Shown in pieces: positions 1 to 64,000 of a stretch of 64,000 nt of DNA. How positions within the stretch are numbered: the first letter of the stretch is position 1; every line of letters starts with the position of its first letter. The notes beneath the pieces are model-generated. The model was not told the origin of the DNA, ran no database searches, and worked only from the letters and a program-made list of their open reading frames with translations. Position numbers and translations under genes: made by a program. Source of the DNA: Desulfobulbaceae bacterium (lineage in GTDB: Bacteria > Bacteroidota > Ignavibacteria > Kapaibacteriales > UBA2268); NCBI GenBank assembly GCA_018335795.1, contig JAGXRP010000077.1, positions 124,001 through 188,000 on the forward strand, in the 5' to 3' direction.

Positions 1-1203
1 GAATAGTATATAGATTTTTCCTTTATCGGTTTTAGAGCCATCACGTTGAGTCAAAGTTTGAAAATTGAAGAATGCATAATCTACTCTGCTGAAATATTGA
101 GTCAAAGCCTCATTGTAGGGGGTCAACGGTGTTGGGTCTTTAGATTTCCAAAATTCGAGAAACTTTTTCCGTTTTTCCTCTTTGTTTCCTGAATTCATTA
201 ACTCAAAAGCCTCGTCTGAAAGCAAATAGAATGTCGAATTTATAGCATAATCCAAATCTCGTAAAGACAATGGCATATCGTGCCAAAGCACTTTAAACTC
301 AATCAAGGATGTATCGCGTGAACCATCTTTATAAACCGCTAAGGTATAATCACCCGGCAACAAAGACTGTTCGGGCAATTCGAGACGCAACATACCGTAA
401 TTCAAATCAAACAATTTGTCCGTAAAATCTGCTATTTTTATGAAAAGTGGTTCTTCGTTCATTACAAGCCCATCAGATTGAATTAATTCCATTCTACCAC
501 TTAATTTGAAATCATCAACATTGTAAAGCATTTCGGAATTAGCTTTACTTTGGAGAATAAAATTGAAACTATCGAAATCAGTTGAATATGACAAAGGGAG
601 CAAAATTGTTGAATTTTCAGCTGAAAATGCAACATTTCCACCCAGAATGAATGGATAATAGATGTAGTCACTAATTCCGGCATTTTTAGTTACAAATACT
701 GGGTTTGAAATCAATGGTTTTCGAGAAAAGTCTTCCGGGTTCAACTTTAAATCAATCGAATGTGTTTTTTTATCGTACGAATCTAATAATGAAATCGAGG
801 AATTGTATGACCCGGGCATCATATTGAATTGGACATATCCAATCGCGAATTTATCTTTCGATTCTGTGTCATCATAATTATTCACATGAATTGTGTCTTT
901 CCATCTGATTCTGTTTCTGATAATTCCATCTGAATCCTTAATTATTATTTCAAGTGATGGAGTGGCGAAAAAATGGTTTTCTTTGTCATTTGAATTAGAT
1001 TTGATAAAACCAAGAGTATGATGAACAATTTTGAACATCAGTGTGACTTCAATCGAATCATTGTCGGCAATCGGCTGATAGAATGATTCTGCATACATTT
1101 TCGTTCCGTAAGAATAGTATGAGCTTCTGTCGGAAAATCCTTGGGCAATGCTTTGCAAGTGGAATAGAAAAATCATTGAAATTATCGTTAGTGTAAGTTT
1201 CAT
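1..1203 (-). CDS. GWxTD-domain secreted protein, C-terminus cut by window edge
   Basis: An open frame runs from ATG at 1203 to the first base without a stop, giving 401 residues of a longer protein. It begins with a hydrophobic signal peptide (MKLTLTIISMIFLFH) and continues as a beta-rich region. The last 13 codons read GSKTDKGKIYILF, which matches the core of the GWxTD domain (G-x-x-T-D-x-G-x-I-Y-I-x-[FY]) with Ser in place of Trp. A GGAG sequence sits 9 bases before the start. The frame begins 3 bases after the ruvX stop, so the two are probably co-transcribed. The molecular function of GWxTD proteins is not established; they are exported proteins of FCB and related phyla. A complete second member lies at 24783-26216. 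Confidence 0.85.
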   Translation of the reverse strand, partial: MKLTLTIISMIFLFHLQSIAQGFSDRSSYYSYGTKMYAESFYQPIADNDSIEVTLMFKIVHHTLGFIKSNSNDKENHFFATPSLEIIIKDSDGIIRNRIRWKDTIHVNNYDDTESKDKFAIGYVQFNMMPGSYNSSISLLDSYDKKTHSIDLKLNPEDFSRKPLISNPVFVTKNAGISDYIYYPFILGGNVAFSAENSTILLPLSYSTDFDSFNFILQSKANSEMLYNVDDFKLSGRMELIQSDGLVMNEEPLFIKIADFTDKLFDLNYGMLRLELPEQSLLPGDYTLAVYKDGSRDTSLIEFKVLWHDMPLSLRDLDYAINSTFYLLSDEAFELMNSGNKEEKRKKFLEFWKSKDPTPLTPYNEALTQYFSRVDYAFFNFQTLTQRDGSKTDKGKIYILF

Positions 1204-1206
1204 TTT

Positions 1207-1653
1207 TTATACTCCGTATTCATCAAGGAAGTCTCGTAAAATCAAGGCAGCGGCTATTTTATCTTTTTGCCCTTTTTCACTTCTCGTACTTTTCTTTTTC
1301 CCGATTTCAATCATAGTTTCAGTAGCCCTTTGTGAAGTAAAAGATTCATCAATCGTAAAGACGTCAAAGTCAGGATTTTGTGACAATTTGTTGATGAAAT
1401 TGAAAAGCTTCCTCCTGAATGATTCATTTTCGATATGCCAAATTGGAACACCAACAACAATATGCTTAATATTCAGTTCAGCGAGTTTTGAATTCAAAAG
1501 TCCCCAAAATTTGGGCGAATGATAATCTAAGGTATCAAAAGGAGTGATGCTGATATGGAGTTCGTCGCAATAAGCAAACCCGACTCGTTTCAAACCAAAA
1601 TCAATCGCTGCGACTCTTTTACCGATAATATTTGGGTTATTCTGCTCTTTCAT
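1207..1653 (-). CDS. ruvX: RuvX/YqgF-family Holliday junction resolvase-like nuclease
   Basis: The 148-residue protein has the RNase H-like fold signature of YqgF/RuvX. The first strand reads AAIDFGLKRVGFAYCD (catalytic Asp18), followed by the VVGVP strand near 67, the DESFTSQRATE block (Asp102/Glu103) and DKIAAALILRDFL with Asp131. Known roles of the family are Holliday junction resolution and, in E. coli, 16S rRNA 5' end maturation. The length is typical. The start lies 17 bases inside the 3' end of the histidine kinase gene, which suggests translational coupling. The GWxTD gene follows 3 bases after the stop. Confidence 0.9.
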   Translation of the reverse strand: MKEQNNPNIIGKRVAAIDFGLKRVGFAYCDELHISITPFDTLDYHSPKFWGLLNSKLAELNIKHIVVGVPIWHIENESFRRKLFNFINKLSQNPDFDVFTIDESFTSQRATETMIEIGKKKSTRSEKGQKDKIAAALILRDFLDEYGV

Positions 1654-3925
1654 GGAGTTTTATTGATGTTTTAGGAGGAATTATCGGGAAAATGAATCTA
1701 CATTCAGTCCCGACTCCAATTTCGGAATTAATTTCAAGCTTGCCACCATGCAATTCTACAACATGTTGCATAATCATTGTGCCGATGCCACTACCACCTG
1801 TTTTGCGACCGGTTGTGAAATATGGAATCATCATTTTAGCCAAAGTTTCAGGTGTCATACCTTTGCCGTTGTCTTTGATGGTGATTTCGACATTTGCATT
1901 TTTACGCATTGCATTGATTTGAATCAAACCATTTCGATTATCGGTGGCTTTGATTGAATTTTCGATTGCATTGCGAATTGCTCTGATAATTTTTGCTTTA
2001 TCGCAATAAAACATGATAGATGGAGAGTGATTTTCGATAGTAACATTTGGAAACATCGTATCATCGAACTCGCTCAAAACTTCATTGCATATTACATTAA
2101 TATCGTGCTTAGAATAGTCGACTTTGTCGCTTCTTCCCACTGTGACTATATCGCGAACTCTATGTATCAATAGCTTTACTTGGTGCAGTATTCGAGTCTT
2201 CTTTTTGACTATATCGGGGAAATTGTCGCATTCGATTTGTTCGGCATTTAATTTTATGGTTGAAAGATTTGTTTGCATATCATGAGCAATTTGTGCCCAA
2301 TTTGAAATCCTTTTACGTTGAAGTTGTTCAGTGATATCAACACCTGTAAAAAATACTCCGCGAAATCTCCCGGCAATATTACGTAATACAATAGTTTTAC
2401 ACACCCATTCCCGAGAATCAGTGCCAATATCAATGTTAATGCGTTCAGTTAGGTTGCTCCGAGATTCAAAACTGCTTTTCAACAAGCTCGCTATTTCTTT
2501 ATAACTTTCATTTTTGAAATAGAACTCAAAATATTTTTTCTTTGGCATAACTTTCGTGATTCCAAGAATATTGCTCGCTAAGGCGTTGTATAAAATCAGT
2601 CTGCCATTCTTATCAATAAAAGTCATAAAACCAATACCGGGCAAATCAATCATTTCACGGAATAATCGACGCTGATGTCTGTATAATTGTACAAAAACTA
2701 TTAAAGTAAAAATAAATAAGCATGCAACAAGATATTCTTTCACTCCTTCGATAATGCGATTAATTAGCCATAAATCATTTTCTTCAAAATTGAATGAAAC
2801 AGAAATCGAATTTGATGAAATTATAAAATGCTCACCATAATCATAAAGTCTTAGTTTTTCATTTTCGGGGAATTTGATATTGAATGTTGAAACTGAAATG
2901 ATTTGACCATCCGAATCAAGCATCACAATACCATTTGCGAATAACACTACATATGAATCGAAGCTTTTCATTAAGGCTCGCGGGAAGAGCATCTTGCTTG
3001 GCAATTCAATTCGTGAAATTTCGGAAAGATTATTACTCGCATTGATAGTTGAAATCACAAATTCATATTTATCCGTTTGACTTACTACATAGCTCATTCT
3101 TGGATTAATATCATTAACATCGAAATGAAGCAGCCGCAAAGGAGCATTAACCCAGAAAGCGGCTAATGCGGAAAAAGATTCAAAATCAATGGATTGCACG
3201 AAAGTCTGGTTAGAACTCTTTTCAGAACTGATAAAATACAAATTTTGATTATTATTGATAACCATATTCTCGTCGAATGAAACAAATTTATTTCGCGATA
3301 AGAGCATTTCTTTGCCTTGTATATAAACAGCATCAGCACTATTCCGTTCTTTGACCAAGCCTACTATTTCGATATTTTGCACATTTGGAGATAAAATAAA
3401 AGATTGTGTAAAATCACTTTCGGATTCAATTTTGGTCAATGAATTCAAACCAACGTTGAAACGATATAATCTACCGGAAAACATAATTACAACATCATCT
3501 TCAATTTTACCGAGAATTTTTGAATCAATTTGTGTTGATAAACCTACTCTTAAATCAAAAAACGGATAAACATTAAATTCCAAATTACTGTTCATGATGA
3601 CCAATGAGAATTGGAAATCAGACATCGTCAGCATGTAGAGATGTTCATCAATCAACATTTTGTTCAAAATTCTACGGTTTTGGAGAGTGATTTTTTGTGA
3701 TTCTGTTTTTGTGTCTCCTTTCAAAACAGAAATCATCTCGTTTGCTTCAGCGAAATCCGATTTTATTTGAAAAATAACAGAGGTAGAATCACCCTCAGCA
3801 TTTGAAATGAGTTCGCTTGATTGGTAAAACTCACCAATCTCCAGCTTAAACGGATAAATCCCGTCATTGGAATATGTCCAATTAGTAGATAATATTAACA
3901 ATATGACAAGGTAATGCGTTCTCAT
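1637..3925 (-). CDS. Membrane sensor histidine kinase with large periplasmic domain and PAS
   Basis: The 762-residue protein has an N-terminal signal-like segment, about 375 periplasmic residues that are beta-rich and resemble no sensor I can name (possibly a propeller), and one membrane helix near 397-413. A PAS-like domain follows at about 425-535. The dimerisation/phosphoacceptor helix contains IAHDMQTNLS with His548. The ATPase domain shows NAIENSIKA (N box), DNGKGM and GGSGIGTMI (G boxes), so it looks catalytically competent. No response regulator is adjacent, so its partner is elsewhere or is the NtrC-type protein at 13059. It starts 6 bases after the ispF stop. The stimulus is unknown. 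Confidence 0.85.
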   Translation of the reverse strand: MRTHYLVILLILSTNWTYSNDGIYPFKLEIGEFYQSSELISNAEGDSTSVIFQIKSDFAEANEMISVLKGDTKTESQKITLQNRRILNKMLIDEHLYMLTMSDFQFSLVIMNSNLEFNVYPFFDLRVGLSTQIDSKILGKIEDDVVIMFSGRLYRFNVGLNSLTKIESESDFTQSFILSPNVQNIEIVGLVKERNSADAVYIQGKEMLLSRNKFVSFDENMVINNNQNLYFISSEKSSNQTFVQSIDFESFSALAAFWVNAPLRLLHFDVNDINPRMSYVVSQTDKYEFVISTINASNNLSEISRIELPSKMLFPRALMKSFDSYVVLFANGIVMLDSDGQIISVSTFNIKFPENEKLRLYDYGEHFIISSNSISVSFNFEENDLWLINRIIEGVKEYLVACLFIFTLIVFVQLYRHQRRLFREMIDLPGIGFMTFIDKNGRLILYNALASNILGITKVMPKKKYFEFYFKNESYKEIASLLKSSFESRSNLTERINIDIGTDSREWVCKTIVLRNIAGRFRGVFFTGVDITEQLQRKRISNWAQIAHDMQTNLSTIKLNAEQIECDNFPDIVKKKTRILHQVKLLIHRVRDIVTVGRSDKVDYSKHDINVICNEVLSEFDDTMFPNVTIENHSPSIMFYCDKAKIIRAIRNAIENSIKATDNRNGLIQINAMRKNANVEITIKDNGKGMTPETLAKMMIPYFTTGRKTGGSGIGTMIMQHVVELHGGKLEINSEIGVGTECRFIFPIIPPKTSIKLHERAE

Positions 3926-3931
3926 TTTATA

Positions 3932-4408
3932 TTATACACGTTGAATTATCATACAAACGCAATATACTGCTATTCCTTCATTACGCCCAACGAAACCCAT
4001 TTTTTCATTTGTGGTCGCTTTGATGTTTACATTCGTGGACTCAATTTCGCAAACCTTCGCAATACTATTTTTCATAGCTTCTTTATATGTGTAGAGCTTT
4101 GGCTTTTCGAGATTTATAGTTGCGTCAATATTGCCGATAACAAAATTATTTTTGCGAACTAATTCCACACATTTTGCGAGTAATTCCATACTATTGCAAT
4201 TTTTGTACTTCATGTCGGTATCGGGGAAATGGTCGCCAATATCACCAAGTCCGGCTGCACCAAGAATAGCATCAATGATAGCATGAGCAAGCACATCTCC
4301 ATCACTGTGTGCAACTGTGCCTATGTCGGACTCGATTTGAATTCCGCCAAGTATAAATGATTCATTTGGTGCAAGTTTGTGAACATCGTAACCAAATCCA
4401 ACTTTCAT
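3932..4408 (-). CDS. ispF: 2-C-methyl-D-erythritol 2,4-cyclodiphosphate synthase
   Basis: The protein makes 2-C-methyl-D-erythritol 2,4-cyclodiphosphate, the fifth enzyme of the non-mevalonate (MEP) isoprenoid pathway. The 158-residue sequence opens with the family signature GFGYDVH. It has the metal-binding block HSDGDVLAHAIIDA followed by GLGDIGDHFPD, and the C-terminal KATTNEKMGFVGR, which is diagnostic for IspF. Length and motifs are complete. A GGAG element lies 8 bases before the ATG. It is first in a minus-strand run with the histidine kinase, ruvX and the GWxTD gene, although these do not share an obvious pathway. Confidence 0.96.
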   Translation of the reverse strand: MKVGFGYDVHKLAPNESFILGGIQIESDIGTVAHSDGDVLAHAIIDAILGAAGLGDIGDHFPDTDMKYKNCNSMELLAKCVELVRKNNFVIGNIDATINLEKPKLYTYKEAMKNSIAKVCEIESTNVNIKATTNEKMGFVGRNEGIAVYCVCMIIQRV

Positions 4409-4704
4409 TATGAAAACTCCATCAAAATAATAATAACAAAACTAATAAAAAATCTTAAATGCCTGACTTTTGGCATATATAATAATGTATTAATTGAACA
4501 AGTTTTTTTGCGACAATTTAGTCACTACAAATATTAATTTTATGTAACAATAAACTGCATATATTAGTACGATTAGTACGATTTCGCTTTTTTATATTAC
4601 TTCGTTTCGCTATTTTTGCAGTAGGATATTTAGTTTTATGTGATTTTATTATCATTATACGTGAATTTATTAAGAATATATTAAGATTATGATTAGAGGA
4701 TAAC
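4409..4704. promoter_or_regulatory. Divergent promoter region ispF / hydBAC
   Basis: This 296-base gap has no gene. On the plus strand TATTTTTG at 4611-4618 matches the Bacteroidota -7 element TAnnTTTG and lies 87 bases before the hydB start, but no clear TTG element stands 19-23 bases upstream. On the minus strand TAGTTTTG (4444 to 4437) is a candidate -7 element 29 bases before ispF. AGAGGA at 4693-4698 is the hydB ribosome binding site. No hairpin or obvious operator was seen. Confidence 0.45.
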
Positions 4705-6888
4705 ATGCCTGAAATTCTAAAAAAATATGGCAAAATCAAAGAGACACTCGACTATGCCTCTACTGATGTGAAATCTACCGGTATTACAGTCATTCAAGTT
4801 GGCTCTGCAACGTGCGAAAATGCTGCGGGAGCAGAAGCTGTAAAATTTGAATTCCAAAAGCTTATCAATGCTTCCGGAAGAGACAATATCGTCATCAAAC
4901 AAACAGGATGCACTGGTAGATGTTCACAAGAACCAATAGTTGGTGTGTTTGCACCTGATAATTTTCCGGTTAAGTACAAGCAAGTAACAGTTGACAAGGT
5001 AGCAGAAATATTTCAGAGCCACGTATTAGGTGGTACTCCGGTTGTTTCGCTTATGTTAGACAAAAACACAAATATCATTTACGACCACATTATAACCTTT
5101 TGTGAAACGAATTACGAGAAAAGACCCGACCACTTAGAATTAAGTGAATTATTCCAAGAACGCTTGGCACATCACGGCATAAGCAATGAACGCGTCCGCG
5201 TACTGAAAGGCGGCAATATTGGTTTATCTCGATTTGAAGATGATGACCAACATGCTGTTATGATAGTTTTCCCGGAAAATGTGATCTACAGATACGAAAC
5301 CGTTGAGGCAATGGATGAAATCATCAAAGAACATATCATTGACAAAACCATCAACCAGAAATATCTAATCCATACTGAAAAGTTGACCGAAGAATACATG
5401 AAATTCTACGGCGACGTATCATTTTTTAACAAACAATCACGCATTACACTTCGTAATTGCGGTATCATTGACCCCGAAAATATTACAGACTATATTCATG
5501 CTCAAGGATTCAAAGCACTTGCTTTAATACTCGAAAAGAACGACCCGGAATGGATAATAAACGAAATTTTGGATTCGGGATTGCGAGGAAGAGGTGGAGG
5601 TGGATTTCCGGTCGGTGCAAAATGGCGCAATACACGAACATTGAAGCAAGACCCTATTAAATATGTAATTTGTAACGCTGACGAAGGCGACCCGGGTGCA
5701 TTCATGGATAGAAGTGCACTCGAAGGCGACCCATTCTCGATTATCGAAGGTATGACAATTGGGGCTTTTTCGATGGGAGCAAGCAAAGGTTACCTTTATA
5801 TAAGAGCTGAATACCCACTTGCAATTGCAAGAATTGAAAATGCAATCAAAATTGCGAGAGAATATGGTTTCTTGGGTAAAGACATCTTAGGTTCGGGATT
5901 TGATTTCGATTTGGAAATCAGGCTTGGTGCCGGAGCATTTGTTTGTGGCGAGGAAACTGCATTGATTCATTCAATCGAAGGATTAAGAGGTCAACCAAGA
6001 ATTCGTCCGCCATACCCGTCACTTTCTGGCTTATGGGGACATCCGACTTGCATAAACAATGTTGAAACTTGGGCAAATATTCCTCCTATTATTATTTATG
6101 GTGCTGAATGGTTCAACAGAATAGGAACAGTTGGCAGCAAAGGAACAAAAGTTTTTGCTCTTGCGGGCAAAGTTAAGAATACGGGATTGATTGAAGTTCC
6201 AATGGGAACTACGCTCAGAGAAGTGATATTCGATATAGGTGGCGGTGTATTTGGCGATAATCAGTTCAAAGCCGTTCAAACCGGTGGACCTTCGGGCGGT
6301 TGCATTCCCGAGCATCTAATTGATACGCCGATTGACTATGAATCACTAAAAGAAGTAGGTTCGATGATGGGTTCGGGCGGTATGATAGTGTTAGACCACA
6401 CTGATTGCATGGTTCAAACTGCAAGATACTTCCTCGAGTTCACTCAAGATGAATCATGCGGTAAATGTCTTCCATGCCGCGAAGGTACGCTTAGAATGCT
6501 CGAAATCTTAGAACGCATCACGACCGGTCAAGCCGTCATGGCAGATTTGGATAAATTGTATCGTCTCGGAAATATGATTAAGAAAACATCATTATGCGGG
6601 CTCGGGCAATCTGCTCCAAATCCCGTATTGAGCGCTATCGAAAATTTCCGTGAAGAATTTGAAATACATATTAAAGAACATAGATGCCCAACTCAAAAAT
6701 GCTCGAAACTTATTAGCTATCACGTAATAGCCGATAAATGTACAGGCTGTACTTTGTGTGCCAGACGTTGTCCGGTGCTTTGCATCACAGGTGGACGCAA
6801 GCAAGTGCACGAAATCATACAATCACAATGTATAAAATGCGGCGAATGCTTTAATGTATGCAAGTTTGATGCTATTCAAAAAATATAA
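4705..6888 (+). CDS. hydB: [FeFe] hydrogenase subunit HydB (NuoF-like flavoprotein)
   Basis: The 727-residue NADH/FMN subunit belongs to a trimeric, probably electron-bifurcating hydrogenase. An N-terminal thioredoxin-like [2Fe-2S] domain (25-110) has Cys37, Cys69 and Cys73. A second region (about 125-215) has the same fold pattern but lacks most Cys ligands. The 51-kDa domain follows, with GRGGGGFPVGAKW (296-308, NADH), NADEGDPGAFMDR (324-336) and GAGAFVCGEET (FMN). The N3-type [4Fe-4S] ligands are Cys585, 588, 591 and 631. The C-terminal two-cluster ferredoxin has ligands 679/682/685/689 and 709/712/715/719. The gene starts with ATG after AGAGGA, and hydA begins 20 bases after the stop. The maturation genes hydE, hydF and hydG are not in the window. 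Confidence 0.93.
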   Translation: MPEILKKYGKIKETLDYASTDVKSTGITVIQVGSATCENAAGAEAVKFEFQKLINASGRDNIVIKQTGCTGRCSQEPIVGVFAPDNFPVKYKQVTVDKVAEIFQSHVLGGTPVVSLMLDKNTNIIYDHIITFCETNYEKRPDHLELSELFQERLAHHGISNERVRVLKGGNIGLSRFEDDDQHAVMIVFPENVIYRYETVEAMDEIIKEHIIDKTINQKYLIHTEKLTEEYMKFYGDVSFFNKQSRITLRNCGIIDPENITDYIHAQGFKALALILEKNDPEWIINEILDSGLRGRGGGGFPVGAKWRNTRTLKQDPIKYVICNADEGDPGAFMDRSALEGDPFSIIEGMTIGAFSMGASKGYLYIRAEYPLAIARIENAIKIAREYGFLGKDILGSGFDFDLEIRLGAGAFVCGEETALIHSIEGLRGQPRIRPPYPSLSGLWGHPTCINNVETWANIPPIIIYGAEWFNRIGTVGSKGTKVFALAGKVKNTGLIEVPMGTTLREVIFDIGGGVFGDNQFKAVQTGGPSGGCIPEHLIDTPIDYESLKEVGSMMGSGGMIVLDHTDCMVQTARYFLEFTQDESCGKCLPCREGTLRMLEILERITTGQAVMADLDKLYRLGNMIKKTSLCGLGQSAPNPVLSAIENFREEFEIHIKEHRCPTQKCSKLISYHVIADKCTGCTLCARRCPVLCITGGRKQVHEIIQSQCIKCGECFNVCKFDAIQKI

Positions 6889-6908
6889 TTTTAAGAAGGA
6901 AAATTGAA

Positions 6909-8669
6909 ATGAAATATATAAATGCAGTTATTGACGGATTATCGGTATCGGTTGAAGAAGGCAAAACCATAATGGAAGCCGCTGACAGTATTGGCTCTCA
7001 CGTTCCGAGATTGTGCTTTCATCCGTTTCTCTCGACTGAAGGCGCTTGTAGAATTTGCGTTGTGGACGTTGAAGGCTATAATAATCATTTGCCCGCTTGT
7101 GCAACTAAGCTACAAGACGGAATGATTATCACAACAAACAGCCCAAGCCTTAGAGAAACTCGTAGAGATTTGGTCGAATTATTATTAGACAATCACCCAA
7201 AAAATTGTTTGACTTGCGAACGTGACGGCAATTGCGAATTACAAAATTTATCGTATAAATTAGGTGTAAGAGAACGCTTGTTCGAAGGTTGGAGAAAAGA
7301 ATTCAAATTTGATGATTCAAATGTTTCGGTGCTTCGTGATGCCGAAAAATGTATCTTATGCAAAAGATGCGTCCGAGTTTGTTCGGAAATTCAAGGTGTT
7401 CATAATTTGAGCCAAATGTACAGAGGCGTGCAAACGGTTGTGTCTCCTGCTTTTATGGCACCAATGGACGAATCCGTTTGCATCAAATGCGGACAATGTA
7501 TCAATGTTTGCCCAACTGCAGCATTCATCGAGCGTGATGAAACTGACAAAGTGTGGGAAGCAATCAATGACCCAAATAAATTCGTTGTTGTACAGACTGC
7601 TCCGGCAATCAGGTCTGCTATCGGCGAAGGTTGGGACATGCCGTATTCGACAAGTTGGACAGGCAAAACGGTCACAGCACTTCGCAGATTAGGATTTGAT
7701 GCAGTATTCGATACAGATTTCACAGCGGATTTGACTATTATGGAAGAATCCCATGAACTCATGGAAAGATTGAAAAGCGGCGAAAATTTGCCGATGATTA
7801 CATCTTGCTCACCTGGATGGATAAATTTCGTAGAACATTTTTATCCTGAACTATTGCCAAACGTATCATCTTGCAAATCCCCAATGCAAATGCTTTCGAC
7901 ATTAGCTAAAACTTATTATGCTGAAAAAATGCATAAAGACCCGAAAGACATTTACGTAGTAGCGGTAATGCCATGTGTAGCCAAAAAATTTGAAGCTACA
8001 CGCCCCGAGCATTTTTCGCCAAACGGTTATCCTTACACAGACGCTGTGTTAACAACTCGTGAATTGATTTGGATGATTAAAGCTTATGGAATTGATTTCG
8101 TTAAGTTGCACGAAGACGAATTCGATGTTCCATTAGGAACTTCATCCGGTGCGGGTGACATTTTCGGAGCTACAGGTGGCGTTATGGAAGCCGCTTTGCG
8201 TACTGCTTACGAAAAAATCACAGGCGAATCAATCGAAAACTTAACTTTTACAGAAGTCAGAGCAGTTGAAGGTTTGCGAGAAGCGACAATTGACATCAAG
8301 GGTACTTTGGTCAACGTTGCAGTGGCAAACGGATTGAATAACGCAAAAATAATCTTGGAAAAAGTCAAATCGGGTGAAAAGCAATTCCATTTGATTGAAA
8401 TTATGGCTTGCCCGGGTGGATGCGTCAACGGTGGCGGTCAACCGATTCCGCATGTCAACAAATTCATCTATCCATTGGATAAGGACCTTGTCAAAAAGCG
8501 CCAACAAGCACTATATACGATTGACGAAGCCAAAACATTACGCAAATCACACGAGAACCCTGCAATTCTTGAGCTATACAAGGAATTCTTAGAAGCGCCC
8601 GGTAGCCATATTGCACACGAACTTTTACATACAACTTATTCAGAAAAATCGCCGAAGGGGATAAAATAA
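6909..8669 (+). CDS. hydA: [FeFe] hydrogenase catalytic subunit HydA
   Basis: The 586-residue H-cluster subunit catalyses reversible proton reduction to H2. The N-terminal [2Fe-2S] domain has Cys36, 47, 50 and 64. The His-ligated [4Fe-4S] cluster uses His96, Cys100, 103 and 109. A two-cluster ferredoxin region uses 148/151/154/158 and 191/194/197/201. The H-cluster motifs are TSCSPGW (298-304), MPCVAKKFE (354-362) and MACPGGCVNGGGQP (499-512). The first motif has Ser301 where the textbook TSCCPxW has its second Cys. It lacks the extra C-terminal [2Fe-2S] domain of Thermotoga HydA. The stop codon overlaps the hydC start by one base (TAATG), which indicates tight coupling. Confidence 0.95.
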   Translation: MKYINAVIDGLSVSVEEGKTIMEAADSIGSHVPRLCFHPFLSTEGACRICVVDVEGYNNHLPACATKLQDGMIITTNSPSLRETRRDLVELLLDNHPKNCLTCERDGNCELQNLSYKLGVRERLFEGWRKEFKFDDSNVSVLRDAEKCILCKRCVRVCSEIQGVHNLSQMYRGVQTVVSPAFMAPMDESVCIKCGQCINVCPTAAFIERDETDKVWEAINDPNKFVVVQTAPAIRSAIGEGWDMPYSTSWTGKTVTALRRLGFDAVFDTDFTADLTIMEESHELMERLKSGENLPMITSCSPGWINFVEHFYPELLPNVSSCKSPMQMLSTLAKTYYAEKMHKDPKDIYVVAVMPCVAKKFEATRPEHFSPNGYPYTDAVLTTRELIWMIKAYGIDFVKLHEDEFDVPLGTSSGAGDIFGATGGVMEAALRTAYEKITGESIENLTFTEVRAVEGLREATIDIKGTLVNVAVANGLNNAKIILEKVKSGEKQFHLIEIMACPGGCVNGGGQPIPHVNKFIYPLDKDLVKKRQQALYTIDEAKTLRKSHENPAILELYKEFLEAPGSHIAHELLHTTYSEKSPKGIK

Positions 8670-9166
8670 TGTGTACAAATAAAAAATATACGCTAAGTGA
8701 TGAAATCGTTGACTATATCAACGAATGTTTGAGCAAAGAACATCCCGAATCATATTTGATTGCCATTTTGCACAAAGTCCAAGGGATTTACGGTTTCTTG
8801 TCTGAAATACATTTGGACGAAGTTGCACATCTATTGCAAGTGCCAACAGCCAACGTTTACGGAGTTGCGACATTCTACCATTACTTCCGACTCAAACCGA
8901 GAGGACAATTTGCCATTTCCGTTTGCATGGGGACAGCTTGTTTCGTCAAAGGTGCAGATAGCGTCTTGACCTCTTTCAAGAGCGAATTGGGTATTGATAT
9001 GGGCGAAACAACCTCAGACGGGCTATTCTCGCTCGAAGGCACTCGTTGTATCGGCGTTTGTGCTTTGGCTCCGGTTGTAACAATCAACGACCGCGTTTAC
9101 AGCAATGTCGTTTCGCAACAAGTTTCGCAGATATTGAACGAAATCAAAGCAGCAGAGAGAGTGTAA
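8669..9166 (+). CDS. hydC: [FeFe] hydrogenase subunit HydC (NuoE-like)
   Basis: The 165-residue thioredoxin-fold [2Fe-2S] protein is homologous to the 24-kDa complex I subunit NuoE. An alpha-helical N-terminal half has the family phrase VYGVATFYHYF. The four ligands Cys86, Cys91, Cys127 and Cys131 have the NuoE spacing C-x4-C and C-x3-C. Together with HydA and HydB it would pass electrons between NADH, ferredoxin and H2. The gene overlaps hydA by one base and is followed 22 bases later by a strong terminator, so hydBAC is a complete three-gene operon. The order B-A-C differs from the common C-B-A arrangement. Confidence 0.93.
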   Translation: MCTNKKYTLSDEIVDYINECLSKEHPESYLIAILHKVQGIYGFLSEIHLDEVAHLLQVPTANVYGVATFYHYFRLKPRGQFAISVCMGTACFVKGADSVLTSFKSELGIDMGETTSDGLFSLEGTRCIGVCALAPVVTINDRVYSNVVSQQVSQILNEIKAAERV

Positions 9167-9188
9167 ACTTGGATTTATAATAATTGAA

Positions 9189-9221
9189 AGTGGCTGTCCC
9201 ATAAGGGCAGTCGCTTTTTTT
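9189..9221 (+). terminator. Rho-independent terminator of hydBAC
   Basis: The left arm GTGGCTGTCCC and right arm GGGCAGTCGC form about ten base pairs with one bulged T and an ATAA loop, followed by eight T. It lies 22 bases after the hydC stop. Confidence 0.85.
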
Positions 9222-9252
9222 TGTTGGTGATAGAAAGTTTTCTACATCTATA

Positions 9253-9283
9253 TTGCATTCCTTACTTTTTTTTTATATCTTTG
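9253..9283 (+). promoter_or_regulatory. Bacteroidota-type promoter
   Basis: TTG at 9253-9255 is followed after 20 bases by TATCTTTG at 9276-9283, an exact match to TTG-N19/23-TAnnTTTG. It directly follows the hydBAC terminator. It argues that translation of the small ORF starts at 9316 rather than at the upstream ATG at 9253, which lies inside the promoter. Confidence 0.6.
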
Positions 9284-9315
9284 CACTTCACTTATTGAGA
9301 GGATGTAGAAAAGTG

Positions 9316-9504
9316 ATGTTGATTTGTAAAGACTTAGTAAATTATGAAACGACTAAAAAAGAAAAACAGTTTGATGCCGTAAAAATGATGAGGGAAATCA
9401 GGAACAAAATCAGTTCTGAAACTCAGAATATGACTTTTGACGAATTGAAAACGTATATCAAACAAAAACTTGCCGATAACAAAACAAAACTCGTTGGACA
9501 GTAA
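9316..9504 (+). CDS. Small orphan protein, unknown function
   Basis: The 62-residue charged protein starts MLICKDLVNYETTKKEKQ and has a C-terminal helix around MTFDELKTYIKQKL. The start at 9316 is preferred because the longer frame from 9253 would run through a well-formed promoter; AGAGGA lies at 9298-9303. The Lys/Glu-rich helical tail after a short N-terminus resembles the small antitoxin halves of toxin-antitoxin pairs, but no toxin is next to it, and I do not recognise the family. It stands alone between the hydBAC terminator and the promoter of the TPR lipoprotein gene. Confidence 0.5.
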   Translation: MLICKDLVNYETTKKEKQFDAVKMMREIRNKISSETQNMTFDELKTYIKQKLADNKTKLVGQ

Positions 9505-9589
9505 AATTGAGGGACATACAGAAACATTCTCCTCCTTAATCCGTTTATACATTTATCGGAAAATTTTTTTCGATTTGTAATGCTTTTAA

Positions 9590-9597
9590 TATATTTG
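9590..9597 (+). promoter_or_regulatory. Candidate -7 element for the TPR lipoprotein gene
   Basis: TATATTTG matches TAnnTTTG and lies 33 bases before the ATG at 9631. The nearest upstream TTG (9575-9577) is only 12 bases away, so the -33 element is weak. Confidence 0.4.
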
Positions 9598-9630
9598 AAT
9601 AATGTTCTTATTCAGGAATACAAATAAAAC

Positions 9631-11829
9631 ATGAAAATTCGTCAATATCTGCACATACCTCTTGCGCTAATTATGGTGCTTCTAATCGCATCGTGCTCTA
9701 AGGTATCAAACTTTTCTGACTTCACCACCTACTACAACACCTACTACAACATGGAGCGTTTGATGTGGGAATGTGAAGACGAATTTGATTTCCAAGGTGA
9801 CAAAAAACGCATCGAACCCCGAGTATTCGTTCCCCAACCCGAATTTTATATCCAAGAAGAATATACGATGGGACCTCCGCCCTTTTTGACAGAATTCATA
9901 ATCAACAAACAACAACGCCAACCCGTCCGAATCAAACTCGATTCGATTGTCATCAAAGGTTCTAAAATATTAGCTCATAAGCCCAATGGAAGCTATATCG
10001 AGGGTTCATTGTGGCTAATGGCAAAGACATTCTTTTATCAAGAGGATTGGTTGAATTCGCAGGTGAAATGCAGCGAATTGATAGACAAATTCCAAGATGG
10101 CGAACTCTCTCCCGATGCACATTTGCTTTATTCCAAAAATTTGCTTATTCAGCGTCAATACGAAGCCGGCGCCTTGATGCTATCACGTACCGTTGATATT
10201 GCATGGCAAAAGAAGCGATACGACATACTATCGGAGGCATTCAGAATCGAAGCCGAATTAGCTTTGATGAATAATGACTTGGAAAAAGCCCTCAGACCAT
10301 ATCGCCAAGCAATTGTCCAATCTGAAGAGGGCACTCTGAAAGCTCGCTGGCAATTAGATATGGCAGCCTTGCTCTACAGAAAGGGTGACTTTGCCCGTTC
10401 GGAGGAAGCATTCCGAAAAGTTGCTGACTTCAGTCCAAATTACTTGCAAAGATTTGAAGCTCACCTCTACCGTGCAGGTTCTTTAGCCAGACTTGGTAGA
10501 TTTGATGAGTCATTCGATTTATTGAACAAACTATATAATGACGGGAAATATGAAGAATGGAAGTCATTCACTGCTGCACAATTGGCTATAGCGACTCATT
10601 TGCGTGATAATGATTCAACTTATGTAGCACCGCTCAAACCTACTGAATTTGAAAGTATGAAATTGGCTGATGCTGAAAAGTTAGCGGATTCCCTTTTACA
10701 GGGAAATGGTTTAATGTTGGCACATCATTTTGAAAAAGGTGTGCTCAATTACAATAATAAAAAGTGGAAAGAAGCTCGCCAAGATTTTGCAAAAGCTAAA
10801 GTAAAGCGAACTCCGATATTCAGAACGGCAGACCGAATGTTTGAGTTGATGAATAATTGGGATTTGGCACATACTAAAGCTAACAGATTAACGAAAGAAG
10901 TTAGTGCCGCTGAAGAAGCTCCGGATTCTGTCAAAGTTTCGTCAGATTCTCTAAAAGTAGAATTATGTGATAATTATTTCCGGCTCGGCAGGGTGCACGA
11001 GGAATTGAAGAATCCGGACTCAATCATCACATATTATCAGCTTGCAGCTGAAAAAGCCCCCTTGAGTTCGCCTCGGTCAGCGATGTATATTTATGCTTAT
11101 GCCAGAGTGATTAGGGAAAGCGACCCATTCAGAGCTGATTCCTTATTGGATGTAATAGTAGAAACTCACCCATTAACCGAGTATGGCAAAGATGCACAAT
11201 TGCAGTTAGGCTATACAAACAGTTTTGTGATAGACACAGTAGCAGATTTATACTCTTCGGGCGTCAATTTGATGCGTGTACGAGATTTCAAGTACGCTAT
11301 CAATCAATTTACAAATGTATTTGCTTTTTATCCAAGCTCCAAATATGCTCCAAAGTCATTATATACTATTGGTTGGATATTTGAAAAACATTTTGAAATG
11401 GCAGATTCGGCATTGTACTATTATAAGTTATTGATAGATAATTACCCCTTGTCGGAATATGCAGAAGACGTTAGGCTTGGAGTATCTTATAAATTGGTAC
11501 TGAGTAGTGGAGGTGAAATACCGGATTCGCTCAAAGAGCGTCAATCAATAATTCCACAACCTGTACCTATGCCTGTTAAAGGAAAAGACCCACAAAATCG
11601 CCCACAACATATATTAGAAATGCCCGAACGCAAAGGTTTAGACCCTATGCAAATAATGAGAGACCCGGAAAGTATTTTGAATAATCCTGAAGGGCTAATC
11701 CAAAATCCATTAGAAGTTATCAAAAACTTCGAGCTACCGACTTCTCCGATGGAATTACTAAGCCCAAACGAAGAAAGCAAAACTCCGGCGGATACAACAA
11801 ATGTAATTAAATTTGAACCGCCCGAATGA
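9631..11829 (+). CDS. TPR-repeat lipoprotein, possible T9SS component SprE/PorW-like
   Basis: The 732-residue lipoprotein has a signal peptide ending in the lipobox LIASC. The mature N-terminus holds a TYYNTYYN motif encoded by a 12-base tandem duplication (9726-9749). Tetratricopeptide repeats are clear at about 205-310 (for example YRKGDFARSEEAFRKVADFS) and again at about 445-640. The C-terminal 90 residues are Pro-rich and contain tandem heptads [DN]Pxx[IL][IML]x at 671-698. SprE/PorW are TPR lipoproteins of the gliding/T9SS machinery with a similar YNxYYN-like N-terminus. The window has T9SS cargo and PorV, so that identity is plausible but inferred. Alternatively it is a general TPR scaffold. 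It precedes a two-component system by 45 bases. Confidence 0.75.
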   Translation: MKIRQYLHIPLALIMVLLIASCSKVSNFSDFTTYYNTYYNMERLMWECEDEFDFQGDKKRIEPRVFVPQPEFYIQEEYTMGPPPFLTEFIINKQQRQPVRIKLDSIVIKGSKILAHKPNGSYIEGSLWLMAKTFFYQEDWLNSQVKCSELIDKFQDGELSPDAHLLYSKNLLIQRQYEAGALMLSRTVDIAWQKKRYDILSEAFRIEAELALMNNDLEKALRPYRQAIVQSEEGTLKARWQLDMAALLYRKGDFARSEEAFRKVADFSPNYLQRFEAHLYRAGSLARLGRFDESFDLLNKLYNDGKYEEWKSFTAAQLAIATHLRDNDSTYVAPLKPTEFESMKLADAEKLADSLLQGNGLMLAHHFEKGVLNYNNKKWKEARQDFAKAKVKRTPIFRTADRMFELMNNWDLAHTKANRLTKEVSAAEEAPDSVKVSSDSLKVELCDNYFRLGRVHEELKNPDSIITYYQLAAEKAPLSSPRSAMYIYAYARVIRESDPFRADSLLDVIVETHPLTEYGKDAQLQLGYTNSFVIDTVADLYSSGVNLMRVRDFKYAINQFTNVFAFYPSSKYAPKSLYTIGWIFEKHFEMADSALYYYKLLIDNYPLSEYAEDVRLGVSYKLVLSSGGEIPDSLKERQSIIPQPVPMPVKGKDPQNRPQHILEMPERKGLDPMQIMRDPESILNNPEGLIQNPLEVIKNFELPTSPMELLSPNEESKTPADTTNVIKFEPPE

Positions 11830-11874
11830 GTTTGAAATCTTCTTTCAGGCTTCAAAATCATTTTAATATTGAAT

Positions 11875-12975
11875 ATGGAAATCAATAAATTAAAAAAATC
11901 CGAATTGTTGGAATTGTATCACCAAATCGAAAAGCAATTATCATGGTACAAATCCTTTTTCGATAATGCTACAGATGCTGTATTTGTAGTGCAACCCGAA
12001 ACATGGTGCGTTTTAGACGCCAATGACTATGCAGCTCAACTATTGGATACGAACAAAGAAGATATTCTCGGAATTATACTCCCGCAATTCAGACGAATTT
12101 TCAAATTGCTTAACAAATCGTCATCCCCAATTGTGTTAAGTGAAATGTCACTTGATGTTTCATCTGCGAAATCAATAATGCTCGAAGTTAGTGCCAGATT
12201 TATGAAGCACGAAAATCAAGAACTCATACTTGCGATAGCTCGTGACGTTAGCGAACAGCACGCATTGACCGACAAACTTGTCCAAGCAGATAAACTTGTT
12301 CTTCTCGGACAACTTTCAGCAGGTGTTACTCACGAAATCAGAAATCCATTAGCTGCAATCAATCTAAATTTACAAATCTTAAAACGTAACACCAAAACAG
12401 AAACTCCTGAATATGAATATATCAATACTGCATTGCAAGGAGTGGAAAGAATCGCAAGGATAGTAGAAGTTACACTTAACTTTTCAAAACCGGCACTCCC
12501 CGATATTCAAGATTCGAATATAAATACAATCGTGACTTCTTCGATGGAACTTGTAGCTTCAGTATTGAAACGGAAGGAAATCAAGATTGAATTGAAATTG
12601 GCAGATAAGATGCCCAAAATTCCCCTTGACGCCAAACAAATACAACAAGTTTTGATAAATTTAATCACAAATGCTGCCGACGCAGTAAGTCAATATGGAT
12701 TGATTCAACTAAAGACATATATCGAACATGGATCTCGAAAAGGTGACGGAGAATATGCGGTAATTTCGGTAACAGATAATGGAGCAGGAATTCCTCCTGA
12801 AGATTTGCCTAAGATTTTCAACCCATTTTTCACACGCAAACCTGACGGAACAGGACTTGGGTTACCAATTACACAAAGGATTATGCACCAGCATAGTGGC
12901 GTAATTGATGTAGAAAGTACAATGGGCAAAGGTTCAACTATATATGTAAAACTGCCGATTCCACGAGGAAAATAA
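11875..12975 (+). CDS. PAS-domain sensor histidine kinase (NtrB-like)
   Basis: The 366-residue cytoplasmic kinase has no membrane segment. A PAS domain (about 20-130) contains DNATDAVFVV. The H box is AGVTHEIRNPLAA (phosphoacceptor His153), the N box NLITNAADAVSQYG, and the G boxes DNGAGIP and GTGLGLPIT. I prefer ATG at 11875 to the in-frame TTG two codons upstream. It precedes an NtrC-type regulator by 83 bases and is most likely its cognate kinase. A soluble PAS kinase paired with a sigma-54 activator is a common arrangement (NtrB/NtrC, AtoS/AtoC). The signal is unknown. Confidence 0.88.
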   Translation: MEINKLKKSELLELYHQIEKQLSWYKSFFDNATDAVFVVQPETWCVLDANDYAAQLLDTNKEDILGIILPQFRRIFKLLNKSSSPIVLSEMSLDVSSAKSIMLEVSARFMKHENQELILAIARDVSEQHALTDKLVQADKLVLLGQLSAGVTHEIRNPLAAINLNLQILKRNTKTETPEYEYINTALQGVERIARIVEVTLNFSKPALPDIQDSNINTIVTSSMELVASVLKRKEIKIELKLADKMPKIPLDAKQIQQVLINLITNAADAVSQYGLIQLKTYIEHGSRKGDGEYAVISVTDNGAGIPPEDLPKIFNPFFTRKPDGTGLGLPITQRIMHQHSGVIDVESTMGKGSTIYVKLPIPRGK

Positions 12976-13058
12976 AAATAATTTCAAATAAAATTGTGAA
13001 ATATCAAATTGTTTTTATATTTTAGAGTGATAAGTCGGAATGTAAACAAAGGAAACAA

Positions 13059-14483
13059 TTGTCGAAACAAAATTACACAATCGTAGTTATAGAGGATGAC
13101 CCCTTAGTCAATACGACGATAAGGAGCATCTTATCGTCCAAATACTCGCGTGTAGAAACATTTACCGACCCTGTCCGCGGATTAGATGAACTGCATCTAT
13201 TAGCACCGGATTTAGTGCTCCTTGATATATTCTTGGGTCATGCAAATGGTCTTGATATTTTGGAACAACTCCGAAAACAGGGCTACAATATGCCGGTAAT
13301 TATGATGACTGCTTTTTCGGACATCAAAATGGCAGTACGTGCGATGAGACTCGGTGCAGAAGATTTCATAGTCAAGCCCTTGGATTTGGAGCAATTAGAG
13401 GTCTCGATTGAACGTTCATTGAAAAATTTCGATTTGCGACGACAAGTAAATTTGCTATCAGAACAGTTGAAAAAGGAGCAACCAAGTGAAATCTTGGGCA
13501 ATTCACCCGAAATGAAAAAGGCACTCGATCTGGCTAAGATAATTTCCGGAGCAGATGACACAACAGTTTTGATTATGGGCGAAACAGGCACAGGTAAGGA
13601 ATTATTAGCTCGCTACATTCACGAAAATTCTCCGCGTGCCAAAGGTCCATTTGTTACAATCAATTGCGGTGCTATTCCCAGAGAATTAGCCGAAAATGAG
13701 CTTTTTGGATATGAACGTGGTGCCTTTACCGGAGCAACAGAAAAAATTAAACCGGGGAAATTTGAACAAGCACAGCACGGCACTATCATGTTAGACGAGA
13801 TTGCTGAGCTTAGTTTGGAATTGCAAGTGAAACTGCTCAGAGTTCTTCAAGAGCGTAGATTTTACAGACTCGGCGGAGCTAAAGAAATTTCTGTGGACGT
13901 AAGAGTAATTGCATCAACAAATAAAGATTTGGAAAAACTTGTAGAAGAAGAAAAATTTCGCGAAGATTTATTCTATAGATTGAACGTTGCTCGTATGCAC
14001 TTGCCTCCGCTTCGTGACAGAGGCGAAGACATCATGAGGTTATCAACTGCATTTGTGACAGAATTCAACAAAAAATTCAACAAAAGCATCAAAGGTTTCA
14101 CACCCGATGCTGTGAATTTAATTCGGACATATTATTGGAAAGGCAACGTCAGAGAGTTAAGAAATGTCATCGAAAGAGTTGTTCTACTCGAACAACACGA
14201 AATTATCTCTCGCGAATCTTTAAGTTTCATCAAGATTAACCACACAGTTACAGTTTCGTCCAATCAAGCCGAAATATATCTTAATGACGGCGAGCATTTT
14301 CTGAAGATTGCCGAAAATGGTGTTACAATGGGTAATGTATTGAAAGATTTATTGGTACAAACACTTAAAATTACCGGTGGCAATCAGATTAAAGCAGCTA
14401 AGTTGCTTGGAATTTCAAGAGCGAAACTCAGATACAGAATCGAACAACTTGGCATCAATATTTCGGGCAAAGAAATAAAATAG
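13059..14483 (+). CDS. Sigma-54-dependent NtrC-family response regulator
   Basis: The 474-residue protein has a receiver domain (phosphoacceptor Asp56 in LVLLDIFLG, with Lys106 in VKPLD), a sigma-54 activator AAA+ domain and a C-terminal Fis-type helix-turn-helix. The AAA+ domain shows Walker A GETGTGKE (174-181), GAFTGA (221-226, the sigma-54 contact loop) and Walker B GTIMLDEIAEL. The DNA-binding helix is KAAKLLGISRAKLRYRIEQL. The start codon is TTG: AAAGGAAA lies five bases before it and no in-frame ATG is nearby. Its targets would have -24/-12 promoters; I saw no convincing one in this window. Confidence 0.92.
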   Translation: MSKQNYTIVVIEDDPLVNTTIRSILSSKYSRVETFTDPVRGLDELHLLAPDLVLLDIFLGHANGLDILEQLRKQGYNMPVIMMTAFSDIKMAVRAMRLGAEDFIVKPLDLEQLEVSIERSLKNFDLRRQVNLLSEQLKKEQPSEILGNSPEMKKALDLAKIISGADDTTVLIMGETGTGKELLARYIHENSPRAKGPFVTINCGAIPRELAENELFGYERGAFTGATEKIKPGKFEQAQHGTIMLDEIAELSLELQVKLLRVLQERRFYRLGGAKEISVDVRVIASTNKDLEKLVEEEKFREDLFYRLNVARMHLPPLRDRGEDIMRLSTAFVTEFNKKFNKSIKGFTPDAVNLIRTYYWKGNVRELRNVIERVVLLEQHEIISRESLSFIKINHTVTVSSNQAEIYLNDGEHFLKIAENGVTMGNVLKDLLVQTLKITGGNQIKAAKLLGISRAKLRYRIEQLGINISGKEIK

Positions 14484-14566
14484 CTGATTTCTAATTAAAC
14501 ATTTATCAAAATCATACGTGATTTTTGCAAGACGGCTATTAAAAATATCAACAACGGTATATCAAG

Positions 14567-15322
14567 ATGACAGTTTCGGATAACGAAAAAATTGAATTTT
14601 ATGAATTAGATGATGAATCCAACGAATCATCCTCAGAAAACTTCGTTTTTGATGAATTGGAAAAGGACGATTCTGTAAAAAGTGCTGAAGAACCACTATT
14701 CGATAATTCTGATGTCAATGAAATGCTTGGTTCAACTTCAAAAATCCAAGACGAACATCGAATTTACAAGAAAGTCAACAAGATATTCACTCCACCTGAT
14801 ATTCCGTCAAATGTCATCAAGAAAAATTCTCCTCTCCAAAAGGAAATCATCAGTTCAAAAGAACTGGAAACTTATTTGAATATTCAATCAGATGAAATCA
14901 AAAAAGCAGATTTTGAAGAAACAAGTGACGAACAACAAAGCGAAAGGAATGAATATCTGAACAAGCATTTCCATGATTTCTTGCAATTACCTAAATTAAG
15001 CGGTATAGATAAATTCGGACTTGAAAAAAAATTCATACCAAAAGAAAAAATCAAAGACAAGAATAAACGTGTTGAGATAACCGATGATACATCATTTGAC
15101 GAAGTAACCCACAGCTCGACAATAGAAATCATTCGCTCTGCCGAAGGTGACATCGAGAATATTGTTGTCTATTGCAAATGTGGCGAGAAGACCCTAATCA
15201 GATTTGATTATGATGAAAAAACAGATGCTGAACAAACCCAAATCATTAAAGACCATAGCTCTATCGCTCCATTGAATGTTCCAAGTTTGAATATCAGGAA
15301 ATTGTTAGACGATTTGGAATAA
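14567..15322 (+). CDS. Acidic protein of unknown function
   Basis: The 251-residue protein has no signal peptide or membrane segment. Residues 1-60 are strongly acidic and Ser/Asn-rich, and the middle is Lys/Glu-rich and probably disordered. The C-terminal part (about 185-235) looks folded and beta-rich and contains YCKCGEKTLIRF, a Cys-x-Cys pair that could bind metal. I do not recognise the family. It follows the NtrC-type regulator by 83 bases. Its stop codon directly abuts the stop of the convergent clpS gene with no base between. Confidence 0.75.
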   Translation: MTVSDNEKIEFYELDDESNESSSENFVFDELEKDDSVKSAEEPLFDNSDVNEMLGSTSKIQDEHRIYKKVNKIFTPPDIPSNVIKKNSPLQKEIISSKELETYLNIQSDEIKKADFEETSDEQQSERNEYLNKHFHDFLQLPKLSGIDKFGLEKKFIPKEKIKDKNKRVEITDDTSFDEVTHSSTIEIIRSAEGDIENIVVYCKCGEKTLIRFDYDEKTDAEQTQIIKDHSSIAPLNVPSLNIRKLLDDLE

Positions 15323-15643
15323 TCAATACTCAATTTGAGTATGCAAAGCAATCTCCTCAAGCACCGAACTAACCGAAAGACATTCACTCATTTGCCCTTC
15401 GAAAACACATGCCTTTCCGGTATTGTGTACCTCGAGCGTTAGTGATTCGGCTTTGTCTCGCGTGCAATTCACAGCTTTCAAAATTTGGTTTATAACTTCG
15501 TCAAATGTATGCCATTCATCATTGAACAAAATAACTTTCGCCGGTAGTTCAATATCGGAATTCACATCTTCAACGACTTCTTCTACCTCTGCAGGCATAT
15601 TTGAAGCCGTAATAAATCTATATGTTTTGTTTGAAATTTTCAT
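15323..15643 (-). CDS. clpS: ATP-dependent Clp protease adaptor ClpS
   Basis: The 106-residue protein has the ClpS core. VILFNDEWHTFDEV is the N-degron pocket strand (usually V-x-L-x-N-D-D-x-x-x-x-x-x-V), and LTLEVHNTGKACVFEG matches the family's LEVHxxGxAxV. ClpS binds ClpA/ClpC and delivers proteins with destabilising N-terminal residues. The first about 25 residues are the usual flexible extension. The gene stands alone on the minus strand; its clp partner is not in the window. The second Asp of the NDD motif is Glu here, a conservative change. Confidence 0.88.
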   Translation of the reverse strand: MKISNKTYRFITASNMPAEVEEVVEDVNSDIELPAKVILFNDEWHTFDEVINQILKAVNCTRDKAESLTLEVHNTGKACVFEGQMSECLSVSSVLEEIALHTQIEY

Positions 15644-15784
15644 AGTTTGATTACAAAAGTAAGAAACATTTTAAAAAATTCACATTTTTCGTTGTTAAAC
15701 AAGCTAATCTTTCGTATTTTGGTAGAAGTTTGTTATTCCTGATTTGGAATATAATTTTAGAAAAAGTGACAGAAAATAAACTTT

Positions 15785-15817
15785 TTGCCACTCTTTAAAA
15801 AAATTATGTTATTTTTG
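15785..15817 (+). promoter_or_regulatory. Bacteroidota-type promoter of nuoLMN
   Basis: TTG at 15785-15787 and TATTTTTG at 15810-15817 are separated by 22 bases and lie 57 bases before the nuoL ATG. The rest of the 230-base gap between clpS and nuoL is AT-rich, with nothing else recognised. Confidence 0.55.
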
Positions 15818-15873
15818 ACGATTGAATTTTAAGAAATATTGAATATCATATAATGTCAGTAAGGTAGCTGATT

Positions 15874-17841
15874 ATGCAAGAATTGATAAAATTTTTACCT
15901 CTGTTTCCTCTAATAGGGTTCGTGTTAATAGGCATTTTTGGAAAAAAAATCAAAAATGAAAAGTTAATAGGAGCTTTTGCTTCTTTAATGGTTGGAATAC
16001 CGTTTATCCTATCAATAATGTTGTTCTATCACTTATTGAGCACTGGTTCCCAGACTCCCGAGATTGTTCATGTTTTCACATGGATAGCTACAGGTGCATT
16101 GAATATAAGCGTGTCATACCAAGTTGACCAACTTTCAGTAACATTCGCTTTAATAATTACGGGAATCGGCTTCTTGATACATGTTTATTCGATAGGATAC
16201 ATGCACGGAGACAGAAGTTTCTACAGATTTTTCTCTTATTTGAATTTGTTCATCTTCATGATGCTCAACCTTGTTTTGGCAAGTAATTATTTACTCACCT
16301 TCCTTGGTTGGGAAGGCGTAGGCTTGGCATCTTATCTTTTAATCGGCTTTTGGTACGACAAAAAATTTGAAGGGGTCAGAATCACTTGGAATGGCGACGC
16401 CGGTATGAAGGCATTCGTAGTGAACAGAATAGGTGACTTTGGTTTCTTAATCGCAATGTTCTTGATTTTCGTTACTTTCAACAGTTTGGATTATGTTTCT
16501 GTTAGCGAAACTGCAGCTGCAAATTATGATTTCTACATGAATTCTGCAATCATAACGATTATCACATTGATGTTGTTTTTAGGTTGTACCGGCAAGTCGG
16601 CTCAATTACCTCTTTCAGTTTGGTTGCCTGATGCGATGGCTGGTCCAACGCCGGTCTCAGCACTTATCCATGCTGCGACGATGGTAACAGCAGGTATATT
16701 TTTGGTTGCAAGAAACTCAGTATTATTTTCGCTTTCCGAAAGCACAATGATGGTTGTAGCAGTAGTTGGTGCAATAACGGCATTGACGGCGGCTTCAATA
16801 GGTCTTGTCCAAAACGACATTAAGAAAGTATTAGCATATTCAACAGTTTCTCAGTTAGGTTTTATGTTTGTAGCACTTGGTGTCGGAGCTTTCTACATCG
16901 GAATTTTTCATGTGATGACTCATGCCTTTTTCAAAGGATTATTATTCTTGGCTGCAGGTAGTGTGATTCACGGAATGCATCACAACCAAAACATTAAGCA
17001 AATGGGTGGATTGAAAAAATATATGCCTATAACAAGCAAAACATTTTTCATTGGTACTTTGGCAATTGCAGGCATTCCATTATTCAGCGGATTTATGTCC
17101 AAAGACGAAATTTTGTGGTACGCTTGGTCATCTCATCTTGGAGGTTGGTGGCTTTGGGCAATTTTAGCTATAGCTGCTTTGTTCACTGCATTCTATATGT
17201 TCAGATTGTATTATCTGACTTTCACCGGAGATGAAAGATTTGACCACAAACACGTTCACCCACATGAATCACCAAAGACAATGACATTTGCGTTAGTTGT
17301 ATCAGCAATACTTTCGGCATTCGGTGGATTTTTAAATTTACCTCCCGCTTTAGTTCCATGGTCACATGCTGACCCATTGCTAAAAAGCTGGCTGAAACCA
17401 ATATTTGCAGACGCTAATATGATTATGGGCAAACATGCTCACGGGGTAGAGCCAATGATGTATGTTTTGATGGCAGTAGCGACTTCTATCGGTTTGTTCA
17501 TGTGGTATGTGGCTCGTAAATGGTATTCGGACCCGCAATGGAGTGCCCCGAGAGGTATTGCAACAAGCATGAAAGGTATTCACAGATTACTATTCAACAA
17601 ATATAAATTAGATGAATTTTATTTTGCTACTTTGATTGACCCTATCTATGCAATGTCAAAGAATTTTATGTGGAGATTTACCGATATTAAAATCATAGAT
17701 GGTATTATTAACGGTAGTGCCAAGTTCGTAGAACAACTCGGTGAACGAGTAAGACTAATGCAATCGGGCATAGCTCAAAATTATGCAATTATTATGATGG
17801 TCGGGATTATCTCGATTATTTCGTGGCTCATGTTTAATTAA
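15874..17841 (+). CDS. nuoL: NADH-quinone oxidoreductase subunit L
   Basis: The 655-residue polytopic membrane protein is a proton-pumping antiporter-like subunit of respiratory complex I. Family hallmarks are LTFLGWEGVGLASYLLIGFW (TM4/5 region with the conserved Glu), LPDAMAGPTPVSALIHAATM and KKVLAYSTVSQLGFM. The length and the C-terminal long lateral helix region (from about 570) fit NuoL rather than NuoM. It heads a three-gene unit nuoL-nuoM-nuoN with 33 bases to nuoM. The other complex I genes (nuoA-K) are not adjacent; upstream is clpS in the opposite direction. Confidence 0.93.
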   Translation: MQELIKFLPLFPLIGFVLIGIFGKKIKNEKLIGAFASLMVGIPFILSIMLFYHLLSTGSQTPEIVHVFTWIATGALNISVSYQVDQLSVTFALIITGIGFLIHVYSIGYMHGDRSFYRFFSYLNLFIFMMLNLVLASNYLLTFLGWEGVGLASYLLIGFWYDKKFEGVRITWNGDAGMKAFVVNRIGDFGFLIAMFLIFVTFNSLDYVSVSETAAANYDFYMNSAIITIITLMLFLGCTGKSAQLPLSVWLPDAMAGPTPVSALIHAATMVTAGIFLVARNSVLFSLSESTMMVVAVVGAITALTAASIGLVQNDIKKVLAYSTVSQLGFMFVALGVGAFYIGIFHVMTHAFFKGLLFLAAGSVIHGMHHNQNIKQMGGLKKYMPITSKTFFIGTLAIAGIPLFSGFMSKDEILWYAWSSHLGGWWLWAILAIAALFTAFYMFRLYYLTFTGDERFDHKHVHPHESPKTMTFALVVSAILSAFGGFLNLPPALVPWSHADPLLKSWLKPIFADANMIMGKHAHGVEPMMYVLMAVATSIGLFMWYVARKWYSDPQWSAPRGIATSMKGIHRLLFNKYKLDEFYFATLIDPIYAMSKNFMWRFTDIKIIDGIINGSAKFVEQLGERVRLMQSGIAQNYAIIMMVGIISIISWLMFN

Positions 17842-17874
17842 TCAACGTTTTGTATTATAAGCAGATAATCAAGT

Positions 17875-19449
17875 ATGGCAACACTATTATTGACACTTTT
17901 TATACCATTAGCAGGTTCCTTGCTTCTATTGTTCTTCAAAAAGGACAATACTCAAGCCATTAAATATACTGCGTTGGGAATTTCACTATTCACTTTCCTA
18001 ATCTCGCTATTCCTATTCTTTTCATTCGATTCTGCAAATCCGGGATTCCAATTTGTAGTTGAAATGGTATGGATTCAGGCATTTGACGCCGGATTCAGAG
18101 TGGGTGTTGACGGAATGTCCATGCTTTTAGTCATGCTGACAACATTCATCACACCAATTGCTATACTATCGTCATTTGGTTCGATTGAAAAAAGAAACAA
18201 AGAGTACTATGTCATGATACTGTTATTGCAGTTCGCCATGACAGGTGTTTTCGTAGCACTCGACTTATTTTTATTCTATATTTTCTGGGAAATCATACTC
18301 ATACCGATGTATTTTATCATTGGTATTTGGGGTGGAAAAGACAAACTCTACGCTGCAATCAAGTTCTTTTTGTTCACAGTAGTTGGTTCTTTATTCATGC
18401 TTGTGGCAGTAGTTTATTTAGGATACTATGTAGGTTCGGAATTATTAAAAATGGAAAGTGGTTTCACAAGCAATTTTCTGATAATCAGAGATTTGGGAAG
18501 TGCAATTCCGTATGATATACAAAAATGGCTCTTTTGGGGTTTTGCATTATCATTTTTGATCAAAGTGCCTCTATTCCCTTTGCATACGTGGCTTCCGGAT
18601 GCACATACAGAAGCCCCAACACCGGGTTCAGTCATATTGGCGGGTGTATTACTCAAAATGGGCACTTACGGTTTGATTAGATTTAACCTTGAAATGTTCC
18701 CGCAAGCATCAATGAATTTTGCATCTATTATTTCGACGTTTGCTGTTATTGGTATTATTTATGGTGCCTTAGTAGCAATGGTTCAAACAGATGTAAAACG
18801 GCTTGTGGCTTATTCATCGGTATCTCACTTAGGCTTTGTAGTGCTAGGGATTTTTTCGATGACAGTCGAAGGCATTCAAGGTGCTGTTATACAAATGGTA
18901 AATCACGGTCTTTCAACAGGTATGTTATTCCTTTGTGTTGGCGTTCTATACGAACGTCGTCATACAAGGGAAATATCCGAATATGGTGGAATCGCTCGTG
19001 TAATGCCAAACTTTACTATCTTTTTTGCTATTGCAATGTTAGCTTCAGTGGGTTTACCGGGATTAAATGGATTTGTCGGCGAATATCTAACTTTAATCGG
19101 AGCTTTCAAATCGCCGATTCTTAATTCATATTGGTTCACTATTATCGGAACTACCGGAGTAATTTTTGCAGCAGTTTATTTGCTGTGGATGTTCCAAAGA
19201 GTTATGTTTGGCACAAATGATAATCCTAAGAATTTTAATTTGCCCGACATGAATAAACGCGAATGGACTATGATGGTACCAATTGTTGTATTCATCGTTT
19301 GGATAGGTGTTTATCCATCAACATTTCTGAAGATTTCCGAAAATTCGACAAGATTTTTAGTAAACAAAATTGAATTATTGAAATTTGGTAAAAGTACTTA
19401 TGAATTACCCGGTTATGAAAACCCTGCGGAAAAGCAGGAATTGGAATAA
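17875..19449 (+). CDS. nuoM: NADH-quinone oxidoreductase subunit M
   Basis: The 524-residue antiporter-like complex I subunit has about 14 membrane segments. Hallmarks are FYIFWEIILIPMYFIIGIWG (conserved Glu on TM5), FPLHTWLPDAHTEAPTPGSV and KRLVAYSSVSHLGFVVLG. Length and motifs are typical of NuoM. It sits between nuoL (33 bases) and nuoN. It would translocate protons as part of complex I. Confidence 0.94.
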   Translation: MATLLLTLFIPLAGSLLLLFFKKDNTQAIKYTALGISLFTFLISLFLFFSFDSANPGFQFVVEMVWIQAFDAGFRVGVDGMSMLLVMLTTFITPIAILSSFGSIEKRNKEYYVMILLLQFAMTGVFVALDLFLFYIFWEIILIPMYFIIGIWGGKDKLYAAIKFFLFTVVGSLFMLVAVVYLGYYVGSELLKMESGFTSNFLIIRDLGSAIPYDIQKWLFWGFALSFLIKVPLFPLHTWLPDAHTEAPTPGSVILAGVLLKMGTYGLIRFNLEMFPQASMNFASIISTFAVIGIIYGALVAMVQTDVKRLVAYSSVSHLGFVVLGIFSMTVEGIQGAVIQMVNHGLSTGMLFLCVGVLYERRHTREISEYGGIARVMPNFTIFFAIAMLASVGLPGLNGFVGEYLTLIGAFKSPILNSYWFTIIGTTGVIFAAVYLLWMFQRVMFGTNDNPKNFNLPDMNKREWTMMVPIVVFIVWIGVYPSTFLKISENSTRFLVNKIELLKFGKSTYELPGYENPAEKQELE

Positions 19450-19497
19450 TAGGGTTGCAATTACAATATTGTAAACAAACAAGCAGGTTTGAATAAG

Positions 19498-20985
19498 ATG
19501 TGGAATGATTTATTAATGGGTTCGCCGGTGTATTTATCCGCCGCTTTGGCGATAATCATAATTTTGGTTGATGCTTTTTCCGGAAAGAACAAATCCTTAA
19601 CCTTTTACTTCGCATTAATTTCGCTGATAGCAGTCGGCATTATGTCAGCTTATACCTTGAATATGAACGGACAGCCGGTTCCCGAAGGAGCATTCTCGAA
19701 TGAAATGATAGCCTACGGAGGTATCTCGGCAGTTTTCGATATTCTATTCGTTATTGCGGGTATATTGACATTATTTGCGTCTGCACCATACATGCGAGCT
19801 CAAAACGTTGAAAGAAAAGAATTCTATTCGTTAATTTTGTTTGCGGTCTGCGGTATGTCAACGATTGCACATGCAAATAATATGTTAATATTATTTGTTG
19901 GTATTGAAATAATGTCCATAACATTTTATATCATGGCAGGATTTTTCCGCGAACGTTTCACTTCTGTCGAAGCAGCTTTGAAATACTTCCTACTTGGTGC
20001 TTTTGCTACAGGTTTTTTAATCTATGGAATTGCTCTCATTTATGGTGCAACCGGTGGACTGTTAGATTTTGGAGCAATCGGAACAAAAATGTTGACCGGG
20101 AATGTAGATTTCTTATACTTGAAAATCGGTTTTGCGCTATTTACAGTCGGAATATCATTTAAAGTTGCAGCTTTTCCATTCCATCAATGGGCTCCTGACG
20201 TCTATCAAGGAGCACCAACTGTAGCAACAGGTTTCATGAGTACAGCCGGCAAAGCAGCAGCATTAGCAGCATTCATTTTGGTTACTAAAGCAATGTTGCC
20301 CGTGAACTTTGACCCAGAACTTGTTTCCGATAAAATTATAGAAATGACTGATTTCACATCCGATGCAAGGTGGTTAATAGCAATTATTTCAGCGTTAACG
20401 ATGCTTGTGGGCAATATTACAGCAGTAGTGCAAAAGAATGTTAAACGAATGTTGGCGTACTCTTCAGTAGCTCATGCGGGCTATTTATTGATGGGTATCG
20501 CTTCAAATTCTGTTAACGGTTGGAGTGGTATTGTTTTCTATTCTATGGCTTACATGTTTATGCAAATTGGAGCCTTTGTTGTTGTAGGCATAATTGAGAA
20601 AAATGACGGGCGGATGGATTTGAAAGATTATACGGGATTGTCCAAAACAAACCCGATGCTTGCCGCTATTATGGGGATTTTCATGTTTTCATTAGCAGGA
20701 ATACCTCCATTTGCAGGATTCCCCGGCAAATATATGCTTTTCATAGCGGCTATCGAATCAGGCTTTACTTGGCTAACAATTGTCGCGGTCATTTCGACAA
20801 TAATTTCAATTTATTTCTATATTGGACTGATTGTCTTTATGTATTTCAAAGATAGCGAAACACCATTGACTGAAAAATTCGGATTCAGCAAAGCTACTAT
20901 CACATTAGTTATTTCTACAATATTCGTTATCTTACTGGGACTCTTCCCTACTTATCTTATAGACCTTGTGAAAGGACTTTTCTGA
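19498..20985 (+). CDS. nuoN: NADH-quinone oxidoreductase subunit N
   Basis: The 495-residue polytopic protein is the third antiporter-like subunit. Family motifs are LFVGIEIMSITFYIMAGFF, FPFHQWAPDVYQGAPTVATG and KRMLAYSSVAHAGYLLMG. The ATG at 19498 is preferred to an in-frame TTG at 19489, because AAGCAGG (19481-19487) is correctly spaced only for the ATG. The C-terminus is complete and the gene is followed by a perfect hairpin terminator, closing the nuoLMN unit. Confidence 0.93.
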   Translation: MWNDLLMGSPVYLSAALAIIIILVDAFSGKNKSLTFYFALISLIAVGIMSAYTLNMNGQPVPEGAFSNEMIAYGGISAVFDILFVIAGILTLFASAPYMRAQNVERKEFYSLILFAVCGMSTIAHANNMLILFVGIEIMSITFYIMAGFFRERFTSVEAALKYFLLGAFATGFLIYGIALIYGATGGLLDFGAIGTKMLTGNVDFLYLKIGFALFTVGISFKVAAFPFHQWAPDVYQGAPTVATGFMSTAGKAAALAAFILVTKAMLPVNFDPELVSDKIIEMTDFTSDARWLIAIISALTMLVGNITAVVQKNVKRMLAYSSVAHAGYLLMGIASNSVNGWSGIVFYSMAYMFMQIGAFVVVGIIEKNDGRMDLKDYTGLSKTNPMLAAIMGIFMFSLAGIPPFAGFPGKYMLFIAAIESGFTWLTIVAVISTIISIYFYIGLIVFMYFKDSETPLTEKFGFSKATITLVISTIFVILLGLFPTYLIDLVKGLF

Positions 20986-21010
20986 GACATGAGTTAATTA
21001 TTTATTAGGA

Positions 21011-21038
21011 AAGAGGCTTGAAACAGCCTCTTTTTTTT
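21011..21038 (+). terminator. Rho-independent terminator of nuoLMN
   Basis: The perfect 8-bp stem AAGAGGCT / AGCCTCTT has a 6-base loop and runs into a T8 tract, 25 bases after the nuoN stop. Confidence 0.9.
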
Positions 21039-21065
21039 GTGATTTAAGATAATATTCGATTATTC

Positions 21066-21096
21066 TTGAAAAAATGAAAATAAAAGCAGATATTTG
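21066..21096 (+). promoter_or_regulatory. Candidate Bacteroidota-type promoter of pepE
   Basis: TTG at 21066-21068, a 20-base spacer and GATATTTG at 21089-21096 (one mismatch to TAnnTTTG), 30 bases before the ATG. Confidence 0.45.
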
Positions 21097-21126
21097 TAAG
21101 ATGAAATAACAATATATGGCAAAAAT

Positions 21127-21834
21127 ATGAAAAACTTACTTTTACTCAGCAATTCAACAACTCACGGATTTAGCTATCTGGAACATGCATTGGATTCCAT
21201 CAAAGATTTTTTTGGAGATGACCATAAATTAATTGCATTTATCCCTTATGCAGGAGTGACATTCAGTCATGACGATTACGAAGCTAAAGTTGCAAGTGTG
21301 TTCAATTCATTGGGCTATTCAATCAATTCCGTCCATAATGGAAATCCAAGGGCCATTATCGAACAATCGGATGCAATTGCTGTTGGTGGCGGCAATACTT
21401 TTCAATTATTGAAATCTGTTTACGAATATGAATTGATGAATTTGATTCGTACCAAAGTAGAAAATGGCACCCAATATATCGGATGGAGTGCCGGGTCAAA
21501 TTTAGCTTGCCCTACCATAAGAACAACAAATGATATGCCTATTGTCGAGCCGAGAAGTTTCCAAGCATTGGATTTGATTGAATATCAAATCAATCCGCAT
21601 TACTTAGATGCTCATCCTGAAGGCCATCACGGTGAAACCCGTGAGCAACGAATCGAAGAATATTTAGTATTGAATCAAGATAAATATGTTATTGGATTGA
21701 GAGAAGGAAGTACCATTCATGTTAGTGGCGATAAGCATATACTTCTTGGTTCAAAGCAAGCTCGAATATTCAAATTTGCAAAAAAAGCATATGAAATTGA
21801 ACCTGGAACAGATTTAAGTACAATTTTTATATGA
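21127..21834 (+). CDS. pepE: Dipeptidase E (S51 peptidase)
   Basis: The 235-residue cytoplasmic serine peptidase cleaves N-terminal Asp from dipeptides (Asp-Xaa). It has AVGGGNTFQLL, the nucleophile elbow GWSAGSN (Ser121), Asp136 and His158, matching the Ser-Asp-His triad of Salmonella PepE, and the family start LLLLSNSTTHG. The length is typical. It appears to be the first gene of a short plus-strand group with a lipoprotein (73 bases on) and an EVE-domain gene, with no clear shared function. Confidence 0.93.
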   Translation: MKNLLLLSNSTTHGFSYLEHALDSIKDFFGDDHKLIAFIPYAGVTFSHDDYEAKVASVFNSLGYSINSVHNGNPRAIIEQSDAIAVGGGNTFQLLKSVYEYELMNLIRTKVENGTQYIGWSAGSNLACPTIRTTNDMPIVEPRSFQALDLIEYQINPHYLDAHPEGHHGETREQRIEEYLVLNQDKYVIGLREGSTIHVSGDKHILLGSKQARIFKFAKKAYEIEPGTDLSTIFI

Positions 21835-21907
21835 TATTTTAGATTTTTTTGCTTTCTAACTCGTTAATAAATTTGATAATTGTTTAAAAATAATTTCGGA
21901 ATGATTT

Positions 21908-22432
21908 ATGAAAAAATACATTTTACTTTTGTTCACAGTAACATTATTAATATCGTGCGAGGATACTTCAACACAGCATACAGCACAATTAATGCAATTA
22001 GAAAATTTAATTAGGACTCCCGGTTATAGTTGGTTCGATATCGAATATAAAGCTTATGAGCCAAATCAGCAAATATTGGACGAAATAAAAAACAATTTCG
22101 ACCCACAAATTCACAAATTCCTTGTGTTTTTGAAACCGGCTTGTTCATGTCCGGGAACTCATAAATTATTTCCTGCATTTGTGAAAGGTTCTGATTTATC
22201 GGGCATTCCTGATGCTAATATCGAATATTATTCAATGCGCTCGAATAGAGATTCTTATCCTTATTCTGAACTATTTACTTTAAAGGAATTACCGGCATTC
22301 ATTATCTTGAAAAATGGCAAACCCGTTTATTCAGTTACAGATACTATGCTGACTAAAACCACTATAGATTATGAACTTGACCCAAATTTTCCTGTTGAAT
22401 TATTCATCGAAGACGCTTTAAAAAACTATTAA
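21908..22432 (+). CDS. Thioredoxin-fold lipoprotein with a Cys-x-Cys site
   Basis: The 174-residue lipoprotein has the lipobox LLISC (Cys17). The mature part looks like a thioredoxin fold. A strand FLVFLKPACSCPG carries Cys79 and Cys81 at the position of the thioredoxin CxxC. LKELPAFIILKNGKPV near 125-140 resembles the cis-Pro strand of thioredoxins (Pro129). The active-site spacing of one residue is unusual. A periplasmic redox or structural role is inferred. TAAATTTG at 21868-21875 is a possible -7 element. The EVE gene starts 12 bases after the stop, so the two are probably co-transcribed. Confidence 0.75.
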   Translation: MKKYILLLFTVTLLISCEDTSTQHTAQLMQLENLIRTPGYSWFDIEYKAYEPNQQILDEIKNNFDPQIHKFLVFLKPACSCPGTHKLFPAFVKGSDLSGIPDANIEYYSMRSNRDSYPYSELFTLKELPAFIILKNGKPVYSVTDTMLTKTTIDYELDPNFPVELFIEDALKNY

Positions 22433-22444
22433 TCGGAATCAGAA

Positions 22445-22855
22445 ATGAATTATTGGTTAGTAAAAAGTGACCCTGAAACATATTCAGCTGATGACCTCAA
22501 GAGGGATACTAAGACGAATTGGGACGGGATTAGGAATTATCAGGCTCGAATTAATTTGAACTCTATGAAAAAAGACGACTTGGTTTTGGTTTACCATAGT
22601 CAATCTGATAAAGAAGTTAGGGCAATTGCAAAAGTTAGTAAACAGGCATTTAAAGACACTACTGCAGAAGATGACAGATGGGTAGCAGTCGAGTTGACAT
22701 TCGTAAAAGAATTAGAAAATTATGTAACTTTGGCAATGATTAAGGCTGATAAAATACTGTCCGAAGTTCCTCTAATTAGACATACTCGATTATCTGTGAT
22801 GCCATTAAGTAAAGCAGAATATGAGCGGATTATTGAGTTGTCTCAGTCGAAGTGA
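22445..22855 (+). CDS. EVE-domain protein
   Basis: The 136-residue protein is a complete EVE domain of the Thy28 type: the start YWLVKSDPETYSADDL, then WDGIRNYQARINLNSMKKDD and VYHSQSDKEVRAIAKV. EVE domains belong to the PUA-like superfamily and are thought to bind modified bases in DNA or RNA; the in vivo role in most bacteria is unknown. GGAATC lies close before the ATG. Its last 26 bases overlap the 3' end of the convergent heptosyltransferase-like gene. Confidence 0.92.
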   Translation: MNYWLVKSDPETYSADDLKRDTKTNWDGIRNYQARINLNSMKKDDLVLVYHSQSDKEVRAIAKVSKQAFKDTTAEDDRWVAVELTFVKELENYVTLAMIKADKILSEVPLIRHTRLSVMPLSKAEYERIIELSQSK

Positions 22856-23882
22856 TACTCATCGCAGAGCTTGCTACTTCATCAGCTTTGATTAGATTCA
22901 TACAAGCAAATGTCCCAATGGGACATTTTTTGTTTCCGTGAATTTCGCAGGGCTTACAGTCAAGTTCGATTCGCTCGATTACACTGCTTTGCTCTGAACG
23001 CGGGTAAAATCCAAATAATGGAGATGTGGGCCCGAAAATGGCAACAATAGGGCAATTTACCAAACCTGCAAAGTGAATTGGGGCACTATCATTTGATACG
23101 AGAAATTTTGATTTTGTCATCAGATAAATGGTCTGAGGAATTGTGAAAGTTCCACAAGTATTTATAGCACCACTTTGATGGGATATACTTTCGCAATAAT
23201 CCTTGTCAGATTTTGAGCCGATTATCAGCACTTGAATATTTTGATTCATCAAAATTTCAGCTAAATTTGTAAAGCCGCTTTTAGTCCACTTTTTCGTTTC
23301 CCAAACCGAATTTGGAGCAATCAATGCAATTTGATTGGGCTTCTGCTCAATTAGGTTCAAAAATTGCTCAACATAATTAATGTCATCATTAGAAAAATGA
23401 AGATTGACAACCGGATTATCAAATTCATCAATAATCTCTCCTTTGCCAATACAATTCAAAAAATTCAAGTTTCTTCTAATTTCATGCTCATGAAGTTGAT
23501 ATTTGCATTTTTTGTCAAATAAAAATGACAGTGCAGCAGTGTCATATGAAATTGAAAAATCTGCTTTAGCAAGTTTGGCAATCAATGATGAACGAAATGA
23601 ACGATGCAATGAAATAAACAAATCAAATTCGAAATCTTTTAAAAATTTTCCAAAAGTGAAAGTTTCTTTGAATCCACTATGAGCGTTGCGTTTATCAAAA
23701 ACTATTACTTCATCAATATACGAAACTATTTCGGCGATTGGACTTGCGACTTTGGTTGTTATAAATGTAAGTCGTGAATTGGGATATATACTTTTCAATG
23801 CTTTGCATAATGGCATTGCAAGAGCAACATCGCCAAGGAAAGCGGTTTGCAATACAGCAATATTTTTGAATTGACTATTCAT
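22830..23882 (-). CDS. Glycosyltransferase family 9, LPS heptosyltransferase-like
   Basis: The 350-residue GT-B enzyme of the WaaC/WaaF/WaaQ family transfers heptose, or a related sugar, to the lipopolysaccharide inner core. The N-terminal AVLQTAFLGDVALAMPL is the acceptor-binding start. The C-terminal domain has APNSVWETKKWTKSGF and SNDSAPIHFAGLVNCP followed by AIFGPTSP, typical of nucleotide-sugar binding in GT9. A CKPC...CPIGTFAC cluster precedes the end. It overlaps the acyltransferase gene upstream by 8 bases. Together they suggest lipid A/core assembly. The exact acceptor cannot be assigned. Confidence 0.88.
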   Translation of the reverse strand: MNSQFKNIAVLQTAFLGDVALAMPLCKALKSIYPNSRLTFITTKVASPIAEIVSYIDEVIVFDKRNAHSGFKETFTFGKFLKDFEFDLFISLHRSFRSSLIAKLAKADFSISYDTAALSFLFDKKCKYQLHEHEIRRNLNFLNCIGKGEIIDEFDNPVVNLHFSNDDINYVEQFLNLIEQKPNQIALIAPNSVWETKKWTKSGFTNLAEILMNQNIQVLIIGSKSDKDYCESISHQSGAINTCGTFTIPQTIYLMTKSKFLVSNDSAPIHFAGLVNCPIVAIFGPTSPLFGFYPRSEQSSVIERIELDCKPCEIHGNKKCPIGTFACMNLIKADEVASSAMSITSTETTQ

Positions 23883-24783
23883 TTCCGGAATTTGGCACTT
23901 TATGCTTCCATCTGTTGTGTTGCCATGCCCATAGATGCGGATATTTTCTTATCATATTCTCTAAAATCGCGACATGCCTTTTAGTGAGTTCGGCAATTCC
24001 TTTACTATCATTACTCAAATCATCATGCTTTAATTCGAGCAATTCTACATTGTAAGTAAAATCAGGATTTCTGACAGCAAAACCCATTATAATCGGCACA
24101 TTAAAACGTAATGCTAAAGCCGCAGGAGCCTCGTATGTAACTGCTTTTCTACCCAAAAAATCAATAAAAATATCCTTACTTGCATCTGCACTTTGGTCAA
24201 CAAGCAATGCAACTGCTTCATTGTTTTTAATAGCCTTTATCATGCTCTTTGCAGCTTTGGACATCGGGACAACAGAATTACCATACATGGTTCGATACTC
24301 ATTTAAATGAGCATCTATGTATTTATTTCGTTGTGGTTTAACTATGATTGTAATTGGAATTCCCGAGTAAGCCCCTGCTGTACAAGCCAACATTTCCCAA
24401 TTACCGTAATGCCCCGATAACAAAATCATCCCATTGCCACGTGAGTGGATTTCTTGGAATAAACCTTCATTCTCATATTTCAAATATTTCTTGAAGCCAT
24501 CAATTCTGAGATGAGGAAATGCCAATAATTCTACCATTGTAATTCCGAGATTGTGATATGACCCAATAATAACTTCTTGAATCCTATTTTCTGTAAATTC
24601 CGGAAATGCGGCTTTGATATTATCATAAGTGATTTTTTTTCGGCGCTTAGAAATCATCAATATTCGACCAATGATTTGTCCAAATTTACCCCTTGATTTT
24701 ACATTCATAAATCTTGAAATAAACCCTAAGAACATCATAATAATCAAAGTGCAATAATCAATCATGATATTAAATATCTTCAT
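23875..24783 (-). CDS. Lipid A biosynthesis acyltransferase (LpxL/HtrB family)
   Basis: The 302-residue enzyme has one N-terminal membrane helix and the catalytic signature HYGNWE (H-x4-E, about residue 124). It also has VALLVDQSADASKDIFIDFLG and the C-terminal WAWQHNRWK typical of LpxL/HtrB late acyltransferases. It would add a secondary acyl chain to lipid A at the inner membrane. The start overlaps the stop of the upstream GWxTD gene by one base and the end overlaps the GT9 gene by 8 bases, so the three are translationally coupled. Confidence 0.9.
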   Translation of the reverse strand: MKIFNIMIDYCTLIIMMFLGFISRFMNVKSRGKFGQIIGRILMISKRRKKITYDNIKAAFPEFTENRIQEVIIGSYHNLGITMVELLAFPHLRIDGFKKYLKYENEGLFQEIHSRGNGMILLSGHYGNWEMLACTAGAYSGIPITIIVKPQRNKYIDAHLNEYRTMYGNSVVPMSKAAKSMIKAIKNNEAVALLVDQSADASKDIFIDFLGRKAVTYEAPAALALRFNVPIIMGFAVRNPDFTYNVELLELKHDDLSNDSKGIAELTKRHVAILENMIRKYPHLWAWQHNRWKHKVPNSGNE

Positions 24784-26216
24784 TACCGGACAGGATTTGG
24801 AGTTGGGCTCGCGTCATCTACCTTTATATCTCGAGTTGAAGGAACGTAATCGTTATACCAGCTTTCATTATAGATTTCGCCCCTTGCAGTGGAATGTACT
24901 AATCTAAAATGCCCGTTACCTGCACGGTCAACAAAATAGAATTTAGCTCCGCCTTGAACACCTTCAAACAGCCATTCCTCATAGGAATTATAACCAAAAT
25001 GACCGTCAATTTGTTCTCTACGAGATGGTATTCCGTATTTCAACATTACCTTTCCTCTGTCGGAACTCCAGCCATTTTTTACATACCCTGTATTAAAATA
25101 TGTATTTGCATATTCTTCTCTTCTTCTGAACTCGATGAGAGTTTCGTTTACGTTGGTAGTTGTATCCGAATCACGAATGTACCAAAATCTAAATAAAAAT
25201 CTTTGCTTAGCCTGCAAAGTAGAAAGAGATTCAAATTGTTCCTTTTCGCCGGATTCAGCAATAACAGACGCTTTTTTGAATTCTTCTTCCACTGCAAACT
25301 TGTCCAGAGTAGCAAATTCACTTTTTTGGAACATTTCATTTTCGGTGAAATATATTTTATGAACGGGTGCTTTAGAAGGATTATTTATATAAAATTTCTT
25401 TTCAACTTGTAATGAATCTATTGGCGAATCAATTGGATAAGACATTACAATTTCAAGGTAATAAACACCTGAAGCAACAGTATCTATAGCTAAGTCGAAT
25501 GGAATCATATTTACGCGTTTGTTGTCCTTAATTTCGGTATTATAACTTTTCATACCACGTTTGGCACCATCAAGAATTCGATAACTGATATTGTAACCAT
25601 TTGTTGCAAATTTATCAGCATTATACACTTGGAAAAATCCTTTGATAACATGATTTTCACCAACAAATTCCAAAGCGGAATTTGGGAAAACGTAGTAGTC
25701 CCCACGTAGAAACATTTTATCCCATTCATTTTTTGAGTTATTGGCATTTACTATATCATAAGCAAATACAGGCAAACTCAATTGAACATTGTTAGCATCA
25801 ATTTTATTAACAATAAAAATAATTTCGGTTTCTATGTTTCTTTCATCATTATATACATCAAGTACTTTCAATTTAGCTTTATACTGACCGGGTTGGATTG
25901 GAAATGATTTCCTTCCTAATAAATTCAAAATTTCTTCCTGATTGTCATAATTAACTTGTGAAGATACAATCCATTGTTCAGTCAAAATAGTTTGAGTAGA
26001 GCTATTGATTTCGATATCAAAAAATAATTGACCTGAGAAATATCCCAACTCTTTTTGGTCAATATATGTCAAAATATTATTATTAAAAGAATAAGTTAAC
26101 TCCCAAGTATAATTACCGGAATTATCCATAAAAGATGAATGGTCAATCGCTACAAATAGCGGGTTAGAATAAGCCGCGTAAGAAAGAAAAATTAACAAAA
26201 GCACAATTTTTTTCAT
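24783..26216 (-). CDS. GWxTD-domain secreted protein
   Basis: The 477-residue exported protein starts at ATG 26216 (MKKIVLLLIFLSYAAYS is a clear signal peptide, and CAGG lies 7 bases upstream); a frame 14 codons longer has no support. The middle is beta-rich. The C-terminal domain contains YVKNGWSSDRGKVMLKYG followed by GYNSYEEWLFE, the GWxTD signature with Ser for Thr. It lies between a 13-bp terminator and the acyltransferase gene, which it overlaps by one base. The function of the family is unknown. Association with LPS genes and with PorV upstream points to the cell envelope. Confidence 0.85.
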   Translation of the reverse strand: MKKIVLLLIFLSYAAYSNPLFVAIDHSSFMDNSGNYTWELTYSFNNNILTYIDQKELGYFSGQLFFDIEINSSTQTILTEQWIVSSQVNYDNQEEILNLLGRKSFPIQPGQYKAKLKVLDVYNDERNIETEIIFIVNKIDANNVQLSLPVFAYDIVNANNSKNEWDKMFLRGDYYVFPNSALEFVGENHVIKGFFQVYNADKFATNGYNISYRILDGAKRGMKSYNTEIKDNKRVNMIPFDLAIDTVASGVYYLEIVMSYPIDSPIDSLQVEKKFYINNPSKAPVHKIYFTENEMFQKSEFATLDKFAVEEEFKKASVIAESGEKEQFESLSTLQAKQRFLFRFWYIRDSDTTTNVNETLIEFRRREEYANTYFNTGYVKNGWSSDRGKVMLKYGIPSRREQIDGHFGYNSYEEWLFEGVQGGAKFYFVDRAGNGHFRLVHSTARGEIYNESWYNDYVPSTRDIKVDDASPTPNPVR

Positions 26217-26242
26217 TGTAATACCTGTAATTTTTTTATAAA

Positions 26243-26277
26243 AATTGCCGTTAAGCATAATTTACTTAACGGCAATT
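26243..26277 (-). terminator. Terminator after porV-like gene
   Basis: The perfect 13-bp inverted repeat AATTGCCGTTAAG / CTTAACGGCAATT has a 9-base loop. On the minus strand it is followed by TTTTTAT. It lies 20 bases after the porV-like stop and 27 bases before the GWxTD start, so it should end or attenuate the TonB-receptor operon. Confidence 0.85.
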
Positions 26278-26297
26278 GAATAATAAACATACGCAGA

Positions 26298-27338
26298 TTA
26301 GGAACCAAAGTTCATGGAAACGCTTAATCTGTTTAGTAAACCTAAGTTAACCGTAGGTGTAATTGCATAATCAACTTGACCGCCAAATCCACCACCGAAA
26401 TACTTCAAGCCAACACCGCCGGAGAAACCTAATTGGTCATGACCCATTACGTAACCTGCTCTGAAGGCAAGAAACTCATTCCAAACGTATTCTGCTCCAA
26501 CAGCAAATTGCTCGGGTACGTCAGTCAATGTATTAAAATCAGCAGCTAAACGCAAATGATTTTCACCTGATTTCAAAACATCACCAGAAATTCCGGCACG
26601 GAAAATAATAGGTAAATTATATGGGTAAGCCAAATAAGTCGCATCTAAAGGAGTTGATTGCATGGCGTCATATAATTTTTTAGTAGTTCTCAAATCTTGC
26701 CCATCGTATGCTTGTTGAGTACCAAGATTATGGATAGAGAAGCCTAATTTGATTCCATAATATCCGAAATCGTACATAGTACCAATGTCAAAAGCAACAC
26801 CCGTACTTGATAAAGAAGAAAATGCGTTTTGAACGTATTTAGCTGTAAATCCAAATGCGAATTCGGTTGTCAAGTAACCGGATAAACTGACACCGAGAGC
26901 GATGTCATTAACCTGATAGTTTGAGCCTGTACCATCAGGACGAAACATAGTTGTTATAGGAATATCGCCGCTTGTGAATGATGTAACATGTGCAGCGAAA
27001 GTAAAGTCTTCTGATATAGGCATTGCTAATGCACCGAAATTATGAGAAAATCCGGCGAACCATTGTGAATAAGAGAAATCGGCATTCATTGATTTCATAC
27101 TTGCCAAACCGGCAGGATTCCAATGTATTGACGATAAATCGTTTGCCATAGACGAAAAAGCACCGCCCATTGCATTAGCTCTGGCACCGACACCAATTTT
27201 CAGGAATTGCCCACCTGCTGCACCAACCTTGGATGCTTCGCCTGCAGTTGTACCTTGGTTGATATCACCGACAGCATTAACTTTGGCAACAAAAACAGGC
27301 AACGATAATAATGCTAATATAATTATAATTTTTTTCAT
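26298..27338 (-). CDS. PorV/PorQ-family outer-membrane protein
   Basis: The 346-residue beta-barrel protein has a signal peptide ending near VNAVG. The N-terminus GGQFLKIGVGARANAMGGAF followed by IHWNPAGLAS is the hallmark of the PorV/PorQ (FadL-like) family. PorV carries T9SS cargo from the SprA translocon to the attachment machinery. The barrel ends in NRLSVSMNFGS. It directly follows the 1591-residue secreted protein gene, with a hairpin between them, and ends at a strong terminator. Many paralogues exist in this phylum, so whether it is PorV itself or an operon-dedicated paralogue is open. Confidence 0.85.
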   Translation of the reverse strand: MKKIIIILALLSLPVFVAKVNAVGDINQGTTAGEASKVGAAGGQFLKIGVGARANAMGGAFSSMANDLSSIHWNPAGLASMKSMNADFSYSQWFAGFSHNFGALAMPISEDFTFAAHVTSFTSGDIPITTMFRPDGTGSNYQVNDIALGVSLSGYLTTEFAFGFTAKYVQNAFSSLSSTGVAFDIGTMYDFGYYGIKLGFSIHNLGTQQAYDGQDLRTTKKLYDAMQSTPLDATYLAYPYNLPIIFRAGISGDVLKSGENHLRLAADFNTLTDVPEQFAVGAEYVWNEFLAFRAGYVMGHDQLGFSGGVGLKYFGGGFGGQVDYAITPTVNLGLLNRLSVSMNFGS

Positions 27339-27367
27339 TGTTTTCTAACTCCATTTTTTCGTTAAAT

Positions 27368-27395
27368 ACTCCCGCTCTATAAAAAAAGCGGGAGT
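27368..27395 (-). other. Intergenic hairpin upstream of porV-like gene
   Basis: A 9-bp perfect stem ACTCCCGCT / AGCGGGAGT has a 10-base A/T loop and no T tract after it on the minus strand. It looks like an mRNA-stabilising or processing hairpin that could set the ratio of the secreted protein to PorV, rather than a terminator. Confidence 0.5.
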
Positions 27396-27403
27396 TATTA
27401 AAA

Positions 27404-30400
27404 TTAGTTTTGTTCAATTATTCTGAATCCACCAACGACAACGCTGAATTTCTTCACTGTTTGAGCTCCGTTAGGAGTAGTAATAACAGCAACGAAAGTT
27501 TGGCTCTGTACGCGTTGTAAATTGCTTGACAGCAAATCCCAAACTTGAACAGCATTTCTTGTTTCGTCACCTTCGTTCTTGTATTCGTCGTGTTCGATTG
27601 TATTTACTAAATCTCCGGCTACGGTATAAATCTCAATTGTGCAACGTGGAGGTAATTTAGTAAAGTAGATTTTCGAATCGTATGGTGATTTGACACCTTC
27701 GTGCGAAATATAGTATGGATTCGGAACAACACTAACTTGGTCTAATTGACCATCAGTATATTGTTCGTTAACTGGAGCACTTTTTCCTACTTTAGCAATT
27801 ACAGTAGCGCCCGGCATTGGTAATCCCAAAGCACCGCCATAAGTTCTTAAGTATATCTTATCACCCGGTTTGAAATCAACCGAAGTCCAGATATTATAGT
27901 TAGCTTGTGATTTACGAGCCCATTCTTCACCTGATTGGTTTGTTCTACCTTTGTTTGCAAAATCTAAAGCAAATTGAACACCACTAATATTTACAATATG
28001 AGTGAAGTCTAATGTATCAGCTCCATTAACAGAAACAGCAGACTTATAATACCTGCCTAAACCATTATCACTTTGTTGAGGCAATCCTGAAAATGATTTA
28101 ACATTGCCACTTAAAATACCTGATTTAGGTCGGGCAATTTGATTAGGAATTGTCAAACCTGAAGCTTGTTCTCTTTTAAGTGAAGAATTAGCAATCCATC
28201 CATAAGCATGAATATTGTATTTGCCGATAAAATCATTTGTTGATTGTCCGTAATATGCTAAATTAGCAGGATTTGGATAAAGAATGTTTTCATTCCAAAT
28301 ATCGTTATATTCATTGCTTCCGGTAAAATTATAACCATATTTAGTTTTGCTTTGTACAGGTTGAATAGCTAAGTGTTTCACTTCATCAGGAAAATCAACT
28401 ATCACAGAATCAGAACCGGCTGCAGGTCTTTTGAAGTCAATAATATTTTTGACTTTCACATCCAAATATTCAATGTTGAAACTATTTGAAGCTGCTCCGT
28501 TTTGCCAAGCTAATTCTTGATTGATGGCACCACCGGCTAAGAATTCAACTTCATAAATACCTGGTCCATTATTGAAACTTCCATATTCAATACTATGAGT
28601 ATTGAAATTAATTCCCACCGGCATGGTTCTCTGTACAATCGCTTGTGAAGGTTGTTTGATATATGAACTTAAGTTATCATCAGTTTTAAAATTGACTGGT
28701 GTATTTGCATTTACCCCTGGCCCATAAGCAGTTGACAATGTCAAAGAATCCGGGCGGAAGCGACCAGCATATTGACTGATTGTAAAGTCAAAACTGAATC
28801 CCATTATGCCGTAAGCATTTGAAGCCCAGTTATTAGTGTAGCAATAATTGGGATAGGTGAAATCACCTGAAGAAAATCTTCCGGTTCTTGTTTTGATTCC
28901 TTTTGCAGTTCTCAATCCAAAGTCCATATATGTGCCAGTTGATGGTTCATAAACTGCAGTATCGGACAATACATAAGATGCTGAATTTTCAGTAAAAAAT
29001 TCATAAAAGCTCAAATTACATGGTTGTGATTCGTAACTTGCAAAACCTCTATACAAGGTATCGCCTGTATTTTTGCTCCAAAGAGTTATTAAATTACGAT
29101 ATAAGCCAAATTCAGTTCTGGCTGTTGGAGCTTTAGAATCAAATGCAATACTTGTTAAAAACCAATATGGTTCAAATTTAAGTATAAGTTCATCACCTTC
29201 AAATCTTTGTATCAATCTATCATTATCCACAGCAAAGAATCTGAAATTATATAAGCCACCTATCAAATTCGAATCAACATGTATGACTTGAATAGAAGGC
29301 ATGTCGCCAGAAGGAGCGGCAGAAGGAAATGTTTTAACCATATTAGTCAAACCGAGTGCTGAAGTATTCAATTTAGAAGGAGTTGGTTGTTGATAATCAC
29401 CTTCATCATAGGCTAATACTTTATAGTAATAGTCTATATTGTTTATCAACTTTTCAGTTTTAGTCGGGTCAGCATCCGGATTGATATATCCATCACGATT
29501 ATCATCGCCGACATCAAAGAAAGTTCGATTATTGGTGATTCTTGCCATATAAGGACTAATTACATCACTTCTAACTTCTAAACTTTGTTCAAATTCAGGA
29601 AAATCAATTTTGACTAAACCTAATTTTATATAATCATAAAGAATATCTAAAGCTTGATTCACATGGTTCGAATCGTTCATTATTGTGCCAGCCGAACGAG
29701 GTACCCAAATATCAATTATTCTTTGTGGCGACCCGTTAATTTCAGCTAATCTCTCAGTTTCTTTTAACCATATAGCATCAGTAGTCAATCTTTCGATAAC
29801 TGAATCCTTAAGTTTTTCATCCCAAACTCTTCTCCATTGTCCGGCAACTCCGTCTGGAAATAAATTAAATACACTATCAATTTCTTGACGTGTTTTACTG
29901 AATGTTTTGCGGGTAAAAAATAACGGATTAAATTTAACTAAAGCTCTATCAAAATAAGCAATTCCTACAAAAATTGAGTCAAATAATTCAGTTCTGACAT
30001 TCGGGTCATAAGTTAAAAGTCTTGGACCTTGCGGTGATACTCTAAAAACTTGACCTGTTTCATCAAAACCAATATTCGGGTCACGAGCAATTACTTTAGC
30101 CCAATGTTTGCCCCAAGGGTCTCTGAAAGAAGATGTATCTAAACCACTTAGAACGGGAGCAATACTTCCTTGGTTGTTACGAGATGCTGCAGAATCAGAT
30201 AAAGTCAAAAATCCATTTCCAATTCTCATAACTCTGATTGCCATCGAATCTACAATAGCACCACTTGCATCGGTATATGGACCAACAATGCGTATATCAT
30301 CAATCAATGGCATAGACATATCTGATTCGTCTATTCCGCCTCTAAATTGAGATTTGTAGAATGGAGTACGTAACCTAAATTCAGCTATTTGTTTCCAGCC

Positions 30401-32179
30401 GAATGGACCTAAACCACTTGGGTAGTTACCCGCAGGTGGTACAGGAACTGTAAAAAATGAATCAAGGTTAGTTCTACGGGCACGATAAATTTTATAACCC
30501 ATAAAATCTAATCCTTTTTCATAAATATCATAAGACATTTCAGATGTATTATCCCACTGAATTCTTACTGCATGGTTTAGTCCTTGCCAATTTGTAACAA
30601 TTGCGCGGTCAGGCGGAGTAGGAGCGCGGAAGTTATTATCATAAACTTCTTGGGCAAAAATATTTTTTCGTTCTAAGTCTTGCATATCTTCACAAGTACC
30701 ATCGGCATCAACACCTTTGGTAGAATTTGCTAAAATCATACCGACTACCGTCCTTACTGTATCACCGGGACGCATATGGAAAGGTCCGGATGCCATTAAG
30801 AATCGCTTATCGCCGGGAGCATCATCACCATCTTGTTGACCGGTTGATATGAAATTATATCTTTCATCATCTTCTAATCTATCATCATCAATGGGCCAGT
30901 TACGAAATGTTACGAGACCAAGTTGTTCTTCATTGCTGAACACAATTTTGTCTTTTCTTACAAATTGAGGTGCGTCAGGACCATGTAAATCAGGATTATA
31001 CTCATTTGGTCCAATAGGGGTGATAATTGTATCTATTCTAATAATATTTCCTGCATCATCACGGATTTCATTAAATGTTGTATCATTTATTACAACTACG
31101 GCAGGAGATTCCAAGAAGTCAAAACCGAGATAGCCAAAACCTTGACCGGCTTCACCCCTGTCAGCATTTGACCATTGAACTGCCATATTTAAAGATTCGT
31201 TACAATCATAATATTTAGCTCTGTCATTACCGGCACCAAAACTAGTAGCAGGGGCTCGAGCAATATCAACATCTTGAATTGGAGCCAACCAACAATTCCA
31301 CAAAGTATCAGGAGAATAGTTTGTCATTTCATACTTTATAAAGATAAAATCTTTATAATCTCCAAATCCCCATGAATAAATCATTTGGTCAATTTGAAGA
31401 CGAAGCGGATAACCTCTTTCACGTCTTGAGGCAACACCACCTTCATATCTGCTTAAATCAGTATCCTTATATGTTGCGAATATATCTTCACCTGAAATAA
31501 AGGCGGGTCCTCTTGGATGAGTTGCCGTATTTCTAAGTTCAGTTTGTGGTATAAAATATCCGAAATATCTGTTTGTTTTAAGGGTGTCTTCTACATTTTT
31601 GGAAGCATCCCATATGGGCCAATAATACTGATGATCCGGATTAACGGGTTCGCCAGAACTTGGTATAAAATCGGTAGAAAAGTAAGTTCTGTATTTCAAA
31701 ACATCCGTTGGGTCAACAGCATCAATATTTGGGAATTCAGTGCTATTAGGACCACCATAATTTATACGTCCGGGGACATACCAGCCTCTACCTGAATTTG
31801 GATTATATGTAATTGATACATATCTGGTTCTTAATGTATCAGTTGGATTTCTGAATTTTTCAACACCAATCCAAAGCCCACCGGCAAAGATATATTGATT
31901 TAGAGAGCCACGAGGCCAATACCCACCCCCAATACCTCTTGCGACATCGAATCCAAATATACCATAATTGGTTGTATAAAATTGGATGTTACTTATTGAG
32001 TTTTGTTGCAAATCATATACATTATTAAATGTTCTTGCTTGCAATTGCTCTTGTTCGTTTTCCTTACCATCAGTATTTTTACCTGTATGAATCGTTGCGG
32101 CATTTATTTCAAATGAACCGATAACGAATACAATGGCAAGCAAGGTTAAGAAAAACCTCATAGATTTTCTGTTAAACAT
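27404..32179 (-). CDS. Giant secreted protein with FlgD/T9SS-like C-terminal domain
   Basis: The 1591-residue exported protein starts at ATG 32179, chosen because AGAGGT lies just upstream and a hydrophobic signal (SMRFFLTLLAIVFVIGSF) follows; the frame extends 11 codons further without support. Most of the sequence is beta-rich with many Tyr/Asn/Asp-rich turns. DDNRDGYINPDAD near 920 resembles a calcium-binding loop. The last about 110 residues have VVPNPYY and IEIYTVAGDLVNTIEH, then a terminal strand FSVVVGG, an Ig-like FlgD/T9SS sorting-type domain. It lies 50 bases after the TonB receptor stop and before PorV. Role unknown; probably surface-exposed cargo. Confidence 0.85.
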   Translation of the reverse strand: MFNRKSMRFFLTLLAIVFVIGSFEINAATIHTGKNTDGKENEQEQLQARTFNNVYDLQQNSISNIQFYTTNYGIFGFDVARGIGGGYWPRGSLNQYIFAGGLWIGVEKFRNPTDTLRTRYVSITYNPNSGRGWYVPGRINYGGPNSTEFPNIDAVDPTDVLKYRTYFSTDFIPSSGEPVNPDHQYYWPIWDASKNVEDTLKTNRYFGYFIPQTELRNTATHPRGPAFISGEDIFATYKDTDLSRYEGGVASRRERGYPLRLQIDQMIYSWGFGDYKDFIFIKYEMTNYSPDTLWNCWLAPIQDVDIARAPATSFGAGNDRAKYYDCNESLNMAVQWSNADRGEAGQGFGYLGFDFLESPAVVVINDTTFNEIRDDAGNIIRIDTIITPIGPNEYNPDLHGPDAPQFVRKDKIVFSNEEQLGLVTFRNWPIDDDRLEDDERYNFISTGQQDGDDAPGDKRFLMASGPFHMRPGDTVRTVVGMILANSTKGVDADGTCEDMQDLERKNIFAQEVYDNNFRAPTPPDRAIVTNWQGLNHAVRIQWDNTSEMSYDIYEKGLDFMGYKIYRARRTNLDSFFTVPVPPAGNYPSGLGPFGWKQIAEFRLRTPFYKSQFRGGIDESDMSMPLIDDIRIVGPYTDASGAIVDSMAIRVMRIGNGFLTLSDSAASRNNQGSIAPVLSGLDTSSFRDPWGKHWAKVIARDPNIGFDETGQVFRVSPQGPRLLTYDPNVRTELFDSIFVGIAYFDRALVKFNPLFFTRKTFSKTRQEIDSVFNLFPDGVAGQWRRVWDEKLKDSVIERLTTDAIWLKETERLAEINGSPQRIIDIWVPRSAGTIMNDSNHVNQALDILYDYIKLGLVKIDFPEFEQSLEVRSDVISPYMARITNNRTFFDVGDDNRDGYINPDADPTKTEKLINNIDYYYKVLAYDEGDYQQPTPSKLNTSALGLTNMVKTFPSAAPSGDMPSIQVIHVDSNLIGGLYNFRFFAVDNDRLIQRFEGDELILKFEPYWFLTSIAFDSKAPTARTEFGLYRNLITLWSKNTGDTLYRGFASYESQPCNLSFYEFFTENSASYVLSDTAVYEPSTGTYMDFGLRTAKGIKTRTGRFSSGDFTYPNYCYTNNWASNAYGIMGFSFDFTISQYAGRFRPDSLTLSTAYGPGVNANTPVNFKTDDNLSSYIKQPSQAIVQRTMPVGINFNTHSIEYGSFNNGPGIYEVEFLAGGAINQELAWQNGAASNSFNIEYLDVKVKNIIDFKRPAAGSDSVIVDFPDEVKHLAIQPVQSKTKYGYNFTGSNEYNDIWNENILYPNPANLAYYGQSTNDFIGKYNIHAYGWIANSSLKREQASGLTIPNQIARPKSGILSGNVKSFSGLPQQSDNGLGRYYKSAVSVNGADTLDFTHIVNISGVQFALDFANKGRTNQSGEEWARKSQANYNIWTSVDFKPGDKIYLRTYGGALGLPMPGATVIAKVGKSAPVNEQYTDGQLDQVSVVPNPYYISHEGVKSPYDSKIYFTKLPPRCTIEIYTVAGDLVNTIEHDEYKNEGDETRNAVQVWDLLSSNLQRVQSQTFVAVITTPNGAQTVKKFSVVVGGFRIIEQN

Positions 32180-32229
32180 TATTACCTCTAATTTTTCATT
32201 AATAATTTTCATTTTATCTGTCCCCTATC

Positions 32230-35200
32230 TTAAAATCTAAACATCATACCGATGTTTATAGTTCTGGGTGCTTGGAAATTGCCACGGAAAGCAATAGTTG
32301 TTGCTACATATCTAAAATAACTTTCGTAAGTTTCTGCTTGGGTTACAATTCCGTTGCCGTCAAAATCCGCCACTGAATTATATCTTCTGTTACCATAAAA
32401 GTCATATTGAACCGAAGCATAAGTTGCAGGGTTTGCTATATCAGGGTCTTTATAATAAGCAGTGTTAGCAAAGTCACCAACTTGGCGGTCGAAAGTTCTG
32501 CCATCATCAATCGGGTCACCTGTAGCAGCGTAAACACCAAGTGCTTGAGATAAATTAAGTATATTATTGATATTTGCAAATATTTCAATTTCTGAATTTC
32601 CTGCCCCATCACCAAATATATCACTCATACGGAATGATTTCGCAATTCTGGCATCAAGTAACCATCTTGAAGGCTGTCTTTCAGAGTTACGTTCCGCAAT
32701 TGCAGTTCCTGAACGGTCTGTACGAGTATAAGGTGTTCCTGTTCTATAAATACCGGTAAATATCAAATTTGTATTTTCGAGTAACTTAATACCACCAATA
32801 GATGGTCCTTCGTTATCTCGCCAGTAAACTCTGAAGTTTGATTTTGCATAATGTCTAATATCTTGTCCCATAGGATATTCAGAAAGTGGGAATGCCGGTT
32901 TGTCTGTATATGGGTCAATGATAACATTGTAGTTTGAAGATGCAGTTTGTGCAGTACCTGTTACCCAAGCCAATGTATAGTTTAAATCAAATGAAAAATT
33001 ATCTTTTGCCATTTTTTCGAGTGTAAATTCAATCCCTCTAGAACTTCCATAGTCAGATACCGTATATTGGTAGTATGGTTCGGGTACAGCATTGACTCGC
33101 ATTAGACCTAATTGGTTGTAAATATCTTTGTAGTAAGCAACTGATGTAAACGCAAATACTTCTGTTAGTTGTTGGCTGTATGCAATTTCGTATTGATTAG
33201 TTCTCTGAGCATCCATATTTGGATTCCCAATAATTGAATTACCGCGTAAGATGTCCGCCGCAAAATTGTCATACATATATTGAAGCTGAGGCATTTGGAA
33301 GAACATACCATAAGAAAGTCTCAAGAATGACATATCAGTAATAGGATATGAAATATTAATTCTCGGACTCACTTGTATTTTTGCGGAAGTCACAGCAAAT
33401 CCTGTATCAGAGCTTATAGGTATCCATGAATTAGAAGGTAGTCTATAATCAGAATTCGGATTGAAATAATCAAGTCTTAAACCTGCACTCATTCTGATAC
33501 CTTTGAAAGATATTTGGTCATTAAAGTAAATGCCAAATTTTGTTGGCTTATAAGGTTTGTTCGTTTTCTCGCGTACAACTTCATTATCAGCATATAAATT
33601 ACCACCCCATCTACCATCTGTATAAACATCAAAGAATGGATTTCCATCATACGGATTTCCATTAGAATGTCTGTGTAATTCAAATAATGTCAAAAGGAAT
33701 CCTGTCTTAAAAGTATGGTCGAATTCGCCTGTTTTGAATATTTGAGTATAGCTACCATCGAAGGTCCACCAATTGCCATCTCTGAAACTAAAAGAACCGC
33801 CACCAGATGTGGGGAATAGTCCTACTAAACCATAAGGGTTGTAAGTTCCTGAAGCATTTGAATTTCCTTCAAAGTAGCCTGATATGGGGTTTCTTTGAGG
33901 AATATCTGCACGTGTAAAACCATCCTTGGTATAACCAATATTCGAAAGGAATGTATAGTGGTCAATAATTTTATCTTGACCGAGTACTAAATTGTTGTTT
34001 TCAACTTTATAATCGTCAGTTGGCTCCCATACTTCAAATCCTGAGAAGAAACCCGGATCCTCCCAACCAACTCTTCTTGAACTTACGTCATTATTTGATG
34101 CATTACCTATTCTAAGCTCATAAAAGCTCTTAGATGTCAATGTATGATTAATCAATATATTGAAGCCATTTACAAATTGGTCAAGTACATTTTGACGTAC
34201 TATTCTTTCCGGAATACCATTCGTTACAGGGGAGCCATCTTCGTTAGTTTTGAGTATGAAGCTGCCATCAGCTGTTTTATCGTAAACATGACCTTCTTGA
34301 TTGGCATACATCCATCCCCAACCTGAGAATTCAAAGCTTGAAATGCCATAATTACCACTAACTTGAATTGTCATATCATTGGGCAGTGTAAATCTTACGT
34401 TACCGCGAATATCACGAACCCATGATTGATTATCGGGACGTTGCCCAATATTTGTTCCCCAAGGGTCAAATATTTTATATGTATTATCGCGGTGGTTTTC
34501 ATGAAAGTAATTACCTGTCAAATAAAATGTAGCGTTTTTGAAGAATTCCATGTCATTCAAAACCGGAATAGGACCACCTGTACCAAACTCAAAAGTATTT
34601 TGTTGGCTACCTTGAAATTGAGCACCCTCACCGGCTTCGACTGCCTTAAGACGAGTACCTTCGCGAATGACTTGTAAGCCGGTAGGTTGACTTCCATATA
34701 GTGCAGGAACATCAGTCAACCAACGAATAAAACCATCGTAACGGTCATCTCTTCCTCGACGAACGATTGTATTAACAACACCTGAAGATACATCACCATA
34801 TTCAGCTGTAAAACCGCCGGTAATAACTTGAACTTCTTCGGTTGCATAGTTTGATACCATAGGATAATAACCTGAACCCGATACGCCAAATCCACCTGTG
34901 AATTGGTTGCCTACGTCTATACCGTCAACTTTGATTTGAGTTTCTTCAGTACGACCACCACGGATCATAAATCCGCCACCACTTTGGAGTACACCTGATG
35001 TCATAGCGACAACACCAGACAGACCTTCACGTGCGATATTTTGAATTTCGGCTCCTGACATAATTTTCTTGGTGCCGCCTTCGTCATCAACATTCACCAT
35101 AGATTGAGCAGTAACTGTGACTGTCTCTGTAGTTACTCCGCCTTTTTCATCTTTCATTACAACTTCAACTGTTGATGTTTTGTCTGCGGAAATTCTAACA

Positions 35201-35460
35201 ATTTGCCTTACAGTCTGTTTACCGACAAAGGTAAATCTTAATGTATATTCGGCTGCCTCAATATTTACGATGGTAAAGCTACCGTCGTTTTCTCTAACTA
35301 CTGTGCCTTTGGCTGTTCCTTCCAAAAATACTGTAGCACCTCTCAATCCCTTACCTTCTTCATCTACTACTTTACCCCGTAAAACACCGTATATACTGGC
35401 ATAAGACATTGCAGGCAAAATAATCAATCCTAAGAAAATAAGTAAAAATAACTTACGCAT
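32230..35460 (-). CDS. TonB-dependent receptor with carboxypeptidase-like N-terminal domain
   Basis: The 1076-residue outer-membrane receptor has a signal peptide (1-21), a carboxypeptidase D regulatory-like domain (about 23-108, starting GVLRGKVVDEEGKGLRGATV), a plug domain with GGGFMIRGGRTEETQIKVDG, and a large barrel ending in Phe (NIGMMFRF). No SusD partner is next to it. AAAGGAG lies 7 bases before the ATG. It follows the sigma/anti-sigma pair by 248 bases and leads the unit TonB receptor - giant secreted protein - PorV. The ligand is unknown. Confidence 0.92.
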   Translation of the reverse strand: MRKLFLLIFLGLIILPAMSYASIYGVLRGKVVDEEGKGLRGATVFLEGTAKGTVVRENDGSFTIVNIEAAEYTLRFTFVGKQTVRQIVRISADKTSTVEVVMKDEKGGVTTETVTVTAQSMVNVDDEGGTKKIMSGAEIQNIAREGLSGVVAMTSGVLQSGGGFMIRGGRTEETQIKVDGIDVGNQFTGGFGVSGSGYYPMVSNYATEEVQVITGGFTAEYGDVSSGVVNTIVRRGRDDRYDGFIRWLTDVPALYGSQPTGLQVIREGTRLKAVEAGEGAQFQGSQQNTFEFGTGGPIPVLNDMEFFKNATFYLTGNYFHENHRDNTYKIFDPWGTNIGQRPDNQSWVRDIRGNVRFTLPNDMTIQVSGNYGISSFEFSGWGWMYANQEGHVYDKTADGSFILKTNEDGSPVTNGIPERIVRQNVLDQFVNGFNILINHTLTSKSFYELRIGNASNNDVSSRRVGWEDPGFFSGFEVWEPTDDYKVENNNLVLGQDKIIDHYTFLSNIGYTKDGFTRADIPQRNPISGYFEGNSNASGTYNPYGLVGLFPTSGGGSFSFRDGNWWTFDGSYTQIFKTGEFDHTFKTGFLLTLFELHRHSNGNPYDGNPFFDVYTDGRWGGNLYADNEVVREKTNKPYKPTKFGIYFNDQISFKGIRMSAGLRLDYFNPNSDYRLPSNSWIPISSDTGFAVTSAKIQVSPRINISYPITDMSFLRLSYGMFFQMPQLQYMYDNFAADILRGNSIIGNPNMDAQRTNQYEIAYSQQLTEVFAFTSVAYYKDIYNQLGLMRVNAVPEPYYQYTVSDYGSSRGIEFTLEKMAKDNFSFDLNYTLAWVTGTAQTASSNYNVIIDPYTDKPAFPLSEYPMGQDIRHYAKSNFRVYWRDNEGPSIGGIKLLENTNLIFTGIYRTGTPYTRTDRSGTAIAERNSERQPSRWLLDARIAKSFRMSDIFGDGAGNSEIEIFANINNILNLSQALGVYAATGDPIDDGRTFDRQVGDFANTAYYKDPDIANPATYASVQYDFYGNRRYNSVADFDGNGIVTQAETYESYFRYVATTIAFRGNFQAPRTINIGMMFRF

Positions 35461-35708
35461 AAAGCTACTCCTTTAATAAACTAGTAGAAATTTTATTTTT
35501 ACACATGTTTTTTGTAACAAATTTTTCATTTTAACGTATAGTATAGATATAGGCTGATACTTGATACCAATATGATTGGCATGATTTTGGATAAAATCGT
35601 GTAGCAATAGATCTATACAATTCCTAATTAATTATTTAAAAAATACTTAAAATACAACATCCAAATTATTAAAATTTTGTGTAATTTCAAAGAATTATCT
35701 GATAATGT
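35461..35708 (-). promoter_or_regulatory. Upstream region of the TonB-receptor operon
   Basis: This 248-base gap lies between the anti-sigma gene and the receptor. No TAnnTTTG promoter was found on the minus strand, which would fit use of an alternative sigma factor. Two small inverted repeats lie side by side: CCAAT-ATG-ATTGG (35567-35579) and GATTTT-GGAT-AAAATC (35583-35598). They are candidate operator or sigma-recognition elements only. Confidence 0.3.
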
Positions 35709-37019
35709 TTAAAACTTAAGTCTGATTCCATAAACAACAGAACTGCTTGAACGCATTGCTCTATTGAATTGCGAATTTGGCAAATCATTGATAAACAAGC
35801 GTCCTTCAGTTCCAATCGTCAATGAGAGATAGCTAAGTAGGTCATATTGAGCATACACTCTCCCGAATCCCAAAGGACCTTCGTTCGAGCCACCTAATCC
35901 TAATCTCCCGACAATCACAAAATCATCATATTTTATAAAAGAATAATCTATAAACGCTGTTCCCCAAATGAATTGTCTTACTGTTTCTATTTCAACCGGG
36001 ACAATAACATGATTTTCACCGGTCCCGGTTGGTACCTGAACAGATGGTCCATTGGGATTTTCGATATTTGCCGGGATGTAGATATTTTGTCTTCTGTCGT
36101 ATGTGAATTCAGTTATTCCAAATTCGATTCCGAATCCAAGTCTATCTGTTGCTGAGTACGAGATGCTTTGAGAAATATTCAGAATAGGTGAATTTCCGCT
36201 TGTTTTGAAACCGGAATGTGAAAAATCATAAGACATGAAAGTATGTAATTGTACACCGGCTAAGCCCATAAATGGTTCGGCAAAATATGTCGTCGGTAAA
36301 TTTGTGACGACATTATAATTCGAATGAGGCATTTGAACAGTTCCACCATCAGGGAGATTATTCAGCAAATTCTTAGATTTGTCTGATTGTATGATGCTTT
36401 TTTCAGTTAATATGATTTCTTGCATTAAATCCGACGATGTGTTGTCCGGTATCGTTGCAACAGTTGTTTCATTTTCTGTTAAATTGTCCTGTTTTATATT
36501 ATCAACAGCAATTTCGGAAACTTCATATTCATCATTCGATACGATCTGCGAAACGGATTCAGATTTCAATTCTAATGGTTTCGAGGTCTTGTTAGCAGCT
36601 AGTTCAGTAAATAAAATATTATCGGAATCAACCGATACAGCATTGCTATTTTGCAAAAAAGCGATTGCACGAGGCGAATTTTGTTCGCTTATTTTCATAA
36701 CACCGGAAATCATGAAGGCAACCAATACTACGGCAGCGGCTGAGTATTGATACCATTTGGAAGACATCTTTGTGATTTGAGCAGATGCGGGCTGTGTAGC
36801 CATAATATTCATTAATATTTTGTCTTCTGTATCACGCAAAAGTTTTTCAGGAACGCGGATAGAAGCGGCGTCCTGTTTTAATTGATGGTGAACGTCAATT
36901 GCCGAATCAAATTTTGATTTGGAATGAACATTGTCCCGAAGCACATCCCTCAATTGAAGGTCTTCGGTGGGTGATAATTCACTATCAATATACTTCGATA
37001 TTAAAATTTCAAGACTCAT
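35709..37019 (-). CDS. Anti-sigma factor fused to a C-terminal outer-membrane barrel (Dma-like)
   Basis: The 436-residue protein opens with an anti-sigma-like helical region, MSLEILISKYIDSELSPTED (1-85). One membrane helix follows at about 92-108 (SAAAVVLVAFMISGVMK). Residues 111-246 are Ser/Asn/Thr/Glu-rich and look disordered. Residues 247-436 alternate polar and hydrophobic residues, for example GFGIEFGITEFTYD and FIWGTAFIDYSFI. They end in Phe (VVYGIRLKF), as outer-membrane beta-barrels do. The layout matches the double-membrane-spanning anti-sigma factors described in Bacteroides. It overlaps the ECF sigma gene by 11 bases and precedes the TonB-receptor operon. It could sense the outer membrane directly. 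The barrel assignment is inferred from pattern alone. Confidence 0.8.
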   Translation of the reverse strand: MSLEILISKYIDSELSPTEDLQLRDVLRDNVHSKSKFDSAIDVHHQLKQDAASIRVPEKLLRDTEDKILMNIMATQPASAQITKMSSKWYQYSAAAVVLVAFMISGVMKISEQNSPRAIAFLQNSNAVSVDSDNILFTELAANKTSKPLELKSESVSQIVSNDEYEVSEIAVDNIKQDNLTENETTVATIPDNTSSDLMQEIILTEKSIIQSDKSKNLLNNLPDGGTVQMPHSNYNVVTNLPTTYFAEPFMGLAGVQLHTFMSYDFSHSGFKTSGNSPILNISQSISYSATDRLGFGIEFGITEFTYDRRQNIYIPANIENPNGPSVQVPTGTGENHVIVPVEIETVRQFIWGTAFIDYSFIKYDDFVIVGRLGLGGSNEGPLGFGRVYAQYDLLSYLSLTIGTEGRLFINDLPNSQFNRAMRSSSSVVYGIRLKF

Positions 37020-37569
37020 TTATTTCCTTAACCAATGGTTGAAGTAGTTTTCTTAATATAATTCTGGCTCTGTACACTCTTATTTTAGCCAGTGAAAGTT
37101 CGATTTGTAAAATGTCTGCGATTTCTTGATAAGTACATTCCTCATATTCACGCAATATTACGGCTTCTCTCAGAGGAACGGGTAACATTTGCATTGCTTT
37201 ATCAATTTGGTCTTTCAATCCAATGTCTTGATTTGAAGTTCTGTCCGGTTGATGGAAAGTCTCATCGTATGATTCATGTTCTTTTTTCTGACGTAAATAG
37301 TTGTAGCAAGTGTTTCGAGCTATAGTAAAAAGCCAAGCAGAGAAATTCTGTCCATTAAAAGCATCACGTTTTTCATAAATTCTCACAAAAGTTTCTTGGA
37401 AAGCATCTTCAGCTAAAATTTCATCTCCAAGCATTTTCACACAGTATCGGTAAACTTTAGGTGCATAGTTCTGATATAGCAAGTGGAATGCTTCTGCACT
37501 GCCATGATTGAGCGCCTTAGTGGCGTTCTGAAGTTCGTCTTCTGCTATATTTTTTTTCTTAAATAACAT
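37009..37569 (-). CDS. ECF-family RNA polymerase sigma factor
   Basis: The 186-residue sigma-70 family protein has region 2 at about 25-95 (AEDAFQETFVRIYEKRDAF, FSAWLFTIARNTCYNYLR) and region 4 at about 125-180 (LPVPLREAVILREYEECTY, QEIADILQIELSLAKIRVYR). The size is typical of ECF factors. The 3' end overlaps the anti-sigma gene by 11 bases, the usual arrangement for a cognate pair. Likely targets are its own operon and the TonB-receptor operon downstream. In the 195 bases upstream I see no Bacteroidota housekeeping promoter; there is a short palindrome TTTCATGAAA. Confidence 0.93.
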   Translation of the reverse strand: MLFKKKNIAEDELQNATKALNHGSAEAFHLLYQNYAPKVYRYCVKMLGDEILAEDAFQETFVRIYEKRDAFNGQNFSAWLFTIARNTCYNYLRQKKEHESYDETFHQPDRTSNQDIGLKDQIDKAMQMLPVPLREAVILREYEECTYQEIADILQIELSLAKIRVYRARIILRKLLQPLVKEINES

Positions 37570-37763
37570 TTTTCAAAATTGTCAACCTTAACTAATACTT
37601 GAAACACAGTAATTGTCCAAAAAGTTACAAATTTTTTTCATTTTCATGAAATTTCTTTAACTTATTTTTCTATATTCTCAAAAAAATCATCATAAAGTTA
37701 TATTTATTATACATTTAGTTCAAAATTAAGCTATCTGAGTGAGATAACAAAATTTCAAGTAAT

Positions 37764-37794
37764 GAAAAAGCCCGACATTATAAATATCGGGCTT
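37764..37794 (-). terminator. Terminator of the superoxide dismutase gene
   Basis: The perfect 8-bp stem AAGCCCGA / TCGGGCTT has an 11-base loop, followed on the minus strand by TTTTT-C. It lies 22 bases after the stop codon. Confidence 0.85.
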
Positions 37795-37816
37795 GGAAAT
37801 TCGATTTGTGTTTGTT

Positions 37817-38542
37817 TTATTTGTACAAAGCCAGCGTTTTATCAAATTGCTCGGAAACATACTCCCAATTGATTACATTCATGAATGCTTTTATGTAATC
37901 GCCACGTTTGTTCTGATATTTGAGATAATAGGCATGTTCCCACACATCCACGGGCAAAATCGGAATTGTAACCCATTGAGTAAGATTGCCTTGGCGTTCG
38001 GCTTGCATTACTATTAATTTATCGGCAACCGGTTCATAAGACATTATTCCCCAACCGGAGCCTTCTACTGCACCTGATGCAGCGGCGAATAGTTTGACGA
38101 ATCCATCAAATGAGCCAAAAGATTTGTTGATATACTTGTTCAAATCCGTACTGCGATTGCCTTGCTTTGGTCCCATTACATTCCAAAAAATGGAATGAAG
38201 AAAATGCCCACCACCATGGAAAGCTAATTCACGTTCCCAATGCTTTATAATAGCAAAATCGTTGTTATTGATAGCTTCTTGAATTTTATCAGTTGCTGTG
38301 TTTAAACCCTTTACATAACCGGCATGATGAATGTCATGATGAAGTTTCATTGTTTGTTCATCAATATGTGGCTCAAGTGCATTATAAGCATAGGGTAATT
38401 CAGGTAAAATATATTTCCCTGATGAGTCAACTGTTTTATCCAAATTATTGATTTTGAGTTTTGATTGAGCCAAAGATGTCATTGGAAAAACGGAAGCAGC
38501 ACCCAAAACTGCACCTGCAGTTAAAAATTCTCTCTTATTCAT
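37817..38542 (-). CDS. Superoxide dismutase (Fe/Mn family), exported with Tat-like signal
   Basis: The 241-residue enzyme converts superoxide to H2O2 and O2. ATG 38542 is the start, because GAAGGA sits 8 bases upstream; the longer frame's TTG at 38557 lies at that Shine-Dalgarno site. The N-terminus MNKREFLTAGAVLGAASVF is a twin-arginine-like signal with Lys-Arg, so the enzyme is probably periplasmic. Metal ligands are His68 (KLHHDIHH), His116 (FLHSIFW), Asp199 and His203 (VDVWEHAYY). GGGH before His116 and Gln184 resemble Mn-type more than Fe-type enzymes, but metal use cannot be settled from sequence. The ribosome binding site lies in a hairpin. Confidence 0.93.
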   Translation of the reverse strand: MNKREFLTAGAVLGAASVFPMTSLAQSKLKINNLDKTVDSSGKYILPELPYAYNALEPHIDEQTMKLHHDIHHAGYVKGLNTATDKIQEAINNNDFAIIKHWERELAFHGGGHFLHSIFWNVMGPKQGNRSTDLNKYINKSFGSFDGFVKLFAAASGAVEGSGWGIMSYEPVADKLIVMQAERQGNLTQWVTIPILPVDVWEHAYYLKYQNKRGDYIKAFMNVINWEYVSEQFDKTLALYK

Positions 38543-38548
38543 GAAAAA

Positions 38549-38588
38549 GTCCTTCAAGCAATTTTTGATTTAGTTTTGCCTGAAGGAC
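38549..38588 (-). terminator. dsbD terminator-like hairpin overlapping the sod ribosome binding site
   Basis: On the minus strand GTCCTTCAGGCA pairs with TGCTTGAAGGAC (12 bp, one G-T wobble, 16-base loop) and is followed by TTTTT-C. It lies 36 bases after the dsbD stop and 6 bases before the sod ATG. The right arm contains GAAGGA, the sod Shine-Dalgarno sequence. It can act as terminator for dsbD and as translational lock for sod in any read-through transcript. Confidence 0.7.
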
Positions 38589-38624
38589 GAATTTAGTTTT
38601 TATATGTTTGAATTTTAAGTCGGA

Positions 38625-40610
38625 TTAATTCGAGGCTTTTTTCAAAAATTCAATGAATTCGGACTCATCTCTCGTGAACCCTTTTGAAGATATCATTTTC
38701 TCGTTAGGCGTAAGAATGACGTATAGTGGCAATTCGATAGACCCGAATGTCTCTCGTTGCATTTCACGGTTTGCCAAGTCTGTCGGATTTCGGCTGTCAG
38801 TGTAAAGTTTAACTTTTATCATATTTTGCATTAAGCCATGTATTGGTGCCCGTGGGAACATATTTGTCTCCATCCACCTGCAATTAGTACATTGCCAACC
38901 TGTGAAATCGATGAATAATGGTTTGTTTTCTTCTTTCGCTTTTGCAATGGCTAAATCATAATCTTTGAACCAATATTCTTCAACATTGGAAGATGTCACT
39001 CCCGACATCGAGAAAGCAGCTGAGTTTACTCCGTATTCCTTAGGAGGTAGGAAAGCATCTAATTCACCAAGAGGTTTACCCAAAAGCCCTGTGCCAAGCC
39101 AAATAGTAATTGTACCAAAAACCAATGCAAATATTATCCTCATAGAGCTAACGCTGCTAACTTCGGAGTCATGTGGTAATTTATACCAACCTAAGATATA
39201 AGCAACTATGAGAACGCCACAAATTAGCCAAATTGAAATGAAAACATCCTTAGGGATTAATTCAAATGACCAGAATAGGTCTGCATTTGAAAAGAATTTG
39301 ATGGCAGCAGCAATCTCAATAAAGCCCATAACTACTTTTACATTATTCATCCAACCACCTGATTTGGGCAACTTGGTCATAAATGACGGAAATAGTGCGA
39401 GCAAGAAAAATGGAGCTGCAAATACTGCTGAAAATCCTAACATCCCGAGAATTGGGTAAAACCATTCTCCGGAACTGACTGATATCAAAGACGAACCCAC
39501 AAATGGAACTGTACAAGTAAATGATGTAAGAGAAAAGACTAATCCCATCATCAATACACTGCCTATGCCGTCGCCGGTTGATTTCTTATTTAACAAATTA
39601 AGCAGTGACGGTGGTATTTGAATTTCAAATGCACCGAATAAATTAAGTGCAAAGATTACAAATATTGCAGCTATTGCAAGATTCACCCAACCATTCGTGG
39701 CTAATTGGCTAATACCCGTTGGTCCAAAAAAGATTGACACCATGAACCCTATCATAGTGAATGTCAGTATTATCCCTAAGGAATAGACAAGTGAATCTCG
39801 CAAACCTGTGCCCTTACTCTTTTCAGCCCTTTTGGTGAAAAATGATACAGTAATCGGTATCATTGGGAAAACGCAGGGTGTAAGCAATGAGACGGCACCC
39901 ATCAACATTGAAAACCAAATATAAGAAAATATGCCTTCTTTTTTCTTTTGGTCAATTATTTCACTTGATTCTGTTTGCGCTTTTTCGGACTTTTTATCTG
40001 CTCGTTCAAAATCTTTGTCCACACTTTCATCGTATTGATAAGACGGGAAACCATCTTCTGAGTATGTCGCATTTACTTTAATAAAATCTGATAGGTCAGA
40101 TTCCGAAAAAGTCATAATCTCGGACGATATTTGTCCTGAATATTCTTCACCGGGTAAACACCTGACTGTATCGCAAAGCTGAACAAAGAAAACAGCTTTG
40201 GCGCCTATTTCAGCTAAATTAGCATCTTTCTTAATTTTGACTGGTACATAAAATTCATATTTTGTTTTATAAATTTCTATATCAAATTCAAAGCCTTCGT
40301 CATATTTGACGAGTGGTTTTGGAGCGAAAATGTGTTTGGGGAGTTCAAAAACATCTGCGGGTTGTATTGAAATTTCCGACGGCATTGGACCAATGCCTTC
40401 TTCGCCAATGATCTCTACCATTCCATAGGTGTACCAATAATCATCCATAGTGACGACCATTTTTACCATGATTACGTCGCCGGCTTTTACTTCGGTTTTA
40501 TTTGCATAAGCTGAGATTTTGATGTGGTCGGAGCCTTGAACGGCATAAACTAAGGAGCTGTTGAAAATGAACAGTGCTGAAATAATAGCAATTATGATTT
40601 TAACATTCAT
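38625..40610 (-). CDS. dsbD: Thiol:disulfide interchange protein DsbD
   Basis: The 661-residue membrane protein carries electrons from cytoplasmic thioredoxin to the periplasm. It has a signal peptide and an N-terminal DsbD-alpha domain (about 25-175; Cys pair in LCDTVRCLPGEE). The eight-helix core carries CVFPMIPITVSFF and TCTVPFVGSS. The C-terminal thioredoxin domain has DFTGWQCTNCRWME. ATG 40610 is preferred, with TTGGAA just upstream; the four-residue longer frame is unsupported. The neighbours are sod downstream and hprK upstream. Confidence 0.92.
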   Translation of the reverse strand: MNVKIIIAIISALFIFNSSLVYAVQGSDHIKISAYANKTEVKAGDVIMVKMVVTMDDYWYTYGMVEIIGEEGIGPMPSEISIQPADVFELPKHIFAPKPLVKYDEGFEFDIEIYKTKYEFYVPVKIKKDANLAEIGAKAVFFVQLCDTVRCLPGEEYSGQISSEIMTFSESDLSDFIKVNATYSEDGFPSYQYDESVDKDFERADKKSEKAQTESSEIIDQKKKEGIFSYIWFSMLMGAVSLLTPCVFPMIPITVSFFTKRAEKSKGTGLRDSLVYSLGIILTFTMIGFMVSIFFGPTGISQLATNGWVNLAIAAIFVIFALNLFGAFEIQIPPSLLNLLNKKSTGDGIGSVLMMGLVFSLTSFTCTVPFVGSSLISVSSGEWFYPILGMLGFSAVFAAPFFLLALFPSFMTKLPKSGGWMNNVKVVMGFIEIAAAIKFFSNADLFWSFELIPKDVFISIWLICGVLIVAYILGWYKLPHDSEVSSVSSMRIIFALVFGTITIWLGTGLLGKPLGELDAFLPPKEYGVNSAAFSMSGVTSSNVEEYWFKDYDLAIAKAKEENKPLFIDFTGWQCTNCRWMETNMFPRAPIHGLMQNMIKVKLYTDSRNPTDLANREMQRETFGSIELPLYVILTPNEKMISSKGFTRDESEFIEFLKKASN

Positions 40611-40684
40611 TATAGATTCCAATATGATAGTTACATTTTTACTTATGACGAAATTAACATATTTTCCTTATTTAAAATATTTTT

Positions 40685-41701
40685 TTATTCTAAATCTTTG
40701 AAATATGGAATAATTCTTTTATCTTCAAAATATTTTTTAGGTCCCGATTTCTTACGAATTCGTTCATTGAGCTTTTCGGAAAAGACCTGCGAAGCATCAT
40801 AACCGTATGTACGGAGCAAGTAATTGACGGCAATCACTTCCGCAATAACTGTAATATTTTTTCCTGAAAAAATGGGCAACTTAACTTTTGAAACCTCAAT
40901 CCCCATTATATTGATACTTTTCTCATCTAAACCTGTTCGTGTATAACTTTCCTGGTCATCCCAATCTTCAAGCTCAACAACGATTTCGAGCCGTTTTTGA
41001 AATCGAATAGAACGGATACCAAACATTTGTCTGATATCAATAATTCCCAGACCCCTAATTTCCATAAAATGCTGTACTAATGATGTACCTGTGCCCATCA
41101 AAAGTGATTCTTTTTTTGATGTAAGCATCACAACATCATCTGCTACAAGTCGGTGACCACGTTCAATCAAGTCAAGCGCTATCTCGCTCTTTCCTATGCC
41201 ACTTCTGCCAACGAAAAGGCAACCAACGCCATAAATATCTACAAATGAACCATGCACTACTAATTGAGGTGAAAATTGGTCATCAAGAAAATCAGAAAGC
41301 ATAGTGAAAGCTTTAGTTGTGTCATATTCGGTCATGAAAACAGCAATTCCGGCTGCGACAAATACATCGAGCAGTTCTTTTTCCAACGAATTGGAATTAG
41401 TAAGTATGACGCATGGTATTTGGAATTCGCAAATTTTTTGCAATGATTTGATTCGAGCGGCATGAGATAGACTTTTCAAATACAAAGTTTCAGTATTCCC
41501 GAAAATTTGAACTCTCTGATAAGTGAATAATTCCACATATCCTGCTAATGCCAATTGTGGTCGGTGAAGATTCTTATCGGTTATGAAATTTTCAAGTCCC
41601 GTCTCTTCAGTGAGTTTAACAAATTTGACGGGAGAATTCAATAGCATTGCAACAGGAATCTTATCCTGCACCATCGGTTTTAAGTCATCAATTTGTCTCA
41701 T
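40685..41701 (-). CDS. hprK: HPr kinase/phosphorylase
   Basis: The 338-residue protein has an N-terminal substrate-recognition domain and a kinase domain with Walker A VGRSGIGKSE, HRLVADDVV and the family signature MEIRGLGIIDIRQMFG. In Firmicutes it phosphorylates HPr on Ser46. In Gram-negative bacteria it is often coupled to nitrogen-type PTS and envelope regulation. No ptsH or ptsI is in the window. CGGAGTT lies before the ATG. It follows hpf by 73 bases, a pairing seen in many genomes. Confidence 0.95.
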   Translation of the reverse strand: MRQIDDLKPMVQDKIPVAMLLNSPVKFVKLTEETGLENFITDKNLHRPQLALAGYVELFTYQRVQIFGNTETLYLKSLSHAARIKSLQKICEFQIPCVILTNSNSLEKELLDVFVAAGIAVFMTEYDTTKAFTMLSDFLDDQFSPQLVVHGSFVDIYGVGCLFVGRSGIGKSEIALDLIERGHRLVADDVVMLTSKKESLLMGTGTSLVQHFMEIRGLGIIDIRQMFGIRSIRFQKRLEIVVELEDWDDQESYTRTGLDEKSINIMGIEVSKVKLPIFSGKNITVIAEVIAVNYLLRTYGYDASQVFSEKLNERIRKKSGPKKYFEDKRIIPYFKDLE

Positions 41702-41726
41702 GAATAACTCCGTTTCTAAACAATAA

Positions 41727-41749
41727 AGGGGACAAACGAATGCCCCCCT
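41727..41749 (-). terminator. Weak terminator-like hairpin between hpf and hprK
   Basis: AGGGG / CCCCT form a 5-bp GC-rich stem, followed on the minus strand by TTATTGTTT. It may attenuate transcription from hpf into hprK. Confidence 0.35.
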
Positions 41750-41774
41750 ATGTTACAAAAATACAAAAAACAAA

Positions 41775-42083
41775 TTAGACTTCAACACCTTTTGTGCGAA
41801 CGCTTATTTGTTTGGTTTTCAACTTTTTAATTTGCCGAACCACCTTGTCTGCAGCACTATTTAGACTTTTATGGAAGTCGTCTGAGCCATCCTTACCTAC
41901 AAGTGTAGCTCCTTGAAGATGTGTTGTTATTATTACTGTTTTATCTGTTTCATTGAGGAATTCGACATTGGTGCTGATGATTCCGTCATGATATTTGACA
42001 AAAGATTCAGCATGTGCAATAGCATCATCGTGTAATTTCGGGTGATGTCCTTTTGTGTGTCTAAAAGTTACCTGGGTTTTCAT
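41775..42083 (-). CDS. hpf: Ribosome hibernation promoting factor
   Basis: The 102-residue short-form HPF/RaiA protein binds the 30S decoding region of inactive ribosomes. It has the beta-alpha-beta-beta-beta-alpha pattern with FRHTKGHHPKLHDDAIAHAE, then VVRQIKKLKTK in the C-terminal helix. No long-form C-terminal dimerisation domain is present. AGAGGTGG stands 6 bases before the ATG, one of the strongest ribosome binding sites in the window, which fits high expression. Confidence 0.92.
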   Translation of the reverse strand: MKTQVTFRHTKGHHPKLHDDAIAHAESFVKYHDGIISTNVEFLNETDKTVIITTHLQGATLVGKDGSDDFHKSLNSAADKVVRQIKKLKTKQISVRTKGVEV

Positions 42084-42122
42084 AAATCCACCTCTATAAT
42101 TAATTTAAAAAAATGGTGAATC

Positions 42123-42152
42123 AAACAAGCGTTACATTAACGCTGCTTGTTT
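42123..42152 (-). terminator. Hairpin after the barrel-protein gene
   Basis: On the minus strand the inner stem AGCGTTA-ATG-TAACGCT (7 bp, perfect) is extended by AAACA/TGTTT across a 3-base bulge, then TGATT. It ends the gene at 42165 and lies 40 bases before hpf. The T tract is weak. Confidence 0.5.
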
Positions 42153-42164
42153 ATATTAAACGTC

Positions 42165-42986
42165 TCAAATATTTCTTTGTTTTGATGAACCAACCTTTCT
42201 ATTAAAATTAAAAGAAATATTAACACTCAATTGTAAGTATCCCGGAACAAAGTTTACCTTTTGATTAAGGCTTTCCTTTGGTGGGTTAAATTGTTGCCGC
42301 ACCTTGTTAAACATATCAGCACTAACTACTGTATGGGAGTATGAAGCTTCGATAATCAAACTGCCAAGAAAAAAATCTTCGTAATTTTTATCAAAACCAA
42401 GCTCAACGCCGGCATAAACTCTGCCGAAAGCTCCAATATCAGTATCATCGTAATTCAAACCACCGATTCTTGAATCTTGTTCGATTGTCGAATTCACACC
42501 TTCTTCCCATTTAGTATTGATTACAACCATACCAAGTCCAAGACCTGAATAAGTACGAAATTGTGAAGTATAGGGCATATAGTCAAGAGATAGAAACAAT
42601 GGCATATTGGTTATTTCGAAATTCTGATGAAGATTTCTGTATCCTTTCAAACCGGATTCGTCAACCATTTGACCATTGCTCGAGCTAAAACTTACAACTT
42701 GAAAATTCGCATGGAATCCGAATCGAAATTCAGGTGAAATAGTTACTTTTGTGCCTACGGATAGAGTCGGCATGATAGCCATGAGTCGTTTCGTCGAGCC
42801 GAATTCATTCAAAAAAACATCGAAGAAAGCATCAGAACCACTCGAAAAGCCTCCACCAATGCCAAGAATGACAATAGATTTCAAATCATACTTCTGCTCT
42901 TTCAAAATCACTTCTCCATTAGCACGCTCTGAATCAAACATCCAAGTACCAAAAATTATCACAAATATTATTACTTTCTTCATCAT
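42165..42986 (-). CDS. Outer-membrane beta-barrel protein, unknown function
   Basis: The protein is about 273 residues from ATG 42986 (MMKKVIIFVIIFGTWMF is a signal peptide; an upstream frame of 13 residues is possible but lacks a ribosome binding site). The mature part shows alternating amphipathic strands and glycine-rich turns, for example IVILGIGGGFSSG, FRFGFHANFQVVSFS and TYSGLGLGMVVIN. It resembles OmpW/OmpA-like barrels common in Bacteroidota. It starts 48 bases after the accD stop. I cannot assign a function. Confidence 0.7.
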   Translation of the reverse strand: MMKKVIIFVIIFGTWMFDSERANGEVILKEQKYDLKSIVILGIGGGFSSGSDAFFDVFLNEFGSTKRLMAIMPTLSVGTKVTISPEFRFGFHANFQVVSFSSSNGQMVDESGLKGYRNLHQNFEITNMPLFLSLDYMPYTSQFRTYSGLGLGMVVINTKWEEGVNSTIEQDSRIGGLNYDDTDIGAFGRVYAGVELGFDKNYEDFFLGSLIIEASYSHTVVSADMFNKVRQQFNPPKESLNQKVNFVPGYLQLSVNISFNFNRKVGSSKQRNI

Positions 42987-43034
42987 ATTTATTGAGAAAA
43001 TAAGAAATATTTTCAAACTGTGCAAATAATTTTT

Positions 43035-43874
43035 TTAATTTTTAAACCATTGTAGGATAATTGTCAATTCACTCTTCAAATTGTTGCGTGAGATAATGCA
43101 ATCCATAAAGCCATGTTCGAGCAGGAACTCTGCTCTTTGGAATCCCGAGGGTAATTTCTTGCGTATAGTCTGCTCTATTACGCGAGGTCCGGCAAAACCA
43201 ATCAAGGCACCGGGTTCGGCGATATTTATATCTCCGAGCATTGCAAAAGATGCTGTTACGCCTCCTGTTGTAGGGTCCGTCAATATAGATATAAACGGAA
43301 TGCCGCTCTCACCCAATTCAGCAAGAATTGCAGATGTTTTTGCCATTTGCATAAGTGAGAAGGGAGCTTCCTGCATACGAGCACCACCGGAAGCAGAAAT
43401 TATGATTAGTGGGATTTTCTTCTTTAGAGATAATTTGGCTGCTCTGTAAATTTTTTCTCCGACTACCGAACCCATACTACCGCCAATGAAATTGAAATTC
43501 ATACAACAAAATGTTACTTCAATCCCTCCGATTTTTCCAATTCCGGTAGTAATTGCATCATTCAGTGATGTTTTTTTTATACTGTCAACAATCCTATCGG
43601 GATAAGCTTTTGTATCGGAAAATTCCAATGGGTCGCCGGAAGTTAGGTTTGCTTCATTTTCGACGAAAGTAGCTTTGTCAATCAATATTTCAATATACTC
43701 TTTGCTACCTATTCGAAAATGGTGGTTGCATTTATTGCAAGTATAAAGTTGAGATTCGAGTTCGGTTTTGTATATTATTTCGCTACAAGATGGGCATTTT
43801 GTCCATAATCCATCGGGCATTTCCCGGGGTCTTGTATCATCAATGTTTGTCTGTGACCTCTGAAACCAAGCCAT
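43035..43874 (-). CDS. accD: Acetyl-CoA carboxylase carboxyltransferase subunit beta
   Basis: The 279-residue AccD has the N-terminal zinc ribbon CPSCSEIIYKTEL...YTCNKCNHHF. The carboxyltransferase core has SGGARMQEAPFSLMQMAK, TDPTTGGVTASFAMLGD and IGFAGPRVIEQTI, all diagnostic. It transfers carboxyl from carboxybiotin to acetyl-CoA with AccA, giving malonyl-CoA for fatty acid synthesis. accA is not in the window. It begins 4 bases after an unknown 179-residue gene, downstream of two PH-domain genes. Confidence 0.96.
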   Translation of the reverse strand: MAWFQRSQTNIDDTRPREMPDGLWTKCPSCSEIIYKTELESQLYTCNKCNHHFRIGSKEYIEILIDKATFVENEANLTSGDPLEFSDTKAYPDRIVDSIKKTSLNDAITTGIGKIGGIEVTFCCMNFNFIGGSMGSVVGEKIYRAAKLSLKKKIPLIIISASGGARMQEAPFSLMQMAKTSAILAELGESGIPFISILTDPTTGGVTASFAMLGDINIAEPGALIGFAGPRVIEQTIRKKLPSGFQRAEFLLEHGFMDCIISRNNLKSELTIILQWFKN

Positions 43875-43878
43875 AATG

Positions 43879-44418
43879 TCAATCCTCCTTAGGAACTAAA
43901 GATTCGTCTAATAAATCTTCGAAATCATTATTGAAAATATTATATATAACATTAAACTTTAAGATGTGCTCATTATTGTAAAACGGTGGAAAAAGCAATG
44001 TGATAGAATCAAGCCCCATATCTTTGAATCTTGCATCTGTGACAAAATATTCCATATTCGACTTATGAATGACGAAAAATTCCTTGTTGATATAATGCTT
44101 AATGATTTTAATCAAATTCACCCGGAACTTTCGTTCTTTCAGCTTTCTTTCAAGATTTATGGCTTCTTTAGCTTTGAGCAAATCAATGTGATTTTGGTTA
44201 TAAATACAAAAAACATTTCGTTTGTCTGCAATGAACATAGGAATATCTCGTGATGGCTCCAATGATTCGACGGGCTTGATAACTAAATTGTTGACTGTCG
44301 CACTTTGCAATCTGCCCGTTACGGCTTTGACTTTGCCGTCCTTAGCATAAATAACGCTTACAATTGCACCTACGTGATTGAATATTATCTTGTAAACCAC
44401 ATCAGAAAACATTATCAT
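43879..44418 (-). CDS. Conserved-looking protein of unknown function
   Basis: The 179-residue protein has no signal peptide or membrane helix. Its first 60 residues are beta-rich (GAIVSVIYAKDGKVKAVTGR followed by NNLVIKPVES), which could be a small Sm/SH3-like barrel. A Lys/Glu-rich helical stretch and a second mixed domain follow. I do not recognise the family. The start ATGATAATG overlaps the stop of the upstream PH-domain gene, and accD starts 4 bases after its stop, so it is translated within this operon. Function cannot be given. Confidence 0.75.
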   Translation of the reverse strand: MIMFSDVVYKIIFNHVGAIVSVIYAKDGKVKAVTGRLQSATVNNLVIKPVESLEPSRDIPMFIADKRNVFCIYNQNHIDLLKAKEAINLERKLKERKFRVNLIKIIKHYINKEFFVIHKSNMEYFVTDARFKDMGLDSITLLFPPFYNNEHILKFNVIYNIFNNDFEDLLDESLVPKED

Positions 44419-45941
44419 TGGCTTCTCCTATCATTACTCTTAATATGATGTATAAAGTAATTATATATTTCATCATAAATCAAATACGCATCTTCTTTGT
44501 CAATATCGGCTATTTTTGCATCTGCTATTCCTGCACTGGAAGCATTGTCGAAATAAATCGTTGCAAGATTCAATCGACGCTGAAAAAAAGTTTCTTTCAA
44601 ATGCAATGTCTGCATTTTTTTCAAAGGTATAATTATTATTTTGCGTATCCAAAAACCTTGTTTAACAATCAGATGTTCATTGTTGATTGCATATCCTCTG
44701 AAAAGCCACCTGAGGTATGCTGCATAATATAGCAAAGGGATTACTGCTACAACCCAAACCAAATCCGGTAGAAAATAGATTAGAGGGGCTATCAAGAGTA
44801 AAATAGTCACAAGATAGCGTACGAATGCTCTGCGAATAGCTTTGCGAGAAATGGGTATGAATTTTTCAGGCAGTTTGAAATTATATATTTTTTTTGCCAA
44901 TTCAATCAGTTCTTCATATTTCGCCAATGGAATTACTGATTGGTTTGAACCCGATTTCTGACCAAATCCTGCAGTTTGGAGCGTCAGAGTAAAGAAATTC
45001 AGTTTCTCTTTCAGAGGATTAGTCAAAATTGTTATTTGTTGCAGCTTTCTTAGTGGGATTGTTACTCTGACCTTGCTCAACAGTCCATAGCTTGTGACTA
45101 ATTTGTTTTCTTCGTTGACTAATTTGAACTTGAAATATTCGTTTATAGTCCATAAAATGTCAAAGACCCATGATAAAAATACTGTCACTAAGATAGTGGC
45201 GATAATCAACATTGTTATCGAAAAAACATCGAGCGAATCAATATAATTCTGGTTGTCCCTGACAAATTTATCAATTGTGTTTTCCCAAATACCAAATTGG
45301 GACAGAATACCCATAAGCCACAATCCAAATACAAGAAACAACGGTCGCAATCGAACCATACCGTAAACAATCAAATTTCTCCACGATAGCTCAAATAAGA
45401 CATTTGATTTTTCATGCTCTTCTGCTTCATCTTGAATACTGTCCGGCGAAACATCAGTCGTATCATTGTTTTTATCTTTTTTTAGACTGAATTTGTAGTT
45501 TTTGATAATTTCAGAAATTTCATTAGCATCGTGGACTGATACAAATTCTAAGGCGCCCTCGGTTTGTAAATCTCCGGCTGTTTCGATACTGACTCTGACA
45601 AGCCCGAGAATTCGTTGTATAAAATTTTGGTTGATATTTACGTTTTGGATTTTTTCAAGTGGAATACTTCTTTGCCGTTTTGCAATAATTCCAGAACGAA
45701 TAACAAGTTCTTTGGGTGTGATTTGAAAATTGAAGAAGATGTAGTTCAAGACAATTGAAGGGAATAAAAGCAGAAGTCCGATTAATGACAAAATAAGATA
45801 AAAATATTGGTCGCTTTGCTTTTCGACAACTACAAAATAAAATACAAGAGCCAAGCCGGGTATATTTGTAAATAATCTATATACAAGGGTCAGCGGATGT
45901 AGTTTTCTCGGCTCGATGTACTCTTCGTACGGAGTTGTCAT
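44415..45941 (-). CDS. Bacterial PH (bPH2)-domain membrane protein, YdbT-like
   Basis: The 508-residue membrane protein has repeated hairpins of membrane helices, each followed by a bPH2 (DUF304) domain. The repeats are GIIAKRQRSIPLEKIQNVNI (about 85), YGLLSKVRVTIPLRKLQQIT (about 290) and QGFWIRKIIIIPLKKMQTLH (about 430). Three such domains and the pairing with a shorter protein match YdbT/YdbS. The function of the family is unknown; a membrane stress or lipid-related role has been suggested. It overlaps the ydbS-like gene upstream by 4 bases and the 179-residue gene downstream. Confidence 0.88.
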   Translation of the reverse strand: MTTPYEEYIEPRKLHPLTLVYRLFTNIPGLALVFYFVVVEKQSDQYFYLILSLIGLLLLFPSIVLNYIFFNFQITPKELVIRSGIIAKRQRSIPLEKIQNVNINQNFIQRILGLVRVSIETAGDLQTEGALEFVSVHDANEISEIIKNYKFSLKKDKNNDTTDVSPDSIQDEAEEHEKSNVLFELSWRNLIVYGMVRLRPLFLVFGLWLMGILSQFGIWENTIDKFVRDNQNYIDSLDVFSITMLIIATILVTVFLSWVFDILWTINEYFKFKLVNEENKLVTSYGLLSKVRVTIPLRKLQQITILTNPLKEKLNFFTLTLQTAGFGQKSGSNQSVIPLAKYEELIELAKKIYNFKLPEKFIPISRKAIRRAFVRYLVTILLLIAPLIYFLPDLVWVVAVIPLLYYAAYLRWLFRGYAINNEHLIVKQGFWIRKIIIIPLKKMQTLHLKETFFQRRLNLATIYFDNASSAGIADAKIADIDKEDAYLIYDEIYNYFIHHIKSNDRRSQ

Positions 45942-46423
45942 ACTTCGTCCTCGGGAGTAACATTTTTGAGTCTGTCGCGGAGTTGTTCGGCGTATTCGAT
46001 TGGCAAACCCGGGATAGTAACATCTGCACCGCGCGTGCCGGCTGTATAAATCACCAATTTACCCAAGCCGTACATTCTGTCTAAAACACTTTGCACGACG
46101 TCAAGATGCTGAATTCTGAGGTAAGGAGCAGTCGTTTTGACTCTTGTTAATACTCCGCGTTCGATATATACTTCATCTTCACGGACGCTGAATTTCCAAT
46201 ATTTATAATAATAATATGGATAAACAACGGCAACTATGACACCGATGATAAAAATTATCAGCGTTGAAATACCTTTTGGCAAAATCCAATCGTAAAAAAA
46301 ATTTGGAATCACAAAAAAATCAAGTATGGCAAAAAATATCGTATAAAATAATGTTCTCAATATGATATTAATTGTCCAGATAATTTTAATTGCCGGGTCT
46401 AAGCTATACATATTTGTTTCCAA
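45938..46423 (-). CDS. Bacterial PH (bPH2)-domain membrane protein, YdbS-like
   Basis: The 161-residue protein has two membrane helices (about 18-40 and 50-72) and one bPH2 domain, with the family phrase RGVLTRVKTTAPYLRIQHLD followed by LGKLVIYTAGTRGADVTIPG. It is the small partner of the YdbS/YdbT pair. It overlaps the ydbT-like gene by 4 bases, and the ftsW stop lies 47 bases upstream. Confidence 0.9.
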   Translation of the reverse strand: METNMYSLDPAIKIIWTINIILRTLFYTIFFAILDFFVIPNFFYDWILPKGISTLIIFIIGVIVAVVYPYYYYKYWKFSVREDEVYIERGVLTRVKTTAPYLRIQHLDVVQSVLDRMYGLGKLVIYTAGTRGADVTIPGLPIEYAEQLRDRLKNVTPEDEV

Positions 46424-46470
46424 TTTATATTAACTTTGGATAAAACGTAAGTCGGCAAATTAAATTATTA

Positions 46471-47655
46471 TTAAAAAAGAGAAGTTTGCTTAACTTCATC
46501 AGAAACTTTATCAGATTCGATAGGTTTATCTTCTTCCCTCATCTCCTGTTTTGGGTAAACTCCTGCATGTGATGAAATGTTCAGCAATATACCTATTGCA
46601 GCAGAATAAATCAATACAGCAGTTCCTCCGTAGCTCACAAACGGCATTGGGACACCTGTAGTTGGCAGTAAACCACTATTGACACCGGCATTGACTAAAA
46701 GATAAGTAGCAAAGGTAATCAAAATACCAACTGCCAAAAAGTAGCCAAAATTATCGGGCGCTTTCTTGGCGATAAGCATACCACGCCAAAATACTATAGC
46801 AAATATCGCTATAATGCCCAATAAACCGATTAGACCGTATTCCTCACCAATTATGGCGAAAATAAAATCTCCGTAAGATTCGGGTAAAAAAAGATGAGAT
46901 TGTCGGCTTTGACCTGCGCCTACACCGAACAATCCACCATTTCCCAACGCAATCAATGATTGGTTGCCCTGATAATTGACGGCATCATTAACACCCGGTT
47001 CTCCTGAACCAAAAAACGCAGTAAGCCGTTTAAGGCGATACTCAGCTGATACCAGATAAAACCCTATGCTTACCAAAGCAGTTATAAACACCCCACCCAA
47101 ATGCAACAAATTTATATTCCCGATAAACATCATCGCGATTGCTATTATAAAAATCACAAACATGGTCGAAAAGTTTGGCTGCAATCCTATCAAAAGGCAT
47201 ATTAATCCTGCCCATAATACGAAAGGTAGAAAGCCCCGTTCCAATTCCTTAATGACTTTTTGTTTAATCGAAAGCAATGCAGCAAAATGAATGACTAAGG
47301 CAAATTTGGCAAACTCAGACGGCTGGAAGCTCAAAGGTCCAAGATTGAGCCATCTTGAAGCCCCTTTAACCGAGGTACCTGCAAACAAAACAACAACAAG
47401 TAAAATAATTCCAATAACAATCATTGGCTTTGAAATACGCTGCCATACATGATAATTTATCTTTGCAAATAACAGCATTACGACCAATCCAGCCATGACT
47501 CTGAAGGTATGACTTACGAAGAAGAATTCGGGGTCGCCAAAGCGATATTGGGCAATAGGTGCACTTGCACTATAAACAAAGGAAATTGAAAATAGCATTA
47601 GTGCTACAATTGGCAATAATATTAGCCAATCTATATGTCCTTTGATGTTATTCAT
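46471..47655 (-). CDS. ftsW: Peptidoglycan glycosyltransferase FtsW (SEDS family)
   Basis: The 394-residue SEDS-family protein with about ten membrane helices polymerises septal peptidoglycan with its penicillin-binding partner. Hallmarks are KGASRWLNLGPLSFQPSEFAKFA, of which SFQPSE is diagnostic, and FIFAIIGEEYGLIG followed by TTGVPMPFVSYGG. ATG 47655 is chosen; the frame extends 17 codons further but then overlaps murD by 47 bases. It starts 4 bases after the murD stop. The link to MurD favours FtsW over RodA. Confidence 0.92.
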   Translation of the reverse strand: MNNIKGHIDWLILLPIVALMLFSISFVYSASAPIAQYRFGDPEFFFVSHTFRVMAGLVVMLLFAKINYHVWQRISKPMIVIGIILLVVVLFAGTSVKGASRWLNLGPLSFQPSEFAKFALVIHFAALLSIKQKVIKELERGFLPFVLWAGLICLLIGLQPNFSTMFVIFIIAIAMMFIGNINLLHLGGVFITALVSIGFYLVSAEYRLKRLTAFFGSGEPGVNDAVNYQGNQSLIALGNGGLFGVGAGQSRQSHLFLPESYGDFIFAIIGEEYGLIGLLGIIAIFAIVFWRGMLIAKKAPDNFGYFLAVGILITFATYLLVNAGVNSGLLPTTGVPMPFVSYGGTAVLIYSAAIGILLNISSHAGVYPKQEMREEDKPIESDKVSDEVKQTSLF

Positions 47656-47659
47656 ATTC

Positions 47660-48991
47660 TCAAATCTGACTGACAATTTTTTTAAAAACTTCACCCCTAT
47701 GCTCAAAATTCATAAACATATCGAATGATTTGCAAGAAGGCGTAAATACAACTTTATCGCCATTTCCGGCTTCTTCCATCGCAACCGCAACAGCTTCGTT
47801 CAAATCCTTAACTTTAATGCACCTTTTAGAAGTGCAAAAATGATTGAAAATATTGTCTGATTCTTCACCCAAAAGAATTATAGATTTAACGTTTGATTCG
47901 ACTACTCCATCAAGAACGCTATAATTATTGTCATCCGCCCTACCACCGGCAATCCAAATAATTGGTTCTTTGTATGCCTGTAGAGCATACCATGTAGCAT
48001 TAACGTTTGTTGCTTTTGAATCATTGACGAAATCAATGCCATTAATTGAACGGACAAACTCCAAGCGGTGTTCAACACCCTTGAATTTAGACAATCCATC
48101 TCGAATATCTTCATTGCTCAACTCGAAAGCACGGACAGCTAAAGCTGCTGCCATTGAGTTGTAGGCGTTGTGAATACCTGGTAATCCCAAATCGGCTACC
48201 GGCATAAGTACCTCCTCTTTATCTGCTGCATTAATTAAAATTATGCCGTCGCGTGTATATATCCCCCTATCCACCGATGACATCGAGACAAAAGCTATTT
48301 TGGCATTCGTTCCCAAAATGTTTTTCCATAATATCTCATCGTCTCTATTTAAAATTAACAAATTATTTTCATTTTGATTCAAAGTAATTTTCCACTTTGA
48401 TTCCACATATGCCTCCATCGTGCCATGATATTTCAGATGGTCTGGAGTAATATTCAGTATCAGAGCGACATCCGGCTTAAAATTCTTAATTCTGTCTAAT
48501 TGATAACTACTTGATTCGACAACCAAAATTGTGCTTTTTTCTACATTATCAACAAGTTCTGACATTGGTAAACCGATATTTCCGCAAGCAATTGCTTTTT
48601 TACCCGAATTATTCAATATGAATTCGATAAGAGAGGTGGTTGTGGTTTTGCCGTTTGTTCCTGTTATTGCGATAATCGGATTTTGAAGAAATTGAGAAGC
48701 ATACTCCAATTCACTTATGATTTCAATATTTTGCTTTGATGCACTCAATAATATTTCAGCATCTGGTGGAACGCCCGGAGAAGTGATAATCAACTCGCTA
48801 TCTTCGAGCAGATTCAGCTTATTTTCACCGAATTGGCAATCAATTCCAATAGCGGTAAGCTCGGATATCAAATTCTCAAACTGCGACGCAGCCTTCGATT
48901 CGGTCAAAATTACGTCATTATCCAATCTGCGGGCAAGTTTTGCGGCTGCTACCCCACTTTTACCTGCACCTATAACTAATACTTTTTTCAT
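47660..48991 (-). CDS. murD: UDP-N-acetylmuramoyl-L-alanine--D-glutamate ligase
   Basis: The 443-residue cytoplasmic Mur ligase adds D-Glu to UDP-MurNAc-L-Ala. It has an N-terminal Rossmann-like GAGKSGVAAAKLA, the ATP-binding loop AITGTNGKTTTT, the central NITPDHLKYHGTMEAY, and DFVNDSKATNVNAT followed by WIAGGRADDNNY. All family motifs are present. A well-formed promoter lies 30 bases upstream. murD-ftsW is a fragment of the dcw cluster; murE, murF, mraY, murG and murC are not adjacent. Confidence 0.96.
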   Translation of the reverse strand: MKKVLVIGAGKSGVAAAKLARRLDNDVILTESKAASQFENLISELTAIGIDCQFGENKLNLLEDSELIITSPGVPPDAEILLSASKQNIEIISELEYASQFLQNPIIAITGTNGKTTTTSLIEFILNNSGKKAIACGNIGLPMSELVDNVEKSTILVVESSSYQLDRIKNFKPDVALILNITPDHLKYHGTMEAYVESKWKITLNQNENNLLILNRDDEILWKNILGTNAKIAFVSMSSVDRGIYTRDGIILINAADKEEVLMPVADLGLPGIHNAYNSMAAALAVRAFELSNEDIRDGLSKFKGVEHRLEFVRSINGIDFVNDSKATNVNATWYALQAYKEPIIWIAGGRADDNNYSVLDGVVESNVKSIILLGEESDNIFNHFCTSKRCIKVKDLNEAVAVAMEEAGNGDKVVFTPSCKSFDMFMNFEHRGEVFKKIVSQI

Positions 48992-49020
48992 TTATTTTCG
49001 TTTCCCTTTTTTATATGTTA

Positions 49021-49050
49021 CAAAATTACAACTGATATTATTAATATCAA
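49021..49050 (-). promoter_or_regulatory. Bacteroidota-type promoter of murD-ftsW
   Basis: Reading the minus strand, TTG (49050-49048), a 19-base spacer and TAATTTTG (49028-49021) match TTG-N19-TAnnTTTG exactly, 30 bases before the murD ATG. Confidence 0.6.
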
Positions 49051-49101
49051 GGTGAACGATTTTTTTATTACATTTAAATTTTATAAAATTGATAAACTAA
49101 G

Positions 49102-49680
49102 ATGATTATTCCTGTATATAATTGCTTTCACCCGATACTCCGACAAGAAGCAGTCCAAATAAGCGAATTCAATCAGAGAATTGCAGATTTAGTCGCAAAC
49201 ATGTACGAAACTCTTTATAACATTTCAAATGGTGTGGGCCTTGCAGGCAACCAAGTTGGGAGCAATGATGCACTGTTTATAGTTGATTTGAACGTCGGGA
49301 GCGATGAAGAAAAGCCAAACCCGATTACTGTTATCAATCCCGAAATAATTTACTATTCGGACGAAGAATCTGATGAGAATGAGGGTTGCTTGAGTATCCC
49401 TGATTTTTTTGAAAAGGTTGTGCGACCCGAATCTATACAAATACGATACTATGACCTTGACATGAAGGAGTATAACAGAGAAGTTTCAGGCTTTTTAGCT
49501 CGTGTAATGCAACATGAATTCGACCATTTGAAGGGAAAATTGATATTTGATAAGATTACACCACTAAGAAGAGCTTTAGCTAAAAGTAAGCTGAACAAAA
49601 TCAAACGTGGTGATATTTTGCCGAACTACCCCATGATAATGCCCGATGGGACTTTGATTGAACCAGAGGTAGAAGAATAA
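49102..49680 (+). CDS. def: Peptide deformylase
   Basis: The 192-residue metalloenzyme removes the formyl group from new N-terminal Met. The three motifs are present: GVGLAGNQVG, EGCLSIP (Cys metal ligand) and QHEFDHL (two His ligands and the catalytic Glu). In motif I the usual GxGLAAxQ is GLAGNQ. It is divergent from murD, separated by 110 bases, and followed by an AlbA_2 gene 88 bases on. Confidence 0.95.
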   Translation: MIIPVYNCFHPILRQEAVQISEFNQRIADLVANMYETLYNISNGVGLAGNQVGSNDALFIVDLNVGSDEEKPNPITVINPEIIYYSDEESDENEGCLSIPDFFEKVVRPESIQIRYYDLDMKEYNREVSGFLARVMQHEFDHLKGKLIFDKITPLRRALAKSKLNKIKRGDILPNYPMIMPDGTLIEPEVEE

Positions 49681-49768
49681 ATAAGGCAAGTTATATAATC
49701 GTAATGATTATATTCGTCTTTATTATTGAGGCTTAAATTGTAATTTGGAATAATAAAAGCTTAGAATA

Positions 49769-50416
49769 ATGAGACCGAAAAAACTACTCGAATTGGTTGC
49801 CGAAGGTGAATCTTCCATAATGGAATTTAAGCGCAAATCAACTACCCCATTCAAACTTGCCAAAGAAATATCAGCATTAGCTAATACGAAAGGCGGAATG
49901 CTTATTATAGGCGTGGACGATGATGGCACAATTTATGGAATCGAAAGCGAAAAAACTGAAATGGAAGCTGTAGAAAGGGCTTGCGGTTTTCATATTGACC
50001 CACCAATTGAGCCTGAAATGGAAGTAGTCAATGTCAAAGGTAAGGATGTTTTATTTGTTATGATATTGGAGGGTAGTCACAAACCTCACAAATTGATGAT
50101 TGAAGACCCCGAAACAAAGCAAATTCACCATAGAGCATATATTCGTATTGGTGAACAATCTGTTGAAGCCAGCAGGGAGATGTATCGCTTGATGAAAAAT
50201 GCTACAGCAGGAAAACCTCTTAAATTAAGCATCGGAGAAAATGAAAGGCGTCTGTTTGAATATCTTGAGAAAAAGGAACGCATAACAGTCAAAGATTTTT
50301 CACATTTGGTTAATATCTCTGAGCGACGTGCTGAACGAATGATGATAAAATTAGTGCAAGCGGGGGTGCTACATATTCATAATGACTCAACAAGAGATTA
50401 TTTCACCTTAGTATAA
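49769..50416 (+). CDS. AlbA_2/Schlafen-type domain protein with C-terminal winged helix
   Basis: The 215-residue protein has an AlbA_2 (Schlafen AlbA) domain at 1-120 with ESSIMEFKRKSTT, ISALANTKGGMLIIGVDDDG and HRAYIRIGEQSVEASREM. A winged-helix domain follows (about 155-215: LFEYLEKKERITVKDFSHLV, SERRAERMMIKLVQAGVL). Proteins of this layout are usually annotated as putative transcriptional regulators or ATP-binding proteins; the biochemical role is unsettled. It ends 3 bases before a strong bidirectional hairpin. Confidence 0.88.
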   Translation: MRPKKLLELVAEGESSIMEFKRKSTTPFKLAKEISALANTKGGMLIIGVDDDGTIYGIESEKTEMEAVERACGFHIDPPIEPEMEVVNVKGKDVLFVMILEGSHKPHKLMIEDPETKQIHHRAYIRIGEQSVEASREMYRLMKNATAGKPLKLSIGENERRLFEYLEKKERITVKDFSHLVNISERRAERMMIKLVQAGVLHIHNDSTRDYFTLV

Positions 50417-50418
50417 AA

Positions 50419-50448
50419 AATAGGGTTGAGACTGCTCTTAACCCTATT
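50419..50448. terminator. Shared terminator between convergent genes
   Basis: A 13-bp stem AATAGGGTTGAGA / TCTTAACCCTATT (one G-T wobble) has a CTGC loop. On the minus strand it runs into TTTTTTAT and so ends the giant vWA gene. On the plus strand it directly follows the AlbA_2 gene but has only a weak T tract. Confidence 0.85.
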
Positions 50449-50472
50449 AATTTGCATCAATTTATTTGTATT

Positions 50473-53400
50473 CTATTTCGCAATCATTATAGACTTCGAT
50501 TCAATGAAAGGTCCAGCTTCCAATTTAATGAAATACACTCCCGAATTGAAGTCGGAAGTACTCAGAACAACTTGATAATTGGCAGCTTTCAACTTCCCGT
50601 CAACTAGTTTCATTACCACATTACCTTCAACATCTAAAATGTTTAACTTGACATCTGTTTCGAATGCAATACCATAATTTATCTTGAAATCAGTTAATGC
50701 AGGGTTTGGTGAAGGATTTGCAAGGAAGAATCTGACTGCAGATGAAGTGTAAATAATTCTATTGTCATTGAAGCAAACTTCGTTTATATTTACAACAGAT
50801 AAATTGTTTACGGAAGTATAACAATCATAATCAAGAGTTGCGAAAATTGGAGTTTGACCCATATCATTCAATAAAGTCATAAACTGAATTTTGAATGCTT
50901 CAAAACTTTGAGTACTCGTCACATTACCGCTACCTGTCAATTCAAGTTGCCCAAATCCAAGATAATCAATGTCGTCCCAAACCCAATAATCTCCATTAAC
51001 AGGGTTAGTATTCAATTGGGAAATGAAAGAATTATTGATAAATCGTATTACGCTATTATCAAAGCTAATAGTTATCTTCAAACTTTGCAAAGAACTATTA
51101 TTAAGATTTGGTAATTTCAGGAATACATTATAATCAAAAACTTTGCCCGGGTCGAAAGTATATTCTGTTTTTTCGGGTTGAATTGTCAATTCACCTGCAG
51201 AGCCTGTAAGTAGAACTTCTATTGGAATTGACGCTGAATTCGGTATAGTTAAAGTGGACAAATACGAACCTATTCGTTTGGGTTCAAAACGTATCTTGAA
51301 AGTAAAGTTTTCACCGCCGCCTACAATTACATCATCGGTTTGGTTTATAGAGAACCCTAAATCGCCGGCTATTGTATGAGATGAGAAATACAAGATAATA
51401 TCACTATCTTTACTTGTATTTGTAATTGTAATCGAATTTTCGCTTTCCGAACAAATCATTTTGTTGCCAAATGCAGATTGCTCTACATAACTTAAATTGA
51501 TACCGTCACAATCAGTACTCAAGCGGTTTTCTCGCCATTCATCGGCAAATTGAGCATCATAGTTATCAGCCATTATGATTATTGTATTTAAGTGGTCGCT
51601 TCCGGCAGCCGGTGTGAATGTAACAGGGATTTCGAGTATATCCTCCATTGCAATTGTAAGATTTGTAGGATTTGCTCCTGATTCCCAAACATATTCAGTA
51701 TTTTGAAGTAAGAAATAAATTTCATTTATTGTTAAATCTGAAGATTTGCTTGGATTTTGGATAATCAATTTTGCAGTAGTAGATTGTCCAACAACGACAG
51801 ATTCCCCACATTGCCAAGTTGCAATTAGTTTAGGTAAATATCCTGTGCCATTCAATGTAGATTTTAAATTCGTTGTTTTTGACCTGACAGTGACAAGAAT
51901 TTCTTTCTCATAATCAATTTCTTGTATTGGATTGAATGTTACAGGAATTCTTTCTTCACCGTTTGCAGCTAATGAAAATGGAAGTTGGGTTTGCAAGTTA
52001 AATGTAAATGCTCCACCATCATTATCAGCAAATTGAATGTCATCAATATATTCGATTCCGTTGCTATTATTGCGAATGACGATTTCTCCATTATAGGTGC
52101 CATTTACTCTTTGACGTTCCCAATCGAATGATGTGACACGAACATCTGCAGAAATTCCAAAGCCTTTGAGTACTGTAACGGCATTTTTACAGGGAGATTC
52201 TACGAAGAAATTCAAATCAGCAATTCTTTCATCCATCTCGCGTGGCGTGAAGGATATAATAACATCAATACATTCACCAGGTTCAACTTTTATTCTGTTA
52301 TTGGTTCTAGTTACATAATCAGGGAACGAAATTGCATAATCAAGTAAATGAGCACCTCTTATTTTCGGGTCAATAAATACGCGATAGCTTGAATTATTCT
52401 TAAACGCACAGAAAATCGTGTCCGTTACTGTCTTATTCAAATTAACTTCACCGAAATCATATTCTTCAAGTACCAAACCTCCGCAAATGCCATTTCCGGA
52501 AAGTTCAGTTTTGATATCATTCATGCATTCACCGCTTACTACAAACTCAGCCCTACGCAAATTTAAGTATGCGGGACGGAATTTGAATTTAACCTCAATT
52601 GATTCTCCGGGATTTAGTACAACATCAAGAAGGTCTGTCATTAGTTCAAAATCTAAATACATATCAGTTGAGGCAAAATCTCTAATTTCGGCACCTGTGA
52701 TTTTTGTAGGTAATTTGCTGTCGTTTGTAATCAATCCGGTAGCAAGAATTTCTAAAGAATCACCCCAAGTGCAATCAGGGAAATTAACGATCGGAACTGA
52801 GAAACTCAATTGTGGTTGTTCAATTACGAATTCATCGCTTACAGATTCACTAACGGGCAATTTACCATATTTTGATAAGAACGAATCTTTGCCTCCTAAA
52901 GATTGGAGATTAATTTCACCTATTTTGATTGAACCTGTGAAATCGCCTGTCTGGTATTGATTAAAATCCGAATCAAAAGCTGTTTTTGAAGTGTAGATTA
53001 TATTACTAATTCTGTTTTGAGTCAAATCAATTAGATTTAGTCTTTCATTAAACACTGCAGTGAAAGGTCTGGCATTTGGAAATTGAGGAAGAGACTTATC
53101 AATAATATAATCTGAATATTGTCCGGTATAGCTACCTTCTACAAAAATTTTAGGTTGTTCTCCATAGACTCTGTAAAATGATACTTTTTCGGGAATGGGT
53201 CTGAAATTCTCGAAATCTTTAACCCCACCTAAATAATTCAAATTAAGGAAATCTCCCATTGATGAATATTTGGCGATGAAAAAATACGGTACGTTTGAAA
53301 TAGGAAAGATTGGCGATGAATTGCCAAACTTAACACCGGCGTATGCTGTTCCGATAACATAAGCATTTCCATCTTCGTCAACAGATACACCATAAGCTAT

Positions 53401-55128
53401 ATCATCATGTTGGAAACCACCGTCGCTACGTGCCCAAATTAGGTTCCCATCACTATCAAATTTAGCTAAGAAAAAGTCTTTTTTGCCAATACTTGTAAGG
53501 GTTTTACTTCCGATTGTCATCGAACCTTCGAAGAAACCGGACATGTAAATGTACAAATTGTTGTAGGATGCGTCAATGCAAGTTGAGATAACATCAGTTT
53601 TGCCACCAAAACTTTTGGCAAACTTATGTGTAAATTTATCGGAAACTCGAACTTTTACTTTGACATTTGCAGATTTAAAATCAGGATACCAAATGTATGA
53701 GCCACCTGTTACCTTGGTAGAAATCAAAGTCCATACTTTCCCATTATCAATCGAATAGTAAATGTCAACTTCGGTCTCATTGGTAACACCACTCCAATTA
53801 ATCTCAATAGCATCGCATTTGGAAAATACATCGGCTCTATTAGGTTCCTCTAATTTTATTCGTTGGAATCCGCCAAATAAATCAACTTCCAATGCACAAG
53901 GCAAACCATCAACTACTAGCGCAGCCTGGCGGTATATTTTTTCGTCTTGTGGTGTAAATCTTATCGTAATTTTTCTTGGAACATTCACCGGCATTATAAA
54001 ATCATAATTGGGCTGATTACCAACTCCATCACCCCAATCAACAACTTTGAAAAATCCAAGTGGCACTATTCTAATATCGCGAGTCGTTAAATTCTTCAAT
54101 CGTGGAGTTATAGTCACCGTTCGTTCGATATATGAGCCAATGTCCGGATTATCAAAATCAATTAAATCTGTGTCTGAATCTACATAGACAATATTTTCAT
54201 AAGGAACCAGATACTTTTTCTGAACAGACATCTTTAAAGGTACAAAATATATTGATACACTTCTTGATGTTTCAACTGTATCGCAAATATCAGGATTTGT
54301 CCAAATAATTTGGCAATGAACTTTGAAAGATATTGTTTCGGCAAATGATTTGTATATATTGTTCAAATCATTTCTTGTACCAACCATAACATATCTGCCG
54401 CCTGTCATTTTTGACATATATTCTAAGTCGTTACTTTTATCAGAAAGTAGAGTAATTGAAAAAAGTTGAATATTATTGTCATTCATGTCAGCTATTATTT
54501 TGTCCATCTTCAATGCTGTACCTTGTGATTCGTGTGCACCGTCAGAAAGAAATACTATTGCCCTCTTATGCCCCGGAGGTGCATCTTGTAATAAATGTAT
54601 CGCACCAGCTATTTCATCCAAAAAAGCGACATTGAAGTTAGTTCCACCAACGATTTGAATTGGCTTTTTAAGTGAATCCAAGAGAGCTTTCTTTTCTCGA
54701 GAAAAAGGGCTAATAATCGAGGCGGTGCCTGCGAAAGAAGTTATTGCAATTTGCGACTCAAGACCTAAATCAATAGTATTGATAAAGGTTTTAGCAGCAT
54801 CAATTGCCCAACTCCATTTCGATTCGCCATCTACTCTGTCTTGCATCGAACTGCTTCTGTCCAATACTAACACAACACTAACCGGTGCATCAACTTCGCA
54901 ATTGATTTCAATTAACTCATTTGGTATAACCAAACCATTATCAGTCACAACAAAATCAGCAGGAGTTAAACTAGTGTAATGTTGACCTTGAAAGTCATAG
55001 GCGCTGAAAAATGCAGCTACATTTGGAAACTTGTCGGGGACAATTTCAGAAACGGCAAAACTTTGGGCTTTAGAACTCGAATTGAAGAGAATTAAGCCCA
55101 AGAAACATAGTAGAATCAGCTTTTTCAT
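50473..55128 (-). CDS. Giant T9SS surface protein with von Willebrand A domain
   Basis: The 1551-residue exported protein has a signal peptide (1-21) and a vWA domain at about 95-275 with an intact MIDAS (VLDRSSS, GGTNF, FLSDGAH). SBBP-type beta-propeller repeats follow at about 530-600 (FFLAKFDSDGNLIWARSDGG). Several Ig-like modules of the choice-of-anchor/ASH type occupy about 760-1330. The last about 80 residues are a T9SS type A sorting domain (NPSPNPALTDF, VKLNILDVEGNVVMKL, SGVYFIKLEAG, SIMIAK). It would be secreted by T9SS and anchored at the cell surface. A vWA domain with an intact MIDAS suggests metal-dependent adhesion. It appears monocistronic. Confidence 0.93.
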   Translation of the reverse strand: MKKLILLCFLGLILFNSSSKAQSFAVSEIVPDKFPNVAAFFSAYDFQGQHYTSLTPADFVVTDNGLVIPNELIEINCEVDAPVSVVLVLDRSSSMQDRVDGESKWSWAIDAAKTFINTIDLGLESQIAITSFAGTASIISPFSREKKALLDSLKKPIQIVGGTNFNVAFLDEIAGAIHLLQDAPPGHKRAIVFLSDGAHESQGTALKMDKIIADMNDNNIQLFSITLLSDKSNDLEYMSKMTGGRYVMVGTRNDLNNIYKSFAETISFKVHCQIIWTNPDICDTVETSRSVSIYFVPLKMSVQKKYLVPYENIVYVDSDTDLIDFDNPDIGSYIERTVTITPRLKNLTTRDIRIVPLGFFKVVDWGDGVGNQPNYDFIMPVNVPRKITIRFTPQDEKIYRQAALVVDGLPCALEVDLFGGFQRIKLEEPNRADVFSKCDAIEINWSGVTNETEVDIYYSIDNGKVWTLISTKVTGGSYIWYPDFKSANVKVKVRVSDKFTHKFAKSFGGKTDVISTCIDASYNNLYIYMSGFFEGSMTIGSKTLTSIGKKDFFLAKFDSDGNLIWARSDGGFQHDDIAYGVSVDEDGNAYVIGTAYAGVKFGNSSPIFPISNVPYFFIAKYSSMGDFLNLNYLGGVKDFENFRPIPEKVSFYRVYGEQPKIFVEGSYTGQYSDYIIDKSLPQFPNARPFTAVFNERLNLIDLTQNRISNIIYTSKTAFDSDFNQYQTGDFTGSIKIGEINLQSLGGKDSFLSKYGKLPVSESVSDEFVIEQPQLSFSVPIVNFPDCTWGDSLEILATGLITNDSKLPTKITGAEIRDFASTDMYLDFELMTDLLDVVLNPGESIEVKFKFRPAYLNLRRAEFVVSGECMNDIKTELSGNGICGGLVLEEYDFGEVNLNKTVTDTIFCAFKNNSSYRVFIDPKIRGAHLLDYAISFPDYVTRTNNRIKVEPGECIDVIISFTPREMDERIADLNFFVESPCKNAVTVLKGFGISADVRVTSFDWERQRVNGTYNGEIVIRNNSNGIEYIDDIQFADNDGGAFTFNLQTQLPFSLAANGEERIPVTFNPIQEIDYEKEILVTVRSKTTNLKSTLNGTGYLPKLIATWQCGESVVVGQSTTAKLIIQNPSKSSDLTINEIYFLLQNTEYVWESGANPTNLTIAMEDILEIPVTFTPAAGSDHLNTIIIMADNYDAQFADEWRENRLSTDCDGINLSYVEQSAFGNKMICSESENSITITNTSKDSDIILYFSSHTIAGDLGFSINQTDDVIVGGGENFTFKIRFEPKRIGSYLSTLTIPNSASIPIEVLLTGSAGELTIQPEKTEYTFDPGKVFDYNVFLKLPNLNNSSLQSLKITISFDNSVIRFINNSFISQLNTNPVNGDYWVWDDIDYLGFGQLELTGSGNVTSTQSFEAFKIQFMTLLNDMGQTPIFATLDYDCYTSVNNLSVVNINEVCFNDNRIIYTSSAVRFFLANPSPNPALTDFKINYGIAFETDVKLNILDVEGNVVMKLVDGKLKAANYQVVLSTSDFNSGVYFIKLEAGPFIESKSIMIAK

Positions 55129-55232
55129 GTATTACCTAAAAATTTTTATACTCTTAACTATATAAGATTCCAAATTGCAAAACATTATCATATAAATATA
55201 ACACATAATTTGCAATATTGTTACAAAATTTG

Positions 55233-56291
55233 TTAAGAAATTGAAGATTCTAAAAAGACTATAGATTTTTTGTCAGTATCGAGTTCAATATTGACCCCGA
55301 TGGGGAAGGTGATTTTCGAATCTACATGCCCGAAAGGTAAGCCTAATACGACCGGTTTGCCCAAATCGGCAAAGTAATGATAGATAAGTTCGCGAATCGA
55401 ATATCCACGATTAGGATAGAAAGGTTTACGAGCATCTATATTACTAAATTTTCCGAATATAACGCCTTTGCATTGATTGAATTTCCCTGCTAAATGTAGT
55501 TGTGCAAACATTCGGTCTATTTGATAACCATGCTCTGAAACGTCTTCGATGAAAATGATTTTATTCATCGCATCGAATTCATACGGAGTCCCTAAAGTGG
55601 AGCAAAGCATTGTAAGATTTCCACCGACTAGTTCACCTTGAGCTACACCGGGTGAAACAATTGTCATGTTATTATCTTTGAATTCGTAAAATTGAACTGC
55701 GTGTTCGGAAAATAAAAGTTGCTGGAGATTGGTTTTAGTAAAACTATCAAAACTCATCGCTGCTACAGGCCCATGATAAGTAACAAGTGAAGATTTAATT
55801 CTAATCGCATTCAATAGAGCCGTAATGTCACTAAATCCCAAAATAATTTTCGGGTTGGCAGCTATAATATTATAATCCAATAAATCCAGCATTCTTATAG
55901 TGCCAAAACCGCCTCTTGCGGCAATGATTGCCTCGATTTCGGGACGAACGATAAAGCCCATGAATTCATCTGCTCTTTGTTGGTCAGTCCCAGAGAGGTA
56001 TCTATTATCGTTCTTTTGATTTTTTATAGATGTACCAAGTTCGATTTTGCATCCCATACCATTGAAAAATTTCAATCCGTTTCGGATTTCGTACATACTT
56101 GTTGGGCTTGCAGGAGCGGTTATGGCGATTGTGCCCCCGGGATATATTCCTTTTGGTTTGACAATATCTTTCGTATGGGCAGACATTGAGTTTGTTTGCG
56201 GGTCAAATCTCGAACCTGATTTATCATTAGCCATTAACGAGGAAGCCGCTAACCAAGCTGATGATGCTGTTATGAATTTACGTCTGTCCAT
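55233..56291 (-). CDS. LD-carboxypeptidase (S66 family) with Tat signal
   Basis: The 352-residue protein starts at ATG 56291 (MDRRKFITASSAWLAASSLM, a canonical twin-arginine signal; GAAGA is upstream). The peptidase domain has AITAPASP, AARGGFGTIRMLDLLDY and the nucleophile motif LGFSDITALL, with Glu in FIEDVSEHGYQIDR and His in PFGHVDSK, as in LdcA. The S66 family cleaves the L,D bond to the terminal D-Ala of murein tetrapeptides during recycling. LdcA is normally cytoplasmic, so the Tat signal indicates periplasmic action, possibly via a lipoprotein-free soluble form. It may be monocistronic. Confidence 0.9.
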   Translation of the reverse strand: MDRRKFITASSAWLAASSLMANDKSGSRFDPQTNSMSAHTKDIVKPKGIYPGGTIAITAPASPTSMYEIRNGLKFFNGMGCKIELGTSIKNQKNDNRYLSGTDQQRADEFMGFIVRPEIEAIIAARGGFGTIRMLDLLDYNIIAANPKIILGFSDITALLNAIRIKSSLVTYHGPVAAMSFDSFTKTNLQQLLFSEHAVQFYEFKDNNMTIVSPGVAQGELVGGNLTMLCSTLGTPYEFDAMNKIIFIEDVSEHGYQIDRMFAQLHLAGKFNQCKGVIFGKFSNIDARKPFYPNRGYSIRELIYHYFADLGKPVVLGLPFGHVDSKITFPIGVNIELDTDKKSIVFLESSIS

Positions 56292-56331
56292 CTTAATCTT
56301 CAAAATACTTTTATTATTCAAACAAAATACT

Positions 56332-56339
56332 TACTTTTG
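56332..56339 (+). promoter_or_regulatory. Candidate -7 element of the tRNA-Ser gene
   Basis: TACTTTTG matches TAnnTTTG and lies 23 bases before the mature tRNA 5' end. No clear TTG element is seen upstream. Confidence 0.4.
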
Positions 56340-56362
56340 CACACTCCAATTTGGAGCTCAAC

Positions 56363-56449
56363 GGAAAGATGCAGGAGTGGTTGAACTGGCACGCCTGGAA
56401 AGCGTGTGTACCTGCAAGGGTACCGTGGGTTCGAATCCCACTCTTTCCG
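56363..56449 (+). tRNA. tRNA-Ser (GGA)
   Basis: An 87-base type II tRNA. The acceptor arms GGAAAGA / TCTTTCC pair perfectly with discriminator G. The anticodon stem CACGC / GCGTG encloses loop CTGGAAA with anticodon GGA at 56397-56399, reading UCC and UCU. A long variable arm follows (TACC...GGTA). The T arm is GTGGG-TTCGAAT-CCCAC. The 3' CCA is not encoded. It lies on the plus strand between two minus-strand genes. Confidence 0.96.
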
Positions 56450-56508
56450 CAAATGTTTTTTGCATCAAAAGCATTGCGAATTTTGTGCCAATCTTCAGAA
56501 TTATTCTA

Positions 56509-58893
56509 TCATAGTTCCGCTATCGTAACTCCGGCTCCGCCTTCTACTAATTCACCCAATTTGAAAGATTTTATCGAAGGGTGATACTTAAGAAACTCAT
56601 GTACAGCATGTTTTAGAGCACCTGTTCCTTTTCCGTGTATAATGGTGATACGTTCCAAATTTGTCATTAGTGCTTCGGAAATGAATTCGTCTATCATTCG
56701 CATAGATTCTTCGGCTCTTCTACCGCGAATATCAATTCGAGATTCGGCATCAAATTTAACAAATTGAGCTGTAGATGATTTCTTTTCTTTGGCATTTTCG
56801 GCTTTTTTTATTCTGTCGTATGGCAACCTGAATTTGAACCCGTTGAACTCAACAACAGCCATTTTGTCTTCTTCGTTCACCATTACAATCGAACCACTCG
56901 AGTTATTATCTATCATAACTACATTATCGCCCGGAGCAAAGTCTGTTTCGGTAGCGACGGCATCAACTACTTTCTTTACCTCAGTTTCAACTTGAGATTT
57001 AAGTGTTGCCTTTGCTTCTTCGTAACCTTTCTTAATCTCGCCTACAGGCTTTTGTGATTCTTTAATTTCCTTAATTGTATTTTCAACCAACGAATTGGCT
57101 TTATTTACTATTTCGAATGCTTCGAGTTTCGCATCAGAAATCAAATCTTTTTTCTTCAGTTTGATTTCATTAAGTTTGGCTTCGTATTCGGAATTTAATT
57201 TCGCAAAAGTCAGTTTTTCTTTTTCAAGTTCATTTTTAAGATTTTGGCTTTCGGTTTTATATTTTTGCAAAAGCGAAATACTCGATTCGAGTTCAGATTG
57301 CCGAGAACCGAGATATTTTTTGGCTCTTTCGAGTACAAGTTCGGAAATGCCAATATTTCTTGCTAATACAAAAGCATAGGAATTACCGGGAATCCCTGAC
57401 AGGAAGTGATAAGTTGGAAGGAGTTTTACATCGTCAAATTCTAAAGAAGCATTGGCTATTACCGGATTATTCAGTGCATATGTTTTGAGCGATGATTGAT
57501 GAGTCGTTACAACAAAAAATAAATTAATGTTGATAAAGCTATCCAGCACTCCACATGCAAGTGCTGCACCTTCTTGAGGGTCAGTGCCTGAACCAATTTC
57601 GTCAACTAAAATGAGAGATTCTTTTCCGCAAGATTCGAGGATTATTTTTAGATTCAAAATCTGCGAACTAAACGTACTTAGGTCATTTTCTAATGATTGG
57701 TGGTCGCCGATTGCAGCGAAAACTGTTCTGAAATTTGTCCTACAATCTCCGAGTGGGAATATTCCGCTCAAAGCCATAAGGATATTTAGACCTATGCTTT
57801 TAAGTGCGACAGTTTTACCACCTGCATTGGGTCCCGAAATCAAGTGTCCTCGAGTTTCTTTCGTGAATTCAATCGTCAATGGCATTACCTTTTTGGCGCC
57901 CTTGGCATGAACAAGCAAAGGGTGTCTGACATCTTTCAGATAAATATAATCTTCTTCATTCACATTTGGCTTGATACCGCCGAAATCGACGGCATATTTA
58001 GCACGTGCTGTCATCGAATCCAAGTGAGCAAGTATGTCGAGCGATGCTATTAATAAATGGCTGTCTTTGCCGATTTCATTTGTCAGATTGGACAGTATTC
58101 TGTGGATTTCGCGTAATTCCTCGTTATGCAGCAGTGAAAGTTCGTTATTTAGCTCGATAATTTCCGAAGGCTCCAAAAACACAGTCGAACCTGTTTGCGA
58201 AATTCCATGGATAATACCGGGCAAAGCTCTTTTGTTTTCTGCTTTGATAGGCAAAACGAAACGCCCTTCGCGTACAGTATAAAAATCCTCGCGTGTCATG
58301 TCTTCATCTTGCACATGACGGAGAATTTTCTGCAGACGCATTCTGAGATGTTGCGACTTTTGCGTTATTTTTCGACGAATATCGTATAGCTCCTTGGTGG
58401 CTGTATCACGAATATCGCCATTATCATCAATTGCTTCGGTTATGTGCTTTTCGAGTAATTTGTTTACGTAGAGTTGCTCGACAAATTCATACAGTAAGGG
58501 GAATTGCTCTCGCCTGTCCTCGAAGAATTTGCCGATAATACGGAAAGCACGAATGACATCATGAACAGCCAAGACCTCTGATGAGGACAGAACTGCATTC
58601 TCAATTGCCGATTTATAAATCTTATGCTTGACGTCAGTCAAACCCTCGAAAGGTACTTTAAAACCGCTGAAATATAGCTGCTTGAGCGATTCTACAAGAT
58701 TAATTTCATTATTTAAAGAAAATAAATCATTATTTGGCTTGAGCGACTTGATTAGATTCACACCCAAATCGGAATAAGCGTATCTTGAAACAAAATTTAA
58801 TACGGAATTGAATTCCAATTCATTTAGAGAATCAACAAGTATAGCGTTATCGTAAGGATTATCGAAATTGGTTAAAACTTCATCTTTAAGCAT
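56509..58893 (-). CDS. mutS2: Endonuclease MutS2
   Basis: The 794-residue MutS2 protein has core and clamp domains (1-310) and an ABC-type ATPase with Walker A GPNAGGKTVALKSIG (about 355) and Walker B ILVDEIGSGTDPQEGAALA. A long coiled coil (about 515-620), a KOW-like segment and a C-terminal Smr nuclease domain with RIDIRGRRAEE and IIHGKGTGAL follow. Known roles include suppression of recombination and, as RqcU in Bacillus, rescue of collided ribosomes. ATG 58893 is preferred to the TTG one codon upstream. It begins 3 bases after the yqeY stop. Confidence 0.95.
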   Translation of the reverse strand: MLKDEVLTNFDNPYDNAILVDSLNELEFNSVLNFVSRYAYSDLGVNLIKSLKPNNDLFSLNNEINLVESLKQLYFSGFKVPFEGLTDVKHKIYKSAIENAVLSSSEVLAVHDVIRAFRIIGKFFEDRREQFPLLYEFVEQLYVNKLLEKHITEAIDDNGDIRDTATKELYDIRRKITQKSQHLRMRLQKILRHVQDEDMTREDFYTVREGRFVLPIKAENKRALPGIIHGISQTGSTVFLEPSEIIELNNELSLLHNEELREIHRILSNLTNEIGKDSHLLIASLDILAHLDSMTARAKYAVDFGGIKPNVNEEDYIYLKDVRHPLLVHAKGAKKVMPLTIEFTKETRGHLISGPNAGGKTVALKSIGLNILMALSGIFPLGDCRTNFRTVFAAIGDHQSLENDLSTFSSQILNLKIILESCGKESLILVDEIGSGTDPQEGAALACGVLDSFININLFFVVTTHQSSLKTYALNNPVIANASLEFDDVKLLPTYHFLSGIPGNSYAFVLARNIGISELVLERAKKYLGSRQSELESSISLLQKYKTESQNLKNELEKEKLTFAKLNSEYEAKLNEIKLKKKDLISDAKLEAFEIVNKANSLVENTIKEIKESQKPVGEIKKGYEEAKATLKSQVETEVKKVVDAVATETDFAPGDNVVMIDNNSSGSIVMVNEEDKMAVVEFNGFKFRLPYDRIKKAENAKEKKSSTAQFVKFDAESRIDIRGRRAEESMRMIDEFISEALMTNLERITIIHGKGTGALKHAVHEFLKYHPSIKSFKLGELVEGGAGVTIAEL

Positions 58894-58896
58894 CAA

Positions 58897-59346
58897 TTAA
58901 GCCCCAAGCAATTCTTTTGCAATTTGTTGAATTAACTTATTGTCTCCCTTCCCTTTTAGTTGTTTGACCGAAGCACCTATTAATTTGCCTAAATCGGACG
59001 CTTTGTCAAATCCGTTTTCGGAAATAATTTCGCGAATTACATCACGCATTTCATCTGCAGACATTTGCTTTGGCAAAAACTCCATGATGATTTTCAACTC
59101 TTCTTCTTCCTTTTCTTTCAAATCTGTTCTTCCGGCATTAGCATACATTTCGATGGCATCCTTTCGTTTTTTTGCTAATGAATTGAGTATGTTGATTTCT
59201 TCATCAGGAGTCATTTCTTTCCCTGTCCCTGATTTTGCAAATTCGATTATTACAGCTCTGATGGAACGAATTGTTTCGAGTCTTAATTTTTCACCTGCTT
59301 TCATTGCGGCTTTCATTTGCTCGTTGATTGTTGTTTCTAATGACAT
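58897..59346 (-). CDS. yqeY: GatB/YqeY-domain protein
   Basis: The 149-residue YqeY protein, related to the tail domain of the GatB amidotransferase subunit, is mostly helical: MKAAMKAGEKLRLETIRSIR, then EMTPDEEINILNSLAKKRKD and the C-terminal GKLIGASVKQLKGKGDNKLI. The start at ATG 59346 is set by AGAGG 8 bases upstream; a longer frame of 15 codons would run into trmH. It probably binds tRNA, but the cellular role is unclear. It sits between trmH (26 bases) and mutS2 (3 bases) in one operon. Confidence 0.93.
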   Translation of the reverse strand: MSLETTINEQMKAAMKAGEKLRLETIRSIRAVIIEFAKSGTGKEMTPDEEINILNSLAKKRKDAIEMYANAGRTDLKEKEEEELKIIMEFLPKQMSADEMRDVIREIISENGFDKASDLGKLIGASVKQLKGKGDNKLIQQIAKELLGA

Positions 59347-59372
59347 AAAAATACCTCTATATTTATTTATAT

Positions 59373-59960
59373 TTATCTTCGTAATTTCCATTCATGCAAT
59401 TTTGAATCGTAGAATTCCTGACTCAATCTGCATTGATTATAAAAGCCACTTACCTGTCGCTGTCTGTAAGCTTCGTACATGCTAATGGCACAAGCCACCG
59501 AAATATTGAGGCTTTTAATCATGCCAACTTGAGGTATAATAAAATTGCCGTCAGCCAATTCACAAGCTTTCTCAGTGATGCCGAAGTGTTCGTTCCCAAA
59601 CACAAGGGCAACTTTTTCAGTCAAATCCAAATCATAAAGTGATTTCGAATCATTTGCCAAATGGGTTGTAAAAATTTTGAATTCCTGGCTTCTGAGCTTC
59701 GAATAACATTCTTCGATATCGGTAAAGAATTCGGATTCGACCCACTTTCTTGCACTTGCCGAACTCGAATCGCCTAACTTTGGGAATCTCTGAGAACCAT
59801 CATATACAAAATACACTTTCAATATACCTACTGCATCGCAAGAACGCAAACAAGCAGATAGGTTATGCGGGTCCCAGATATTCTCGAATACGGCCGTCAA
59901 ATCTTCTTGCCTGTTTTGCAAGACCTTTTCAAATCTCTTAAGACGTTTTTCTGTTAACAC
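59373..59960 (-). CDS. trmH: tRNA (guanosine(18)-2'-O)-methyltransferase TrmH (SPOUT)
   Basis: The 195-residue SPOUT methyltransferase shows the three SpoU motifs: NIWDPHNLSACLRSCDAVG, LVFGNEHFGIT and IPQVGMIKSLNISVACAI, which together form the S-adenosylmethionine trefoil knot. The N-terminal RFEKVLQNRQEDLTAVFEN is the TrmH extension. It would methylate G18 in the D loop of tRNAs. Length is typical. It leads the trmH-yqeY-mutS2 group. Confidence 0.9.
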   Translation of the reverse strand: MLTEKRLKRFEKVLQNRQEDLTAVFENIWDPHNLSACLRSCDAVGILKVYFVYDGSQRFPKLGDSSSASARKWVESEFFTDIEECYSKLRSQEFKIFTTHLANDSKSLYDLDLTEKVALVFGNEHFGITEKACELADGNFIIPQVGMIKSLNISVACAISMYEAYRQRQVSGFYNQCRLSQEFYDSKLHEWKLRR

Positions 59961-60074
59961 AATTCAATATCTATTTTATTCATCAACGTAGATAAAACGT
60001 ATATAAATGAATTGTATTTAATCAAAACGCTCTAATTGGCATTTCTCATTGATTAGATTGAGGCTATTTGAGTT

Positions 60075-60977
60075 TTAAAAATAGTTTGAGTTCCGAAGGT
60101 ATTCTGAATAAAGTCCGGGCTCGACATGAACAGTTGTTTTGTAATTCAATTTATAAAAGATAGATTTCTCGACTGCACTTGCCAAAATATGTGCATCGTG
60201 GACGCTCATTTCTGCCGGCAGTCTAATATCTATATTTAATTCTTTGTGGTCGCCATAGCTATGAATGCGGAAGTGATGAACAGAAGTTATAGCGGGATTT
60301 ACATCTTTGGCAATTTTCATTACTTTTAATTTGAATTCATGTGAAGGATGTTCTCCAAGTAAAGAACTTGCAGCAGTTTTAAGTATTTCGTATGTTACGT
60401 AGAACAACATCAACGACACGCCCATAGCGAGTACACTATCCATCCAATAAAATTGTTCACCGAAAAATGCACCCACAACAATAACGACTGTAGAGATTGC
60501 ATCTGACCTGTGATGCCAACCATCAGCTCTGAGTGATTCTGATTGAATTATCTTGCCATAATAAATTGAATATTGAGCCATCGCCTCTTTGATTAGAATC
60601 GTAACTGAGAAAATGATCAGTGTGGTAATATCATAATCCACAATTTCACGAGTTTGTAATCTCGATATTGATTCAGAGATAAAATTCACGCCAACAACAG
60701 CTAAAACAGTGGCTACAATGACCGAAATGACTGATTCAGCCCTACCATGCCCAAAAGGATGCTCGTAATCAGCCGGCTTAGAAGCTATCCAAAATCCTAT
60801 TAGCACAACGGCTGACGTTATCGAATCTGATAATGAATGCCATGCATCAGCAATCATTGCAAGCGAGCCAATCCTAAGTCCAGCATAATATTTAATACCA
60901 AAAACTAAGATGTTCAGAATGATTGAAATCCAAACTAAAACATAAGCTACATGATATTTATTTTTGGGTTGCTTCAT
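60075..60977 (-). CDS. Cation diffusion facilitator (CDF) metal transporter
   Basis: The 300-residue inner-membrane metal/H+ antiporter has six membrane helices and a C-terminal cytoplasmic metallochaperone-like domain (about 210-300). The metal site is formed by DAWHSLSD on TM2 (Asp-x3-Asp pattern with His) and RADGWHHRSD on TM5, separated by HPFGHGRAE after TM2. This residue set is typical of FieF/ZitB-type Zn or Fe/Mn exporters; the metal cannot be fixed. It starts 5 bases after the stop of an OmpA-like gene. Confidence 0.92.
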   Translation of the reverse strand: MKQPKNKYHVAYVLVWISIILNILVFGIKYYAGLRIGSLAMIADAWHSLSDSITSAVVLIGFWIASKPADYEHPFGHGRAESVISVIVATVLAVVGVNFISESISRLQTREIVDYDITTLIIFSVTILIKEAMAQYSIYYGKIIQSESLRADGWHHRSDAISTVVIVVGAFFGEQFYWMDSVLAMGVSLMLFYVTYEILKTAASSLLGEHPSHEFKLKVMKIAKDVNPAITSVHHFRIHSYGDHKELNIDIRLPAEMSVHDAHILASAVEKSIFYKLNYKTTVHVEPGLYSEYLRNSNYF

Positions 60978-60982
60978 CAGAA

Positions 60983-61768
60983 TTATAATTTCATAACTTT
61001 AGCAATCTTTACAGTCAAATCGAACACGGGTTCTTTGGGTGGAGGCGGTGTTTTAGATTTTGTCTTTTTAACCGGCTTTGGAGCGGTCGTTATGATTAAA
61101 TCTGTCGAAACAGAAGCATTTCGCTCCTGAATATTGTTGTTTTTAATCATTTCTCGCAATACTTCTGCACGAAGATCTAATAATTCAGTCAACTGTTCTT
61201 TATTTTTCAAAGTTACGGTTTTTGTTTTCTTTTTACCTTTTTCAGTTACAGTCTTTTTGACTTTTTTATCTTTGAAATATGAATCGCTACTATTGATAAC
61301 CAAATCTATATGCAAGCCTTTTTGGTGAGATAATAGATGTTTTATAAATTTTATATACGTTAAGAGTGAATCATGAGTTTCTGAATCATTATCATTGAAG
61401 GCATCAATTTTGAGCAATTCAAGCCCTTCGGTCAGTTTTAAGACATTCAAATCTCTTGACATTTCTGAATACTTGCTAACATTCTTAAGATTGAGCAATA
61501 CAGCATGGTCAAGTAGCAAAAAGCCTTCCAAAATGATTGAATATTGCTCTCCAACCGGTAAAACTTGCTGATAAGCACCGTCAACGGAATTAGATTTTGC
61601 TTCAAAAACAACACCATCAGAATTAATAAATTTAATTTTTGTAGAAATTATACGCTCATCTTCGATGTTTTTTACAATTCCCGAAATAAGGACAACCTGC
61701 TTATCCTTCGATATCCCTTGATGCAAAGCAAATAAAAAAAGTGCTATGAAAAATATGTATTTCATCAA
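60983..61768 (-). CDS. Exported protein with divergent OmpA-like domain
   Basis: The 261-residue protein has a signal peptide (1-20) and a carboxypeptidase-like beta domain (about 24-95). A C-terminal region follows that reads like a divergent OmpA peptidoglycan-binding domain: LLTYIKFIKHLLSHQKGLHI then NSSDS, and later LDLRAEVLREMIKNNNI. The Asp162 and Arg200 positions fit the diaminopimelate-binding Asp and Arg of OmpA. A 25-residue Lys/Thr-rich insertion (166-190) separates them. The C-terminus has PPPPKEP. It lies between lolC/E (23 bases) and the CDF gene. Assignment to OmpA-like is inference. Confidence 0.7.
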   Translation of the reverse strand: MMKYIFFIALFLFALHQGISKDKQVVLISGIVKNIEDERIISTKIKFINSDGVVFEAKSNSVDGAYQQVLPVGEQYSIILEGFLLLDHAVLLNLKNVSKYSEMSRDLNVLKLTEGLELLKIDAFNDNDSETHDSLLTYIKFIKHLLSHQKGLHIDLVINSSDSYFKDKKVKKTVTEKGKKKTKTVTLKNKEQLTELLDLRAEVLREMIKNNNIQERNASVSTDLIITTAPKPVKKTKSKTPPPPKEPVFDLTVKIAKVMKL

Positions 61769-61791
61769 AATCCCTTAATTTTAAAAAAATA

Positions 61792-63024
61792 TTATTCAGT
61801 TCTAATAGAGCCAATTATGTCCATATCCGAAGCACGTCGTGCCGGATAAATCGTTGCGATAGTGGACAGAATGAGTGAAAAAGCTGCAATAATCCATACA
61901 TCCGCAGAATCTACTGCCAAAGGGATTGCATCAATAATAAACTTAGACGAATCAACTTTGAGCCATTTATAGTTTATTTGACCAAAAGAAACGAATAATC
62001 CAAGTGCCGTACCTATCACTGTACTAACAAAACCAATTATGACGCCTTGATAAACAAAAATGTTTCGGATAGCATTACCGGATGCGCCCAACGATCGAAG
62101 CACACCTATATCTCGACGCTTTTCGATAACGGTCATAGACAATGAAATAAGCACATTGAATACTGCAAGCATAATTATTATACTCAAGACCGCAAATGTT
62201 ACGAATCGTTCGAATTTCATAATTGCAAACAAATCCGGGTTCAAATCCTGCCAAGTCAGAATTTGCAAATCATTCGGCAAAATGACTGAAAGTTGGGACT
62301 GCATGACGTCGAGGTGCTTAATATCTTTAATTCTCAAATCAATTGAATTGACAAATCCAATTTTGGGATTGAGAATAGATTTTGCCAAAATATCGCTCGA
62401 GATTCCAAATCGAGAATCATAATCTTTGATGTTTGAGTTAAAAATGCCCGTTACTACAGCAGGTTGAGTCCCACGAAGTCCAACACCGGTTATGATTTTC
62501 TCGATAGACCGTGGAGATAATAGCATAAGTGTATCTCCGGGAAGTACTCTCAACTTGTCTGCAAGAACGTTTCCAACAACTATTCCGGGCAATCGCGGAT
62601 TGTCAGTTTCTAAATTGAACTTGCCGAAAATTGTAGCTCGTTTGATTCCTTGGTAGAAATCTTCCTTTTTTGAATCTACAGCTAATAATTCAAATACTTG
62701 GACTTGGTTGTTGTTGAATCCAATAACTTTGGAATTGTAACTTTCCACAATTGATTCAGTCATTTCAATTTTAGCAATTTGCTTTGTCAATTCCTTCGGG
62801 TCGAACCAATTGCCTTCCTTAGGAACGATTCTAATATGCGGGTCGAATCCCAAAAATTGCTTTTTGGTCATATTCTGGAAGCCGTTGAAAATAGAAAGCA
62901 CTACGATTAATGCAGCAACACCAACAGTAATCCCGATTATAGATAGAACGGTAATGACAGTTATGAAGTTGAAACTGCGTTTTGCAAAAATATACCGAAG
63001 TGCTATAAAGTACTCAAATTTCAT
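61792..63024 (-). CDS. Lipoprotein-releasing ABC transporter permease (LolC/LolE family)
   Basis: The 410-residue permease has the LolCE/MacB-FtsX layout. An N-terminal helix (FITVITVLSIIGITVGVAALIVVLSIFNG, about 19-47) carries the family phrase GVAALIVVLSI. A 220-residue periplasmic domain and three C-terminal helices follow, with IEKRRDIGVLRSLGAS as the coupling helix. It would extract lipoproteins from the inner membrane for transfer to the outer membrane. A single LolC/E gene suggests a homodimer (LolF-like). The ATPase LolD is not adjacent. It starts 3 bases after the ppk stop. Confidence 0.9.
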   Translation of the reverse strand: MKFEYFIALRYIFAKRSFNFITVITVLSIIGITVGVAALIVVLSIFNGFQNMTKKQFLGFDPHIRIVPKEGNWFDPKELTKQIAKIEMTESIVESYNSKVIGFNNNQVQVFELLAVDSKKEDFYQGIKRATIFGKFNLETDNPRLPGIVVGNVLADKLRVLPGDTLMLLSPRSIEKIITGVGLRGTQPAVVTGIFNSNIKDYDSRFGISSDILAKSILNPKIGFVNSIDLRIKDIKHLDVMQSQLSVILPNDLQILTWQDLNPDLFAIMKFERFVTFAVLSIIIMLAVFNVLISLSMTVIEKRRDIGVLRSLGASGNAIRNIFVYQGVIIGFVSTVIGTALGLFVSFGQINYKWLKVDSSKFIIDAIPLAVDSADVWIIAAFSLILSTIATIYPARRASDMDIIGSIRTE

Positions 63025-63027
63025 CTT

Positions 63028-64000
63028 TTAAAAGAGTTTGCTTTGCTTAGTTTGACCCAAAAAATATTCTTGAGCAGAAAAAGGCGACTCACCGTCTTGA
63101 GGTGCAAGTTTAGTATATGTTCCATCTGTATTGAGCACCCAAGATTTACAATTGTCTTTCCAATAAATATTTAAAATTTGCCATAACTGACTTTTCAATG
63201 TGGGGTCATAAATCGGTATCATAGATTCCACTCTGCGATTCAAATTGCGTGACATCCAATCTGCACTTGAGATATAGAACTCTTCGTCGCCACCATTTCT
63301 AAAATAAAATATCCTGCTGTGCTCTAAAAATCTGCCAATAACACTGCGAATCTCAATATTATCGCTTACTCCGGGAATACCCGGTTTGAGACATGATATT
63401 CCGCGTACAAGTAATTGAATCTTAACTCCCGCTTGAGATGCCCTATATAAAGCCGGAATAACTTCACGATGAGCTATTGAATTCATCTTAGCAAAGATGA
63501 AACTGGGATTTGCTTCCGAATGTTTTTCAATCTCCCTGTCAATGAAATAAAGAATCTTTCTTTTCATATCAACAGGAGCCAAAATCAAATGATTCCAGTC
63601 CTTATGGTAGGAATATGCTGTCAAAAAATTGAATAAATGCGTTGCATCTTTAGCAAACTCATCATTTGCTGTGAACAACCCCACATCTGTGTAAAGACGT
63701 GCTGTAATTTGATTGTAATTCCCAGTCGATAGATGCAAAAAGGTCTTAAGTTTTCCTTGATCGCGGCGAACAATCATCGCAATCTTACAATGAGTTTTCA
63801 AACCCGGGACACCATAAACAACATGTGCACCTGCATGTTCTAACTCTTTTGCCCAAATTATGTTCTTTTCTTCGTCAAATCTTGCTTTTAACTCGACAAA
63901 TGCCGTTACAAGTTTGCCGTTTTCAGCAGCTTTTTTAAGTGCAGCTACAACGTCTGAATTCATTCCGGTTCGATATAATGTAATTTTAATAGCCAATACA
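63028..64000 (-). CDS. ppk1: Polyphosphate kinase 1, C-terminal part (N-terminus beyond window)
   Basis: The frame enters from the right edge with ...VLAIKITLYRTG and ends at 63028, giving about 324 residues of the C-terminal catalytic half. The first catalytic His is in PGLKTHCKIAM and the second in RFLEHSRIFYFRNGG. FLHSTGNYN-type and YISSADWMSRNLNRR motifs are present (here FLHLSTGNYN). The enzyme reversibly makes polyphosphate from ATP. The apparent start at 63996 is an internal TTG codon for Leu, so no start lies in the window. Confidence 0.93.
   Translation of the reverse strand, partial: VLAIKITLYRTGMNSDVVAALKKAAENGKLVTAFVELKARFDEEKNIIWAKELEHAGAHVVYGVPGLKTHCKIAMIVRRDQGKLKTFLHLSTGNYNQITARLYTDVGLFTANDEFAKDATHLFNFLTAYSYHKDWNHLILAPVDMKRKILYFIDREIEKHSEANPSFIFAKMNSIAHREVIPALYRASQAGVKIQLLVRGISCLKPGIPGVSDNIEIRSVIGRFLEHSRIFYFRNGGDEEFYISSADWMSRNLNRRVESMIPIYDPTLKSQLWQILNIYWKDNCKSWVLNTDGTYTKLAPQDGESPFSAQEYFLGQTKQSKLF

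Follow-up and report, generated by a model that had tools for sequence, protein, structure and literature searches.

How might the state of the outer membrane be passed to a cytoplasmic sigma factor by a single protein chain? The question is raised by a pair of genes in the window, the name used here for the whole stretch of 64,000 nucleotides that was analysed and to which all coordinates refer. The gene pair, its encoded domains, its promoter and the downstream genes described below all lie on the (-) strand. The first gene (37009..37569) encodes an ECF sigma factor of 186 residues with matches to Pfam Sigma70_r2 and Sigma70_r4_2, both above cut-off. The second (35709..37019, ATG start) encodes a protein of 436 residues which, from its ORF, its homologues and an AlphaFold2 model, is predicted to be a double-membrane-spanning anti-sigma factor. 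The two ORFs overlap by 11 bases, so that the pairing of a 436-residue chain with an overlapping ECF sigma gene, as described in the original prediction, is confirmed by the ORFs and by Pfam. The longer protein itself has no significant match in Pfam or NCBIfam, and a sequence-profile search of the PDB gave nothing meaningful (best E 0.11). The sigma gene lies immediately upstream of the anti-sigma gene in 29 of 30 loci of a first set and in all 34 of a second. The exception in the first set is L022, although the same place, compared again as region L145, does show a sigma match; L002 (E 0.034) was left out of that count.

Predicted architecture of the 436-residue protein

The full-chain AlphaFold2 run, structure prediction being the check that had been proposed for this protein, used a 34-row alignment and gave a mean pLDDT of 68.6. 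It contains anti-sigma helices, a membrane helix, a disordered tether and a barrel, the relative placing of which is not predicted by the model given its pTM of 0.45. The N-terminal part contains four helices (residues 3–11, 17–29, 31–53 and 58–75), and residues 1–75 (36795..37019) are assigned as a putative class I type anti-sigma domain from a domain-only model and its fold matches. Modelled alone, this domain again forms four helices (3–11, 17–29, 31–52 and 58–74), with a mean pLDDT of 87.4. Foldseek gives no match for it at E 0.001 (best E 0.18); the top seven entries are RsiW, MucA and ChrR, and 10 of the 19 rows with E<=10 are anti-sigma factors (RsiW, MucA, ChrR, RslA, RseA). Alignment to RsiW with VIA-align gives a Z score of 7.4 over 68 residues at 3.0 Å, which is middling for a small helical domain. 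The anti-sigma-like helical N-terminus that had been read from the sequence thus reappears as a four-helix domain whose nearest solved folds are anti-sigma factors, through weak matches.

A fourth helix is part of the description of the class I anti-sigma domain (ASDI). In the available portion of one account the ASDI is a three-helix bundle with an optional zinc motif (PMC7406223). With its modelled helix bundle and fourth helix the N-terminal domain is predicted to be an ASDI, its binding to the sigma factor being putative. The zf-HC2 family is matched at E<=0.1 by 17 of 34 family members, the window protein not among them, and cysteine is absent from its 436 residues.

The domain is followed by a single helix, predicted to lie in the inner membrane with its N-terminal side in, which the model places at residues 87–106 (36702..36761). 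One membrane helix had indeed been expected, but at residues 92–108, and that position did not hold. The topology was compared over 41 distinct family sequences (62 with identical ones merged, the window included; L064 and L030 were dropped as truncated at the ends of their contigs). Lysine and arginine in the 15 residues flanking the helix are more numerous on the N-terminal than on the C-terminal side in 38 of the 41, fewer in two and equal in one; in L014/L053 a membrane helix is not clearly recognisable where one would be expected.

Residues 108–252 (36264..36698) are predicted to form a disordered periplasmic tether, from low pLDDT and from the lengths found in the family; pLDDT is below 50 at residues 77–86, 108–240 and 244–252. 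The linker had been described as rich in Ser, Asn, Thr and Glu, which is correct (39.3% against 25.1% in the remainder of the protein), and as 135 residues long, where 145 were counted. An extended chain spans approximately 0.36 nm per residue and the periplasm 20–30 nm; 145 residues would therefore reach approximately 50 nm, sufficient to cross it. Across the 41 sequences the distance from the membrane helix to the first strand is 118–251 residues (median 156), and identity to the window protein has a median of 12.8% in the tether, 42.5% in the anti-sigma domain and 28.0% in the barrel. Relative to two genes of the same genus, the membrane helix and the barrel have the lowest dN/dS (barrel 0.06–0.08); the ratio is 0.11–0.15 in the anti-sigma domain and reaches its highest values in the linker (0.27–0.32).

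The C-terminal residues 256–436 (35712..36254), ending in YGIRLKF, are modelled as an eight-stranded outer-membrane barrel (strands 256–269, 280–289, 294–316, 337–364, 367–378, 382–393, 398–412 and 420–435). The pLDDT of the barrel is mostly 86–97, falling to 56–70 in a loop around residues 311–340. VIA-align superimposes it on OprF with a Z score of 18.0 (2.3 Å, 120 residues), followed by a designed transmembrane barrel (17.8), a Legionella porin (16.9), NspA (16.8) and OmpA (16.3). The alternating strands and terminal Phe noted at the outset therefore correspond to a modelled barrel whose last residue is Phe. The last residue of the 41 sequences is F in 23, L in 12, Y in three, M in one and D in two, and G431 is conserved in 40. 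A soluble C-terminal domain, one of the two outcomes held to speak against the original prediction, was rejected on the modelling of residues 256–436 as a transmembrane barrel with Z scores of 16–18 to OprF/OmpA-like barrels. The other, homologues lacking the terminal Phe and strand pattern, was likewise not what was found, 39 of the 41 ending in F, L, Y or M. By prediction, the 436-residue protein is a double-membrane-spanning anti-sigma factor with its C-terminal end located in the outer membrane.

Family, paralogues and relation to Dma

A single-sequence query at E<=0.01 was matched in 40 of 60 genomes, more than chance would give; these include the window's own genome, both other members of the genus and 25 of the 33 other members of the family; there was no match in the remaining 20, eight of them from the same family. 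A profile scan of genome contigs gave 34 loci, with contig titles of Ignavibacteriae, Ignavibacteria, Kapaibacterium, Bacteroidetes, plain bacterium and one Bradyrhizobiaceae. This last contig (L063) carries the gene cluster described below and is probably misbinned. Kapaibacterium is placed within Bacteroidota in the NCBI taxonomy. Across 395 genomes of the phylum, whole-profile matches come from the window's own order only, and elsewhere the matches are partial and mostly to the anti-sigma part. Outside the window's own family, nine of 13 regions fetched from the order, class and phylum (L118, L119, L124–L130) show a similar plan, as judged by length, membrane helix, protein end and sigma neighbour. 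In L120 and L121 (genomes G347 and G143) an anti-sigma-like start and a membrane helix are followed by degenerate short repeats (e.g. SPSFSRLMA), with no barrel.

The window's own genome has 22 Sigma70_r4_2 matches, from which 19 regions were fetched after leaving out the match in the window itself and two very short frames; two of the 19 (L078, L086) are cut by contig ends. In seven of these the sigma gene is followed by a gene for a protein of 393–433 residues, read as having the same plan. The window pair brings this to eight of 20 sigma genes, and the arrangement may therefore be a main mode of envelope signalling in the group. Profiles of the seven paralogues match that of the window family at 99.3% over the full chain (E 2e-20), 97.6% for the anti-sigma part and 97.5% for the barrel. 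In six of the seven pairs (L070, L076, L077, L079, L082, L087) the next gene has a signal-peptide or lipoprotein start, and in one of these it contains DUF4397. This recurrence bears on the suggestion that the protein is invariably cleaved on its way through the periplasm, such that one gene would supply an ordinary anti-sigma factor and a separate small barrel with no signalling between them. A disordered, fast-changing linker would suit such processing, but across genera the barrel is kept and remains fused to the anti-sigma part, through a tether never shorter than 118 residues, and the same plan is found in the seven further pairs; constant cutting is considered improbable.

The known proteins closest in plan are the Dma anti-sigma factors, which in the available text of PMC13088901 are described solely in Bacteroidota. 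Dma2 there comprises an anti-sigma domain, a membrane helix, a long disordered tether and a barrel, and adjoins a putative ECF21 sigma gene (PMC13088901). For comparison a set of Dma1-like proteins was used, named for their plan and NigD neighbour and not for identity with Bacteroides thetaiotaomicron Dma1. A NigD_C search supplied a pair of sigma factor and long protein beside NigD in three of ten regions fetched (L264, L265, L269), and a query with Dma1-like proteins, in a set also holding L123, found matches in 78 of the 395 genomes and none in the window's own genome. The Dma1-like N-terminal part is approximately 40–55 residues before the membrane helix, compared with approximately 85 in the window family, and the Dma1-like barrels match OMP_b-brl families in Pfam, which the window barrel does not.

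The original prediction had placed the window protein in a distant branch of this family, and it is conceivable that it is a Dma protein whose sequence has drifted almost past recognition. The shared four-part plan and the shared phylum would agree with such drift, as would two partial profile matches: the full-chain profile of the window family against that of 26 Dma1-like proteins gives 64.5% over 54 columns, covering helix 4 and the membrane helix, and the barrels of the own-genome paralogues against Dma1-like barrels give 70.7% over 46 columns. The second of these would allow for a distant common descent of the barrels. Against this, the window family and the 26 Dma1-like profiles score 3.8% for barrel versus barrel and 2.5% for the N-terminal parts, and the OMP_b-brl match is confined to the Dma1-like side of the comparison. 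The sigma partners also separate. The tree used the sigma ORFs found upstream of 24 of the 26 Dma1-like proteins; as these had been collected with a Dma1-like query, it covers partners of that type and not those of Dma2- and Dma3-like proteins. All 24 Dma1-like partners fall in one clade (support 0.999), outside which lies the window sigma factor, and all 35 window-type partners in another (0.736); the partner of the paralogue L087 is outside the main group. Membership of Dma by sequence is thus unsupported for the window family, the profile matches being short and partial and the sigma clades separate. The placing in a distant branch was not borne out, and descent from Dma by drift appears unlikely.

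Gene cluster, promoter and predicted regulon

The gene after the anti-sigma gene (32230..35460) encodes a TonB-dependent receptor with CarboxypepD_reg and Plug domains, both above the Pfam cut-off. Such a receptor is found downstream in 28 of 34 loci when 6 kb flanks are searched, and in the remaining six less than 2 kb of contig is left. Pfam at E<=0.01 lists CarboxypepD_reg-type, Plug and barrel domains for it and no STN domain; within its own genome the receptor has one full-length match and ten partial ones. Next are a large protein of 1602 residues (27404..32212), read as exported, which has no Pfam or NCBIfam match at E<=0.01, and a PorV/PorQ family protein (26298..27338; NF033709, 174.3 bits against a cut-off of 90). 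Receptor, large protein and PorV/PorQ protein are collinear in 17 of 20 relatives, compared over regions of at most 20 kb, the three without the cluster being L144, L145 and L150; L141 has a scattered receptor match. The cluster continues with a GWxTD-domain protein (24783..26258; TIGR04514, 64.9 bits against a cut-off of 28), present in 13 of the 20 regions, and two further genes (22830..24783). The first of these (23875–24783, 13 of 20 regions) we take by eye to encode an LpxL-like acyltransferase and the second (22830–23882, 12 of 20) a GT9-like glycosyltransferase. In 10 of the 20 regions an additional gene lies in between, the product of which ends in a type IX secretion tail and matches BNR weakly. 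A literature search on GWxTD/PorV found nothing on the cluster.

Two further observations concern the locus. The genes for SOD, a DsbD-like protein, HPr kinase and HPF were rejected as part of the unit because they are neighbours only in L032 among the 34 loci, some of which begin beyond the point where these genes would lie. Measured against L032, synonymous divergence is low in the sigma gene (37009–37569; 0.40) and in the first 60 codons of the anti-sigma gene (36840–37019; 0.35) and of the receptor gene (35281–35460; 0.28), compared with approximately 0.75 over the whole anti-sigma and whole receptor genes.

A candidate autoregulated ECF promoter, TGTAAC-N17-TGTT, is found by motif match upstream of the sigma gene (37603..37629). 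An unsupervised search for pairs of 4-mers in the regions preceding 33 sigma genes (300 bp at most) gave TAAC-N17-TGTC in 27; these regions come from related species and are hence non-independent, and in six shuffles this pair was absent and no 4-mer pair exceeded 14. The window promoter is outside the 27, with T for C in its -10 part, and the same TGTT is found in L032 and L052. The strict form TGTAAC-N16-18-TGTC is present in 28 of 35 upstream regions, where L047 (16 bases) and L055 and L063 (which seem to start in coding sequence) were scored as misses. Across 15 genomes TGTAACTT-N15-TGTCTW has 50 matches compared with four for the reversed pattern, G026 having none. A looser pattern in the window's own genome showed no enrichment by count (25 against 24 for the reversed control), and the case for the promoter in this genome rests on seven intergenic copies of TGTAACTTT, situated 34–130 bp upstream of genes. 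Two of these genes encode ECF sigma factors, one being that of the window, and the other five encode signal-peptide proteins. TGTAAC-N17-TGTT thus also precedes the second ECF sigma gene (L159/L081, G000:C23:33170). This suggests that the two sigma factors act in a cascade or share their regulon, some of whose genes may therefore belong to the other sigma factor. A TGTAAC-N17-TGTC match at 41731–41757, 30 bp ahead of the HPr kinase gene, may be due to chance.

The genes that would be controlled were surveyed by fetching 47 sites, of which three were dropped (L220 and L235, read as prmC-like coding sequence; L245, no ORF). The resulting 44 first genes, 39 from relatives and five from the window's own genome, include L247, which was kept despite lying inside a longer frame; of the 50 strict matches, eight belong to promoters of the sigma genes themselves and stand outside this set. 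At Pfam E<=0.001, Por_Secre_tail is found in 26 of the 44, ExbD in four and TonB_C in two, and most of the remainder have a signal-peptide start by a simple hydropathy rule. The 44 form 27 groups, eight of which are common to more than one genome. The window's own genome has at least 150 Por_Secre_tail places (150 scored of 220 candidates), so the tail is common; at 1 gene in 20 or so, as estimated from the size of the genome, its presence in 26 of 44 predicted target genes is still a strong excess. Promoter and gene neighbourhood together suggest an involvement in type IX secretion cargo and the TonB system. Nothing pointing to vesiculation, which the original prediction had mentioned for the Bacteroides proteins, was found.

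Proposed mechanism and comparison with known systems

Taken together, we consider it probable that the protein is an envelope-crossing anti-sigma factor in which the state of the barrel gates the sigma factor for its own operon and for a type IX cargo regulon. The computation supports this through the fold, the signs of topology, the coupling of the genes, the autoregulatory promoter, the cluster and the content of the regulon. In such a mechanism the N-terminal class I type domain would hold the ECF sigma factor encoded just upstream, the single helix would anchor the anti-sigma factor in the inner membrane, and the disordered tether would cross the periplasm to a barrel sitting in the outer membrane. 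We infer that the domain inhibits this particular sigma factor and that both ends of the chain are in place simultaneously. The trigger would be a change at the outer membrane, either a partner on the barrel, whether ligand, cargo or receptor, or a failure of barrel assembly; both this signal and its transfer across the periplasm are put forward as inferred steps. The tether would then be changed or cut and the sigma factor freed, to drive the operon that encodes it and a limited number of other genes carrying a TGTAAC-N17-TGTC promoter, mostly type IX secretion cargo and in some species also ExbD or TonB. Release of the sigma factor on a change at the outer membrane would mean that production of surface proteins follows the state of that membrane. 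The architecture and a direct path from outer membrane to sigma factor, as originally proposed, are well supported by prediction and comparison.

The trigger could be narrower. In RseA/DegS/RseP signalling, periplasmic and intramembrane proteases cut an exposed chain, and the barrel here may similarly be a test substrate of the outer-membrane assembly machinery, hidden when assembly works and, when assembly fails, leading to cutting of the chain and release of the sigma factor; the tether need not then carry force. The conserved C-terminal end, which resembles a β-signal and retains G431 in nearly all members, would be consistent with such a sentinel of folding, as would an anti-sigma fold resembling RsiW, MucA and RseA and a tether free in sequence but kept in length. 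The families of the predicted regulon do not fit it as well, being secretion cargo and TonB/ExbD, with no chaperone or BAM family among the 25 listed of 36, and we regard it as a possible but less probable account. Under the preferred reading, gating by the state of the barrel, the cell would have a direct route by which to match surface-protein production to outer-membrane export.

The four-part plan recurs here with another kind of anti-sigma domain and another sigma clade, and the promoter and gene list suggest a purpose for the switch; the question of what is sensed thereby becomes testable. More tentatively, these features may mark another lineage of double-membrane-spanning anti-sigma factors, put together separately in bacteria of Kapaibacterium/Ignavibacteria type, with a class I type domain and a barrel not recognisably that of Dma. 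The core member of this second lineage would read the state of secretion at the outer membrane and set the supply of type IX cargo and TonB energy to match. If so, cargo synthesis would be coupled to export without a separate receptor. The partial match of the paralogue barrels to Dma1-like barrels weakens this proposal.

In working plan the 436-residue protein, as modelled, resembles Bacteroides Dma, with which it shares a predicted anti-sigma domain, one membrane helix, a disordered tether, a C-terminal barrel and an adjacent ECF sigma gene (PMC13088901, available portion). The paralogue pairs with their signal-peptide or lipoprotein gene likewise recall the three-gene dma2 operon described there. 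The Dma1-like proteins differ in their shorter N-terminal part, OMP_b-brl barrel and sigma clade. The phenotypes reported for Dma concern vesicles and glycan loci, and the 2026 paper on Dma2 hypothesises a currently unknown glycan as the sensed signal (PMC13088901, available portion), whereas a regulon of secretion cargo is predicted for the window family. The papers found in a literature search on such anti-sigma factors all concern Bacteroides.

The class I anti-sigma factors RsiW, RseA, MucA and ChrR share with the window protein a helical cytoplasmic domain, and half of the window family shows a weak zf-HC2 match; unlike theirs, the window chain continues into a barrel, and it has no Cys. 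To our knowledge, the known class I anti-sigma factors have not been described with an outer-membrane barrel. In FecIRA, the genes for a sigma factor, an anti-sigma factor and a TonB-dependent receptor lie together and the outer membrane controls the sigma factor. The same three kinds of gene lie together in the window, but its receptor has no STN match and its anti-sigma factor carries a barrel of its own, and cell-surface signalling of the FecR type was accordingly rejected on the absence of an STN domain in Pfam at E<=0.01.

Literature searched on anti-sigma factors, type IX secretion and ECF sigma factors, in the portions available, describes no anti-sigma factor of this plan. ECF sigma factors have been tied to type IX secretion in SigP-PorXY of Porphyromonas gingivalis and at the SM6 promoters of Flavobacterium psychrophilum (PMC7712824, PMC9723704, PMC4800418, PMC8265659), and this is what the window system has in common with them. 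In the available portions of those papers the control described is over genes of the secretion machinery, in P. gingivalis through a two-component system. In the window system, by comparison, the gene for an anti-sigma factor with a predicted outer-membrane anchor adjoins the sigma gene, and the candidate promoter stands before cargo genes.
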